Below are positions 1 to 64,000 of a stretch of 64,000 nucleotides of DNA, piece after piece (positions within the stretch are counted from its first letter, which is position 1; the number at the start of each line of letters is the position of its first letter). Both the position numbers and the translations under genes were made by a program. The notes under the pieces are model-generated. The model did no database searches and was not told where the DNA came from. It was given only the letters and a program-made list of their open reading frames with translations. Source of the DNA: Chlorobaculum parvum NCIB 8327. Its GTDB lineage: Bacteria > Bacteroidota > Chlorobiia > Chlorobiales > Chlorobiaceae. Location: contig NC_011027.1 of assembly GCF_000020505.1 (NCBI RefSeq), positions 542,001 through 606,000 on the forward strand, in the 5' to 3' direction.

Positions 1-178
1 AGCAGGGTGCTGGCGTTGACCGATCTTTTTGTATATTTTATGAACTGTCTGTAATGAAAGCAGTTACCTGCGGACATGCTGAAACGTTATTTCCCTTGAT
101 TTGACGAGATGCTAACAGGTTTTTCAGTGTGCTCTGCCGAACTCTACAATCCTGATCATAAACCTTGACGGAGCAACC

Positions 179-367
179 ATGAAGAAAAATATGGGGCAAA
201 AAGATCGTACCGTTCGTGCAATCCTTGGCGTGGTCATGTTGGTCTATGCCGTTGTATTTCAGAATCTTGTCGGGCTCATCGGATTGATCCCTCTTGTAAC
301 GGCTATCGTCGGTTACTGCCCTCTTTATGAGGTGCTCGAAGTAACCTCCAACAAATACGCCGACTGA
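179..367 (+). CDS. DUF2892 (YgaP-type) small membrane protein
   Basis: A 62-residue protein. After a short basic start (KKNMGQKDR) it has two hydrophobic segments at about residues 14-28 and 30-47, then GYCPLYEVL. The pattern of a charged N-terminus, a paired helix and GxCPLY is that of the DUF2892 family, which occurs alone or attached to rhodanese domains. It should sit in the inner membrane; no biochemical role is established for stand-alone members. The ATG has a GGAG ribosome site 6 nt upstream, a TACAAT -10-like sequence lies at 145-150, and a strong hairpin terminator follows at 427-457, so it looks monocistronic. Confidence 0.85.
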   Translation: MKKNMGQKDRTVRAILGVVMLVYAVVFQNLVGLIGLIPLVTAIVGYCPLYEVLEVTSNKYAD

Positions 368-426
368 GGCTTCCGTCATCCGGCTTTTCCTGATCCGGAA
401 AAGCTCCGCAAGGCGTTCAATGTTTT

Positions 427-457
427 AGGGAGATCGATTTCGATCTCCCTTTTTTTG
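427..457 (+). terminator. Rho-independent terminator after the DUF2892 gene
   Basis: A perfect 11-bp inverted repeat (427-437 with 440-450, 2-nt loop) is followed by a run of seven T. It lies 60 nt after the stop codon and is read on the plus strand. Confidence 0.85.
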
Positions 458-657
458 TTTCCTCCCGAAACGGCGGTTTGCAGCCGTGTTCGTGCCGCGC
501 CGCGCCGCTTTTTCTTTTCGTTCTACAGGCTGATGCACGAAACTTTTCAGCGCCAATCCGCTTTTCATTTTTTGCGCTGTGGTGCAGATCATCTTTATCG
601 TGTTTTTCTGCAAAGGCATCGGGAGATTTTAGCCGTTAACTTTTGATACGAAACAGC

Positions 658-3267
<2,610 letters not shown>

Positions 3268-3306
3268 TCATCGTTCTGAAAATTGAAGATCGTTCATCCA
3301 TGAAAC

Positions 3307-3339
3307 AAAAAAGGCGGCCCGTTGAGAGCCGCCTTTTTT
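3307..3339. terminator. Bidirectional terminator between the P-type ATPase and ppdK
   Basis: A six-A run and GGCGGC pair with GCCGCC and a six-T run around a 9-nt loop. The symmetry gives a T-tailed hairpin on both strands, as expected between two convergent genes. Confidence 0.9.
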
Positions 3340-3367
3340 GCGTTGAAATGTTGCTGTCTGCCGTGGA

Positions 3368-6118
<2,751 letters not shown>

Positions 6119-6256
6119 GTTCCTATTGGTTGGTTGACCCGAAAAAACAAATAAACTCATGTAAAAAAGAGTTCGGAAAAGTATTTTTCCGAGTCGTCAA
6201 TTTAACAGAAAAAAACGTTCGGAAAAACCCGGAATAGCGTTCAAATCGCCAGTTTC

Positions 6257-7126
6257 ATGGAGAGTTTAGCAGTTGTTTTCATTCTGCAGGTGTTCAGGAT
6301 TTCAGTGCCCTACCTGTTTGCTTCAGTGGGGGCGGTCTTTTCGGAACGGGGCGGTGTCATCAATCTGGCCCTCGAAGGACTGATCCTCGCGGGTGCGTTT
6401 GGCGCGATGCTTGGCCAGCATCTGAGCGGGTCAGCATGGACGGGGGTGGCTGTTGCGCTGGCACTCGGATTGATCGTCTCATTGCTGCATGCGTTCGTGA
6501 CCATCACGCTCCGGGCAGATCAGATTGTCAGCGGCATCGCGATCAACATTCTCGTTATGGGGGCGACCCGATTCAGCCTCGGCTTACTTTTTGGCAGCGC
6601 GATGAACTCACCGCGAATTGCCGGGATGGAGGCTTCGATGCCGCTGCTCGATCCGCTGCTGATTATTGCCGTGCTCTCGGTTGCGCTCGGCCAGTTCATG
6701 CTGTTCCGGACGCCTTACGGCCTGCGGCTCCGTGCGGCGGGCGAGAGTGCTGAAGCGGTCGAAACGGCGGGCCTCGACGTCCGGAAGCTGCGCTACTCCG
6801 GTGTTCTGATTTCCGGTGCGTTGGCTGCGCTCGGCGGTGCGTTCCTCGTGTTTCAGCAGCACAGCTTTACGGATAACATGTCCGCTGGACGTGGTTACAT
6901 CGCACTGGCCGCGATGATTATCGGCAAGTGGTCGCCTGCCGGTGCAGCGCTGGCGAGCGTGCTTTTCGCCTCCGCTGAAGCGATGTCGATGTGGTTCCCA
7001 TCCGGCTGGCTGCCCACCCAGCTTGTGCAGTCGCTGCCGTACCTGATTACGCTTCTGGTGCTCGCCGGTTTCGTCGGCAAGGCTACGCCACCGAAAGAGG
7101 TGGGGGTGCCCTACGAGCCGGAGTGA
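6257..7126 (+). CDS. ABC transporter permease, nucleoside/simple-sugar type (BPD_transp_2)
   Basis: A 289-residue, very hydrophobic protein with eight or nine likely membrane helices. The N-terminal stretch SERGGVINLALEGL and the later GxAESAEAVETAGLDV are typical of the second permease (NupQ/YufQ) of BMP-dependent nucleoside importers in the PF02653 family. Such permeases normally sit beside an ATP-binding gene, a paired permease and a BMP-family binding lipoprotein. None is visible here: ppdK is on the other strand upstream and elbB converges downstream with a 7-nt gap. The partners must be elsewhere or the gene is a remnant. Family assignment is firm, substrate is not. Confidence 0.85.
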   Translation: MESLAVVFILQVFRISVPYLFASVGAVFSERGGVINLALEGLILAGAFGAMLGQHLSGSAWTGVAVALALGLIVSLLHAFVTITLRADQIVSGIAINILVMGATRFSLGLLFGSAMNSPRIAGMEASMPLLDPLLIIAVLSVALGQFMLFRTPYGLRLRAAGESAEAVETAGLDVRKLRYSGVLISGALAALGGAFLVFQQHSFTDNMSAGRGYIALAAMIIGKWSPAGAALASVLFASAEAMSMWFPSGWLPTQLVQSLPYLITLLVLAGFVGKATPPKEVGVPYEPE

Positions 7127-7133
7127 GGTCTTC

Positions 7134-7787
7134 TCAGGCCAGTTCGACGACCTTGTTGACCAGCGCTTCGATGCCTTTTGCTACCGCACCGATGTTTGGG
7201 CCGAGCATGTAGGCCGGGGTGCTGACGATCTTTGTGCCGGGGCTGACGATCGCCTCTTCGACCTTCGCCTCGACGTGCTTTGCGCCCATCGCCTCGATGT
7301 CCTTTGCCGTTGCGGCGTCGCTGCCGATGGTCAGCTCAATTCCTTCGCAGCCGAGCAGCTTTGCCGCGATGACTGGTGCGATGCAGAGGAATCCGACCGG
7401 CTTGCCCTCTTTGTGGAAGCTTTTCACAGCGGTGGCAACCTCTTCGTTGACCTCGCACTCCGCGCTCTTGAAGGCGTAGTTACACAGATTCTTTGCTGCG
7501 CCGTAACCGCCCGGAATAATGAGGGCGTCGAGAGCGCTGGCGTCGAGGTTGGCCAGATCGCTGATTGCGCCCCGGCAGATGCGTGCCGATTCGGTCAGCA
7601 CGTTGCGCGTTTCGTTCATCTCCTCGCCGGTGCGGTGGTTGATGACGTGGTGCTGGTCGATGTCGGGGGCAAAGCAGATCGCCTCGGCTCCAGCCTGGTC
7701 GAGCGCCAGAAGCGTCAGCACCGCTTCGTGAATTTCCGAGCCGTCATAGACGCCGCATCCCGCGAGAATGACTCCGATCTTTTTCAT
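7134..7787 (-). CDS. elbB: ElbB, isoprenoid-biosynthesis-linked glyoxalase (DJ-1/PfpI superfamily)
   Basis: 217 residues, the family length. The opening GVILAGCGVYDGSEIHEA, the middle LIIPGGYGAAKNL and the nucleophile-elbow-like GFLCIAPVIAA are diagnostic of ElbB/ElbA proteins, close relatives of DJ-1. The Cys in FLCIAP is the expected reactive residue. E. coli ElbB has glyoxalase activity in vitro and was linked genetically to isoprenoid synthesis, but its physiological substrate is unresolved. It is soluble and cytoplasmic. It converges tightly on the permease gene and is divergent from the lipoprotein at 7895. Confidence 0.93.
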   Translation of the reverse strand: MKKIGVILAGCGVYDGSEIHEAVLTLLALDQAGAEAICFAPDIDQHHVINHRTGEEMNETRNVLTESARICRGAISDLANLDASALDALIIPGGYGAAKNLCNYAFKSAECEVNEEVATAVKSFHKEGKPVGFLCIAPVIAAKLLGCEGIELTIGSDAATAKDIEAMGAKHVEAKVEEAIVSPGTKIVSTPAYMLGPNIGAVAKGIEALVNKVVELA

Positions 7788-7894
7788 GATGGTCAGGATT
7801 TATGTTTGGGAGGAGAGGCTTTTCATGGTATGGTATGAAAAAGGTGGAGCTTTTGAAACCGCCTGATGCTCTGAACACCTCTGACCGGGATTGG

Positions 7895-8479
7895 ATGATG
7901 CAAGATTCTTTCAAAGCACTGCTGCGCGGACGTTTGCTTTTTTTGCTCACCGTGCTTGTGCTGTCCGCTGGTTGCGCGAAGCGGGACGAGCCTGTCAAAA
8001 GTCTGATAATTGGCAATCAGGTTTGGATGGCTGAAAACCTCACAACCGACAAATATCGTAATGGCGACTTGATCCGCCATGCGAAGAGCGTCGAGGAGTG
8101 GAACGACGCGATTTCAAGGCAGGAGGGCGCGTGGTGCAACTACGGCAACGAACCGGATGGCGCTCGATTGTACAACTGGTTCGCCGTTGCCGATCCGCGT
8201 GGCCTCGCACCCGAAGGGTGGCACGTGCCGACCGATGCCGAATGGCGGGAACTCGAAGCGGCGACCGATGGCCGGGGCTTCGAGACAGATTTTACCGGAA
8301 GCCGTAACTGCCTCGGCTTTTTTTTCGGAAAGGGAAGTGCGGCTTTTTTCTGGACAGCAACGCCCGCCGGAGAGTTCGACGCCTGGAACCGCGAAATCAG
8401 CAAGGCGGGCGGCAAGCTGCAACGAGTGCACGTCGCGCGAGGGTTGGGGCTGTCGGTGCGGTGCGTGAAAAGTAATTGA
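7895..8479 (+). CDS. FISUMP-domain lipoprotein
   Basis: 194 residues from the chosen ATG. A lipoprotein signal peptide runs from residue 3 to the lipobox LSAGC, with the lipidated Cys at 27. The mature part has IIGNQVWMAENLTTDKY, ARLYNWFAV, GWHVPTDAEWRELE and a C-terminal LSVRCVKSN: the Fibrobacter succinogenes major paralogous domain (FISUMP, TIGR02145), found in secreted proteins of Fibrobacter, Bacteroidetes and Chlorobi. Its role is unknown; a C-type-lectin-like fold is often suspected. An open frame continues upstream to 7802, but starting there would bury the signal peptide. It ends convergently with the methyltransferase gene. Confidence 0.85.
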   Translation: MMQDSFKALLRGRLLFLLTVLVLSAGCAKRDEPVKSLIIGNQVWMAENLTTDKYRNGDLIRHAKSVEEWNDAISRQEGAWCNYGNEPDGARLYNWFAVADPRGLAPEGWHVPTDAEWRELEAATDGRGFETDFTGSRNCLGFFFGKGSAAFFWTATPAGEFDAWNREISKAGGKLQRVHVARGLGLSVRCVKSN

Positions 8480-8481
8480 GC

Positions 8482-8508
8482 CAGATCGGACGGATCAGTC
8501 GGATCTGA
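8482..8508. repeat. Inverted-repeat element at convergent gene ends (copy 1)
   Basis: CAGATCGGAC pairs imperfectly with a downstream GTCGGATCTG to give a hairpin between two convergent genes. Its first 15 nt (8482-8496) recur exactly at 43456-43470, also between convergent genes. It probably acts as a terminator-like dispersed repeat. Confidence 0.55.
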
Positions 8509-8528
8509 CTAATCGGGGAAACAGCGCC

Positions 8529-9032
8529 CTAATCTTTTGCCCTTCCTATCCCCGGAAAGAATTTGCCGACCCGTGCGGCGTACTCCCGATACTCTGGGTG
8601 GCGTTCGGTGAGCCAGACTTCCTCTTTCGAAGCTTTGTAGTTGAAGAAGAGTGCGGCCACGATGGTGACGAAGAGGTGCGACAGGCTCAGCGAAAACACG
8701 GCCCAGCCGGCGGCGGCGAAAAGCTGAGAGCTGTAGAGCGGGTGGCGCACGAGGCCGTACACGCCGGTATCGACCAGCTTGCTGTGATCGACCGGATAGG
8801 GGAGTGGCGTGATGTATTCACGGAGGGTGAGTGAACCGCCGACGCCAAGTGCGGCGGCGATGACCATGCCGACGAACAGGGCGCCCCAGCGTAACAACGT
8901 CAGTTGACCGAAAAGCTCGTTGCCCTGTAGATCGGGCCAGTTCGGAGTGAGGATGTAGAGCACAACGAGCACCATCTGGATGGCCACCAGAAATTCGCCT
9001 CGCGCACCGGCGTTCATTGATCTCTTTTCCAC
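8529..9032 (-). CDS. Isoprenylcysteine carboxyl methyltransferase-like membrane methyltransferase
   Basis: 167 residues with four or five hydrophobic segments and the C-terminal signature of the ICMT/PEMT superfamily: GVYGLVRHPLYSS near residue 97, then an E-rich helix (SKEEVWL) and HPEYREYAARVGKFFP. These residues bind S-adenosylmethionine at the membrane face. Bacterial members methylate small or lipid substrates and the acceptor cannot be told from sequence. Translation probably begins at GTG 9032, preceded by a G-rich ribosome site; an ATG at 9017 is the alternative. It is divergent from the hydrolase gene, with a promoter-like pair in the gap. Confidence 0.85.
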   Translation of the reverse strand: MEKRSMNAGARGEFLVAIQMVLVVLYILTPNWPDLQGNELFGQLTLLRWGALFVGMVIAAALGVGGSLTLREYITPLPYPVDHSKLVDTGVYGLVRHPLYSSQLFAAAGWAVFSLSLSHLFVTIVAALFFNYKASKEEVWLTERHPEYREYAARVGKFFPGIGRAKD

Positions 9033-9041
9033 GTCACCCCC

Positions 9042-9069
9042 TTGACAATCGTCATAATTGCTCTATTTT
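9042..9069 (+). promoter_or_regulatory. Putative sigma-70-type promoter for the isochorismatase-family gene
   Basis: A perfect TTGACA at 9042-9047 is followed after 16 nt by TATTTT at 9064-9069, 66 nt before the chosen ATG. Seen by eye only. Confidence 0.4.
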
Positions 9070-9135
9070 CAGAAACTTCAAAATTGTAGGAAATTGTCTC
9101 CAAGAAAAGCGTTAACTCTCTCATCAGCGACACCC

Positions 9136-9681
9136 ATGATCACTCCGAAAGAGACCCTGCTGCTCGTCATCGACATTCAAGGCAAGCTCGCCACTAGCGT
9201 TGTTCAGCCTGATCGGCTCGTCAAAAACGTGAGCAAGCTTCTGAGAGCTTGCAATCTGCTTGAGGTTCCGGTGATCTACACCGAGCAGTATCCGAAAGGT
9301 CTTGGCCCTACGGTTGGTGAGTTGAAAGAGCTTATCGGTCAGGAAACGCCATTCGAGAAGCTTTCGTTCAGTTGCTGCGGCAATGATGATTTTATGAAGC
9401 GTCTGCGTTCGCTCGGTCGCAACGATATTCTCGTGGTCGGCATCGAGACTCATGTGTGCGTTTATCAGACCTGCCGGGAGTTGCTTGAATTCGGCTACAA
9501 TGTCCACCTGGTTACCGATGCCGTGTCGTCGAGAAGTGAAGAGAACCGCGAGCTTGGCATCCGGTGCATCGAACGGGCCGGAGGTATGCCGACCAGCACC
9601 GAGATGGTGATTTTTGAGCTGCAACGCATCGCCGAAGGGGAGACCTTCAAAGCGATCTCAAAGATCATTAAGGAGGACTGA
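9136..9681 (+). CDS. Isochorismatase-family cysteine hydrolase (YcaC-like)
   Basis: 181 residues. The family catalytic triad is visible: Asp in LLVIDIQGKL near residue 13, Lys in TPFEKLSFSC near 79, and the nucleophile Cys in GIETHVCVYQT near 114, the last preceded by the usual cis-peptide region. The closest groups are small cysteine hydrolases such as YcaC; the real substrate is unknown and it is unlikely to be isochorismate. An open frame extends 26 codons upstream to 9058 but that part is not family-like and would overlap the promoter. The last 14 nt overlap the 3' end of lpxK on the other strand. Confidence 0.88.
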   Translation: MITPKETLLLVIDIQGKLATSVVQPDRLVKNVSKLLRACNLLEVPVIYTEQYPKGLGPTVGELKELIGQETPFEKLSFSCCGNDDFMKRLRSLGRNDILVVGIETHVCVYQTCRELLEFGYNVHLVTDAVSSRSEENRELGIRCIERAGGMPTSTEMVIFELQRIAEGETFKAISKIIKED

Positions 9682-10753
9682 GAGGCCAGTTTACGACTTT
9701 CGTTTCTAGCACCGAGAGCAGCCGTTTTTCAAGCTCTTCCGTGCCGTCGAGGAACTCCGGGGCGATGGTCAGATAGCGGCAGCCCGCCTGCGCGAGCATT
9801 TCGGTGAGTTGCGGGTTGTCGGCGATGCGAAACCAGTCCTTTTCCGTGGTGACGGGTACAAATTCCTGTCGCTTCGATTCCTCGATAATCGAGCGTATTG
9901 CAGCTTCGGTGTATGGCTCGTGATCGCGGAAAAACTTTGTGGCCTTCACCGTTATTCCCGCCTTTTCCAGGCTGTGCAGAAATCCTTCCGGCGCACCGAT
10001 GCCAGCGAAGGCCAGCGCCTTCACGGCCGGTTCGGTCGCCCCGTTTTCCGATCCATCAACCTTCACCAATTTGCCCGGCTTGATCTTCGAGCGGAGCACT
10101 GGCTTTCCGGTTTCTCGCAATTTCTGGAGCAGCGGTGCGGCTTTGGCGTCGTCGGTGATTTTGCTGAGGATGATGAGGTCGGCGCGGCTAAGGCCCGGCA
10201 GTGGTTCGCGCAGTCGGCCGGCGGGGAGCATGGCATCGAGTTCCTGCGGCGTTCCGGCGTTGACTACGACGATGTCGAGGTCTCGCGCGATTTTGCGGTG
10301 CTGAAAGGCGTCGTCGAGCACGATCACGCCGGGCAAACGGTCAGCGAATTCGCGCATGAGGAATTGCACGCCTTCGACGCGCTCTTCGGCGACCACGACG
10401 ATCGTGCCGGGATTGCGCGAGGCGAGCATCGCGGTTTCGTCGCCTGCGTCGCGGCTGCCGAGCAGAATCCTCTTGCCGTCCGAAACGAGTTGCACGCCCT
10501 TCGTCTGGCGCCCGTAGCCTCTCGATACGATGGCTGTCGGAATGCCGGATGCTTCGTAGAACTTCACGATCCAGTCCACGAGCGGGGTTTTGCCAGTACC
10601 GCCGGTGGTGATGTTGCCGACCGAAACCACCGGAATCGGCGAGCGCCAGCTTTTGAAAGCGCCCCGGTCATACAGGTGGTTGCGCAGGCTCATCACCACG
10701 CCGTAGAGCGCGGCAGCCGGGCGCAGAAGGAATGATGCGCTGCGGCTACTCAT
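9668..10753 (-). CDS. lpxK: Tetraacyldisaccharide 4'-kinase
   Basis: 361 residues. LpxK adds the 4'-phosphate to the tetraacyl disaccharide precursor of lipid A at the inner membrane. An N-terminal membrane-anchoring stretch (about residues 5-24) precedes VGNITTGGTGKTPLVDW, the family P-loop. Further family segments are SRGYGR, GDETAMLA and the DDAFQHRKIARDLDIV block that holds catalytic acidic and His residues. It follows the DUF374 gene on the same strand with an 8-nt overlap, so the two are likely translated together. Its 3' end overlaps the convergent hydrolase gene by 14 nt. Confidence 0.96.
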   Translation of the reverse strand: MSSRSASFLLRPAAALYGVVMSLRNHLYDRGAFKSWRSPIPVVSVGNITTGGTGKTPLVDWIVKFYEASGIPTAIVSRGYGRQTKGVQLVSDGKRILLGSRDAGDETAMLASRNPGTIVVVAEERVEGVQFLMREFADRLPGVIVLDDAFQHRKIARDLDIVVVNAGTPQELDAMLPAGRLREPLPGLSRADLIILSKITDDAKAAPLLQKLRETGKPVLRSKIKPGKLVKVDGSENGATEPAVKALAFAGIGAPEGFLHSLEKAGITVKATKFFRDHEPYTEAAIRSIIEESKRQEFVPVTTEKDWFRIADNPQLTEMLAQAGCRYLTIAPEFLDGTEELEKRLLSVLETKVVNWPLSPP

Positions 10754-11375
10754 GAGCGAGCGAGGATGAGAAGTTGTCTGCCCAGTCGCGGAATGCCTCT
10801 TCGGAAGGGAAGTCCGGCACCTGCACGACGTGCAGCTTTACCAGCACATGGCTGAAGGGGAGGGGGATTTCAAACCTGTCCCAGCTTTTCAGGCTTCGCG
10901 CGTTACCGTACCGGATTTCGGCAAAGCAGAGCGGGACGTTGTGTTGTGCGGCGAGTCGGAGCGTGCCGTACTTGAAGCGGTGGTGCGGGCCACGTGGGCC
11001 GTCAGGGGTGACCGCCACCACACCGCGGCGACGCAGGGCTTCGCCGATGTTGCGCTTGACCTCCTCCTTGCCTCTGGAGCTCGATCCCCGGATCAGGCGG
11101 AATTTGAGCCGTTCGAGCGCGTCGGCGAGGATCTGGCCGTCTCCCGAAAGGCTGACCACAGCCGAAACCGGACGTCCCGTAAACAGTTGCTTCGCCAGCA
11201 GCCAACCCGTAATCATCTTGCCGTGCCAGAAGGCGAAGATGACGCCACGCGGTTCATCCGGCAGCGGTTCTCCGGCGTTTTCGACCTCGATCTTCAACGT
11301 CCTGAAGAGCAGCTTCAGAACGTGGGGGAGCAGGCGTGTTCCGCCATCAAGAAGGATGTGCTTGAGGCTATGCAT
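10746..11375 (-). CDS. DUF374 lysophospholipid acyltransferase-family protein
   Basis: 209 residues. FAFWHGKMITGWLL near residue 50 and TPDGPRGPHHRFKYG near residue 118 match DUF374 (COG2121), a group related to LPLAT/LpxL acyltransferases; the His of WHGKM stands where the HX4D motif begins. It probably transfers a fatty acyl chain onto a lipid A or phospholipid acceptor at the inner membrane, which fits its position just upstream of and overlapping lpxK. The exact acceptor is not known. The start ATG is 157 nt from the divergent purD. Confidence 0.85.
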   Translation of the reverse strand: MHSLKHILLDGGTRLLPHVLKLLFRTLKIEVENAGEPLPDEPRGVIFAFWHGKMITGWLLAKQLFTGRPVSAVVSLSGDGQILADALERLKFRLIRGSSSRGKEEVKRNIGEALRRRGVVAVTPDGPRGPHHRFKYGTLRLAAQHNVPLCFAEIRYGNARSLKSWDRFEIPLPFSHVLVKLHVVQVPDFPSEEAFRDWADNFSSSLAHE

Positions 11376-11532
11376 GGGGGAAGCAGCGGTGCGGGCGGAA
11401 TTTTTTTATTGTTTTTGTGACGCGTGATACATTATATACATCCAGCGTTCAACCGATCCGGGCGGACGGCATCAATTTAACAATCCACGCCGACAAACCA
11501 CAGGTTTTGAGGCCATTGTTCCATACCTGCAC

Positions 11533-12810
11533 ATGAATGTTCTGATTATCGGAAGCGGCGCCAGGGAGCATGCTCTGGCTTGGGCCGTTGCGCGCAGTTC
11601 GAAAGTTTCAACCGTGCTGGTGGCTCCGGGCAACGGAGGCACGGCCACGATGGGCGGCAAGGTTCGCAACGTCGCGATCAAGGCGACTGACATCGACGCA
11701 CTGCTCGATCTGGTTGCGAAAGAGTCGATTGGTCTGACGGTGGTCGGCCCTGAGCAGCCGCTCGAAGTTGGCATCGTGAACCGCTTTCGCGATGCGGGGC
11801 TGAAGATCGTCGGCCCGACCGCCGAGGCAGCGCAGCTGGAGACGAGCAAGGTGTTCGCCAAAGACTTTATGAAGCGTCATGGCATTCCGACCGCCGGGTA
11901 TGAAGTGTTCCGCGACCACGCGTCCGCGAAAAGCTATCTTGAAGCGTGTGGCTCGTTCCCGCAGGTGATCAAGGCCAGTGGTCTGTGTGCCGGAAAAGGC
12001 GTCGTCGTCGCGATGACTCGCGAAGAGGCGCTGGAGGCAATCCACGATTTCTTCGAGTCCCGTGTCTTTGGCGATGCGGCTGACGAGGTGGTGATCGAAG
12101 CGTTCCTGACCGGTCAGGAGGCGAGTGTTTTCGCGCTGACCGATGGTGAGAACTACCAGCTGTTCCTAGCTGCACAGGATCACAAGCGCATCGGCGAAGG
12201 TGATACCGGCAAGAATACCGGCGGCATGGGTGCCTACGCCCCGGCTCCGCTGGTGACGCCGGAGGTGATGCGGCGGGTCGAGGAAGAGGTCATCAAACCG
12301 ACGCTTGCCGGCATGAAGGCAGACGGCTACGCCTACACCGGTTTCCTCTACGTTGGCCTCATGATCGACAACGGCGAGCCCTCGGTGGTCGAGTACAACG
12401 TCCGCCTCGGTGATCCCGAAACACAGGTGGTGTTGCCGATGCTGAAGAGCGACCTGTTCGACGCGCTGCTGGCAAGCGTCGAGGGCGGGCTTGAAGCCGT
12501 GCCGTTCGAGATGCAGAGCGGAGCCGCCGCCACGGTCGTTATGGCCTCGAAGGGCTATCCCGACGGATACGAAACCGGCAAGGCGATCTCGATCGATCCT
12601 TCGGTGAACGATATGGATGGAGTGCTTGTTTTCCATGCCGGTACGCGCCAGGATGGTGATGTGCTTGTAACTTCGGGTGGTCGCGTGCTCTCGGTGACAG
12701 CCTCCGGTGCGTCACTTAAAGAGGCGCTCGATCAAGCCTATCGCGGCGTAGCAGCTATCAATTTCGAGGGGGCAGTCTATCGCCGGGACATCGGCGCAAA
12801 GGCGCTTTGA
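11533..12810 (+). CDS. purD: Phosphoribosylamine--glycine ligase (GARS)
   Basis: 425 residues, the usual length. PurD makes glycinamide ribonucleotide from phosphoribosylamine, glycine and ATP, the second step of purine synthesis. It begins with NVLIIGSGAREHALAW, followed by the ATP-grasp segments VIKASGLCAGKGV, KNTGGMGAYAP and VEYNVRLGDPETQ. No defect is seen. It heads a possible operon with the JAMM gene 34 nt downstream. The start ATG has no strong ribosome site. Confidence 0.97.
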   Translation: MNVLIIGSGAREHALAWAVARSSKVSTVLVAPGNGGTATMGGKVRNVAIKATDIDALLDLVAKESIGLTVVGPEQPLEVGIVNRFRDAGLKIVGPTAEAAQLETSKVFAKDFMKRHGIPTAGYEVFRDHASAKSYLEACGSFPQVIKASGLCAGKGVVVAMTREEALEAIHDFFESRVFGDAADEVVIEAFLTGQEASVFALTDGENYQLFLAAQDHKRIGEGDTGKNTGGMGAYAPAPLVTPEVMRRVEEEVIKPTLAGMKADGYAYTGFLYVGLMIDNGEPSVVEYNVRLGDPETQVVLPMLKSDLFDALLASVEGGLEAVPFEMQSGAAATVVMASKGYPDGYETGKAISIDPSVNDMDGVLVFHAGTRQDGDVLVTSGGRVLSVTASGASLKEALDQAYRGVAAINFEGAVYRRDIGAKAL

Positions 12811-12844
12811 CGTATCAGCTATCTTATTCTCGCATTGGTCAGTA

Positions 12845-13276
12845 ATGAAATTACCTCGTCGCAAATTTGAAATCATACAGGAGCACGCCATCAGGGATCT
12901 TCCCTACGAATGCTGCGGGCTGCTCGTCGGAAGAAAAATGGTCGATCACCGGGGCAACATCGACAACATCGTGCATGAAATCGCCCCGTGCCGCAACACG
13001 CTTTTTTACGGGCGTGAGAACGGGTTTGAAATCTCCTACAGTGAATATCTCGAAGTGGAGCGCGAAGCCCGTAGCCTCGGCCTGGACATCATCGGCTCGT
13101 ACCATTCACACATCAACTCGACGGCCGTGCCATCGAAAAGCGATGTGGATTTTGCCAGCGCCGGTCACTCGATGCTGATTATCTCCCTGCACGGAGGCGT
13201 GCCGAGAGAGGTCACTTCATGGCTTCGCCGCGATGCAGGAGGGTTTCATCAGGAACAGATCAAAGTGCTGGCGTGA
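12845..13276 (+). CDS. JAMM/MPN (Mov34/PAD-1) family metalloprotease-like protein
   Basis: 143 residues. The zinc-binding JAMM motif is complete: Glu in YECCGLLVGR near residue 20, HSH in GSYHSHINST near residue 89, then S and D in PSKSDVDF. Prokaryotic JAMM proteins remove ubiquitin-like sulfur carriers such as ThiS or MoaD from fusion precursors, or release cysteine from carrier thiocarboxylates (Mec+). No such partner gene is adjacent here; neighbours are purD and the carB half. A hydrolase acting on a small carrier protein is the best guess. The gene is close behind purD on the same strand. Confidence 0.87.
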   Translation: MKLPRRKFEIIQEHAIRDLPYECCGLLVGRKMVDHRGNIDNIVHEIAPCRNTLFYGRENGFEISYSEYLEVEREARSLGLDIIGSYHSHINSTAVPSKSDVDFASAGHSMLIISLHGGVPREVTSWLRRDAGGFHQEQIKVLA

Positions 13277-13450
13277 GAGTTTTAGACTCTTATATGCCTT
13301 ATAGTGACTTATCGATCGTATAGGTGAAAAGCTGGGGAGGATTGCCTGAGCGACAGGAGGCCTTTGAGCCTCCAAAGCCTCACAGAACACCGGAAAATTT
13401 TGTACATTACGCAACGATAGATTTACCTCAAGACTTAAAGCGGAAAACAC

Positions 13451-14935
13451 GTGCCAAAACGCGAGGACATCAAGTCCATATTGGTGATTGGAGCCGGTCC
13501 CATCGTTATCGGACAGGCCTGTGAATTCGATTATTCGGGCACCCAGGCGTGCCGGGCTCTCAAGGAGGACGGCTACCGGGTCATTCTGGTCAACAGCAAC
13601 CCGGCCACCATCATGACCGACATCGAGCTGGCCGATGCGACCTACATCGAACCGATCACGCCGGAGTATGTCCGCAAGATTATCGAGAAGGAAAAGCCGG
13701 ACGCGTTGCTTCCGACCATGGGCGGTCAGACCGCGCTGAACACTGCGGTCAAGCTGGCCGAGTCGGGCGTACTGGAGCGCCACGGCGTCGAGCTGATCGG
13801 TGCGAAGCTCCGCGCGATTCGCAAGGCCGAGAACCGCGAATTCTTCGGCGATGCGATGCGCAAGCTCGGCCTCGAAATGGCCAAGGGTTTCTTCGTTCGC
13901 AACGAGAAGGAGGCCAAGGAGGCGCTCGATGAAATCGGCTTGCCGATCGTCATTCGCCCCTCCTTCACGCTTGGCGGCACGGGTGGCGGGTTTGCCGAGA
14001 CCAAGGCTGACTACTACGATGTGGTTCGCCGTGGCCTTGCCGAAAGCCCGATTGGCGAAGTGCTGGTCGAGGAGAGCCTGATCGGCTGGAAGGAGTACGA
14101 ACTTGAAGTGATCCGTGATTTGGCGGACAACGTCATCATCGTCTGCTCCATCGAGAACGTCGATCCGATGGGCGTGCATACCGGCGACAGCATCACAGTC
14201 GCTCCGGCGCAGACGCTCACCGACCGTCAGTATCAGGAGTTGCGTGACGCCTCGATAAAGATCATCCGCGAAATCGGCGTCGAGACCGGCGGCAGCAATA
14301 TCCAGTTCTCGATCAATCCGAAGGATGGCCGTATCGTCATCATCGAAATGAACCCGCGCGTGTCGAGAAGCTCCGCGCTCGCCTCGAAGGCGACCGGTTT
14401 CCCCATCGCGAAAGTGGCTGCCAAGCTCGCCGTGGGCTACACGCTCGACGAGATCACCAACGACATCACCAAAACCACCCCGGCAAGCTTCGAGCCCTCG
14501 ATCGACTACACCGTCGTGAAGGTGCCGCGCTGGGACTTCGAGAAGTTCAAGAATGTCGATTCGCGCCTCGGCGTGCAGATGAAGTCGGTCGGCGAGGTGA
14601 TGGCTTTCGGACGCAATTTCCGCGAGGCGTTGCAGAAGTCGCTGCGCGGCCTCGAAATCGGACGCGCCGGTCTTGGCTGCGATGGCAAGGATGTGATGAA
14701 CGTCATCGACATGACCCAGCAGCAGCGTCAGTTCGCCAAGGAGGATCTGCTTGAAAAGATCAAGATCCCGAAGGCCGACCGGATGTTCTACCTTCGCTAC
14801 GCCTTCCAGGCCGGGGCAACCGTCGAGGAGATCCATCAGGCAACCAGCATCGATCCGTGGTTCCTTGACAACATCCGCCAGATTGTCGAGTTCGAGGATG
14901 AGCTCCGCAAGATGGCAGCTGAAAGCGAGGCATGA
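13451..14935 (+). CDS. carB: Carbamoyl-phosphate synthase large subunit, N-terminal half (split CarB)
   Basis: 494 residues against about 1070 for an undivided CarB. It covers the carboxyphosphate ATP-grasp domain ([19 protein letters not shown] at the start, [15 protein letters not shown] near 176, [18 protein letters not shown] near 300) and part of the oligomerization domain, ending soon after [16 protein letters not shown]. The stop is clean and followed directly by trpC through an ATGA overlap, so this is a natural split and not a window edge. The C-terminal carbamoyl-phosphate domain and MGS-like allosteric domain are not in the window. Split CarB is known in methanogens and Aquifex. 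The start is GTG, with only a weak ribosome site. The product serves pyrimidine and arginine synthesis. Confidence 0.93.
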
Positions 14936-15702
14936 CGTACCTCACCCGGATTCTTGAGACCAAGGCCGAAGAGGTCGCCGAACTCAAAAAGCAGGACCCG
15001 GAACGCCGCTACCACGAAGCGTGCGGCGATCTTCCGGCGACGCGCGACTTTCGTTCGGCCATCACAAGCCTTGACGGTGGCATCAATCTCATCGCTGAAG
15101 TAAAAAAGGCATCGCCCTCGCGCGGGGTGCTTGTCGAGGATTTCCGCCCGCTCGACATTGCCGAACGCTATGCTGAAATTGGTGCGTCAGCCTTTTCCGT
15201 TCTCACTGATCGCCAGTATTTCCAGGGCTCGCCCGACTACCTGAAGGCGATCACGCAAAAGTTTTCCATTCCTGTGCTCCGCAAGGAGTTCATCATCGAC
15301 GAGAGCCAGATTTACGAAACTCGCCTCATGGGTGCCGATGCGGCGCTGTTGATCGTGGCGGCGCTCGAACCGTCGCAGTTGCGGGACTATCTTCAGCTTT
15401 TCGCCGAACTCGGCCTGCACGCGCTGGTCGAAACGCATGACGAGCGCGAGCTCGACACCGCCCTTGAACAGGGCTCGACCATTGTTGGCGTGAACAACCG
15501 CGATTTGAAAACCTTCACGGTCGACCTGATGACCTCCGTGCGGCTCAGGCAGCGGATGCCTGATGGCATCGTTTCAGTAGCCGAAAGCGGCATGAAGCAC
15601 CGTGACGATATTCAGATGATGCAGGAGGCCGGGTTTGATGCCGTTCTGATTGGAGAGGGATTGCTCGTCAGCGAAGAGCTGCGGCAGTTCTCGTGGGGGT
15701 AG
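14932..15702 (+). CDS. trpC: Indole-3-glycerol phosphate synthase
   Basis: 256 residues, a single-domain TrpC. It closes CdRP to indole-3-glycerol phosphate with loss of CO2 in tryptophan synthesis. Family segments in order: [14 protein letters not shown] (catalytic Lys), [38 protein letters not shown] and [12 protein letters not shown]. The ATG overlaps the carB stop by 4 nt (ATGA), indicating translational coupling of a pyrimidine/arginine gene with a tryptophan gene; no other trp gene is in the window. It ends facing rpe across a hairpin at 15769-15802. Confidence 0.97.
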
Positions 15703-15768
15703 GCGTAGCGGTCGACTTGGTGGACAGCGCCGGGCTGTAAAACCAGCGTCTCCTTTCTTTTTTCCTAT

Positions 15769-15802
15769 AGGACTTATAGGCCCCATCAGACCTATAAGTC
15801 CT
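15769..15802. terminator. Perfect 12-bp inverted repeat between convergent trpC and rpe
   Basis: AGGACTTATAGG (15769-15780) pairs exactly with 15791-15802 around a 10-nt loop. It is preceded by a T-rich run on the plus strand and followed by a short T-run. Probably a bidirectional terminator. Confidence 0.65.
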
Positions 15803-15816
15803 ACTCTTTTATTCTC

Positions 15817-16479
15817 TTACTCCAGCCCTTTCAGCTTGCGAGCTGCTGCCATCGGGTCGGCAGCGCGGAAGAATGCTGTGCCTGCGATCAGTGAGTCGGC
15901 ACCAGCTTCAACCACCTGTGCGGCGTTCTCTTCGGTAATGCCGCCATCGACGGCGATCACCATGTCGGGGTTCATCTCCATGCGCATCGCGTCGAGATTG
16001 GCGATTTTGGCGACTGAGGCCGGGATGAACTTCTGTCCGCCAAAGCCGGGGTTGACCGACATCAGCAGCACGAGGTCGAGATCGGCAAGCACCGGTTCGA
16101 GCAGCGAAACCGGAGTTGCGGGGTTGATCGACACGCCGGCCTTCACGCCAAAGCTTTTGATGAACTGGATGGTGCGGTGCAGGTGCGGGCACGCTTCGAG
16201 GTGCACGGTGATCTGGTCGGAACCGGCCTTGGCAAAATCTTCGATATACTTGTCGGGATCGATAATCATCAGGTGCGTGTCGATGACCAGGCTTGTGCAC
16301 TGTTTGATGGCTTTGACGATGAATGGGCCGAACGTGATGTTCGGCACGAAGACGCCATCCATGACATCGCAGTGCATCCAGTCGGCACCGGCCTTTTCAG
16401 CAAGCTCGACCGAGGCTTTCAGGTTCGTGAAGTCTGCGGAGAGAATCGACGGGGCAAGCAGTGTGGTTTTTCCGGGCAT
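15817..16479 (-). CDS. rpe: Ribulose-phosphate 3-epimerase
   Basis: 220 residues, a TIM-barrel enzyme that interconverts ribulose 5-phosphate and xylulose 5-phosphate. The family marks are LAPSILSADFTNL at the start, DWMHCDVMDGVFVPN with metal-binding His and Asp, LMSVNPGFGGQKF and IAVDGGITEENA. In an organism that fixes CO2 by the reductive TCA cycle it serves the pentose phosphate interconversions rather than a Calvin cycle. It lies downstream of the Omp85 gene on the same strand with a 33-nt gap, so co-transcription is possible. Confidence 0.97.
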   Translation of the reverse strand: MPGKTTLLAPSILSADFTNLKASVELAEKAGADWMHCDVMDGVFVPNITFGPFIVKAIKQCTSLVIDTHLMIIDPDKYIEDFAKAGSDQITVHLEACPHLHRTIQFIKSFGVKAGVSINPATPVSLLEPVLADLDLVLLMSVNPGFGGQKFIPASVAKIANLDAMRMEMNPDMVIAVDGGITEENAAQVVEAGADSLIAGTAFFRAADPMAAARKLKGLE

Positions 16480-16512
16480 AGAGTCAGATGGTTAAGCGTG
16501 AGTAAAATTCGG

Positions 16513-18717
16513 TTAAAAAGCTTCTCCGATTCCGAAGTTGAAGGTGAAATCGCTCAATTGCGTATGCGATATTCGCCAAGGCCTCGGATTTGACGGATCA
16601 TGGATTTTCCAGGCGAAGTCGAATCTGAAGGGGCCGATGGGCGAGCCGAGCCGCAATCCGGCGCCCCAGTCCCAGGCGAAGTCGCGTCCGATCGACCTGA
16701 GTGTGAGGGCATACGGGCCCTTCCTGTCCCAGATGTTGCCTGCGTCGGTGAACAGGGTGATGCCCGAAGGCTGCCCGAACAGCTTGAAGAGCTTCATGCG
16801 GTATTCGAAGCCGAGTTCAGTCTTGATGTCCGCGCCGAAATTCGAGGTGGCGTCGCTCTGGCAACTGCCAGGGCCGAGAGTACCAAACAGCCAGCCCCGC
16901 ATGCTGTTCGAGCCGCCGGCGTAGAACCGGTGATCTTCGGGGGTGTCGTCAGCCTTGCCGTAAGGAGTCATCCAGCCGAGGGCGAGCCGCGCAGCGATCT
17001 GCCGGTCTGGCGACAGGTCTTTGGTGATGGCGACCTGCGTATCGAGCTTGAGGTACTGGTTGTAGCTGGTGCCGAAAATTTGCGGATCAGAGTCGGTGAA
17101 GCCGGTGTGATTGCTCGTGTCGATGTACTTGTCGATCAGCCACAGAAGGCCGCCCGACTCTTCGGCGATCACCGAAAGGTTCCAGGTCGCTTTTTTGCGG
17201 TACGATGCGTCGTGGCGGTTCGAGTAGTTGTATTGCACTCTGAAGGTCTGGTTCAGCCGTGTCTGAAGCAGACTGTCGAGACTCCGGTTCACTGCAACAG
17301 CATCGGTTGGGTCGATGTTGATGCGTTCGGCCAGGTCGGTTTTGAAGAGTTGCTCGAAGCCGCGAAGTGAATCCTTGCTGACGATTTCAAGCTCGAAGAA
17401 GTCAAAGTTGAGCCTTGAATTTTTTGTTGGCTGGCTGCTGTAGGTTCCCCTGATGAGCTCCCTCCGGCTTTTGAGCAGTATCGGAAGCTGCGATTGCGAA
17501 TATTCCAGTGTGCCGGAGTAGTACGAACCATGCCGGTCGATTTTGGGGATCACCAGGTTCGTCTTGACGCTGAACTCGTAAGGAATGACCTTGTCGTACT
17601 GATCGGACGTAAGGTTGGACAGATAGCTGGTGGAGGCCGAGAGCTGCGAGCCGTAATTTGTCGAAATCCGGAATTGCTGGCCTGCTCCGAACAGGTTTCG
17701 GTTTTCGTAAGCGATCGCCCCACCGATGAACAGGGCGCCGTAACGATTGTCCACCAGCAGCTTCGGTTCGATCAGGTGTTTCGGGGCCGGTTCAAGCCGG
17801 ACGGTCATGGGGATGGTTCCGGCCTGCAAGGTGTCTCGCTCCACGGAAATTGAGGAGAACAGGTTCGTTGTCCCGAAATTCTCCAGTGTGCGCTGTTCGA
17901 GGGACTGGCTGGTCAGTTTGCCCTGTTCCCAGGCGATGGCTGCCGGGAAAATGTCGGGAGAAAACTTCTGATCTCCGTAAACGGTAACCGAAACGTTATC
18001 CCTGACGAAGGTTCGGGTTGCGGGCTTTTTTTGCTTGAGCGGATCGTTGACGATCACCTTGGTGGGCCCATAGGCGTTCCGTTCCGGAAGGCTCATCGCG
18101 AAGTGAATGCCCGCATTCAGACCGAGGGTGTCGACCGTGATGTGGATGCTGTCGGGATTGAAAAAGGTGTAGCCGTAATCCCTGAAAAAGTCGAGCGAGC
18201 GGTCGCGCTCTTCAATGAGTGTTTCGACCGAGAATATCCGTTGCGGCTTCAGGCGGCTTCGTCTGAAATAGCGCTTTTGCAGCTCCTCCGATACCGATTC
18301 AAGACCTGAATAGCGAATGGAGTCGATGCGGGTTGGCTGGTTCTCCTTGATCCGGATATCGATCTTCACATCGCCGCGTTTGTTGCGGACGAGAGTTGTA
18401 TCGACATCGGCGAAAAAGTAGCCTTTGAAGGTGTAGAGCTTTTTGATGAGGGTGATGTCCTTTTTGAAATCCTCGGGCTTGAACGGCCGGGGGGCACCGC
18501 TGAAAAGCCCTGTCCCGAGAAAGGAGTCACGGGTCGAGGTGGACATGATTTCCCTGATCTCTTCGGTCGAGAGAACCTTGTTCCCTTTTATGCTGATGCT
18601 TTTGACGGCAGGAAGCGAGGCGAGCTGTTCTTCACGAGCAGCGTCGTCGTTCTCTGCCTGCAGGGGGCTCGGCATGACGAGCAGCAGGAAGAGCAGCGCT
18701 ACTGGCCACGCTTGCAA
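16513..18717 (-). CDS. Omp85-family outer-membrane assembly protein (BamA/TamA-like), start out of frame
   Basis: 734 residues in the open frame. POTRA-like segments follow the start (VKSISIKGNKVLSTEEI near 40, TRIDSIRYSGLE near 130), and the rest is a beta-barrel with the conserved GGSNSMRGW loop near 580 and a C-terminal phenylalanine. Members insert or export outer-membrane proteins. The frame opens only with a TTG at 18717, which cuts off most of the signal peptide. A better start is ATG 18749-18747, with AGGGAG 11 nt upstream and 16 nt behind the DUF2795 stop, but an 11-nt T-run directly after that ATG puts it out of frame by one. With 12 T the product would start MFFFFSRFIPHL and carry a full signal peptide. 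This could be a base error, a phase-variable tract or slippage. Confidence 0.9.
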   Translation of the reverse strand: MQAWPVALLFLLLVMPSPLQAENDDAAREEQLASLPAVKSISIKGNKVLSTEEIREIMSTSTRDSFLGTGLFSGAPRPFKPEDFKKDITLIKKLYTFKGYFFADVDTTLVRNKRGDVKIDIRIKENQPTRIDSIRYSGLESVSEELQKRYFRRSRLKPQRIFSVETLIEERDRSLDFFRDYGYTFFNPDSIHITVDTLGLNAGIHFAMSLPERNAYGPTKVIVNDPLKQKKPATRTFVRDNVSVTVYGDQKFSPDIFPAAIAWEQGKLTSQSLEQRTLENFGTTNLFSSISVERDTLQAGTIPMTVRLEPAPKHLIEPKLLVDNRYGALFIGGAIAYENRNLFGAGQQFRISTNYGSQLSASTSYLSNLTSDQYDKVIPYEFSVKTNLVIPKIDRHGSYYSGTLEYSQSQLPILLKSRRELIRGTYSSQPTKNSRLNFDFFELEIVSKDSLRGFEQLFKTDLAERINIDPTDAVAVNRSLDSLLQTRLNQTFRVQYNYSNRHDASYRKKATWNLSVIAEESGGLLWLIDKYIDTSNHTGFTDSDPQIFGTSYNQYLKLDTQVAITKDLSPDRQIAARLALGWMTPYGKADDTPEDHRFYAGGSNSMRGWLFGTLGPGSCQSDATSNFGADIKTELGFEYRMKLFKLFGQPSGITLFTDAGNIWDRKGPYALTLRSIGRDFAWDWGAGLRLGSPIGPFRFDFAWKIHDPSNPRPWRISHTQLSDFTFNFGIGEAF

Positions 18718-18735
18718 ATGGGGGATGAATCGGCT

Positions 18736-18746
18736 AAAAAAAAAAA
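18736..18746 (-). repeat. 11-nt T homopolymer (coding strand) directly after the likely Omp85 start codon
   Basis: Eleven A on the plus strand, i.e. eleven T immediately after ATG 18749-18747. Twelve would bring the ATG into frame with the Omp85 gene. Confidence 0.85.
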
Positions 18747-18765
18747 CATCGCTTGTTGGTCTCCC

Positions 18766-18993
18766 TCAGCTTAGCGGTTCTTCGTCGCTGTATCCGAAAT
18801 CTTCATCGGTGGGGTAATCGGGCCAGATCTCTTCGAGGCTTTCGTACATTTCGTCGCTGTCTGGCAGCCCTTCAATGTTTTCGATGACCTGCTGAGGGGC
18901 GCCTGTTCTGTTGGCGTAATCGATCAGCTCATCTTTGGTGACCGGCCAGGGAGCATCGGCGATATATCGGGCAAGATCAAGATTCCAGTACAT
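18766..18993 (-). CDS. DUF2795 small acidic protein
   Basis: 75 residues, strongly acidic. The N-terminal part (DLARYIADAPWPVTKDELIDYANRTG, quoted here only in part: ADAPWPVTKDELIDYA) and LEGLP-like end match DUF2795, a short domain in many bacteria with no assigned function. The C-terminus is a run of Asp/Glu-rich residues. Its stop codon overlaps the ribosome site of the Omp85 gene and the two are only 16 nt apart, so they form one operon and translation is probably coupled. Confidence 0.75.
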   Translation of the reverse strand: MYWNLDLARYIADAPWPVTKDELIDYANRTGAPQQVIENIEGLPDSDEMYESLEEIWPDYPTDEDFGYSDEEPLS

Positions 18994-19254
18994 ACTTGTC
19001 GGTAAGTAATTGTGGTTCTGTAATGAGGTTAAGAGTTTCCCGCTGTGCGGCCGCCGGTGAGCGCCGGGAGGGATATGGCGGGCATGATGATGCCCTGAAA
19101 ACTGACGTTGCTGAACGGCATGAGCACGTCGCCTTTTGCAAGGTTTCGATCCTTTGTCAGAGAAGGCATTCGATGCGCGATAGGTTGCCGTAAAACAGTG
19201 TGGCTCCGATTAAGCTCACGAAATATAAAAAAAGATTTTTGTAAACATCAAAGC

Positions 19255-22107
19255 CTAATGGGCCTCCAGCCAGTTTTTTCCGACGCCGGTTTCAACCTCC
19301 ACCGGAACGTTGCGTACCCCGCATTTCGAGGCCGCATCGACCATGCACTTTTCGACCAGCTCTGTCAGTCTGGACTGTTCATCCGCAGGGGTTTCGAACA
19401 GCAATTCATCGTGCACCTGCAACAGCATGACTGAGTTCAGGCGCTCCTCTTTCAGGCGACGGCTGATGGTGCACATGGCGTATTTGATGATGTCCGCGGC
19501 CGTGCCCTGGATCGGCGTGTTCATGGTGACGCGCTCGGCTGCCTTGCGGATGTTGCCGTTGGGGCTGTTCAGGTCGGGCACGTAACGGCGGCGGCCCATG
19601 AGCGTGGTGACGTAGCCGAGCTTTCGGGCCTCTTCGACGGTGGTCTGGAGTGCGGAGAACATGCCGGGATATTTCGCCATGTAGGTGTCGATGATCTCCT
19701 TGGCCTCTTTCTGCGGAATGCCAAGGCGTTGCGACAGGCCGAATGGTTGGATGCCGTAGAGTACGCCGAAGTTGACCTCCTTGGCCTTGCGGCGCATGTC
19801 GGATGTCACCTCGTCGGTGTCGAAAATGACCCGTGCGGTTGCTGCGTGGATATCCTCGTGGTTGCGGAACGCTTCGATCAGCATCGGGTCCCCCGACAGT
19901 TCGGCGGCGACGCGCAGCTCGATCTGCGAATAGTCCGCCGAGAGCAGCAGGTTTTCCGGATTCGACGGGATGAAGGCGCGGCGAATCTCCTTGCCGAGGT
20001 CGGTACGGATCGGGATGTTCTGCAGGTTCGGATTCGATGACGAGAGCCGCCCGGTGGCCGTGATCGACTGGTTGAAGGAGGTGTGCAGTCTGCCGGTTGC
20101 GGCATGGAGCAGCTTCGGTAACGCTTCGATGTAGGTGCCTTTCAGCTTCTGCAGGCTCCGGTATTCGAGCACTTCAGCGGCGATAGGATTCAGCAGCGCC
20201 AGCTCTTCGAGCACCTGCACGTTGGTCGAATAGCCGGTTTTGGTGGCTTTTTTGGTAGGCAGCTTCAGCACATCGAACAGGATGTGGCCGAGTTGCTTGG
20301 GAGAGTCGATGTTGAAGGTCTCGCCGGCCGCTTCGTGGATGCGTTCGGTCAGCCCGACCAACTCCTCATTGACTTTGACGGCGAGCTTGGCGAGGTGCTC
20401 CGTGTCGATGGAGACGCCCTGGTGCTCCATGTCAGCCAGCACCCGCACCAGCGGGAATTCGAGCGTTCGGCAAACTTCGAGTAGCTCGGGCGTTGCTTCG
20501 AGCTTTGCGGCCAGCTCGCCGCGCAGCTTGAGGGTGATGTCGGCGTCCTGACACGCGTAGTCCGACAGCTTCTGCGGTTCGACCTCGAAGATGCCGATGG
20601 CCGATTTGCCCGTTCCGACCAGCTCGTCATATTTCACCGTCTGGCGGCTGAGATGCAGCGCGGCCATGTCATCGAGGTTGTGCCGTGACTCGGGGTCGAG
20701 CACGTAGCTGGCGAGCATGGTGTCGAACTCGACCGGCTGAAGCTCCACGCCATAATTCTTCAGCACGAGGATGTCATACTTCAGATTCTGGCCGGTCTTG
20801 CCGATTTCCGGATTTTCAAGCAGCGGCTTCAGTTTTGCGACGGTCGTTTTTGCATCAAGTCCCGTCTCGCCGAAATAGACAAAGAAGGCCTCGCCCGGTT
20901 CGAGTGAAAAGGAGATTCCCGCCAGCTCCGCCTCGAAGGTGTCGAGGCTTGTGGTTTCGGTATCGACCGAGAAGCTATCGGCCTGTTCGAGCTTTTCGAG
21001 CAGCTTGCCGAATGCCTCCTCGGTGTCGATAAGGTGATACTCCGATCCCTCGCCCGCCGGGATGAGCGTTGGCTCGGCAGAGACCTCTGACGCTTCGGGA
21101 TCGCTTTCGCCGTCTGTTGCCGTTGCAGCCGGAGGATCGATGCCGAGCGCGGCGGGTACGCGGGCGGCGATCGCTTTCAGCTCCAGCCGACGCAGCAGTG
21201 CGAACAGCGCATCGGCGTCGGGTTTGCCGCTGTGCAGGTCGTCGAGCGTGAGCGGCACGTCAAGATCGGTGCGGATTGTCACCAGCTCCCGAACCAGCGG
21301 CATGATCTCCCGGAACTCTTCGAGGCTTTTGCGCGCGCGGGGCTTGAGGTCGTCGAGGTGGGCGTAGATGTTGTCGAGCGAGCCGTACTCTTCAAGCAGG
21401 CTGGATGCGGTTTTGGGGCCGATGCCCTTCGCTCCGGGGATGTTGTCCGAGGTGTCGCCCGTGAGCGTCAAAAGATCGATGAACTGCTCCGGAGGCGCTC
21501 CGAACTGCTCGGCAACTTCGCGGCTTCCGACCAGTTCGAACTCGTTCTGCTTTTTGCCGGGCTTGAGCAGGCGCACGCCGTCGTGCACGAGCTGCGACAT
21601 ATCTTTATCCGGCGTGACGATGAAGACTTGGCAGTCGTCCTCGAACTTTCGTGCTGCCGTGCCGATCAGGTCGTCCGCCTCGAAGCCTGGCATGATGACC
21701 AGCGGAATACCGAACGCCTTGATCAGCTCGCGAATGTCCGCAAGCTGTGTGATGAGGTCGTCCGGCGGTGCGGGGCGGTTGGCTTTGTAGGCTTCATATT
21801 TTTCGTGGCGGAAAGTCTTTTCCGGGCTGTCGAACGCCACGGCGAGGTACTCGGGTTGGTACTCCTCGATGATGCGCAACAGGCTGGAGGCGAAGCCGAA
21901 CACCGCGCCGGTCGGAACGCCATCCCGGGTGCGCATCCGAGCCTGCTGCAGGGCGTAGAAGGCGCGGTAAACCATTGCCATGCCATCGAGCAGGTAAAGG
22001 CCTGGCTTTTTCTTTTCACCGGTCTCTCTCTCAGGTTTTTTTTGTGCAGGTGTCGCCGGAGCCGGATCGGAAGCACCGAAAAGATCGATCTGGTTGTCTC
22101 CCATCAT
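19255..22107 (-). CDS. polA: DNA polymerase I
   Basis: 950 residues with all three PolA domains. The 5' nuclease domain begins near residue 36 (LYLLDGMAMVYRAFYAL) and has GFEADDLIG. The proofreading 3'-5' exonuclease looks active, with the DTETTSLD metal ligands near residue 370. The polymerase domain has SADYSQIELRV, RRKAKEVNFGVLYG and the final LLQVHDELLFE. It fills gaps in repair and removes Okazaki primers. pheA follows upstream in sequence but upstream in transcription as well, and the two overlap by 4 nt (ATGA), making a pheA-polA transcription unit. Confidence 0.98.
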   Translation of the reverse strand: MMGDNQIDLFGASDPAPATPAQKKPERETGEKKKPGLYLLDGMAMVYRAFYALQQARMRTRDGVPTGAVFGFASSLLRIIEEYQPEYLAVAFDSPEKTFRHEKYEAYKANRPAPPDDLITQLADIRELIKAFGIPLVIMPGFEADDLIGTAARKFEDDCQVFIVTPDKDMSQLVHDGVRLLKPGKKQNEFELVGSREVAEQFGAPPEQFIDLLTLTGDTSDNIPGAKGIGPKTASSLLEEYGSLDNIYAHLDDLKPRARKSLEEFREIMPLVRELVTIRTDLDVPLTLDDLHSGKPDADALFALLRRLELKAIAARVPAALGIDPPAATATDGESDPEASEVSAEPTLIPAGEGSEYHLIDTEEAFGKLLEKLEQADSFSVDTETTSLDTFEAELAGISFSLEPGEAFFVYFGETGLDAKTTVAKLKPLLENPEIGKTGQNLKYDILVLKNYGVELQPVEFDTMLASYVLDPESRHNLDDMAALHLSRQTVKYDELVGTGKSAIGIFEVEPQKLSDYACQDADITLKLRGELAAKLEATPELLEVCRTLEFPLVRVLADMEHQGVSIDTEHLAKLAVKVNEELVGLTERIHEAAGETFNIDSPKQLGHILFDVLKLPTKKATKTGYSTNVQVLEELALLNPIAAEVLEYRSLQKLKGTYIEALPKLLHAATGRLHTSFNQSITATGRLSSSNPNLQNIPIRTDLGKEIRRAFIPSNPENLLLSADYSQIELRVAAELSGDPMLIEAFRNHEDIHAATARVIFDTDEVTSDMRRKAKEVNFGVLYGIQPFGLSQRLGIPQKEAKEIIDTYMAKYPGMFSALQTTVEEARKLGYVTTLMGRRRYVPDLNSPNGNIRKAAERVTMNTPIQGTAADIIKYAMCTISRRLKEERLNSVMLLQVHDELLFETPADEQSRLTELVEKCMVDAASKCGVRNVPVEVETGVGKNWLEAH

Positions 22108-22949
22108 GCAGGCACCACTCCGTAGCTGCCGAGGACTTTGAGCATCGGTGCGAATTCCCGGAGGTTATCGAGCGCGCGCTGGATAAGCGGATCGTCGTGG
22201 TGGCCAATGAAATCGGCATAGAAGAGGTACTCGAAAGCCTTTTTTCGTGAGGGGCGCGACTCGATCTTGGTCAGGTCGATGCCCCGGTGCGCCAGCGTGG
22301 CCAGCGCCTTGTAAAGTGATCCCTGTTCGTTGTGCAGCGAAAAGACGATCGAAGTCTTCGGGTTTGCCATGTCGGGCTGGTTCAAGAGGCCGGAAAGTCC
22401 TGCCTCGTTGTCTTCGCGGGCGATGCAGAAGAAGCGGGTGATGTTCCACTCCTCGTCGGCCAGGTTCTCCTTTAAAATCTCCAGTCCGTAAAGTTCCCCG
22501 GCCCGTTTCGAAGCGATGGCGAGTGCCGTCGGGTCGCCTTGTTCGGCTACCATCTTGGCGCTTCCGGCGGTGTCATAGGTCGCCTCGGCTTTCACATTCG
22601 GGTGGGTGGCGAAAAAGTTGTGGCACTGTGCCAGCGCCTGCGGGTGCGACATCGCCTTCGTGGCCCGTTCCACCGAGCTGCCGGGCAGGCCGAGCAGGCA
22701 GTGTTCGACCTTGACGAAGGTTTCAGCAAGAATGACCACAGGGCGGCGAAGCAGGAGGTCGTAGTTCTGATGAATGCTGCCGCCGAGCGAGTTCTCGATG
22801 GGAATGGCCGCGTAGTCGGCCTCCCCATCGGTCACTGCAGTGAAGACATCGTCGAAGCTTTCGCAAGGCTTGGGTTCTCCGAACCGCAGCGCGGCAATTT
22901 CACTGTACGCGCCAGGTTCGCCCTGATAAGCGATCAACCTGTTTGTCAT
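22104..22949 (-). CDS. pheA: Prephenate dehydratase with ACT regulatory domain
   Basis: 281 residues, monofunctional. It turns prephenate into phenylpyruvate. It begins IAYQGEPGAYSEIAAL, has AIPIENSLGGSIHQNYDLL, and ends with an ACT domain (TSIVFSLHNEQGSLYKAL, ESRPSRKKAFEYLFY) that binds phenylalanine for feedback inhibition. There is no chorismate mutase domain at the N-terminus. It is the first gene of a unit with polA (4-nt overlap). Its upstream region holds a short palindromic element at 22974-23034. Confidence 0.97.
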   Translation of the reverse strand: MTNRLIAYQGEPGAYSEIAALRFGEPKPCESFDDVFTAVTDGEADYAAIPIENSLGGSIHQNYDLLLRRPVVILAETFVKVEHCLLGLPGSSVERATKAMSHPQALAQCHNFFATHPNVKAEATYDTAGSAKMVAEQGDPTALAIASKRAGELYGLEILKENLADEEWNITRFFCIAREDNEAGLSGLLNQPDMANPKTSIVFSLHNEQGSLYKALATLAHRGIDLTKIESRPSRKKAFEYLFYADFIGHHDDPLIQRALDNLREFAPMLKVLGSYGVVPA

Positions 22950-22973
22950 TCTTTGTTCTTGTGCTTAATTTAT

Positions 22974-23034
22974 GGTCACCTCTGAAAACGTCTTGTTCCT
23001 GCAAGCCGGGATTACGTCACTTTTTTGGAGGTGC
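22974..23034. repeat. Short palindromic element (copy A), upstream of yebC and pheA
   Basis: The ends CACCTCTGAAAA and TTTTTTGGAGGTG are inverted, with a matching ACGT inside each arm. The same terminal sequences bound a longer element at 23894-24034. It sits in the divergent pheA/yebC intergenic region and resembles a non-autonomous dispersed repeat with the centre deleted. Confidence 0.6.
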
Positions 23035-23135
23035 TTTTATTTTTGACCCCGCAGGATTTGCTTTTCCTAAAGTAAAACAAATCTTTTCATAACCGCGTCA
23101 TTTCCGGAATACTATCAATCATCGGCTCGTAATCT

Positions 23136-23891
23136 ATGTCAGGACACAGTAAATGGGCGACCATCAAGCGCAAAAAGGCCGCCACCGATCAGAAGAGAGG
23201 AAATCTGTTCACCAAGCTCGTCAAGGAGATCACCATCGCAGCCAAAATGGGCGGCGGCGATCCGTCGGGCAACCCGCGTCTGAGGCTCGCCATCGATACG
23301 GCACGTGCCAACTCGATGCCGATGGACAACATCCAGCGCGCCATCAAGAAGGGTACCGGTGAACTGGAAGGCGCGACCTATGAAGAGATTACCTACGAAG
23401 GCTACGGCCCCGGCGGTATCGCGATCATCATCGAGACTGCGACCGACAACCGCAACCGCACCGTGGCCGACATCCGCCACCTGATGAGTCGCAGCGGCGG
23501 ATCGCTCGGCGAGAACGGCAGCGTCGGCTGGATGTTCAATCGCAAGGGTTCCATCGAGGTGCCAAAGTCGGCTATCTCCGAGGACGACCTGATGGAACTG
23601 CTGCTTGACGCAGGCCTCGAAGAGCTGGAGAGCGACGACGAACAGTACTACACGGTGCTGACCGACGTGAAGGATCTGGAGCCGGTCAAGAAGGCGCTCG
23701 AAGAGGCGGAGATTCCGTTCGAGAATGCCAAGATGGACATGATTCCGGACAACTACGTCGAGCTCGATGTCGAGGATGCCCGCAAGGCGCTCAAGCTGAT
23801 CGATGCGCTCGAAAACAGCGACGACGCCCAGGCTGTGTACAGCAACATGGACATCAGCGAAAGCGTCATGAGCGCGCTTGAAGAAGAGTAA
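23136..23891 (+). CDS. yebC: YebC/TACO1-family protein
   Basis: 251 residues, the normal length. It begins with the family signature [19 protein letters not shown] and continues with [14 protein letters not shown], and [14 protein letters not shown]. YebC proteins have been described both as transcription regulators (PmpR) and, more recently, as ribosome-associated factors that help translate proline-rich stretches; mitochondrial TACO1 is the eukaryotic relative. It precedes ruvC on the same strand, the common yebC-ruvC order, but here the two are separated by a 141-nt palindromic element. Confidence 0.96.
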
Positions 23892-23893
23892 AT

Positions 23894-24034
23894 GGACACC
23901 TCTAAAAACTTGTTGCGCGATCCGATTGCTGCGTTATGTGGTGCTCGAAATCCTCACGTACTATCTGTACGCTCCGGTTTCTGCGCTCCAGCCGCCTTGC
24001 ACTCGAATCGCTCACGACACTTTTTAGAGGTGCC
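23894..24034. repeat. Palindromic intergenic element (copy B), filling the yebC-ruvC gap
   Basis: An imperfect palindrome of about 141 nt. Its ends are GGACACCTCTAAAAA and TTTTTAGAGGTGCC, and its centre has GTAC-TATCT-GTAC with further imperfectly paired arms (AAATCC with CCGGTTT). It starts 2 nt after the yebC stop and ends 3 nt before the ruvC ATG. The right end supplies AGAGGTG, the only good ribosome site for ruvC. Similar CCTCTAAAAA...TTTTTAGAGG elements are known to me as dispersed repeats in several bacterial groups; no transposase is present. Confidence 0.75.
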
Positions 24035-24037
24035 TAA

Positions 24038-24601
24038 ATGATTGTGCTGGGCGTTGATCCGGGCAGTCGCAAGACCGGCTATGGCGTGATCGCCGAAGCG
24101 GAGGGGCGTCTCTCGGTGCTCGGTTGCGGGCTTATTCGTCCCGCCGCTTCCGGAACGCTGCACGAACGGATCGGCCAGCTCTGTTCAGGACTCGAAGAGG
24201 TGATCGCAAACATGAAGCCCGAAGCGGTTGCGCTTGAAACCGCGTTTGTCGGGCGCAACGTCCGGAGCGCGCTGATTCTCGGTCAGGTGCGGGGCGCGGT
24301 GCTCGCCACGGTGATAAAGCTCGGATTGCCCGTGCGTGAATATGCGCCGAGGGAGATCAAGCTTGCGGTGACCGGCACCGGCGCCGCGCGCAAAGAGCAG
24401 GTTGCGTCGATGTTGCCTCGGTTGCTGGGGCTCGAAGAAGCGCCGAAGCCGCTTGATGTCACCGACGCGCTTGGCATCGCATATTGCGATCTTTCAAGAG
24501 GTGCTTCCCTGACTGGTCACTGCGGCATGACCGGGAGCGGAAAAAGCCGAAGCAAGGGATGGGCAGCCTTCGTGGACGCACATCCTGAACTGTTGGCGTG
24601 A
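24038..24601 (+). CDS. ruvC: Holliday-junction endonuclease RuvC
   Basis: 187 residues. Catalytic acids are in place: Asp in [15 protein letters not shown] (residue 6), Glu in [11 protein letters not shown] near 68, and the C-terminal [11 protein letters not shown] pair near 141-144. RuvC resolves Holliday junctions as a dimer together with RuvAB; ruvB is elsewhere in this window at 57396 and ruvA is not present, so the ruv genes are scattered. The ATG follows AGAGGTG contributed by the palindromic element that fills the gap to yebC. Confidence 0.96.
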
Positions 24602-24728
24602 TAGCGTATCATCGGTAAAAAGCGCAGTGTCGCATCTCACCCCCCGCGGTGTGGATTCGGCAACCAATTTCGTTCAGTGAAGCTCAGGATGGCCTTCGGG
24701 CCAGTTACGGAACCAAACAGGAAAAATT

Positions 24729-25283
24729 GTGCAGGGACATATCTTCAATCTTCCCAATTCTTTGAGCTTCCTGAGGATTCTGCTGATTCCCTGGTTCATC
24801 TACTATCTGGATGCGGGCCAGACGTCAACCGCGGTGATTATCATGTTCATCGCGCTGCTCACCGACTGGCTCGATGGCCAGACGGCCCGCTGGACCAACG
24901 AAGTGTCCGACATGGGCAAGATTCTCGATCCGCTTGCCGACAAGCTCTGCCTGGCCAGCGTCGCCCTCTATTACCTTTGGAAAGGTGAGCTTCCGATCTG
25001 GTTTGTGGCGTTCGTGGTGTTTCGTGATCTGGTGATTTTTTTCGGCGCGGCCTGGATTCGTCACCGGCACAACGTGCTCACCACTTCGCTCTGGCCTGGA
25101 AAGTGGGCCGTCGGATTTGTGTCGATGATGTTTATCACGATGGTCTGGCCGCTTCCCATCTTCCAGAAATGGCCGCTCAAGGAGTTCTTCATGTACCTTT
25201 CGGCCGCGACGCTGTTGTACTCATTTATCGAGTATTGCGTCCGTTTCTACCGTATTCAGAAGGGGCTCGACTTCAAAAGCTGA
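24729..25283 (+). CDS. pgsA: CDP-alcohol phosphatidyltransferase, probably phosphatidylglycerophosphate synthase
   Basis: 184 residues with several membrane helices. The family active-site pattern DG-x2-AR-x8-G-x3-D-x3-D is exact, beginning at DGQTAR near residue 51. The opening FNLPNSLSFLRILLIPWFIYY and the length fit PgsA, which makes phosphatidylglycerophosphate from CDP-diacylglycerol and glycerol 3-phosphate in the inner membrane. Cardiolipin- or serine-type relatives are less likely. The start is GTG at 24729 with AGGA 7 nt upstream. The candidate replication origin follows immediately. Confidence 0.88.
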   Translation: MQGHIFNLPNSLSFLRILLIPWFIYYLDAGQTSTAVIIMFIALLTDWLDGQTARWTNEVSDMGKILDPLADKLCLASVALYYLWKGELPIWFVAFVVFRDLVIFFGAAWIRHRHNVLTTSLWPGKWAVGFVSMMFITMVWPLPIFQKWPLKEFFMYLSAATLLYSFIEYCVRFYRIQKGLDFKS

Positions 25284-25704
25284 GCCCATCTGCCGAAATT
25301 TTCTGCCTGCCAAATCCCCCGATTCCCTTGCCTGTAAAGGTTATCCACGGATTAACGCTATAAATATGGATAAGTGTGCGCAAGATGATGGGTACGCTTA
25401 TTGTTATTCCTGCTTAAGCTATTTATTAATAATATTTTATCCGGATTTACCCCGCTAGTTTCGGTTTTGTCAACAGTGTTGATAAGTTGTGGGTAACCTG
25501 TTGGAAGAGCTGTTGGCAGGGTGTGGATTGATGTGGAAAACTTTACTCGAATGACGTATTTCAGCGCCAGCCAGTGTTTTCCGACACGGATGTCGTGAGT
25601 TTTGGTCAGACTCTACTGTTTATGTCTCCCGGAAAAGCGGAAAAGGCCGCCTCGACGTTGTTTCTGTCGAGGCTGCCTTTTCATGTTTTGCTTTAGGCTG
25701 ATTC
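25284..25704. other. 421-nt gene-free region with DnaA-box cluster and AT-rich stretch (candidate oriC)
   Basis: Five 9-mers differ by one base from TTATCCACA: 25341-25349 (plus), 25365-25373 (minus), 25477-25485 (minus), 25488-25496 (minus) and 25532-25540 (minus). Two more with two mismatches lie at 25437-25445 and 25522-25530. Between the outer groups is an AT-rich run (about 25413-25440) that could be an unwinding element. This layout is typical of bacterial origins. dnaA is not in the window. A titration site or a DnaA-regulated region is the alternative. The lpxC terminator occupies the right edge. Confidence 0.6.
25641..25681 (-). terminator. Terminator after lpxC-fabZ
   Basis: AAAAGGC and CCTCGAC pair with GTCGAGG and GCCTTTT around a 9-nt loop. 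On the minus strand it ends in a T-run 24 nt after the lpxC-fabZ stop. Confidence 0.85.
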
Positions 25705-27108
25705 TCAGTTTTTCTTGTCCATGACCGTCGCCATCAGCGAGGCTTCGCAGACGAGCTCGCCACGTACGTAGGCTTTGGCGTCGAACTGGCAGACCGTGCG
25801 GCGCATGTTGGTCATGACCGCTTCGATAACCAGCGTGTCGCCGGGAAGTACCGGTTTGCGGAACCGCGCCTTGTCGATGCCCATGAAGAAGACCACCGAT
25901 TCCTTGATGTTCTCCTTGCCGTTGAGCATCATGATACCACCGGTCTGCGCCATCGCCTCGATGATGAGCACGCCGGGCATCACCGGGTTGCCGGGGAAGT
26001 GGCCCTGGAAGAACGGCTCGTTCATCGTGACGTTCTTGATCGAAACGATCTTTTCGTCGAGCTTGAACTCGACGATCTTGTCGATCAGAAGGAACGGGTA
26101 GCGATGCGGCAGGATGTTCTGGATGGCGTTGATGTCGAAAATGACGCCAGCTTTTTTCTCGTGCTGGTACTGGCGGGCAAGCTTGTTGCGGTCGGCGTAC
26201 TTCTTGAGCTGCTTGACGAATTCGACGTTCGAGGCGTGGCCGGGACGGGCGGCGAGGATCTGCGCCTTGACCGGCATCCCGAGCAGTGCCAAGTCGCCGA
26301 GCAGGTCGAGCAGTTTGTGGCGGGCCGGTTCGTTGGTGAAGCGCAGTTCGCGGTTGTTCAGGATGCCGTTCTGGCCGAGCACCAGGTGCGAAGCGTCCAC
26401 GCCAACCTTGTCGGCAAGCGTCTGCACCTCGGTTTCATCGAGCTGCTTGTCAACGATCACGACGGCGTTGTCAATATCCGCACCCTTGATGATGCCCTGG
26501 TTGGCCATCGCTTCTACCTCCGAGAGGAAGCAGAAGGTGCGGCATGGGGAGAACTCGCGCAGAAACTCCTTGTCGAGATCAAACAGGCCGGAGTGCTGCG
26601 AGCCGAGCGCCGGATTTTTGTAATCGACCATTACCGTCATGCGGAAGCCGTCAAGCGGCAGGGCCACGATGTCCACGCTCTTTTCCGGATTGTGGAACTC
26701 GATGGTCTCGTCGATCACGAGATAGTTTTTCGGTTCATCCTGCTCGGCGATGCCTGCGGAAAGAATCGCTTCTGCGAAGGGATGGGCGCTGCCGTCGAGC
26801 ACCGGCGGTTCAGGCCCGCTGAGTTCGATGCGGCAGTTGTCGATCTGCAAACCGTACAGGGCGGCAAGCACGTGCTCGGTGGTGTGTACCTTGACATCGC
26901 CGATGCCGATGGTGGTGCCACGGAGCACATCGACGACGTGATCGATCAGCGCCGGAATTTCCGGGCAATCATCAATGTCGTTCCTGACGAAAATATAGCC
27001 GGTGTTGACCGGTGCGGGTTTGAAGGTGATGGTGCACTCCCGGCCGGTGTGGAGCCCGGTTCCCGTGAGCGAAACGTCGCCCTGGATGGTACGCTGATTG
27101 ATGAGCAT
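25705..27108 (-). CDS. lpxC: Bifunctional LpxC-FabZ fusion
   Basis: 467 residues joining two enzymes. Residues 1 to about 305 are UDP-3-O-acyl-GlcNAc deacetylase, the committed step of lipid A: zinc-site regions HTTEHVLAALYG near 76 and KLLDLLGDLALLG plus ARPGHASN near 270-295. From about 320 is a hot-dog FabZ dehydratase: HRYPFLLIDKI, then the active His in FQGHFPGNPVMPGVL. The two activities compete for 3-hydroxyacyl-ACP; FabZ sends it to fatty acids and LpxC to lipid A, so a fusion could balance the two. This fusion is established for Bacteroidetes and Chlorobi. It is on the minus strand next to the DnaA-box region. Confidence 0.96.
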   Translation of the reverse strand: MLINQRTIQGDVSLTGTGLHTGRECTITFKPAPVNTGYIFVRNDIDDCPEIPALIDHVVDVLRGTTIGIGDVKVHTTEHVLAALYGLQIDNCRIELSGPEPPVLDGSAHPFAEAILSAGIAEQDEPKNYLVIDETIEFHNPEKSVDIVALPLDGFRMTVMVDYKNPALGSQHSGLFDLDKEFLREFSPCRTFCFLSEVEAMANQGIIKGADIDNAVVIVDKQLDETEVQTLADKVGVDASHLVLGQNGILNNRELRFTNEPARHKLLDLLGDLALLGMPVKAQILAARPGHASNVEFVKQLKKYADRNKLARQYQHEKKAGVIFDINAIQNILPHRYPFLLIDKIVEFKLDEKIVSIKNVTMNEPFFQGHFPGNPVMPGVLIIEAMAQTGGIMMLNGKENIKESVVFFMGIDKARFRKPVLPGDTLVIEAVMTNMRRTVCQFDAKAYVRGELVCEASLMATVMDKKN

Positions 27109-27165
27109 GGATAGCGAAAAGCTTGCGATGGAAAATTTAAAAGATACGAAAGTGGCGTAAACTGT

Positions 27166-27993
27166 TCAAATTGAGGAGCTGCCAGCGCTTCCGGTGCCGA
27201 AATGTTTCCGGGCTTTTTCGAGCAGGAGTGAGTGGGTGAGCAGGCTTCCGGCAAGGATGCTCGTATGGGCGAACACGTCATCAGATCCGTCGATGCCGGT
27301 TACGATGCCGCCCGCCTCGCGCACCAGCAGCACGCCCGCCGAGAAGTCCCACGGAAAGAGCCGGTACTCGAAGAAGCCGTCGAAGCGTCCAGCGGCGGTG
27401 TAGGCCAGGTCGATGGAGGCCGAACCGGCGCGTCGGATGCCTGCCGAATCGGCAATGACATCCCGCAGCATGGCGATGTAGCCGTCCATGTAGTGATCGT
27501 AATCCCTGAACGGCAGGCCGGTGGCGAACAGGAAGCCCTGCTTGTCCTCGCGCGTCGAAATGCCGATGCGGTCACCGTTCAGGAATGCGCCCTCGCCCCG
27601 GACGGCGGTGAACAGCTCGTCGAGCACTGGCTGATAGACCACGCCCACCGCCAGTTCGCCATTCGCATCGGTCATGGCGATGCTGATGCCGAAGACCGGG
27701 AACGAGTGGATGAAGTTCAGCGTGCCGTCCAGCGGATCGACAATCCAGGTTCGCCCGGATGCGCCCTTGCCGCTGGTTCCCTCCTCGCAGAGCAGCCCGT
27801 CGTCGGGGAATGCTTCGGTGATCGTGGCAGAAATCACCGCCTCACACTGCTTGTCGACTTCAGTCACGAAATCCTTGTGCTCCTTGGCGACGATTTCCCG
27901 CTGCGAAAGCTCGCCGAATCGCGAAAGGGTAATCGCGCCTGCCGCTTTGGCTGCCTTGATGGCCGTCTGGAGTTCGAGGTTCATATGCTGCAT
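27166..27993 (-). CDS. Inositol monophosphatase family protein
   Basis: 275 residues from the chosen ATG. Metal-binding motifs are complete: the Glu-containing first motif (CEEGTSGKG), WIVDPLDGTLNFIHSFP near residue 88, and the C-terminal PWDFSAGVLLVREAGG near 210. Members hydrolyse myo-inositol phosphate, but bacterial ones (SuhB, CysQ, fructose-bisphosphatase-like) differ in substrate and some act on transcription. The substrate cannot be decided here. An open frame extends 31 codons upstream but is not family-like. It precedes lpxC-fabZ on the same strand with a 57-nt gap. Confidence 0.9.
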   Translation of the reverse strand: MQHMNLELQTAIKAAKAAGAITLSRFGELSQREIVAKEHKDFVTEVDKQCEAVISATITEAFPDDGLLCEEGTSGKGASGRTWIVDPLDGTLNFIHSFPVFGISIAMTDANGELAVGVVYQPVLDELFTAVRGEGAFLNGDRIGISTREDKQGFLFATGLPFRDYDHYMDGYIAMLRDVIADSAGIRRAGSASIDLAYTAAGRFDGFFEYRLFPWDFSAGVLLVREAGGIVTGIDGSDDVFAHTSILAGSLLTHSLLLEKARKHFGTGSAGSSSI

Positions 27994-28045
27994 GGTGTTA
28001 GATGAATGAAAATGGTTGGCCCAATATATCATTTGCCAGCGAATT

Positions 28046-28070
28046 GTAGGGGCGGCTCTTGTGACCGCCC
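28046..28070. repeat. GTAGGGGC hairpin repeat (copy 1)
   Basis: GTAGGGGCGG...CCGCCC forms a short GC-rich hairpin upstream of the inositol monophosphatase and tspO. A related sequence lies at 43396-43420. It resembles a dispersed intergenic repeat seen in many bacteria. Confidence 0.5.
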
Positions 28071-28187
28071 ATGTAATAGCAATCAACCGGTAGCGTATTT
28101 CCCCGCGCTCTCAACCTGCAGGGAATTAACTAACGAAAATGGAGCTTCTTAGTGTGATATTCCAGATTCGTCAAACAACCACTCATT

Positions 28188-28664
28188 ATGAACAAACAGA
28201 TACTCACCCTCGCGCTTTGCATCGGCCTTTGCCTTGCCGTCGGTTTTGCAGGCAGCAGCTTCACTCCGGAGCCGGGTTCCTGGTACTACACGACGCTCAA
28301 CAAACCGGAATGGAATCCTCCGGACTGGCTTTTTCCACCTGTCTGGACAATTCTTTTCATCATGATGGGTACGGCGCTTGCAAAGGTGCTGGGCGCGGGA
28401 TGGGAGAAAAAAGAGGTCAAAATCGGTGTCGCGCTGTTCGCGGTTCAGATCATCCTGAACCTCGGTTGGTCGGCGTCGTTTTTCGGAATGCAGTCGCCGC
28501 TTGCAGGGTTGATTGTCATTGCGTTGCTTTGGATTTTTATCGTCCTGACTATCCTCGCTTTCTCCAAGGTCTCGAAACCGCCTGCGCTTTTGCTTGTGCC
28601 TTATCTCGCCTGGGTGAGCTTTGCCTCTTTTCTGAACTTTACTATTCTCCAGCTCAATCCGTAA
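28188..28664 (+). CDS. tspO: TspO/MBR family protein (CrtK-like)
   Basis: 158 residues with five membrane helices. The family signatures are all present: WNPPDWLFPPVWTILF near residue 44, QIILNLGWSASFFG near 93, and PYLAWVSFASFLNFTILQLN at the end. TspO binds porphyrins and other tetrapyrroles, and in photosynthetic bacteria it was linked to control of pigment genes and to light- or oxygen-dependent porphyrin breakdown. Green sulfur bacteria make large amounts of bacteriochlorophyll, so a role in porphyrin handling is a reasonable inference. It appears monocistronic. Confidence 0.93.
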   Translation: MNKQILTLALCIGLCLAVGFAGSSFTPEPGSWYYTTLNKPEWNPPDWLFPPVWTILFIMMGTALAKVLGAGWEKKEVKIGVALFAVQIILNLGWSASFFGMQSPLAGLIVIALLWIFIVLTILAFSKVSKPPALLLVPYLAWVSFASFLNFTILQLNP

Positions 28665-28786
28665 AGCCTTTTCCAGTTGGCTTATAAGTCGTCAGGGTTG
28701 TATAATGGAACTAAAAGGACGAACGGGAGGGGCGTTTCTGTCACTCCCATCAGATTCTCAGGAACCTTGGGCAATGGAGGTACATC

Positions 28787-29089
28787 ATGGAGTACACTGA
28801 AAGGCAAAAGCAGGAGTTCAAGAGGCAATTTGCAAGCATACGCCGAAAGCAAATGGTGGTGTCAGGCCTGCTCATCATTTTGATGATTCCCTACGTTACG
28901 GCAAATGAAAGCACAGGCATGGTGCTTGGGACGTATCCAATTGCAATGGTTGTGCCTGTCTTTTTCGTTGTGGTTATCGGTGCGCTTGTTTTTTCGTTCA
29001 GGAACTGGCGATGCCCGGCTTGCAACAAGTATTTGGGACGCTCGTTGAATCCGCATTACTGTTGGAAATGTGGAATAGCCTTGAGATAG
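28787..29089 (+). CDS. Small membrane protein with C-terminal zinc ribbon
   Basis: 100 residues. A basic start (ERQKQEFKRQFASIRRKQ) is followed by two hydrophobic helices at about 21-38 and 50-70, then a four-Cys zinc ribbon (CPAC...CWKC) in the last 30 residues. Not a family I recognise by name; it resembles zinc-ribbon membrane proteins of unknown role. GGAGGT lies 7 nt before the ATG and a strong terminator follows at 29139, so it is a real monocistronic gene. The cytoplasmic ribbon could bind nucleic acid or a partner protein, but nothing here shows which. Confidence 0.75.
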   Translation: MEYTERQKQEFKRQFASIRRKQMVVSGLLIILMIPYVTANESTGMVLGTYPIAMVVPVFFVVVIGALVFSFRNWRCPACNKYLGRSLNPHYCWKCGIALR

Positions 29090-29138
29090 TGTTGTGAAAG
29101 AGCGGCTTGCCCGATTACACGAAATCTCGTTACCATAT

Positions 29139-29179
29139 GCCCCCCTGAATGCCGTCTGCTAAGGGGGGCTTTTTTTTTG
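29139..29179 (+). terminator. Terminator after the zinc-ribbon gene
   Basis: GCCCCCCT (29139-29146) pairs with AGGGGGGC (29162-29169) and is followed by nine T. Confidence 0.8.
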
Positions 29180-29184
29180 TGACG

Positions 29185-29736
29185 TTACTCCAGCGTTTTC
29201 AGCTTCGCGACAGCCATTTTTCCTGCCTCGACGAGCCGTGCGCGGATGGCAGCATTGCTGGTGTTTCCGGCTCCGATCTGGATGTAGTAGCCATCAGCCA
29301 TAATGTAGATGCCGCCGGTTGTGATGAACGCATCGTCGCCCACGCCTTCGACATCGGTTCTCATATCCTTAAAGTTATCCTTCAGGCTGTTGTAGATCGA
29401 AGCCGTGCCAACGCCGCCGGGTGGGAAGAAGGCGTCCTGCGTCAGCGAGACCTGCAGGAACGGTATCGGTTCGCCGCTGGCGGGGTCGTAAAGGCAGAGC
29501 TTCATACCGACTGCTTTCTGCTCGCTTTTCTCCGCAGGCTTGACCGTTTCGCCGAGCAGTTTCGCCGCCTCTTCCTGCGTGATGAGCTGGCAGGGTTCGA
29601 TGATTTTCGAGGCCTGCTGCTGAACTGCCGCATTGCCGCCGTTGGAGTCAGATTGCTGAGACGAGTTGCCGCCGCATCCTGCGAAAAGCAGGACGGTGCA
29701 GAGCGGAAGAATCCGGATGATGTGTGCTGGTCGCAT
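29185..29736 (-). CDS. DUF3558-like lipoprotein of unknown function
   Basis: 183 residues. A lipoprotein signal peptide ends in the lipobox FAGC with Cys 21, then a Ser/Asn/Gln-rich linker. The mature domain has PCQLITQEEAAKLLGE near 48 and a second Cys in MKLCLYDP, a pattern seen in DUF3558-type lipoproteins (Cys-x-Leu-Leu-Thr...Glu-Ala...Leu-Gly) where the two cysteines may form a disulfide. A membrane-anchored periplasmic role is likely; the function is unknown. It stands alone between the zinc-ribbon gene and the 64-residue gene. Confidence 0.7.
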   Translation of the reverse strand: MRPAHIIRILPLCTVLLFAGCGGNSSQQSDSNGGNAAVQQQASKIIEPCQLITQEEAAKLLGETVKPAEKSEQKAVGMKLCLYDPASGEPIPFLQVSLTQDAFFPPGGVGTASIYNSLKDNFKDMRTDVEGVGDDAFITTGGIYIMADGYYIQIGAGNTSNAAIRARLVEAGKMAVAKLKTLE

Positions 29737-29929
29737 GGTTAGGGGGATTTTATTTTCGGTGGAAAGATTACCTTGAAAAGTAGGGAATTTTTGCTGGATG
29801 TGTGGCGGTGTGATCGGAGTGCTTGGTGCATGGGGCGGATGTTGCTGAGTGCCTCTTATATGGAGTGAAAATCAAAAATCTGCGTTTTATGTGGATTATT
29901 ATAATCAATGTTAGAAATCGGGAGAGGAT

Positions 29930-30124
29930 ATGAAACGTGCCGAAGTAGAACCTCAGATCGTCCAGGAATGGTTAAAGCGCCCTGACAATGAACGCACAGA
30001 GAATGATGTATTGAAGTTCTACGGATACCTTTGTTCCAATCGTCCGGAACTTCTTTCCTTTCGAGCTTCTGGTGACAAGTATCAAACATTAATGTCCATT
30101 CTTCGTCACCACATTGAGCGCTAA
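29930..30124 (+). CDS. Small hypothetical protein (64 aa)
   Basis: Unrecognised. The 64-residue product is soluble, charged and probably helical, with no signal peptide, Cys or known motif. Support for its being real: a strong GGGAGAGG ribosome site just before the ATG, and a TATAAT -10-like sequence at 29900-29905, which would give a short leader. It lies in the accessory-looking stretch upstream of a toxin-antitoxin pair. The 210 nt between them holds no other gene that I can support. Confidence 0.6.
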   Translation: MKRAEVEPQIVQEWLKRPDNERTENDVLKFYGYLCSNRPELLSFRASGDKYQTLMSILRHHIER

Positions 30125-30338
30125 CTATCAGCGGCGGGAGAGGAGTTTCAATATTTATTGTTAATAAGTTGTTCCGGCAGGCCACTCAACTTCTCCACAG
30201 TCGTTCTACAGTTGAGCGGAAATCTTGCGAGGATGGTGATTGCCAAGTTGAAGCGCTGCCTTGATTGAGTGGCGAGAAACTTTTGCTTGCGGCTCTGCCG
30301 TTCTCAATCAGTAGCCGATTCAACGTATGGAGGGAAAA

Positions 30339-30569
30339 ATGTCAGAGTTATTGAAAAAAATTGAAAGCGAGGTGCTTGGCCTTTCTCATCAGGAGCGGGC
30401 CTTTTTGGCTGATCGTTTGCTGAGTTCTCTGGGAGAGGATGTTCTTACGGAGTTCGATGCCGCATGGGTCACCGAAGCGCAGCGCCGGTATGGGGAATAT
30501 AAAGCGGGACGCCGCTCTGGCATCGATGCACAGGAGGTCTTTGCTGAAGCTGACAGGATCGTCGAATGA
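30339..30569 (+). CDS. Antitoxin, addiction-module protein family (PF09720-like)
   Basis: 76 residues. The start SELLKKIESEVLGLSHQER, then FLADRLLSSL and AWVTEAQRRYGEYKAGR are the hallmarks of the Unstab_antitox family of proteolysis-prone antitoxins that pair with ParE/RelE toxins. GGAGGG lies 4-5 nt before the chosen ATG; an ATG at 30327 is upstream but overlaps this ribosome site. Its stop overlaps the toxin ATG by 4 nt, the classical antitoxin-first layout. It is expected to bind and neutralise the toxin and repress the operon. Confidence 0.88.
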   Translation: MSELLKKIESEVLGLSHQERAFLADRLLSSLGEDVLTEFDAAWVTEAQRRYGEYKAGRRSGIDAQEVFAEADRIVE

Positions 30570-30880
30570 CTTCAGTCATTTTCGATCCGGATGCCCGCGC
30601 TGAATTTCTGGACGCTGTCCGGTATTACGAAGAGCGCCAGAGGGGATTGGGGCGTCGTTTCCGGGGCGCGGTTGAAACGGCCGTTTCTCTTGTTGTCGCG
30701 AACCCTGTTCTGTACCGACTGTTGAGAGCGCCCTTCAGACGCTATCTCCTGCCAAAATTCCCCTACTCAATTATTTATTCTATCGAGCCGGATTACATCT
30801 ACGTTATTGCGTTGGCGCACACTAAACGCAAACCGGGATATTGGTTGAAGAGGAGTTCCGGTTCCGGTGAAAAGGATTAA
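30566..30880 (+). CDS. ParE/RelE-family toxin
   Basis: 104 residues. FDPDARAEFLDAVRYYEERQRGLGRRF near the start (quoted only to ARYYEE in my reading), then RRYLLPKFPYSIIYSIE and VIALAHTKRKPGYW, are typical of the ParE/RelE plasmid-stabilisation superfamily. The R-rich P-Y-S-I-I-Y core and terminal H-x-x-R-x-P-x-Y-W fit ParE-like members, which poison gyrase, rather than mRNA-cutting RelE, but sequence alone cannot decide. It is coupled to the antitoxin by a 4-nt overlap. The 26 nt after its stop leads into the [2Fe-2S] gene, which may be read from the same transcript. Confidence 0.88.
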   Translation: MTSVIFDPDARAEFLDAVRYYEERQRGLGRRFRGAVETAVSLVVANPVLYRLLRAPFRRYLLPKFPYSIIYSIEPDYIYVIALAHTKRKPGYWLKRSSGSGEKD

Positions 30881-30905
30881 AACTATAGAATTCAGAAAAA
30901 CTATC

Positions 30906-31208
30906 ATGCTCATTCAAAACGAATCACCATACCTCGCTCATGTCTTTATCTGCACCAACGACCGCAAGGGCGAGCGGAAATCCTGTGCGGATGGTGACAG
31001 TCAGCTTTTGAAAGCGAAATTGAAAGAAGCTGTTGATGCGAAAGGGTGGAAAGGGAAAGTGCGGGTCTCGACGTCGGGCTGCCTGGGGGTTTGTGGCGAG
31101 GGGCCGAATGTGATGATTTATCCGCAGAAGCTCTGGTTTTCCGGTGTCACTCCGGATGATGTGGACGAAATTTTGTCCACGATCGAGCGCTTGATGAGCG
31201 AGGCCTGA
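30906..31208 (+). CDS. Thioredoxin-like [2Fe-2S] ferredoxin
   Basis: 100 residues from the ATG at 30906. HVFICTNDRKGERKSCADGDS (first two Cys, 12 residues apart) and STSGCLGVCGEGPNVMIYP (last two Cys, spaced C-x3-C) are the cluster ligands of the TRX-fold [2Fe-2S] family seen in Aquifex ferredoxin and in NuoE/HoxE. It should carry electrons at low potential in the cytoplasm; no hydrogenase or Nuo gene is adjacent. A GTG at 30867 is in frame but overlaps the toxin gene. It is followed by an ArsR regulator and a Cys-rich microprotein on the same strand, perhaps forming a redox- or metal-responsive group. Confidence 0.88.
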   Translation: MLIQNESPYLAHVFICTNDRKGERKSCADGDSQLLKAKLKEAVDAKGWKGKVRVSTSGCLGVCGEGPNVMIYPQKLWFSGVTPDDVDEILSTIERLMSEA

Positions 31209-31261
31209 GCTTGTTTGAAAATGTTTTAGTATTTGCGCGTTCACTTAATTAGATTGATTTG

Positions 31262-31552
31262 ATGAGTAACGCTGAAGAGATAGCCCGGATGTTCAAGGTG
31301 CTTTCCGTTGGTTCAAGGGTTCGGATCGTCGAGCTGCTGAAGGAGCGGTCGCTGTGCGTCAATGCTCTGGCCAAGGCGCTTGACATCACCCCGGCGGCGG
31401 TTTCGCAGCATCTCCGGGTCTTGCGCGATGCGGAAGTCGTGCTTCCTGAACGGCGCGGTTATTCGGTGCATTACCGCGTGGATCGGGATGTGCTTGCCGA
31501 ATGGAACGGGATTGCGTCAGCGTTGCTCGGCGTCACGAATGAAAATGAGTGA
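31262..31552 (+). CDS. ArsR-family winged-helix transcription regulator
   Basis: 96 residues. IARMFKVLSVGSRVRIVELLKE opens the winged helix, and LDITPAAVSQHLRVLRDAEVV is the recognition helix, followed by a beta wing (RRGYSVHYRVD). There is a Cys in SLCVNAL at the helix-turn-helix start, where ArsR/SmtB metal sensors often have their Cys ligand, but no second Cys next to it, so the sensed signal is unclear. It lies 53 nt behind the [2Fe-2S] gene and 30 nt before the Cys-rich microprotein, and is likely to autoregulate the group. Confidence 0.9.
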   Translation: MSNAEEIARMFKVLSVGSRVRIVELLKERSLCVNALAKALDITPAAVSQHLRVLRDAEVVLPERRGYSVHYRVDRDVLAEWNGIASALLGVTNENE

Positions 31553-31582
31553 AAGCATCATCAATCCAACCGGAGTTAAATC

Positions 31583-31738
31583 ATGAGTGAAGAAAAATCC
31601 TGCTGCTGCCAGAAGCCAGAAATGCTGAAAGGCACCCCCGAAAAATGCTCGCCCGAAACCATCAAGCAGTGCCACGGCGACCAGCCGTCCCACCCCTGTG
31701 TTCCGGAAAAGCAGAACGCGAAAGAGGATAAAGAGTAA
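31583..31738 (+). CDS. Cys-rich microprotein (51 aa)
   Basis: A 51-residue frame that begins MSEEKSCCCQKPEMLKG and ends EDKE. It has six Cys: a CCC cluster at 7-9, and Cys 22, 30 and 39, with His 31 and 37 nearby. GGAG lies 7 nt before the ATG and a strong terminator follows at 31762. The Cys/His content suggests metal or Fe-S binding, and its place after an ArsR gene fits a sensor-regulated metal chaperone or buffer. No family is recognised. It is shorter than usual annotation cut-offs and may be missing from annotations. Confidence 0.7.
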   Translation: MSEEKSCCCQKPEMLKGTPEKCSPETIKQCHGDQPSHPCVPEKQNAKEDKE

Positions 31739-31761
31739 AGGACGATTGTCTTTTTGGAAAC

Positions 31762-31791
31762 AAAAAAGCCCCGGATTGCCGGGGCTTTTTT
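31762..31791. terminator. Bidirectional terminator between the microprotein and acs
   Basis: AAAAAAGCCCCGG pairs with CCGGGGCTTTTTT around a 4-nt loop, giving T-tailed hairpins on both strands between convergent genes. Confidence 0.93.
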
Positions 31792-31810
31792 GTTTGATGT
31801 CGCTGATTGC

Positions 31811-33790
<1,980 letters not shown>

Positions 33791-33957
33791 TGGTAATACG
33801 GTTTTGTATTGAAAAAAATGTCTGCTGCTCCTTGAGAGAGCGCCGACGGTTCGGCCGGAGTTTGGTAAGGGGCCTGCCGAACCCCTTGTATATCGTGACT
33901 AAAAAGTTACAGAAAAAAAACAGATCATACCAAGAACCTCATCTCATCACGTCGTTG

Positions 33958-36381
33958 TCATTGTTGCGGTTTTACGGCGAAGTTCACCAGCTTGCCGGGC
34001 ACGGCGATCTCCTTGATGATCTGCTGCCCTTCGAGGAACTTTGCGACGCTCTCGACCTTTTTGGCCGACTCGATCATATCCTCCTTCGCGTAGCCCGCGG
34101 GAGCTTCAAACGTACCGCGGAGCTTGCCGTTGACCTGCACGGCGATGGTGAGCACGTCGTCCGTCGCAAGCTTCGCGTCGAAGACCGGCCATACGGCTCC
34201 GCTGATCGACTCCGTGTGGCCGAGCGTCTGCCAAAGCTCTTCGGTGATGTGTGGTGCGAAAGGTGAGAGCAGCACGAGCAGGGTTTCAGTCGTCTCGCGG
34301 CTGTAACATCCCGTTTTGGTCAGCTCATTGACGAGCACCATCATCTCCGAAATGGCGGTGTTGAATTTGAGCTGCTCGGTATCTTCGGTCACCTTTTTGA
34401 TCGCCTTGTGCATCCGTTTGAGGACGGCTTCCGACGGTTTGTCATCGGTGGTTTTCTGCGTCTCGGTGTTTTCGTCCCAGACCAGTCGCCACACCTTGTT
34501 CAGGAAGCGGCTGATGCCCTCGATGCCGTGGGTGTTCCAGGGCTTGACCTGTTCGAGCGGGCCGAGGAACATTTCGTAGAGCCGCACGGCGTCCGCGCCG
34601 TAGGTGCTCAGCACGTGGTCGGCGGGGATGACGTTGCCGCGTGACTTTGACATCTTTTCGTTGTCTTCGCCGAGAATCATGCCCTGGTTGAAGAGGCGCT
34701 GGAACGGCTCCTTGGTGCTGACCACGCCGAGGTCGTAGAGCACCTTGTGCCAGAAGCGTGAGTAGAGCAGGTGCAGCACCGCGTGCTCCGCGCCGCCGAT
34801 GTAGAGATCGACGTTCATCCAGTACTGCTCGCGCGACGGATCGACCAGCGCGTTGCCGTTCTGCGGATCGATGAAGCGCAGGTAGTACCAGCAGCTTCCG
34901 GCCCACTGCGGCATGGTGTTGGTTTCGCGGCGGAACTTGCCGTGCTCGTCCTCGCCGTAGAGCCAGCTCTCGATATTGGCCAAGGGCGACTCGCCGGTCG
35001 ATGTCGGGTGGTAGGCCTCGACCTCCGGTAGCGTGAGAGGCAGGTTGGTTTCGGGGCGCATCGTGCCGTCCTCGTAATGCTTGATCGGGATCGGCTCGCC
35101 CCAGTAGCGTTGGCGGCTGAAGACCCAGTCGCGCAGCTTGTAGTTGACCTTGCGCTTGCCCTTGCCTTTCGACTCCAGCCAGGTTGCCATGCGGTCGAAG
35201 GCGGTTTTGAAGTCGAGGCCGTCGATGGATATTTCGTCGTTCGCGGAGTTCACGCAAACGCTCTCCTTGCCGTCGAACACCTCTTCCTGTACGTCATGCG
35301 GGCTTTTGATGACTTCGCGGATCGGCAGCCCGAATTTTTTCGCGAACTCCCAGTCGCGGCTGTCGTGCGCCGGGACGGACATGATCGCGCCGGTGCCGTA
35401 GCTGGTGAGCACGAAATCCGAAATCCAGACCGGAAGCGCCTCGCCGTTAGCCGGGTTGATCGCGTAGGAACCGGTGAAGACGCCGGTTTTCTCTTTCTGC
35501 AAGCCGGTGCGTTCCAGCTCGGTTTTGAGCTTGGCCTGTTCGATATATTTTTTGACCTCGACGAGCTGCTGGGCGATGGCGAGCTTTTCGGCCATCGGAT
35601 GCTCCGGCGAAATGACGAGGTAGGTCGCGCCGAAGAGCGTGTCGGGGCGGGTGGTATAGACCCGCAGATTGGTGCGGTGGCAGCGCAGCTCGAAGTCGAT
35701 CTCGACGCCCTCGGAGCGTCCGATCCAGTTGCGCTGCATCTGCTTGACGTTCTCCGGCCAATCCACTTCATCCAAGTCCTCCAGCAGCCGCTCGGCGTAG
35801 GCGGTGATCTTCAGCACCCACTGGCGCAGCGGGCGGCGCACGACGGTATAGCCGTCGGCAATCTTCTCGTCAACCTCCTCGTTTGCCAGCACCACCTTCA
35901 GCTCCTCGCACCAGTTGACGTCCACCTCCGAGATGTAGGCCAGCCCTTTCTCGTAGAGCTTCAGGAAAATCCACTGCGTCCACTTGAAGTAGTTCGGATC
36001 GGTGGTGTTGACTTCGCGGCTCCAGTCGTAGGAGAAGCCCATGCTCTTGAGGGTCTCGCGGAAGCTGGCGACGTTCTTTTCGGTGGTCAGGCGCGGATGG
36101 GTTCCGGTCTTGATGGCGAACTGCTCGGCGGGCAGGCCGAAGGCGTCCCAACCCATCGGGTGCAGCACGTTGTGGCCTTGGCAGCGCTTGTAACGCGCCA
36201 TGATGTCGGTGGCCGTGTAGCCTTCGAGGTGGCCGACGTGCAGGCCCGAACCGCTCGGGTAGGGGAACATGTCGAGCACGTAATATTTTGGCTTATCCTG
36301 GTCGGCGGAGGAGGCAAAGGTCTGCTCATCTGCCCAGCGGGCTTGCCACTTTTTCTCAAGTGCTGAAAAGTCGTATTTCAT
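33958..36381 (-). CDS. leuS: Leucyl-tRNA synthetase
   Basis: 807 residues from the chosen ATG. The class I signatures are both present: [16 protein letters not shown] (HIGH) near 40-50 and [14 protein letters not shown] (KMSKS) near 577. The editing CP1 domain lies between them ([27 protein letters not shown]). LeuRS charges tRNA-Leu and hydrolyses misacylated products. The frame is open for 47 codons upstream to 36522, but that part would run into the pnp terminator and reads nothing like a synthetase; [13 protein letters not shown] is the expected start. It follows pnp on the minus strand after a terminator. Confidence 0.97.
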
Positions 36382-36439
36382 GAGTCTCTGATCTGTTCGA
36401 AAATGTTGCAGGGAAGATAATCCCGAGCCGGTAATGAAA

Positions 36440-36474
36440 AAAGGCAGTGCAGGGCTATTTCCCCGCACTGCCTT
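36440..36474 (-). terminator. Terminator after pnp
   Basis: AAGGCAGTGC-AGGG pairs with CCCC-GCACTGCCTT around a short loop, ending in a T-run on the minus strand 20 nt after the pnp stop. It separates pnp from leuS. Confidence 0.85.
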
Positions 36475-36493
36475 TGTTTCAGTTTCGCTGCGT

Positions 36494-38692
36494 TCAGTCT
36501 CGTGCCGGCTTTGCTTCGCCATTCGTTTCGGCTGGCTGGTCGGTGTCGAGCAGCGCCTTGATCGAAAGGGCGAACTTGGTCTTGCCGGTGCGCGGATCCT
36601 TGCGGATGTCGATCAGCTTGACCTTGACCCGTTCGCCGGGTTTGAGCACGTCGCTTACCTTGGCGATGCGCTCGCGCGCGATTTCGGAGATGTGCACCAG
36701 GCCGTCGGTCTTCGGCAGGAACTCGACGAAGGCGCCAAGCTCGTCGCGGATGTCGCGAACCTTGCCCATGTAGATCGTGCCGACCTCCGGTTTCGAGACG
36801 AGCGTCTTGATGGTTTCGACCGCCGCTTTGGTGCCTTCGGGGCTGGAGCAGGCGATGGTCACCGTGCCGTCGTCGTCGATGTTGATCTCTGCGCCGGTCT
36901 CTTCGGTGATGCTGCGGATGGTTTCGCCGCCCTTGCCGATCACCATGCCGATGGCGTCCACCGGAATCTGGATGCTGGTAAGGCGTGGCGCATATTTACC
37001 GATATCTTCGCGCGATTCGGGAATGGCTTCGGTCATGACGTCGAGAATGTGCAGACGGCCTTTGCGAGCCTGTTCGAGGGCGGTTTCGAGGATGTGGTAA
37101 TCCAGGCCGTCGATTTTGATGTCCATCTGGCAGGCGGTGATGCCGTCACGGGTGCCGGAGACCTTGAAGTCCATGTCGCCGAGGTGATCCTCGTTGCCGA
37201 GAATGTCGGAGAGTACGGCGTAGCGGTCGCCCTCCTTGATGAGGCCCATCGCGATGCCGGAGACCGGCTTCTTGAGCGGAATGCCGCCGTCCATCGCGGC
37301 CAGCGTGCCGCCGCAGACCGAAGCCATCGACGACGATCCGTTCGATTCGAGAATGTCCGAGACGAGGCGTACGGTGTACGGGAACTCCTGCTCGGCGGGC
37401 ATCACCATCTTGATGGCGCGTTCGGCGAGGTTGCCGTGGCCGATTTCACGCCGTCCGGTGCCGCCGACCCTGCCGGTTTCACCGACCGAGAAGGGCGGGA
37501 AGTTGTAGTGCAGCATAAAGCGCTTGTCTTTGTCGTCGGTGAGCGTATCGACCGACTGGGCGTCCTTCTTGGTGCCGAGGGTGAGCGTGACCAGCGCCTG
37601 CGTTTCGCCGCGGGTGAAGAGCGCCGAACCGTGAGCCCTCGGAATCAGGCCCAGCTCGATGCTGATCGGGCGAACCTGTTCGAGCGTACGGCCGTCGAGG
37701 CGCTTGCTGTCGTCGAGAATCATGTGGCGCATCACCTTCTTTTCGACGTCGTGGATGCACTCGTCGATCATGTGCTCGCTCTGGCAGAGTGCCTTTTCGG
37801 GATTGGCGGCAATCTCTTCGGCGGTGATGGAGCTGAAGTGTTCGAGCGTTTTGGCGATGGTCTCCTTGTAGATCGCCTTGGTCCTGTCGGAGCGCTCCTC
37901 TTTTGCCAGCGGCGTGTAGGCCAGCGCTTTCAGCTCGGCTGCGCAGTTGGCCTCGATGAAGGCGACCAGCTCGGCAGGAGCGACGGTGGGTGCAAACGCA
38001 CGCTTCGGTTTGGCGACCTCGGCAGCAAGCTCCTTCTGGAAGGCGCAAAGTTTTTTGATTGCTTCGTGACCGAATTTGATGGCGTCGAGCATCTCGGCTT
38101 CGGAAATCTCCTTCATCTCGCCTTCGAGCATGCAGATGGTGTCCTCGGTACCGCCGATGCAGATGTCGAGGTCGCTGCGCTGCAGCTCTTCGGTGTCGGG
38201 ATTGACGATGAACTGGCCGTTGATGCGACCGACGCGAACTTCCGACATCGGGTTTGCGAACGGAATGTCCGACACCATGATGGCTGCCGAAGCGGCGATG
38301 CCGCCCAGCACGTCAGCGTCGTTGATCGTGTCGGACGAAATGACCGAAATGATGATCTGGGTCTCCTGATAGTAGCCGTCAGGGAAGAGCGGGCGCAGGG
38401 CGCGGTCGATCAGGCGGGCGGAGAGAATCTCTTTTTCGGAAGGACGGCCTTCGCGTTTGAAGAAGCCGCCGGGGAACTTGCCGGCTGCGGAATATTTCTC
38501 GCGGTACTCGACCTGAAGCGGGAAGAAGTCCTGACTCGGCGGGGGAGGTGTTTTGCTTGAAACCACCGTGGCGAGCACCATGGTGTCGTTGAGCCTGACG
38601 ACTGCCGAGCCGTCGGCCTGTTTGGCCATTTTACCGGTTTCGATCGTGATTACCTTACCCTGTCCAAGATCGATCTCTTTTTTGATAAACAT
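36494..38692 (-). CDS. pnp: Polyribonucleotide nucleotidyltransferase (PNPase)
   Basis: 732 residues with the full layout: two RNase PH domains ([16 protein letters not shown]-like block near residue 90, and [14 protein letters not shown] near 400), an all-helical linker, a KH domain ([11 protein letters not shown] near 577) and an S1 domain ([17 protein letters not shown] near 640). It degrades RNA phosphorolytically 3' to 5', and can add tails. S15 (rpsO), the usual neighbour, is not next to it here. It is followed by its own terminator. Confidence 0.97.
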
Positions 38693-38889
38693 GTAAATCT
38701 GTTGTGGTTAGTAGTGATGAACCTCTTCGGTGGACCTTCGGGACGATGCCATTTCGCTGGGGAAATCAGGGCTCTTGATGCCGGTCGCGGTCGAAGCCAA
38801 TTCAAAAAATTACAAAGTCAAATAATATACTATAAATTTGTTGCCTTCCAGTATCGGCAGCGCTTTCATGCTGCTCCCGCTTTTGTGCA

Positions 38890-39744
38890 TTACTGATAGT
38901 CAAACCGCCAGTTGTCGATCAGCCTGGTCGAACCGATGCGCACAGCCATGATGAGCCGGTAGGCTTTGCCCGGAACGGCTTTCGTGGCTCGCTCGAAGGT
39001 GGCGTCATCGACGAAGCAGAGGTAGTCGGGCTGGGTATCCTTTTCGGAGAGCACGAGCTCTTCGGCTTCCGCAGCGATCGCTTCCAAGTCGGCTCTGCCC
39101 TGTTCGATCTGCTCTCCGGCGTACAGGATGGCGCGGTAAAGCGCCGTTGCCTGCTGGCGCTCATCGGAACTGAGGTAGATATTTCGCGAGCTGGTGGCCA
39201 GGCCGTCGCTTTCGCGGGCGATCGGAGCCCCGAGAATCGTGGTGCCGATGTTCAGATCGGTCACCACGCGCCGGATGATGGCGAGCTGCTGGGCGTCCTT
39301 CTCGCCGAAGACGGCCAGGTGCGGTCGGGTGATGCCGAGCAGTTTGACCACTACCGTGGCCATGCCGCCGAAGTGGCCGGGCCGGGAAGCGCCCTCGAAC
39401 CGTGTAGCGACGGGGCCGGGATCGATGCTGGTCGAGTAGCCTTCGGGGTACATCGCCTCCGTCGTAGGCGCGAAGAGGTAGTCGATGCCTGCCGAGCGTG
39501 CCAAAGCGACATCCTTTTCGAACGGGCGCGGGTAGCGGTGGAAATCCTCGTCGGGGCCGAACTGCGTCGGGTTGACGAAGATGCTCATGATGACCGTTCC
39601 GGCTTTCTCCTTTGCGAGCTTCACCAGGCTCAGGTGTCCCTCATGCAACGCGCCCATCGTCATGACGACGCCGATGTACTGGTGCTGGAGCCGAAGCTTT
39701 TCGGCGATTTTCTGCATTTCAGCCGGATCAGTGATGATTTGCAT
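38890..39744 (-). CDS. panC: Pantothenate synthetase
   Basis: 284 residues from the ATG that gives the family start [11 protein letters not shown]. The HxGH nucleotide motif is in [14 protein letters not shown] near residue 32, and [14 protein letters not shown] near 150. PanC joins pantoate and beta-alanine with ATP, the last step to pantothenate and hence CoA. The ORF extends 29 codons upstream into rsmI. With the chosen start panC still overlaps the rsmI 3' end by 17 nt, in another frame on the same strand, so rsmI-panC form a coupled pair. Confidence 0.96.
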
Positions 39745-40459
39745 CGTACTCTTTCTGTTTTTTTGATTTGCCTGCGGGATGGACGACCACGACAAATTCG
39801 CCCCGGACTTTCGTGCCGGAGAAGTGCTCAATCAGCTCGTCTGCCGTTCCGGTGACGAACTCCTCGTGAATTTTGGTGATTTCGCGGGCGACGAAAAGCG
39901 TTGCGCCGGGCAGGTAGGTGTTCACCTCTTCGAACAGCCTTCCGATCCGGTGCGGTGATTCGTAGAGCACCACCGTGCTTTGCAGCGCGGCGAGAAATTC
40001 GAGGCGGGTTTTGCGGCCCTTCTTGTGCGGCAGGAATCCGGCGAAGTAGAAGCTGCTGATCGGCAGTGGACAGACCGAAAGGGCCGCCGTCAGTGCGCTT
40101 GCGCCCGGAATCGGCACGATGGTGAATCCCGCGGCATGCGCAGCGCTCGCCATGGTGTAGCCGGGATCGCTGATGCCGGGCGTGCCCGCGTCGGTTACGA
40201 GCGCAACGTCGGTTCCCTCGTCGAGCAGAGCCGTCATCTGCTGCACCGCCCGCTCTTCGTTGAAGCTGTGGTAGCTGAGCAGCTTTTTGTGTGGGATGCC
40301 GAAATGTTTGAGCAGAATCGAGGTGCGGCGGGTGTCTTCGCAGGCGATGGCGCCCGCATCGCGGAGTGTGTTGACCGCCCGGTACGTCATGTCGTCGAGA
40401 TTCCCGAGTGGCGTGGCGACCACGTAGAGGGTGCCTTTATGATCGTCTCGTGTGTTCAA
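39728..40459 (-). CDS. rsmI: 16S rRNA (cytidine-1402-2'-O)-methyltransferase
   Basis: 243 residues. The start [21 protein letters not shown], then [33 protein letters not shown] and ETKIHEEF-like [15 protein letters not shown] are the RsmI signatures of the tetrapyrrole-methylase superfamily. RsmI 2'-O-methylates C1402 in the decoding centre of 16S rRNA, using S-adenosylmethionine. The 3' end ([11 protein letters not shown]) overlaps the panC start by 17 nt. It is divergent from the oppF gene, with 125 nt between the starts. Confidence 0.95.
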
Positions 40460-40584
40460 CGTCGTTGCCCGGAGTGTTGGAGTCTCGTTACGTATGCCGC
40501 TATTTTTGGCAAGCTGGTACTTTATTGTCTATTATTACTGCTTATTATAGCAAAAAATATGACAAACAGATTGAGCCGAACCCC

Positions 40585-41568
40585 ATGCAGCGTGAACAGA
40601 TTCTGTCGGTTAGCGGACTGAAAGTTCATTTTCCGGTCAGAAGCTCCGGATTGTCCGGCAGCAAGCAGGTGGCCAAAGCGGTCAACGGCGTGTCGTTCGA
40701 GGTGTTGAAGGGTGAAACCCTCGGGCTGGTGGGCGAGTCGGGCTGCGGCAAAACCACCCTCGGCCGGGCAATCGTGCGCCTGGTACAGCCCTCGAAAGGG
40801 AGCCGGATCGTCTTCTGCGGGCGCGAAATCGCCGAACTCGGCAACAAAGAGTTCAGGCCGCTCCGCAAGGAGATGCAGATGATTTTTCAGGATCCGTTCG
40901 GTTCGCTCAATCCGCGCCTGACGGTGGGGCAGATGCTTGGCGAGGTGCTCAAAGTACATGGCATCACCAAAGGCACGAAAGCCACCTCGCAGAAGATCGA
41001 CGAGTTGCTCGACCGGGTGGGGCTCAATAGCGAATACGCCAGCCGCTACCCCCACGAATTCTCCGGTGGCCAGCGGCAGCGCGTCGGCATCGCCAGGGCT
41101 CTTGCGGTCAACCCTTCGTTTATCATCTGCGACGAGCCGGTTTCGGCACTCGATGTGTCGATCCAGTCGCAGATCATCAATCTCCTCAAGGATTTGCAGC
41201 GTGATTTGGGGCTGACCTACCTTTTCATCGCGCACGATCTTTCCGTGGTCGAGTACATTTCCGATCGCGTGGCGGTGATGTACCTGGGCCGGATCGTCGA
41301 AATTGCCGATGCCGGAACGCTGTATGCGAATCCGAAGCACCCGTACACGCAAGCGCTGCTCTCGGCCATTCCGATGCCCGAGCTCGACCGGAAGCACGAA
41401 CGCATCGTGCTGAAGGGTGACCTGCCCGGCCCGCTTTCGATTCCCGAGGGATGCAGCTTTCATCCGCGTTGTCCCGTGGCGATGGACGAATGCCGGCGGC
41501 GCGAGCCTGAGCTGTTGCCATTGAACGATGACTCATCGCACCGGGTGAGCTGTCTGCTTTATCAGTGA
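40585..41568 (+). CDS. Oligopeptide/dipeptide ABC transporter ATP-binding protein (OppF/DppF type)
   Basis: 327 residues from ATG 40585. Walker A is GLVGESGCGKTTLGRAI near residue 50, the ABC signature SGGQRQRVGIARAL near 158, Walker B IICDEPVSALD near 178. The C-terminal oligopeptide-transporter extension (PHPYTQALLSAIP-like KHPYTQALLSAIPMPE and CSFHPRCPVAMDECR) marks the OppF/DppF group and may include Fe-S-associated cysteines. It energises peptide uptake. The binding lipoprotein and one permease that could be its partners are 13 kb away at 54625 and 56411, so the transporter genes are dispersed. The frame is open upstream but reads nonsense across the rsmI start. Confidence 0.92.
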   Translation: MQREQILSVSGLKVHFPVRSSGLSGSKQVAKAVNGVSFEVLKGETLGLVGESGCGKTTLGRAIVRLVQPSKGSRIVFCGREIAELGNKEFRPLRKEMQMIFQDPFGSLNPRLTVGQMLGEVLKVHGITKGTKATSQKIDELLDRVGLNSEYASRYPHEFSGGQRQRVGIARALAVNPSFIICDEPVSALDVSIQSQIINLLKDLQRDLGLTYLFIAHDLSVVEYISDRVAVMYLGRIVEIADAGTLYANPKHPYTQALLSAIPMPELDRKHERIVLKGDLPGPLSIPEGCSFHPRCPVAMDECRRREPELLPLNDDSSHRVSCLLYQ

Positions 41569-41600
41569 TTCATCCATGAAATTATGACTGACGCAAAACC

Positions 41601-41608
41601 AAAAAAAA
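41601..41608 (+). repeat. 8-nt A homopolymer between the likely sppA start codon and its frame
   Basis: Eight A between the ATG at 41584 and the sppA frame. Seven (or ten) would bring that ATG in frame with the downstream gene. Confidence 0.8.
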
Positions 41609-41617
41609 CGGGGCTGT

Positions 41618-43375
41618 TTGCTCACAGGATGCCTGACGGTGGTCGTGCTTTTTGTGCTTCTCATTGGCGGTGTCTGGCTGGCAAGCTCCTGGAGCGACAA
41701 GCTGCCCGAACGATTCGTGCTCAGGGTTCCCGTGAAGGGGCAGATCGAAGAACGTTCGCCGGATTCGGGGCTTTTTTCATTTGGCCAGAGAGCCGAGCCG
41801 CTTTCGCTCGAAGCATTGATGACCATTCTCGACCGGGCGCAGAGCGATAAGCGAGTCGAGTCCGTTTTGCTCGACATCGACGGGCTCAGCACCTCCACGG
41901 CGAAAATCCAGGAGCTGAGCAGTTCGATCGATGCTCTCCGGAAGTCGGGGAAAAAAGTGACCGCACTGCTGCGCACGCCGGCGGACAAGGACTATCTGCT
42001 TGCCGTCGCCTGCGATTCGATTATCGTGCAGAAAAATTCGTGGATGCAGCTTGACGGTTTCAAGGCTGAACTCTTCTTCTTTGCCGAACCGCTCAAAAAA
42101 CTTGGCATTGGCTTTCAGGCTGCGCAGTGGAAAAAGTATAAAAGCGCCATTGAGCCCTATACCAGGAACTCACCGAGTCCGGAGAGCCTCCAAGAGCTGA
42201 ACTCCTTGCTCGACGATTCGTGGGCCAACTATCTCGACCAGGTCGCCCGGCGTCGGCATATCGGCAGGGATGCGTTCCGCGAGGTGATCGACTCGCTGGC
42301 CGTCCTGACCCCCGAGCAGGCGCTTGAGCGGAAGCTGATCGATCGCGTGCTCTCCATCCGGCAGCTTGAAAAGGAGTACCGGAAACGCTTCGGCAAGCCC
42401 TTCGATGAGCTGGTGGTCAACGCCGGGAGCTACCTTTCCTCCACCGGCGACCTGGAGCCTCATGGCACCGGCAATCGCATCGCCGTCATTACCATCAACG
42501 GCCTGATTGTCGGCGACAGTATTGCGGGCATGGGGGATGACGAAGAGATCGATGTCGCTTCGGTTCGCCGGGCGGTTGATGCCGCACTTGATGATTCAAA
42601 GGTCAAGGCAATCGTGCTCAGGATCGACAGCCCGGGCGGTGAGGCATTGGCCGCATCGTCGATGCTCGAACTGCTTGAGGAGGCCGCACAGAAAAAGCCG
42701 CTGGTCGCTTCGATGTCGGGCAGCGCGGCTTCGGGAGGGTACATGGTCGCTCTTGCCGCCAACAAAATCTACGCCCAGCCGTTGACCGTGACCGGCTCCA
42801 TTGGCGTGTTCGCCCTCAAGCCGGATTTCAGTGGCCTGCTCGAAAAAACCGGCATCCACCGTGAGGTGCTGACCCGCGGGCGGTTTGCCGATGCTTACAC
42901 GCCTTTCAAACCTTTCGATGATGCCGCTTTCAGGAAATTTGTCGAAACCACCGGGCACATTTATGAGGACTTCACCGGCAAGGTTGCCAAAAGCCGGCAT
43001 CTGACTGCCGAGCAGGTCGAAGCCGTGGCTGGTGGCCGCGTCTGGAGTGGCAAGCGGGCGGTCGAGGTTGGTCTGGTTGACGAGATCGGCGGGCTCAATG
43101 ATGCCGTGCAGGAAGCGAGCCGGCTTGCCAAGCTGAAAAAGGGGACAAAGCCGGAAATGCTCTATCTGCCTGCCCGCAAAACCTGGATCGAACGTTTTTT
43201 TGATGGAGATGCCGTGCAGGCTGTTGCGGACATGTCCGATCATCTGGCCACCCAATCGCTTGCGAGGTTGCTTCCTGTCTCACAGCTTCCCGGTACGGCA
43301 ACCGTTCGCTTCCTGCTCCGCACTGAAGAGCCTCAAGTGCTTGCAATCCAGCCGTTTGGGGTTGAGATGAATTGA
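41618..43375 (+). CDS. sppA: Signal peptide peptidase SppA (protease IV), start out of frame
   Basis: 585 residues in the open frame. A membrane anchor is at residues 4-25. The catalytic dyad is visible: Lys in KKYKSAIEPYTRN near 173 and Ser in SGSAASGGYM near 372. SppA cuts left-over signal peptides in the membrane. The frame only begins with a TTG at 41618. An ATG at 41584 starts MTDAKPKK, the expected basic N-terminus, but an A-run of eight (41601-41608) leaves it one base out of frame; seven A would give MTDAKPKKRGCLLTGCL fused in frame to the anchor. Sequencing error, phase variation or slippage are all possible. It follows oppF by 15-50 nt. Confidence 0.93.
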   Translation: MLTGCLTVVVLFVLLIGGVWLASSWSDKLPERFVLRVPVKGQIEERSPDSGLFSFGQRAEPLSLEALMTILDRAQSDKRVESVLLDIDGLSTSTAKIQELSSSIDALRKSGKKVTALLRTPADKDYLLAVACDSIIVQKNSWMQLDGFKAELFFFAEPLKKLGIGFQAAQWKKYKSAIEPYTRNSPSPESLQELNSLLDDSWANYLDQVARRRHIGRDAFREVIDSLAVLTPEQALERKLIDRVLSIRQLEKEYRKRFGKPFDELVVNAGSYLSSTGDLEPHGTGNRIAVITINGLIVGDSIAGMGDDEEIDVASVRRAVDAALDDSKVKAIVLRIDSPGGEALAASSMLELLEEAAQKKPLVASMSGSAASGGYMVALAANKIYAQPLTVTGSIGVFALKPDFSGLLEKTGIHREVLTRGRFADAYTPFKPFDDAAFRKFVETTGHIYEDFTGKVAKSRHLTAEQVEAVAGGRVWSGKRAVEVGLVDEIGGLNDAVQEASRLAKLKKGTKPEMLYLPARKTWIERFFDGDAVQAVADMSDHLATQSLARLLPVSQLPGTATVRFLLRTEEPQVLAIQPFGVEMN

Positions 43376-43395
43376 CCATGGATCGTTGATAATTA

Positions 43396-43420
43396 GTAGG
43401 GGCAGCCCTCGCAGCTGCCC
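43396..43420. repeat. GTAGGGGC hairpin repeat (copy 2)
   Basis: GTAGGGGCAG...CTGCCC forms a short GC-rich hairpin just after sppA. It is related to the sequence at 28046-28070 and resembles a dispersed intergenic repeat. Confidence 0.5.
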
Positions 43421-43448
43421 TTCGGAATGGCGAACGACTTCGCTTTTC

Positions 43449-43488
43449 AATCAGACAGATCGGACGGATCGGATCGATCTGTCTGATT
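43449..43488. repeat. Perfect 14-bp inverted repeat between convergent sppA and comM (copy 2 of the CAGATCGGACGGATC element)
   Basis: AATCAGACAGATCG pairs exactly with 43475-43488 around a 12-nt loop. Positions 43456-43470 are identical to 8482-8496. It lies between convergent genes and is probably a bidirectional terminator-like repeat. Confidence 0.65.
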
Positions 43489-43498
43489 CCCCACTCCC

Positions 43499-45055
43499 TC
43501 AAAAACTCCAGAACTCACGGTCGAGACTGCGGTACTGGATACCCTGCACCAGATGCTTCATTTCGATCTGTTCCGATCCCTCCAGGTCGGCGATGGTTCG
43601 GCTTACTTTCAGGATGCGGTCGTGCGCTCTGGCCGAGAGGTTCAGGCGGTTCATCGCCTCCATCAGCTTGTCGGCACTTTGCTTGTCAAGCTTGCAGAAG
43701 GTGCGGATCAGTTTGGCGTTCATCTGCGCATTGGTGAAGATGCGAGGCGTAGGCAGGTCGGCGAAACGCTTCTGCTGGATGGCGCGCGCGGCGATGATGC
43801 GCTTGCGGATCACGCTGGAGCTTTCGGCAGATCCGTTCGAAAACAGCTCGATGTTCTCGACCTTGGGCACGTCGATGTGGATGTCGATGCGGTCTAGCAG
43901 CGGGCCGGAAATTTTAGAGAGGTAGCGCCGGATCTGCTCCGGCGTGGCGGTCGGCAGCCCGTCGCGATCTTTCAACGGCCCGGCGGGGCTGGGATTCATC
44001 GCCGCCACCAGCATGAAGCCCGCCGGGTAGCGCGTCGAGAGCGCCGCGCGCGACACGGTCACCTCGCGGTCTTCGAGCGGCTGGCGCAGCACTTCGAGCG
44101 CGTTCCGGGTGAACTCCGGTAGCTCGTCGAGAAACAGCACGCCGTTGTGGGCCAGGCTCACCTCGCCCGGCTTGGCCATTGCACCGCCGCCGATCAGCGC
44201 CACGTTGCTCGTGGTGTGGTGCGGGCTGCGGAACGGGCGGTTGATCATCAGCGGGCTATTGCGTTCGAGCAGGTTTGAGACCGAATAGATTTTGGTGGTT
44301 TCGAGCGACTCCTCGAAGCCGAGCGGCGGCAGAATGCTTGGCAGCGCCTTGGCCAAAAGCGTCTTGCCGCTGCCGGGAGGGCCGATCATCAGCAGATTGT
44401 GGCCGCCAGCCGCTGAGATTTCAATCGCCTTTTTAGCTGCCTGCTGTCCCTTGATTTCGGCGAAATCGACCGGGTACTCCGGCTCGCAGTCGAACAGGTT
44501 GGCTACATCCACCTTCACCGGTTCAGGGGTGATGGTGCCGTTGAGCAGTCCGGCGGTCTCGACCAGCGATTCGACGCCAAACACCTGCGTCTTCGCGCCC
44601 GCCGCTGAAATGGCTACGGCTGCTTCTGCTGCGTTCATTTTGGGCACGATCATCCAACGGATGTTCTCCCGCGCGGCCATAACGGCCATTGGCAGGGTGC
44701 CGTTGATGCGCCGCACCGAACCGTCCAGCGCCAGCTCACCGAGCACGATGGTATCTTCAAGCTGTCCCTTGATCTCGCCGAGTGAACCCAGCAGGCCGAC
44801 CGCGATACCGAGATCGAAGGAGGTCCCCTCCTTTTTGACATCGGCTGGCGCAAGGTTCACCGTGATCTTCTTCGATGGCAGATCGAAGCCAGAATTGCGG
44901 ATCGCCGTCAGGATGCGTTCCCGGCTCTCCTTGATTGCGCTGTCTGGCAAGCCGACCACCGTGAAGGCCGGCAATCCTCCTGATACATTTGTTTCGATTT
45001 CAACTTTCAGGGCATCAATGCCAACGAGTGCAGCCGCACAGAGCTTGGTGAGCAT
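43499..45055 (-). CDS. comM: ComM/YifB family Mg-chelatase-like AAA+ ATPase
   Basis: 518 residues from the ATG that gives MLTKLCAAALVGIDALKVEIE-like family start (quoted: LVGIDALKVEIETN). An N-terminal LonC-like domain (VVGLPDSAIKESRERI, KITVNLAPADVKKEG) is followed by an AAA+ module with Walker A GPPGSGKTLLAKALP near residue 226 and Walker B HNGVLFLDELPEF, and a C-terminal Mg-chelatase-like domain. ComM is a hexameric helicase that promotes branch migration during natural transformation. Twelve extra codons upstream are open to 45091. The gene converges on sppA. No other competence gene is in view. Despite the family name it is not a bacteriochlorophyll chelatase. Confidence 0.94.
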   Translation of the reverse strand: MLTKLCAAALVGIDALKVEIETNVSGGLPAFTVVGLPDSAIKESRERILTAIRNSGFDLPSKKITVNLAPADVKKEGTSFDLGIAVGLLGSLGEIKGQLEDTIVLGELALDGSVRRINGTLPMAVMAARENIRWMIVPKMNAAEAAVAISAAGAKTQVFGVESLVETAGLLNGTITPEPVKVDVANLFDCEPEYPVDFAEIKGQQAAKKAIEISAAGGHNLLMIGPPGSGKTLLAKALPSILPPLGFEESLETTKIYSVSNLLERNSPLMINRPFRSPHHTTSNVALIGGGAMAKPGEVSLAHNGVLFLDELPEFTRNALEVLRQPLEDREVTVSRAALSTRYPAGFMLVAAMNPSPAGPLKDRDGLPTATPEQIRRYLSKISGPLLDRIDIHIDVPKVENIELFSNGSAESSSVIRKRIIAARAIQQKRFADLPTPRIFTNAQMNAKLIRTFCKLDKQSADKLMEAMNRLNLSARAHDRILKVSRTIADLEGSEQIEMKHLVQGIQYRSLDREFWSF

Positions 45056-45091
45056 AGAGACGAGGAGTAGGGGTTGGATCACTGTCTGCAA

Positions 45092-45447
45092 CGGTCAAGC
45101 AAAGATAGGGGGGCTATGACCGGCATGTTTTTCCAAATATGTGAAAAACTACGGCAAATTCCATGTCGTCAGTGCGTGATTTTGTTGTGTTCATGCTGTT
45201 TTGATGATGCTTAATGCTTTTTCAGGCAATCAGGACGGTGCCGTTTGTGAGCGGCGTTTCATGGTGGCGCTTTATTGCTTTAAATGTACGTTAACTTGGG
45301 CTGCTTAGTCGTAAATGATTATGAAGTTGTTATTTCTTTGTTTAAGATTCTAAGTAAGAATTACTCTATTGGCTGCGGCTATAATTTCAGATGCAAAACG
45401 CACTGTTGAACTGTTTTGTGTTGCGTCGTTAAAAAACGGGAGCAAGT
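45092..45447. promoter_or_regulatory. 356-nt gene-free region upstream of the DUF2780 gene
   Basis: AT-rich and without any supportable gene. A perfect TATAAT lies at 45380-45385, 63 nt before the DUF2780 ATG, without a convincing -35 partner. The comM start is at the left edge, so the region probably holds promoters for both directions. The long leader may be regulatory; no known riboswitch is recognised. Confidence 0.4.
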
Positions 45448-45831
45448 ATGGAGTTGTTGAACATGTTGACAAGCCAGCTCAATGTTTCGGAGCAGCAAGC
45501 CAGTGGCGGCGCAGGATTGCTCTTCAAACTGGCTCAGGAGAAATTAGGCGCAGGAGAATTCAGTCAGATTACAGAGGCGATTCCAGGCATCGATAGACTC
45601 ATTTCATCTGCTCCTGATTCCGGTGGTTTGTCCAGCGTGTTAGGGGGACTTGCTTCTTCTTTTGGCGGCAGTGGAGGTCAGCTTGGAAATCTTGTTTCCT
45701 TGGCTGGAGGGTTCAGCAAGCTGAATCTGGATGCTGACATGATCGCTAAATTTGTTCCCATCGTCCTTTCATTTGTCAAATCTCAAGGTGGGGATGCCCT
45801 GGAAGGTATGCTTGCAAACGTACTTGGTTAA
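45448..45831 (+). CDS. DUF2780-family protein (VcgC/VcgE-like)
   Basis: 127 residues, soluble-looking and rich in Gly, Ser and Leu. The repeated pattern of LLNMLTSQLNVSEQQASGGAG, SQITEAIPGIDRLI and LSSVLGGLASSFGG, with IAKFVPIVLSFVKSQGG near the end, matches DUF2780, a helical domain with no known function. GGGAGC lies 6 nt before the ATG. The next gene (45881) begins 49 nt after the stop with a strong ribosome site, so the two are likely one operon. Some members occur with stress proteins, but no role is assigned. Confidence 0.8.
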   Translation: MELLNMLTSQLNVSEQQASGGAGLLFKLAQEKLGAGEFSQITEAIPGIDRLISSAPDSGGLSSVLGGLASSFGGSGGQLGNLVSLAGGFSKLNLDADMIAKFVPIVLSFVKSQGGDALEGMLANVLG

Positions 45832-45880
45832 ATTCATAACGTATTTTTACATAACGCATAAAATTAACAGGAGGTCGATT

Positions 45881-46126
45881 ATGGCTTATGTAACCATCGA
45901 TGGCGAGAAGTACGAAAAAGAACTGCTTGACCTTGCCAAAAAACATACGACTGGTAAAGGTGAAGAGAAGTTATCGAAAGACGAAGTTGCTGATCTCTTC
46001 AAATCAGCCGCCGACGGCCAGGGAGTAACCGAGACGGAGAAAAATACCCTCGCCTATATTCGTAAGAACTTTGTGTTTACCGATGCCGCTGCAAAGGATT
46101 TTGATGAAGCATTTGCCAAGCTTTAA
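45881..46126 (+). CDS. Small acidic protein (81 aa), unknown function
   Basis: 81 residues: AYVTIDGEKYEKELLDLAKK, then a charged helical middle (KLSKDEVADLFKSAADG) and a C-terminal FVFTDAAAKDFDEAFAKL. The acidic, helix-rich middle slightly recalls EF-hand or TerB-type pieces, but no full motif is present, so it is left unassigned. A textbook AGGAGGT site lies 6 nt before the ATG; the frame extends upstream into the DUF2780 gene but the start is clear. The strong ribosome site suggests abundant expression. A structured stretch and a terminator follow. Confidence 0.75.
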   Translation: MAYVTIDGEKYEKELLDLAKKHTTGKGEEKLSKDEVADLFKSAADGQGVTETEKNTLAYIRKNFVFTDAAAKDFDEAFAKL

Positions 46127-46138
46127 AATTGTCAAAGG

Positions 46139-46225
46139 ATCGCTCTCTGAGAAAAACAGCTGTTCCTGAAGCGAAAGTCACAAGCTGCTGTCAAGAGCAG
46201 CATTCCTTTCGACGGAGCGATTTTT
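46139..46225 (+). other. Structured 3' region after the 81-aa gene
   Basis: ATCGCTC (46139-46145) can pair with GAGCGAT (46215-46221), which is followed by four T. Inside are further complementary pieces (CAGCTG with AGCTG, GCGAAAG with CTTTCG). It could be a branched terminator or a small RNA from the 3' end. Folding was judged by eye. Confidence 0.4.
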
Positions 46226-46242
46226 AACCATTGTTCTGTTTG

Positions 46243-46286
46243 AAAAAAGCCGCATTCGACAGAGATGTCAAATGCGGCTTTTTTTT
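46243..46286. terminator. Terminator between the 81-aa gene and ppc
   Basis: AAAAAAGCCGCATTCGAC pairs with GTCAAATGCGGCTTTTTT around a 6-nt loop, T-tailed on both strands between convergent genes. Confidence 0.9.
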
Positions 46287-46325
46287 GTGAGTGCGGTTGA
46301 GCAGGATTGGCACTGAGTTCTCATT

Positions 46326-49085
46326 TCACCCCGTTGTTCTCAATCCTCCTGAAATGGCGTTGACGGTCAGCAGCAGTTCGGGGAGTAGCGATTCTGCCTG
46401 TTCCTGATTGCCGGTGGCTTTGTGGTTGCGCCAGCGCTTGAGCAGGTCGATCTGGAGGCTGTGAAGCTTGCCGAGTCCCTCCTTCCGGTTTTCGATGAAG
46501 CGATAGACGTTGAAATACTTCTCTTTGAGCGAGCCTCCATAGATCAGTTCGAGAAGGCGCATGGTTCGCAGGTATTCGGCCTGAATCATGCCGAGCAGGT
46601 TTTCGCGGATCGTGCGATCTTCAACCAGCGAGGCGTACTTCTCCATGACCCAGGGATCAGCCGACAGAACGCTGGTGGCAACATTGTTGATGATATAATG
46701 GAACGGTGCCCACGAGAAGTCGGTTTGGCGCATGATGTCAAAACTGTCGGGATCGGTGGTGCGCAGCTCTTCGAGGGCCGTACCAGCGCCGTACCATCCG
46801 GAGATGCCGAATCGCGCCTGGTTCCAGCTGAAGACCCACGGAATGGCGCGCAGATCGTCGAGGCTCTGCTTGCCGGTTCGGCGCGCCGGGCGGGAGCCGA
46901 TGCGGCTCGATTCGATGATGTCGATCGGCGTGGCCTGGCGGAAGAAGTCGAGTAGTCCGTCAGCTTCGATGAGCTGCCGGTAGGCCTGGTTGCTGCTTCG
47001 TGCGAGCAGATCCATCGCCTTTTCGAGTGGATGAGGTCGGTAGCCATCCTTGCGGTGTTCGAGCCGGGCTTCGGTGATGCCGGCAAGGAACAGTTCGAGA
47101 TTGTAGGCCGCGCTGATGCGGTTGGCATACTTCTGCGCGATGGTTTCGCCCTGCTCGGTGACCCGCAATCCTGCGTCGAGCGAGCCGTGGGGTTGGGCAC
47201 GGATGAAGCGGTGGGTCGGCCCGGCTCCACGGCTGATGCTGCCGCCCCGGCCGTGGAAGAAGAGCACGTCGATACCGTGCTTGCGACCGGCCTCGATCAA
47301 CCGCTCTTCGGCGCGGTAGAGGCCCCAGAGGCTGGTGATGATGCCGCCATCCTTGTTGCTGTCGCTGTAGCCGACCATCGCCTGCTGCACCGGTTTGCTG
47401 CGTCCATGCAGCTCCTGTTGCAGAGCGATGCTGCGTCGCGTAACCGGATGAGCAAGAAAACGGTCGAGGATGTCGTGACTGCGTTCCAGATCGTCGATAG
47501 TTTCGAAGAGCGGCACCACCGGAATCGGGCAGGCATCGCCATCACCGTGCGGCTCCATCAGGCCGACTTCGCGGGCGAAGAGATAGACCACCAGCAGATC
47601 CGACACATTTCTCGTCATGCTGACGATCAGCGAGCCGATGCCGTCGTAGCCGTACTGCCGGGCGTGTTCGAACAGCACCCGGTAGCAGGCGAGCACCGTT
47701 TCGGCTTCGGGCCCGACCTGCATGTCGGGGTGGGTGAAGGGGCGTGGTGAAAGCAGTTCGCGTTCGAGAAATTCCATTCGCTTTTCCTCGCTCCATTCGG
47801 GGAAGCCAGCCCCGTCAAGTCCGGCGGCGGTCATGAGTTGTGAAAGAGCCAGATCGTGGAAGCGGCTGTTCTGCCGGATGTCGAGCCTGCCGAGATGGAA
47901 GCCGAAGGTCTGGGCGATACGAAACACCGGGGCGACATCGCCAAGCGAGATGTTTGCCCCACCGATTGCCGAGAGCGACGACATGAAGAGTTCGATGTCT
48001 GAAAGCAGCTCGGTGTGGCGTTTATACTGGTAGTGGGCCGGTTCATCAAAATGCTCCTGCAAGCTCTCATCTGGAAGGCTGGCGATCATGAGATTGAGGA
48101 ACTGCCGCCACGGTTCGTGACGGTTCCTGTCGAGCGCACGCTGTCCCTCTTCGCCGAGCTTGTGGCGCATGATCTCCATCCGCTCCTCCATCGCTCCGGT
48201 TGGTGACTGGAAGCGCCCCGAGATGCTGAGTTTTGATGCGAGCTGTTCGAGATGGTGTCGGACAAGCCGGATGGCGTGACGGCGCATCTCCTGAAGGGTC
48301 TCCCGGGTGGTGTCAGCCGTTACCAGCGGGTGTCCGTCGCGGTCGCCGCCGACCCAGCTTCCGAAGGAGAGACGCGGCAGGTTGCGCGGGTCGGCCGTGA
48401 TTTTCGGATCAAATCCGGCCACACTCCACGCCTTTTCAAGACGCTGGTCGATCATGGGGAGCACGTCGGGAAAGATTGTGTGCAGATAGTGCAGCACGTT
48501 CTGGCGTTCGGTGCCGACGTCCGGTTTTTCGAACAGGATTTCACCGGTGCGCCAAAGCCGTTCGAGCACCACCTTGATGTCGGTGCGGATTTTTTCCCGT
48601 TCGGCGGGCGTCCACATGCGGTTTTCGCGTTTGACAAGCAGCAGATAGAGTTCGCGGTGCTGTTCGAGCACCGTGCGCCGTTTGGCCTCGGTAGGGTGGG
48701 CCGTCAGCGTTGGTTCGACCTCGATGTTCGGCAGCTCGGCAGCGATTTCCGCCTCCGTGATGCCAAGCTTTTGCAGATGTCGGAGTGCCTCGCCCCACAA
48801 TCCGCTGAGCGATTCAACCCCTTCGTTTGATTCGAGTTGACGTCGATACTGGGCAGCCGAGTTCTCCTCGGCCATGTTGAGCAGCTGGAAAACCACGGAC
48901 AAGGCCTGAACAGCCCGTTCGGGATGCTCGCATTCCGTGATGGCGCCACTGTGTTCGCCGCGAAGGTGCGTGGCGAGTTTTGTCTGGCCAAGCTCCTGAA
49001 GAACTTCGATAAAGCAGTCGAGCAGGAATTGGAAATCGATTGCGGCTTTGTCGAAATCGACAACGCTCATCGTGGTGGTGATCAT
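46326..49085 (-). CDS. ppc: Phosphoenolpyruvate carboxylase
   Basis: 919 residues, full length. It carboxylates PEP with bicarbonate to oxaloacetate, irreversibly. Catalytic His is in LTAHPTEAKRRTVLEQH near residue 130, GYSDSNKDGGIITSLW near 573, and the Arg-rich FHGRGGSISRGAGPTHRF near 610. The extreme C-terminus ends TTG rather than the QNTG-type end of many enzymes. It replenishes oxaloacetate for the reductive TCA cycle, using PEP made by PpdK. An ATG at 49070 is an alternative start. It is divergent from pscC, with 216 nt between the starts. Confidence 0.97.
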   Translation of the reverse strand: MITTTMSVVDFDKAAIDFQFLLDCFIEVLQELGQTKLATHLRGEHSGAITECEHPERAVQALSVVFQLLNMAEENSAAQYRRQLESNEGVESLSGLWGEALRHLQKLGITEAEIAAELPNIEVEPTLTAHPTEAKRRTVLEQHRELYLLLVKRENRMWTPAEREKIRTDIKVVLERLWRTGEILFEKPDVGTERQNVLHYLHTIFPDVLPMIDQRLEKAWSVAGFDPKITADPRNLPRLSFGSWVGGDRDGHPLVTADTTRETLQEMRRHAIRLVRHHLEQLASKLSISGRFQSPTGAMEERMEIMRHKLGEEGQRALDRNRHEPWRQFLNLMIASLPDESLQEHFDEPAHYQYKRHTELLSDIELFMSSLSAIGGANISLGDVAPVFRIAQTFGFHLGRLDIRQNSRFHDLALSQLMTAAGLDGAGFPEWSEEKRMEFLERELLSPRPFTHPDMQVGPEAETVLACYRVLFEHARQYGYDGIGSLIVSMTRNVSDLLVVYLFAREVGLMEPHGDGDACPIPVVPLFETIDDLERSHDILDRFLAHPVTRRSIALQQELHGRSKPVQQAMVGYSDSNKDGGIITSLWGLYRAEERLIEAGRKHGIDVLFFHGRGGSISRGAGPTHRFIRAQPHGSLDAGLRVTEQGETIAQKYANRISAAYNLELFLAGITEARLEHRKDGYRPHPLEKAMDLLARSSNQAYRQLIEADGLLDFFRQATPIDIIESSRIGSRPARRTGKQSLDDLRAIPWVFSWNQARFGISGWYGAGTALEELRTTDPDSFDIMRQTDFSWAPFHYIINNVATSVLSADPWVMEKYASLVEDRTIRENLLGMIQAEYLRTMRLLELIYGGSLKEKYFNVYRFIENRKEGLGKLHSLQIDLLKRWRNHKATGNQEQAESLLPELLLTVNAISGGLRTTG

Positions 49086-49234
49086 GGTGGCAATCTCAAT
49101 GTCAGTAGTTCAGGAAAGGAGGCATTTACTCCCGGAACTTAAGCTCTTCGATATTCGCCGCAAAATTCGCTCTTTTGCCCGGGTTTGTGTAGCTGCAATG
49201 ATTAACGCTTTTTAGATGCAAATGTTTGCCCCCT

Positions 49235-49263
49235 TTGACAATTATGTTTATCTTTCTCAATAA
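49235..49263 (+). promoter_or_regulatory. Possible promoter of pscC
   Basis: A perfect TTGACA at 49235-49240 lies 62 nt before the pscC ATG, followed 17 nt later by CAATAA, a weak -10 in an AT-rich stretch. Judged by eye. Confidence 0.3.
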
Positions 49264-49301
49264 ATTTATGCAAGCGGCTAACACCTAATCCATTACTTGT
49301 T

Positions 49302-49922
49302 ATGGACAACAAATCAAACGGTAAGCTTATTGCTTTGGCAATCGGCGGGGCTGTGTTAATGGGGACATTGTTTTTCTTGGTATCATTCCTGACCGGCTAC
49401 TCTCCGGCGCCGAATCATTCGGCCATTCTCACTCCTCTGCGGTCGTTCATGGGATGGTTCCTGCTTATCTTCTGTGCCTCTCTGATTATCATGGGTCTTG
49501 GCAAAATGTCCGGAGCTATCAGTGACAAGTGGTTCCTGAGCTTCCCGCTAAGCATCTTCGTCATTGTCATGGTGATGTTCTTCAGCCTCAGGTTTTACTG
49601 GGAAAAAGGTCGTACCACCACTGTTGATGGCAAGTACATCCGTTCGGTTGAGCAGCTTAATGACTTCCTCAACAAGCCGGCCGCTACCAGCGATCTTCCT
49701 CCGGTCCCGGCTGATTTCGATTTCGCAGCAGCTGAAAAGCTGACTGATGCAAAGTGCAACAAGTGCCACACGCTCGGTTCGGTTGCCGATCTGTTCCGTA
49801 CCAAGTACAAGAAGACCGGTCAGGTCAAGCTCATCGTCAAACGTATGCAGGGCTTCCCCGGAGCCAACATTTCTGACGACGAGGTTATTGAAATCGGCAC
49901 CTGGCTTCAGGAGAAATTCTGA
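49302..49922 (+). CDS. pscC: Photosynthetic reaction-centre cytochrome c-551 (PscC, cytochrome cz)
   Basis: 206 residues. Three membrane helices lie at about residues 10-31, 46-68 and 79-97, then a soluble C-terminal domain with one c-type haem motif CNKCH (Cys 152, Cys 155, His 156) and a likely axial Met in KRMQGFPGA near 182. This layout, three N-terminal helices and one C-terminal haem, is the unusual architecture of PscC, the electron donor to the P840 special pair in the homodimeric type I reaction centre of green sulfur bacteria. It is the best taxonomic marker in the window. It carries electrons from the menaquinol:cytochrome c oxidoreductase or from cytochrome c-554. It is divergent from ppc and followed by a hairpin; no other reaction-centre gene is beside it. 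Confidence 0.95.
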   Translation: MDNKSNGKLIALAIGGAVLMGTLFFLVSFLTGYSPAPNHSAILTPLRSFMGWFLLIFCASLIIMGLGKMSGAISDKWFLSFPLSIFVIVMVMFFSLRFYWEKGRTTTVDGKYIRSVEQLNDFLNKPAATSDLPPVPADFDFAAAEKLTDAKCNKCHTLGSVADLFRTKYKKTGQVKLIVKRMQGFPGANISDDEVIEIGTWLQEKF

Positions 49923-49966
49923 TTCTTCTGCCGGACAGTCGTCCGAACCCTTATTCAGAACAGCAG

Positions 49967-49990
49967 CGCCCCGGAAATCCGGGGCGTTCT
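49967..49990 (+). terminator. Hairpin terminator after pscC
   Basis: CGCCCCGG (49967-49974) pairs exactly with CCGGGGCG (49979-49986) around a 4-nt loop, with a short T-tail. It lies 45 nt after the stop. Confidence 0.65.
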
Positions 49991-50003
49991 GTATTGTGGG
50001 GGT

Positions 50004-50354
50004 TTACTTCTCGGCGGTATAGCTGACCGTGACGGTTTCGGTGATCCCGCCTCTGGCGTTCCAGTCGGTTTTGACCGTCATGCTTTTTGGCTGGCATGCT
50101 TCGACCAGATGGTCGAGAATCGTGTTGGTGATGTTTTCGTAAAAGATGCCGGCGTTGCGGAACTCAAGGAAGTAGTACTTGAGCGACTTCAGCTCGATGC
50201 AGCTTTTGTCGGGCACGTAGGTGATGGTGATGGTGCCGAAGTCGGGCAGGCCGGTTTTGGGGCAGACCGAGGTGAATTCAGGATTGACGATCTCAATGGT
50301 GTAGTCCCTGTTGGGGAAGGTGTTGTCGAAAACTTCGATGATCTCTTTGTTCAT
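50004..50354 (-). CDS. queF: NADPH-dependent 7-cyano-7-deazaguanine reductase (QueF, short form)
   Basis: 116 residues, the short unimodular QueF. The active Cys is in FTSVCPKTGLPDFG near residue 31, and the family ELKSLKYYFLEFRNAGIFYENIT segment follows (only ELKSLKYYFLEFRN quoted as the motif). It reduces preQ0 to preQ1 in queuosine synthesis, a modified base of tRNA. It converges on pscC across the hairpin. No preQ1 riboswitch was recognised in the 150 nt before its start. Other queuosine genes are not in the window. Confidence 0.95.
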   Translation of the reverse strand: MNKEIIEVFDNTFPNRDYTIEIVNPEFTSVCPKTGLPDFGTITITYVPDKSCIELKSLKYYFLEFRNAGIFYENITNTILDHLVEACQPKSMTVKTDWNARGGITETVTVSYTAEK

Positions 50355-50524
50355 GGTTCTTGTTGGTGTGGATGGTTATCGGTTGTCTTTTCACGCCCCA
50401 AAATAGAAAACAGCCGAAATATTTGTTGCGATATTTAGAGCGCTTCTGATTCGCTGTATGGTTTTTCCCGTTATTTCCGGCTCCATGAAGCTTCAGGGGT
50501 AACCACAATCTTAACGTGTCTTTC

Positions 50525-51247
50525 ATGCCATTTGACAGATATCGGGTGCAATCCGGTGGACTTGTTGACGATGAGTTGGCTCGCATTCGCCAGCAGCTCG
50601 CTGCCGAGTATGACCTGCAAGAAGTGTCCTACCGTTTTGCAGAGAGCGATTTCAGCTTTCTGAGTGTTCTCGACAGCTACGCCCTGCTCGATCGCATCTC
50701 TCCCGAAGAGTTTGTAAAGGACGAGCAGATGCCCTATTGGGCTGAAATCTGGCCTGCCGCCGTGACCCTTTCGCGCCAGATTATGGAAACCGGCGAGCTT
50801 GCCGGAAAGTCGGTTATCGAGCTTGGCGCAGGGGTTGGCATCGCCAGCATTGCGGCGGCCAGAAGCGGCGCGCGAGTGCTAACCACCGATTACTCCACTG
50901 AGGCTTTAAAGTTCGTGGCGTACAACGCACTGCGCAACCGGGTTGATCTCGACACCTGCCGCCTTGACTGGAGGCTGGTCAAGGGTGATGAAAAGTTTGA
51001 CTCGATTATCGCGGCTGACGTGCTGTATGAGCGTGTCAATCTGTTGCCCATCGTTACTGCCATCGATGCTCTGCTGGCCGAAGGCGGCTCGGCCTGGATT
51101 GCCGATCCGAGAAGAAGACTTGCCGACCAGTTTCTCGAACTGGTGCAGGAAAACGGGTTCAGGATTTCAGAAAAGCGCATGTATGATGTCGAGGGCGATC
51201 AGACGGTTGCCGTGACCATCTACAAGCTTGAGCGGGTAAAGGCATGA
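50525..51247 (+). CDS. Class I SAM-dependent methyltransferase, ETFB/protein-lysine type
   Basis: 240 residues. DEQMPYWAEIWPAAVTLSRQIME then VIELGAGVGIASIAAARSGARVLTTDYS (motif I and II), and a D-V-L-Y-E motif (AADVLYERVNLLP) match the METTL20/ETFB lysine-methyltransferase-like group (nicotinamide-N-methyltransferase-like fold). The likely substrate is a protein lysine but this is not shown by sequence. The ATG at 50525 was chosen; an in-frame GTG lies 9 nt upstream. Its stop overlaps the next ATG by 4 nt, so it heads an operon with the DUF4905-like and xer genes. Confidence 0.85.
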   Translation: MPFDRYRVQSGGLVDDELARIRQQLAAEYDLQEVSYRFAESDFSFLSVLDSYALLDRISPEEFVKDEQMPYWAEIWPAAVTLSRQIMETGELAGKSVIELGAGVGIASIAAARSGARVLTTDYSTEALKFVAYNALRNRVDLDTCRLDWRLVKGDEKFDSIIAADVLYERVNLLPIVTAIDALLAEGGSAWIADPRRRLADQFLELVQENGFRISEKRMYDVEGDQTVAVTIYKLERVKA

Positions 51248-52095
51248 TGGCTAATGGTTCGATTGTATCGTCTGGCCAATCCCTTCCGGAAGGGGGATGG
51301 TCGTGGCATGGTGGTAGCGGCGCTATGATCTGGCAGCTGATGTTTGCTGACAGCGGGCTCCTTTTTGGCTTGAAGCGTTTTCCTGAACAACGCCGTGCTT
51401 CGCTGTTCTGCCTTGATTCGGAAACCGGCCGGATGCTGTGCGATGATTTCGTGCTCACCGGTGGTGCCGATTTTGCCGAACCTGTTGGTGACGGATGGAT
51501 GATCGGTCTTGAAACCACCCACAGCAATCTGCTCTTTTGCCATGGTTTTCAGCCGGGAAGCCCGGAGCATCAGGGTATCTGGGCGGTCGATCTTGCCGAA
51601 GGTACTCTGGCCTGGGGCCGTCCGGACGTAGCTTTTGCGGCCAATCTTGGTGAGTCCGTTCTTGCCTATAAATCCCGCGTTTTCGCTGGTTTCCCCGAGC
51701 GGGATTACTTCCTGATCGATCCTCTTACAGGCCGGGAGGTCGAGCACATTGGCACTGATCCTGAGCGCTTCAATGCTTTGCGCAACGAAGCCGTCGGCGA
51801 GGAGGAGCGGCAGGGGGTTGTGCTGCCTTCAGCAGGCATGGACGAATTCGGGCATCTTGAAACCATCAGGCTCGGTGGCTCAACCGTAACGGTGATGCAT
51901 CGGCTGGTCAGTGGGGGGGGAACGGAAAACGCATGGAACTCGGTTCTTGCTCTTAATGCGGGCGATCGTCTCCTTTTCGAGGATACGATGGGCCAGGCCG
52001 GAGCGGCGCCGCTGTTCAACAACTTTCTTGTCAGGGACCAGCGGCTCTATTACATCAAAGAGAGAGAAATGCTCGTCAGCATCGATCTCTCATGA
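51244..52095 (+). CDS. DUF4905-like protein of unknown function
   Basis: 283 residues, no signal peptide, mostly beta-like with repeated short hydrophobic strands (WQLMFADSGLLFGLKRF, LFCLDSETGRMLCDDFV, WAVDLAEGTLAWGRPDV). The strand-plus-turn repetition recalls a quinoprotein-like or beta-propeller fold and agrees with the DUF4905 family of Bacteroidetes and Chlorobi. No catalytic motif is evident. It is translationally coupled to the methyltransferase upstream (ATGA overlap) and ends 13 nt before the xer gene, so all three likely share a transcript. The function is unknown; the family name is tentative. Confidence 0.65.
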   Translation: MMANGSIVSSGQSLPEGGWSWHGGSGAMIWQLMFADSGLLFGLKRFPEQRRASLFCLDSETGRMLCDDFVLTGGADFAEPVGDGWMIGLETTHSNLLFCHGFQPGSPEHQGIWAVDLAEGTLAWGRPDVAFAANLGESVLAYKSRVFAGFPERDYFLIDPLTGREVEHIGTDPERFNALRNEAVGEEERQGVVLPSAGMDEFGHLETIRLGGSTVTVMHRLVSGGGTENAWNSVLALNAGDRLLFEDTMGQAGAAPLFNNFLVRDQRLYYIKEREMLVSIDLS

Positions 52096-52108
52096 ACGTA
52101 ACCTTTTC

Positions 52109-53119
52109 ATGACCATAAACCGTTCAAGGCAGCCGGAAGATCACGAAGTGGCAAGGTGCCGGTGGCTTGAACCTTTTCTTTCTCATCTGCAGGCGGCCAG
52201 AAACGTTTCACCCAAAACGGTCACCGCTTACCGATGCGATCTTCTCCAGTATTTTTCCTTCCTGAAAGAACAGGCCGGCCTTGACAGGCTTGAAGCTGTT
52301 GAACCTGAACGGGTGGAGGTTGCTGATGTCAGGCTCTTTATGGGTCACTTGCTCGACAAGGGGATACAGCCTCGCTCGATTGCCCGAAAGCTCGCCTCGG
52401 TCAAAAGCTTCTACCGTTTTCTCCTCGAAACCGGAAGGATCAGTTCGTCGCCGCTCTCACTGGTCGTTACGCCACGTCTGGACAAAAAAGTGCCTCGCTT
52501 TGTAAGCGAAGAGGAGGCCCGCCAGCTTTTCAGGCGTTTCGAATCGCAGGAGGATAATGCGGCTTTACAGGGTGATGGAAAAAAGGCTGAAGTCCGGCAG
52601 TTTGAGACTTTTCGGGATCGTGCCGTGCTTGAGGTGCTCTACGGATGCGGCCTTCGCTTGTCGGAGCTGATCGCGCTTGAACGGGCCGATGTCGACTTGG
52701 TGCACGGCTTTCTCAAAGTGACCGGAAAAGGGCGCAAGCAGCGTATCGTGCCGCTTGGCGAACCCGCCGTGGAGGCGCTCAGAAAGTATTTTGAAGTCAG
52801 ACGAAACTTCTTTAGAATACCTTTAGAGAGGACAGGTGAATCGTCCAGGGTTTTCGTCACATCAAGAGGAAGACAGCTCTATCCTATGCTTGTCCAGAGA
52901 ATGACAAAGAGGTATCTCACCCCGGTTTCCGAGTCGGAAAAGAAGAATCCCCATATTCTCCGACACAGTTTTGCCACACATATGCTCAACGGCGGCGCAG
53001 ATCTGAAAAGCGTCAGCGAAATGCTCGGTCACAGTAGCCTGACGACCACGGAGTTGTACACGCATGTGACGTTCAGCAGGCTGAAGGAGATTTACGATAA
53101 AGCCCATCCAGGGGCTTGA
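52109..53119 (+). CDS. xerD: Tyrosine recombinase XerC/XerD
   Basis: 336 residues, slightly longer than the usual 300. All catalytic residues are present: Arg in YGCGLRLSEL near 181, Lys in TGKGRKQRIVP near 207, His-x-x-Arg in HILRHSFATHM near 286-289, His in GHSSLTTTE near 308 and the nucleophile Tyr in LYTHV near 318. Xer recombinases resolve chromosome dimers at dif near the terminus. It lies in a housekeeping operon, not beside phage genes, which favours a XerC/D role over an integrase, but C and D cannot be told apart. The insertion of about 20 residues (AALQGDGKKAEVRQFE) before the catalytic domain is unusual. The dif site was not found. Confidence 0.9.
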   Translation: MTINRSRQPEDHEVARCRWLEPFLSHLQAARNVSPKTVTAYRCDLLQYFSFLKEQAGLDRLEAVEPERVEVADVRLFMGHLLDKGIQPRSIARKLASVKSFYRFLLETGRISSSPLSLVVTPRLDKKVPRFVSEEEARQLFRRFESQEDNAALQGDGKKAEVRQFETFRDRAVLEVLYGCGLRLSELIALERADVDLVHGFLKVTGKGRKQRIVPLGEPAVEALRKYFEVRRNFFRIPLERTGESSRVFVTSRGRQLYPMLVQRMTKRYLTPVSESEKKNPHILRHSFATHMLNGGADLKSVSEMLGHSSLTTTELYTHVTFSRLKEIYDKAHPGA

Positions 53120-53208
53120 TCTCTGTCGTTCGCCGAAAGTTGTTGACAAGGCAGAATTGATGCCGGTTTCGTTCTTTGCAAGTTTATAATTCTTTAATGG
53201 AGGTAAGT

Positions 53209-53535
53209 ATGACTAAATCCGTTACCAGTGATGCGGTTACCGTCAAGGTCACCCTTCGGCACTCGAACAATCATGGCACTATAGAAGAATATGCCCGTGA
53301 TGCGGTTTCAGCACTTTCTAAATATTATCCCGGACCACTCAATTGTCATGTGATTCTCGATCATCAGAAGCACGAGCATGATCAGAATAAAATGGCCGAA
53401 ATCACTGTGCATGTGCCGCAGCACGATTTTGTCGCTCGCGAGTCTGCCCCGACTTACGAACAGGCGATTGACAGCTGTATCGATATCCTTTCACGACAGC
53501 TTAAAAAACTGAAAGACAAGCAAAGCACTTTCTGA
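53209..53535 (+). CDS. hpf: Ribosome hibernation/stationary-phase factor (HPF/RaiA, short form)
   Basis: 108 residues. KVTLRHSNNHGTIEEYARDAVSALSKYY, the HVILDHQKHEHDQNKMAEITVHVP segment and EQAIDSCIDILSRQLKKLKDK fit the short HPF/YhbH family that binds the 30S decoding centre and forms idle 100S ribosomes. There is no long C-terminal dimerisation domain. GGAGGT lies 7 nt before the ATG; earlier ATGs at 53176 and 53197 lack such a site. It is followed by a perfect palindrome and then hprK, a pair typical of the rpoN region in other bacteria, though rpoN is not here. Confidence 0.9.
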   Translation: MTKSVTSDAVTVKVTLRHSNNHGTIEEYARDAVSALSKYYPGPLNCHVILDHQKHEHDQNKMAEITVHVPQHDFVARESAPTYEQAIDSCIDILSRQLKKLKDKQSTF

Positions 53536-53546
53536 AATCGGCAATC

Positions 53547-53576
53547 GCAACAGGGTCAGCACGCTGACCCTGTTGC
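53547..53576. repeat. Perfect 14-bp palindrome between hpf and hprK
   Basis: GCAACAGGGTCAGC is paired exactly with 53563-53576 around a 2-nt loop. No T-run follows, so it is not a standard terminator. It may block ribosomes, be cut by RNase or act as an operator. Confidence 0.7.
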
Positions 53577-53612
53577 AGTATCGGGCTTTGCAAACACCAT
53601 GATTTCCCGGGC

Positions 53613-54644
53613 ATGAATTTCGACCAGAAGGGACTGAAAAAGCGATCGATTACGGTCGCCTATTTTTTTGAGCATATTGAGAAGCGATTCGAAATCAGGT
53701 TTCGCCGTCTCAACGATGTCGATGAGCAGAATCGGCGAATCTATGAGCGCGATCTGCATCGTCCCGGTCTTGCCATTGCTGGATTTACCAAGCTTTTTAC
53801 CTACAAAAGGGTACAGATTCTGGGCAATACCGAGACCCGGTATTTGAATCACCTCTCTTCTGAAGAGCGTCGGGCGGCATTTGAAAAATTTGTCAAATTC
53901 AAAATGCCGTGCATTATTCTGACCAGCAACAACAAGCTCGATCCGGAGCTGATCGACATGGCTGCTGATGCCGGAATTCCGGTGTACGTCACCAGATGTT
54001 CATCGACCAGAACCATTTATACCATCACCGATTTTCTCGATGAGCAGTTCTCCCAATATCAGCAGTATCACGGTTCTATGGTCGATGTGTATGGAGTGGG
54101 TGTTCTGTTGGCAGGAAAAAGTGGTTTGGGCAAATCCGAGGTTGCACTCGATCTTATCGAACGAGGTCATGGCCTGGTGGCCGATGACGTGGTTGTGGTG
54201 AAGCGCCGGGGGCAGACCAATACGCTGGTAGCCACACGCAACAACATCATCGACCATTTTATGGAGATTCGCGGGTTGGGCGTGGTCGATGTGCGGCAGA
54301 ATTTCGGTATCAGGGCAATTCGTGATAAAAAAGTGGTGCAGGTGGTGGTCGAGCTGCTTGAGTGGAGTCAGGAGGCTGAGTATGAACGCCTCGGGCTCGA
54401 CCAGAAAAGCGTCAATCTTCTCGGTGTCGATGTGCCGTTGGTACAGCTTCCTATTTTCCCCGGCAAGAACATCACGGTCATCATCGAAGTGGTGGCTCTG
54501 AACTTCCTGTTGAAACGCTATGCAGGGTACGTGGCTGCCGAGGCACTGACCGAGAGAATCAGTAATGTTATGAACAAAAACCGTAGCGATTCGGCCAGTG
54601 GCCCTTTTATCATTCCCGAATATTATGACGATGAAATTGAATAA
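53613..54644 (+). CDS. hprK: HPr kinase/phosphorylase
   Basis: 343 residues. The C-terminal kinase domain has the P-loop GVLLAGKSGLGKSEVALDL near residue 165, the HPrK-specific DDVVVVKRRG, GIRAIRDKKVVQVVVELL and the closing KNITVIIEVVALNFLLKRYAG. It phosphorylates and dephosphorylates Ser-46 of HPr. A phototrophic autotroph without sugar PTS import has no obvious use for catabolite control, so the target is likely to be a stand-alone HPr-like regulator. ptsH is not in the window. Its 3' end overlaps the peptide-binding lipoprotein start. Confidence 0.95.
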   Translation: MNFDQKGLKKRSITVAYFFEHIEKRFEIRFRRLNDVDEQNRRIYERDLHRPGLAIAGFTKLFTYKRVQILGNTETRYLNHLSSEERRAAFEKFVKFKMPCIILTSNNKLDPELIDMAADAGIPVYVTRCSSTRTIYTITDFLDEQFSQYQQYHGSMVDVYGVGVLLAGKSGLGKSEVALDLIERGHGLVADDVVVVKRRGQTNTLVATRNNIIDHFMEIRGLGVVDVRQNFGIRAIRDKKVVQVVVELLEWSQEAEYERLGLDQKSVNLLGVDVPLVQLPIFPGKNITVIIEVVALNFLLKRYAGYVAAEALTERISNVMNKNRSDSASGPFIIPEYYDDEIE

Positions 54645-56406
54645 GGCGTTTCATTCACTTTTTCCTGTCGTTCTGCTTGCTGCGGTGACGTTGTTGTCGG
54701 CCTGCTCGAAGTCAGGTGGCAAAAATGCAGCTCTCTCGGCGGCGGCCAGGGATACCACGCTGGTCATCGGCATGCTCGGTGACGCCGATTACCTCAATCC
54801 GGTGATCGGTGCTTCGTTGACCTCGAGTGAGATTAGCGGCCTGATCTATCCGGGGTTGCTGCAGGGCGAGTTCGATACCAAAACCGGCCTGCTCAATTAC
54901 CTTGCTCTTGAAAAGCGGTTACGCCCATCGTCCGGTCCGGATGACAAATCGCCGAAAGCTGCGCTGGCCAGAACCTGGTCCATGTCGCCCGACCACCGCT
55001 CGATCACCTACATTCTCAGGGATGACGCGAAATGGGCCGACGGCCAGCCGATCACGTCGCGCGATTTCAAGTTTACCTACAAGTTGTACGGTAACCCGAT
55101 CATTGCCAGCCCGCGCCAGCAGTTCCTGGCCGAGCTTGTCGGCGCGGATAAGGGGACGGTCGATTTCGACAAAGCCATCGAAACGCCGAACGACACCACG
55201 CTGGTGTTTCATTTTTACAAGCCGGTGCCGGAGCATCTTGCCCTGTTCCACACCTCGCTCACGCCGGTGCCGGAACATCTCTGGAAAGATGTAAAGCCCG
55301 AAGAGTTCCGCGAGTCGAAGCTCAACCAGCAGCCTGTGGGTGCGGGGCCGTATCGCCTTGCGGAGTGGAACAAGCAGCAGTCGCTGGCGCTTTCGTCGAG
55401 TCCTTCGTGCAATCTGCCCAAGCCGGGCAATATCAAGCGCATCGTCTGGCGCATCGTGCCCGACTACACTGTCAGGCTCGCCCAGCTTCAGACGGGGGAT
55501 GTCGATGTGGTCGAAAGCGTCAAACCCGAGGATTTCGACGCGGTGCAGAAAGCCAATCCCGATGTGGAGGTCAAAACGGTCGGGCTCCGGGTCTATGATT
55601 ACGTCGGATGGATGAACATGGATGGTGATTATTACAACAAGACCGGCAAAGTTCGCCCGCATCCGCTTTTCGGTGATCCGAAGGTCAGGCGTGCTCTGAC
55701 CATGGCCATCGATCGCCAGTCAATCATTGATGGCTACCTTGGCGAGTATGGTGTGTTGGCCAAAACCGATATTTCGCCCTCGCTCAAGTGGGCCTTCGAC
55801 GATTCGATCAAGCCGTGGCCCTACGATCCGACTCAGGCCTCCAGACTGCTTGCCGGTGCCGGCTGGGTTCCGGGGCCCGACGGCATTCTGCAGAAGGATG
55901 GTCGCAGGTTCAGCTTCGTGCTCTACACTAACGCCGGAAACGCTCGCCGCAACTACGCGGCGACGATCATCCAGCAGAACCTGAAGGAGATCGGCATCGA
56001 CTGCAAAATTGAAATTCAAGAGTCGAACGTCTTTTTCCAGAACCTTCAGGAGCGCAAACTTGATGCCTGGATGGCTGGCTGGTCGATCGGTCTTGAAATC
56101 GATCCGCTCGATGTCTGGGGTTCCGATCTTGAGAAGAGCCGTTTCAATTTCCCCGGCTACATCAATCCGAGGATCGACAAGCTCTGCGAGCTGGCCAAGG
56201 AGAAGATGCGCACCGAGGACGCCCGCCCCTACTGGGTCGAGTACCAGCGCATTCTGCACGAGGATCAGCCCATAACCTTCCTCTACTGGATGCGTGAGAC
56301 GCAGGGCTTCAACAAGCGGATTCAGGGCGAGAAGCTCAACATCTCAGGCAGTTTCTACAATATCGACGACTGGACTTTGAGGCCGTCGTCATCGATTGCG
56401 CCGTAA
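54625..56406 (+). CDS. Peptide ABC transporter substrate-binding lipoprotein (family 5)
   Basis: 593 residues. The signal peptide ends in the lipobox LLSAC with lipidated Cys 27. The mature part is of the OppA/DppA type: TLVIGMLGDADYLNPVIGAS, then KWADGQPITSRDFKFTYKLY near 140 and FGDPKVRRALTMAIDRQSII. It should bind di- or oligopeptides (or nickel; no His-rich feature is seen) in the periplasm and hand them to the permease encoded 4 nt downstream. Its start overlaps the hprK 3' end by 20 nt in another frame. The ATP-binding protein (40585) and a second permease are not adjacent. Confidence 0.9.
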   Translation: MTMKLNKAFHSLFPVVLLAAVTLLSACSKSGGKNAALSAAARDTTLVIGMLGDADYLNPVIGASLTSSEISGLIYPGLLQGEFDTKTGLLNYLALEKRLRPSSGPDDKSPKAALARTWSMSPDHRSITYILRDDAKWADGQPITSRDFKFTYKLYGNPIIASPRQQFLAELVGADKGTVDFDKAIETPNDTTLVFHFYKPVPEHLALFHTSLTPVPEHLWKDVKPEEFRESKLNQQPVGAGPYRLAEWNKQQSLALSSSPSCNLPKPGNIKRIVWRIVPDYTVRLAQLQTGDVDVVESVKPEDFDAVQKANPDVEVKTVGLRVYDYVGWMNMDGDYYNKTGKVRPHPLFGDPKVRRALTMAIDRQSIIDGYLGEYGVLAKTDISPSLKWAFDDSIKPWPYDPTQASRLLAGAGWVPGPDGILQKDGRRFSFVLYTNAGNARRNYAATIIQQNLKEIGIDCKIEIQESNVFFQNLQERKLDAWMAGWSIGLEIDPLDVWGSDLEKSRFNFPGYINPRIDKLCELAKEKMRTEDARPYWVEYQRILHEDQPITFLYWMRETQGFNKRIQGEKLNISGSFYNIDDWTLRPSSSIAP

Positions 56407-56410
56407 CGGT

Positions 56411-57376
56411 ATGCTGAAGTATATCCTGAAACGGCTGTTGATTGCCGTGCCGCTCGTGTTCGGGGTGCTGACCCTGACCTTTTTTATCATCCGGCTTGCG
56501 CCCGGCGATCCCGCGGCGTTTTTCATCCAGCCGGGCATCAGCCCCAACGTGGCCGAGCAGATTCGCCAGCAGTACGGGCTGAACGATCCGCTGCCGGTGC
56601 AGTACATCAAGTGGCTTGGCAACGTGCTGCAGGGGGACTTCGGTCGCAGCTTCAGCCGCGCGCAGCAGCCTGTGTTCGAGGTGATTTCGCAGGCGCTGCC
56701 GGTCACGATGACCATCGCCGTGTTGACACTCATCGCCAACTTCGTGTTCGGTATCATTATCGGCGTCATCTCGGCGGTCAAACAGAACAGCTTTTCCGAT
56801 CGCTTCCTGACGGTTACGGCGCTCTTTTTCTACTCGATGCCGGAGTTCTGGCTCGCCCTGATGATGATTATTCTGTTCGCCCTGAAATGGCCGCTTTTTC
56901 CGGTCTCCGGCTTGAACGAGGTGGGGGCGGAGAGTTATGGCGCGTTCGGCTTCATCATGGACCGGATCTGGCATCTTGTTTTGCCGGTTACGGTGCTCAG
57001 CATCAACGGCGCGGCGGGCATCGCGCGCTACGTGCGGGGCAGCATGCTGGAGGTGATCCGGCAGGACTATATCCGCACGGCGCGGGCCAAGGGGCTGAGC
57101 GAGCGGGTGGTGATTATCAAACACGCCCTGCGCAACGCCCTTCTTCCTGTGGTTACGCTGATGGGTAGCTCGCTACCGTTCATCTTCAGTGGCGCACTCT
57201 TTATCGAAGTGATCTTCGCTTTTCCAGGCATGGGCCGCGTTACGGTCGAGGCGATTTTCGCCCGTGATTATCCGCTGATTATCGCCAACACCTTCGTCTC
57301 CGGCACCATGATCGTGCTGGGCAATCTGCTGGCCGACGTGCTGTATGCCGTGGTCGATCCGCGGATCAAACTGTGA
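56411..57376 (+). CDS. Peptide ABC transporter permease (DppB/OppB type)
   Basis: 321 residues with six membrane helices. The EAA-like loop EVIRQDYIRTARAKGLSERVVIIKHALRNALLP (quoted as IRTARAKGLSERVV) near 205-235 contacts the ATPase, and the N-terminus MLKYILKRLLIAVPLVFGV and VEAIFARDYPLII are typical of DppB/OppB. Such systems usually also have a DppC-type permease; here ruvB follows directly, so the second permease must be elsewhere or absent. The gene begins 4 nt after the binding-protein stop, so it is in the same operon. ATG 56411 was chosen because the upstream TTG lacks support. Confidence 0.92.
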   Translation: MLKYILKRLLIAVPLVFGVLTLTFFIIRLAPGDPAAFFIQPGISPNVAEQIRQQYGLNDPLPVQYIKWLGNVLQGDFGRSFSRAQQPVFEVISQALPVTMTIAVLTLIANFVFGIIIGVISAVKQNSFSDRFLTVTALFFYSMPEFWLALMMIILFALKWPLFPVSGLNEVGAESYGAFGFIMDRIWHLVLPVTVLSINGAAGIARYVRGSMLEVIRQDYIRTARAKGLSERVVIIKHALRNALLPVVTLMGSSLPFIFSGALFIEVIFAFPGMGRVTVEAIFARDYPLIIANTFVSGTMIVLGNLLADVLYAVVDPRIKL

Positions 57377-57395
57377 ACCAAAATGATGAGTCTGA

Positions 57396-58424
57396 GTGAG
57401 GATTGAAGCCCTGAATACCGCCCCCGACGCGACGGAAGTCCGGTTCGAGGAGCAGATAAGGCCGCAGAGCATGAGCGATTTTGCCGGTCAGAAAAAGCTG
57501 ACCGACAATCTGAAGGTGTTCATCACTGCGGCGCGAAAACGCGGCGATGCGCTCGACCATGTGCTGCTTTCCGGGCCGCCAGGACTTGGCAAAACCACGC
57601 TTGCACACATCATCGCCGCCGAGATGGGTGGGGGCATCAAGATCACCTCCGGCCCGCTGATCGACAAGGCGGGTAATCTGGCCGGGCTGCTCACCAGTCT
57701 CAAAAAGGGAGACATCCTTTTTATCGACGAAATCCACCGTTTGGCTCCTGCGGTCGAGGAGTATCTCTACTCGGCGATGGAGGATTACCGGATCGACATT
57801 CTGCTCGACAGCGGTCCGGCTTCCCGCGCAGTGCAGCTCAAGCTCGAACCCTTCACGCTGGTCGGCGCGACTACGAGATCCGGTCTCTTGACCTCGCCGC
57901 TCCGGGCCCGTTTCGGCATCAACAGTCGCCTTGATTACTACAGTCCGGAGTTGCTGCAAAGCATCATCGTCCGTGCGGCGGGCATCCTGAATATCGGTGT
58001 CGATGAGGACGCGGCCATGGAGATCGCCCGCCGCTCACGCGGCACCCCGCGTATCGCCAACCGCCTTCTGCGGCGCGCGCGCGATTTCGCACAGGTGGCC
58101 AATGAAGCTTCGATCTCGCTTGCCGTCGCCCGGCGGACACTTGAATCGCTTGAAATCGATGAAGGTGGTCTCGACGACATGGACAAGAAAATTCTCGAAG
58201 CGATCGTGCGCAAATTCAACGGCGGCCCGGTCGGCGTGGCGTCGCTGGCCGTTTCGGTCGGCGAGGAGCAGGATACCATCGAGGAGGTCTATGAGCCCTA
58301 CCTTATTCAGGTCGGCTATCTTGCCCGAACTCCGCGCGGTCGGGTGGCGACCAGGCTTGCCATGCAGCGCTTTTCCTACCCTGGCATGCAGGATCATGGG
58401 CCGCTCTTCGACCACAATTCATGA
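57396..58424 (+). CDS. ruvB: Holliday-junction branch-migration helicase RuvB
   Basis: 342 residues. The AAA+ module has Walker [16 protein letters not shown] near residue 62, Walker [16 protein letters not shown] near 110, and the RuvB-specific [25 protein letters not shown] block (quoted only to [12 protein letters not shown]); the C-terminal winged helix ends [12 protein letters not shown]. It drives branch migration with RuvA and hands junctions to RuvC, encoded at 24038. RuvA is not in the window. The start is GTG, 20 nt after the permease stop. Its stop overlaps the next ATG by 4 nt. Confidence 0.97.
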
Positions 58425-60157
58425 CGCCTGAAGCGAACAACAGTAAGCCTCGTGCTGGTCGTCGGCTCTTCATGTCGGCCTTGACTGCCTTGTCGCTGCT
58501 CTCCGCTCCTGCAGGCATGAATGCTGCACAGGCGGCGATCGATCGTGCACCCTTGTCACAGAAGGTCATGCCGGATTATGTGCAGGCTCTGCTGCTCAAC
58601 ATGAAGGGGGACTACTGGGGCGCTATCGAGGGGCTGAGAAAGGTCATGGCTGTTCTGCCCGATGAACCGGCCGTTCGATTTTCGATCTCCCAATCCTACC
58701 GTCACTTGGCCGTTCTCGATTCAGCCAGGGTTTACGGCGAAGCTGCCGTGAAGCTGGCGCCGTCTAACCCGCACTATCATCTCTATCTTGCCGATCTTGC
58801 GCAGGATATGCATGATTACAATCGCTCGGCCGAGCTGTACGGGCAGGCGTTCGATCTCCAGCCGGACAAACCGGAGCTTCTTTACCTGCAGGGGCTCGAA
58901 CTCATGTCGGCCAATCAGCCAGAGCCGGCGATCAGGGTGTTTGAAAAAGCGGTAAGCCTCGATCCGTATAACGACAATGCGCTGTCGCAGATTTTACAGC
59001 TTCAGATCAGGCTTAAGCGTTTTCCGGAGGCTATCGAAACCTGCAACAAGATGCTGGAAATCGATGGCAGCAACCTGAAACTCAGGCTGATACTTGCGGA
59101 GCTGTATGCAAAAAATAACCAGGCGGCGCGTGCTGTTGCCACGCTGAAAGAGGTTATCCAGACCGATCCCGGCTATGTTCCCGGATGGAGTGCGTTGTTC
59201 GACTTTTACATCAGTGCCGGACGCTCTGCTGATTTCCGCCGTGAGCTTCGCGCTTTTCTCGATTCCAAGGCAGCCTCTTCAGAAAAGATCGACGACCTTG
59301 CCCGTCTTTTCATTGTCCGTTCCGGAAAGCAGGAGCAGTATGAAGCCCCTACCCGCGAGTTTCTTGACGAGCTCATTGCAGTCCGTCCTCGGGAGAGCAA
59401 ACTGTTTGTGCTGAAGGGATTGTTCGAAATGATCCATGATCGGCAACGCGCCGGGCAGCTCTGTTTCAGCAAGGCGGTTGAGCTCAATTCCTCCAATGCC
59501 GAGGCCTGGGAGGCTCTGATTTCCGCGCATATTTCGATGAATGAAAAGACACAGGCCTATGCTCTTCTCCGGAAAGCCAATGCGGCGCTCCCTGGAGAAG
59601 GCTTGCGCTGGAAGCTGCTCGAAGGCTCTCTTTTGCTGCAAGCGGGAGAACCAAAAAAGGCTGCAACGGTGCTTCAACAGGCCGTCCGCATGAAGATGAC
59701 GGATGATGATCTACCGTTGTTGATTCGAGCACACATCAGCCTTGCGTTGGCCTATGACGGACTTGGCATGAAAAATCGTTCGAGGCAGGCTTACACCACA
59801 GTGCTGAGACTCGATGCCCACAACTCCCTTGCGATGAACAACCTCGCATACCTGCTTGCCGAAGAGGGAATCAAGCTTCGGGACGCGCTGTTACTGGCTA
59901 CCAATGCCGTGCTTCTCGAGCCGGACAACGGGGTTTATCTCGATACGCTCGGCTGGGTGAACTACAAGCTTGGCGAGTATGATCGGGCCCGGATTCTGCT
60001 TGAAAAGGCGATTGAGACGGGTATTGAGGAGCCCGAAGTTTATCTCCATCTTGGTGAGGCGTACCGGAAGCTTGGCGATGAGCCGAAAGCGAAGGAGATG
60101 TTTGAGAAAGCAAAAGCAGCTTCTCGAAAAGCAGGAAAAGAAAAAAGCGGTCATTGA
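58421..60157 (+). CDS. Exported TPR-repeat protein
   Basis: 578 residues. A signal peptide runs from about residue 13 to 35 ([22 protein letters not shown], cut here to [15 protein letters not shown]); no lipobox Cys, so periplasmic release or anchoring is expected. The rest is built of tetratricopeptide repeats of about 34 residues, for example [19 protein letters not shown] and [19 protein letters not shown], mostly from 60 to 560. TPR proteins scaffold complexes; no enzyme domain is seen. Translational coupling to ruvB (ATGA) joins a DNA-repair helicase with a periplasmic protein. The hairpin at 60141 overlaps its stop. Confidence 0.88.
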
Positions 60158-60167
60158 CCGCTTTTTT
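60141..60167. terminator. Bidirectional terminator between the TPR gene and nifJ
   Basis: AAAAAAGCGGTCA pairs with TGACCGCTTTTTT around a 1-nt centre, T-tailed on both strands. It overlaps the TPR stop codon (60155-60157). Confidence 0.88.
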
Positions 60168-60196
60168 CTTTGTTCGGAACCGGTGTTCGGTTCAGC

Positions 60197-63754
<3,558 letters not shown>

Positions 63755-64000
63755 ACGATCAGAACTGGATTATGATTGTTGGGACTGTGCGATCCTCGAC
63801 GGGTACAACTACGAAGGAACGGGAAAAGTTACGTTCGCAGGTGAGAAAATGCTTCGAGTGTGCTTTCGAAGATAGGAAAAAAAACTAATATAGTTCAATC
63901 GTGAATACTCTTATAGCATTTGCTTGTTGATACGCTTTTTTTGCATCTAACGAGCAGTCGGGGCGCATGCCCGGCAAACCAAACTTTTTTGATTTTTGGA
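63755..64000. promoter_or_regulatory. Upstream region of nifJ to window end
   Basis: 246 nt before the nifJ ATG, AT-rich from 63870 on. On the minus strand a TATATT-like sequence lies near 63890. No gene is supported. Confidence 0.4.

Follow-up and report, generated by a model that had tools for sequence, protein, structure and literature searches.

A conserved DnaA-box element of fixed geometry outside the origin, between pgsA and lpxC in the Chlorobiaceae

DnaA-box loci outside the origin are known in Escherichia coli, Bacillus and Streptomyces; chromosomal DnaA-control sites were worked out mainly in E. coli, and the Bacillus and Streptomyces counterparts are looser. In E. coli, datA stimulates hydrolysis of DnaA-ATP and its loss leads to over-initiation, while DARS releases ADP from DnaA and its loss leads to under-initiation. 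The boxes of datA are arranged around an IHF site, and occupation by IHF turns on the hydrolysis of DnaA-ATP (PMC10950094). The positions of DARS1 and DARS2 relative to oriC are conserved in E. coli (PMC4585315), and joint loss of the B. subtilis DnaA-box clusters (DBCs) causes early initiation (PMC5295017). Oligomers of DnaA start at strong boxes and extend over weak ones (PMC4285127), and tandem boxes with a 2-bp gap form the ‘double DnaA box’ favoured by E. coli DnaA in vivo (PMC11317965). No paper joining Chlorobium and DnaA boxes was found among the open-access papers searched.

The window, i.e. the whole stretch of 64,000 nucleotides analysed, covers positions 542001-606000 of the Chlorobaculum parvum genome, which is a single contig of 2,289,249 bp. 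Positions refer to the window unless marked as genome coordinates. A pgsA-like CDP-alcohol phosphatidyltransferase gene (24729-25283, plus strand; ORF with Pfam PF01066, E 3e-36), which ends at the element, and an lpxC-fabZ fusion gene (25705-27108, minus strand; ORF with Pfam LpxC and FabA-like) converge on an intergenic gap at 25284-25704 (genome 567284-567704), which is 3’ of both. The gap measures 421 bp, in agreement with the initial annotation, and the DnaA-box element in it is termed site I. All five one-mismatch 9-mers described before within 200 nt were recovered in place on both strands: TTATCCACG (25341-25349, plus), present in part of the genus only; the left conserved box TTATCCATA (25365-25373, minus; family consensus on the plus strand TATtGAtAA); box 1 of the right array, TTATCAACA (25477-25485, minus); box 2, TTACCCACA (25488-25496, minus), 2 bp from box 1 and forming a double DnaA box with it; and TTTTCCACA (25532-25540, minus), the final repeat of the array extension. 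The right array is lengthened at 25499-25540 (minus) by more box-like repeats, TGTTGGaaG, TGTTGGCAG, TGTGGATTG and TGTGGAAAA. Boxes with two mismatches had been counted as two; there are three, at 25437 (plus), 25467 (plus) and 25522 (minus), and the one at 25467-25475, TTGTCAACA, is placed head-to-head with the box at 25477 in this strain. The AT-rich run of 28 nt, also reported earlier, is found at 25413-25440 with three G/C and is the lowest-GC 28-mer. Midway between the left box and the right array lies an AT-rich dyad of 25 bp, TAAGCTATTTATTAATAATATTTTA (25415-25439; alignment columns 57-81), whose TAA...TTA ends are kept. A bidirectional terminator-like hairpin (25641-25680) follows between the array and the lpxC-fabZ stop codon.

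Five one-mismatch boxes per 200 bp compare with a maximum of two in 5000 dinucleotide shuffles of the gap. Such boxes occur at 0.14 per kb in the 864 kb of host genome sampled, and at this rate five in 200 bp are expected ~2e-6 times per genome. Other sampled 250-bp stretches within single pieces contained three one-mismatch boxes at most; the rpmH-dnaA cluster, split by the contig end in this sampling, has five boxes in ~240 bp when rejoined. The non-origin DnaA boxes of site I are clustered far beyond chance.

The initial annotation had proposed a chromosomal origin distant from dnaA and named a GC-skew minimum at the cluster as the check. A DnaA-box cluster with AT-rich DNA, as looked for in an oriC, is present at site I and, as noted there, dnaA does not adjoin it (genome 248-1630, 567 kb off). 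The GC-skew sample comprised 43 pieces, of which 40 were 20-kb stretches and three were parts of the window. Values are positive between 0 and ~1.15 Mb, with the exception of a single piece near 1.03 Mb, and from ~1.2 Mb to the contig end they are negative. The switches in this sample are at dnaA and near 1.17 Mb, none being seen at 567 kb, and within the window the skew is positive in every 8-kb bin. The cluster (genome 567341-567540) is situated a quarter of the way round the chromosome, mid-replichore. The gap between rpmH and dnaA carries a conserved DnaA-box cluster of its own, in which the tandem pair is 76-77 bp from the next box in most relatives, and this gap is likely oriC. It has the same double box as site I, TGTKGAYAAcTTGTKG, with similar flanks, but differs in the order of the parts, in its spacing (107-112 bp at site I) and in having the skew switch. 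Site I was rejected as oriC on the basis of the skew and of the conserved rpmH-dnaA cluster. A chromosomal origin or a facultative second origin at site I would explain the boxes, the AT-rich run and the shared motif, but it is extremely unlikely given the skew, the fixed spacing in the rpmH-dnaA gap and the distance of 533-586 kb between site I and dnaA in four closed genomes of the genus.

Conservation of the boxes between related genomes, which the initial annotation had also named as a check, is strong. The boxes occupy homologous places in 19 of 19 pgsA-lpxC gaps of the genus Chlorobaculum, and the same element was found in all 28 gaps of > 200 bp in the sister genus. Its layout consists of a left box (consensus gaTATtGAtAACTtT), a variable spacer with the central AT-rich dyad, and the right array of tandem boxes (TGTKGAYAAcTTGTKG...), in which successive 9-mers follow at 11-bp steps, 2 bp apart. 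The left box is 107-112 bp from the right array in the 45 gaps that match the strict pattern in both parts. In L086 and L088, the left box was missed by the family-wide anchor pattern, and only the array served to position the segment; in L078 and L089 a second array match is present and the homologous distance is 111 bp. The spacer sequence is unconserved apart from the 25-bp dyad and a GTTAACgc.CTTTA block. This block, extended to GTTAACgc.CTTTA(T), lies between dyad and array at alignment columns ~88-100 (e.g. L147, L155); it is strongly kept in many members of the sister genus and is not a DnaA box. Box columns hold 1.62 bits of information against 0.52 elsewhere, which no circular shift of the box positions matches.

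Of 61 family genomes, 52 gave a single strong hit each to a sequence-only model (E 1e-11 to 1e-24), and 21 of 25 held-out family genomes were recovered at E < 1e-10. Applied to twelve genomes from other families of the same order, the model gave weak matches with a best E of 0.0015. Site I is missing from nine of the 61 family genomes: in six the pgsA-lpxC gap is 4-120 bp long, two are incomplete, and the ninth is G041. The six short-gap genomes, which belong to the sister genus, and G041 all have another double-box locus, site III, also found in many genomes keeping site I; the absence of site I from these seven weighs against a role in DnaA control. Density beyond chance and retention in related genomes, two of the general marks of a non-origin DnaA-box cluster, are both found, and site I is, as judged from sequence comparison, a conserved non-origin DnaA-box element that is nearly family-wide.

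An RNA gene was rejected, as there is neither an alignment structure nor an Rfam match, despite a stable fold of the single sequence (z -3), which is due in part to the terminator hairpin. Because RNAalifold predicted zero pairs and no consensus structure on the site I alignment, site I is regarded as a DNA element. Rfam gave no match at gathering score and only weak chance hits. Covariation in the central dyad was near expectation, with pairs above it at one or two positions at most, and the dyad is for this reason called a symmetric DNA site only. Conservation of the dyad and of the GTTAACgc.CTTTA block, which are not DnaA boxes, would suit an RNA element or a protein other than DnaA with a preference for TGTKGAYAA repeats. 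This reading is very unlikely: the conserved cores fit TTATCCACA, exactly so in some relatives, the identical doublet occurs in the rpmH-dnaA cluster, and the structure and Rfam searches speak against an RNA.

For the double boxes, an exact search with TGTKGAYAANTTGTKG in the 61 family genomes gave at least 150 matches, and all figures apply to the matches listed; a reversed control pattern gave one match in all. Each match was assigned to a locus by how far it lies from dnaA, lpxC, a HAD-family gene and a dedA-like gene; two corrections to the resulting count concern the short-gap clade, where the automatic site III labels rest on contig identity. Of the 150 matches listed, oriC accounts for 54, site I for 45, site II for 27 and site III for 23, with one elsewhere, which places 149/150 in four loci. 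The host genome has exactly three double boxes, at site I, at site II (genome 928887) and at oriC (genome 2289141). The array of site II (genome 928852-928912; L210:2953-3013) lies between ppa and the HAD-family gene, ~130 bp before the HAD start. Site II is present in many family genomes and resembles site I in its parts: the array is preceded by an AT dyad of 25 bp, and several genomes also have a left box, TGTTGAYAAC, near -186. At site III, the double-box array is just 3’ of a dedA/VTT-domain gene (L202, L205, L207-L209, L241-L257). All six short-gap genomes have this site, and it was seen in no genus other than the sister genus. Sites II and III of G007 were recovered by the model and not by the exact pattern. 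A family-wide element of fixed geometry, oriC and two other loci hold nearly all double boxes among the matches listed. This suggests dedicated DnaA-control sites in a distant phylum, and an exact element of 150 bp is defined as a target.

Regulation of lpxC by DnaA, an alternative raised in the initial annotation, is unlikely at the promoter, because the flanking genes converge and leave the gap at the 3’ end of lpxC-fabZ; promoter control of lpxC was rejected for this position. DnaA bound 3’ of pgsA might instead act on transcription, as a roadblock or terminator aid or by controlling an unannotated transcript, and so couple pgsA output to DnaA. The element is indeed located between the pgsA stop codon and the shared terminator, DnaA doubles as a transcription factor, with site II upstream of the HAD gene, and DnaA is known to act as a roadblock at asnC and datA (PMC10950094). 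We nevertheless consider such a role improbable, as the gap is convergent, no σ70-like promoter was found in the gap, and a roadblock would need less than a fixed 110-bp geometry. In addition, the element stays beside lpxC where a recJ-like or other gene replaces pgsA. Since this was seen in G015 and G035, both with a recJ-like gene in place of pgsA, the element appears independent of pgsA; G041 has a recJ-like neighbour too and no site I. In a few sister-genus genomes pgsA is apart from lpxC (L152, L161, L175, L174), with the recJ-like gene, or another gene in L174, at that place; the element is kept in three of the four and was not detected in L175. Two Chlorobiota MAG contigs (L115, L116) have ruvC-pgsA but lack lpxC within 2.5 kb, and in neither is pgsA followed by a double box.

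Site I is likely to be a non-origin DnaA-binding control locus of the datA, DARS or DnaA-box-cluster type, and it probably helps to control the time of replication start. Like E. coli datA, it is intergenic and outside the origin, has boxes to the left and right of a putative bending site, combines strong and weak boxes, and follows a gene with its terminator (PMC10950094). It differs in its fixed spacing of ~110 bp, its tandem array with 2-bp spacing and its 25-bp AT dyad. The boxes of datA flank an IHF site and those of site I the AT dyad; IHF-like matches in the spacer vary in position. Such matches were found in 22 of 47 spacers, on varying strands, against 8.6 expected (maximum 15) in shuffles, and this enrichment is no more than suggestive of IHF. 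The host has two clear HU/IHF-family genes, and the DNA-binding domain of its DnaA is normal (PF08299). The DnaA family model gave one match in the host genome and so revealed no Hda-like DnaA paralogue. DARS1 and DARS2 of E. coli are likewise few, conserved DnaA-box loci outside the origin, but DARS lies in promoter regions (PMC5835720) and site I in a convergent gap. The B. subtilis DBCs resemble site I as several DnaA-box clusters outside oriC; the Chlorobiaceae differ in having one to three loci, with a precise architecture family-wide, at ~0.5 Mb from oriC. This kind of locus is already known; the precise architecture and the near-family-wide conservation appear to be new.

In the proposed mechanism, DnaA, probably as DnaA-ATP, would nucleate on the double box and from there spread over the weaker repeats. 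The DNA would be bent at the dyad by a protein that may belong to the HU/IHF family, so that the left box folds onto the array. Less DnaA would then be available to oriC, as the complex would either titrate it or, like datA, promote ATP hydrolysis. Titration of DnaA had been suggested in the initial annotation. Widened to DnaA control, this idea is supported by the strong conservation of the boxes; titration in particular is not separable from hydrolysis or reactivation on sequence data. In our analysis, inactivation or titration is put first because of the datA-like layout and the 3’-flank position, and a DARS-like reactivating role is possible.

As a tentative and rather doubtful extension, the Chlorobiaceae may have evolved a multi-site DnaA cycle apart from that of E. 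coli, in which oriC would be joined by dedicated DnaA complexes of fixed geometry at sites I, II and III. Each complex would be built on an AT-rich dyad to which a partner protein binds, and DnaA would be inactivated by at least one of them and reactivated by at least one. In the four closed genomes of the genus, the position as a fraction of the half-chromosome is 0.50, 0.49, 0.54 and 0.38 for site I and 0.81, 0.85, 0.73 and 0.87 for site II; these positions are not taken as evidence of selection on position, because shared gene order alone could explain them. The sole match outside the four loci, among the matches listed, is L258 (G037:C102:3210).
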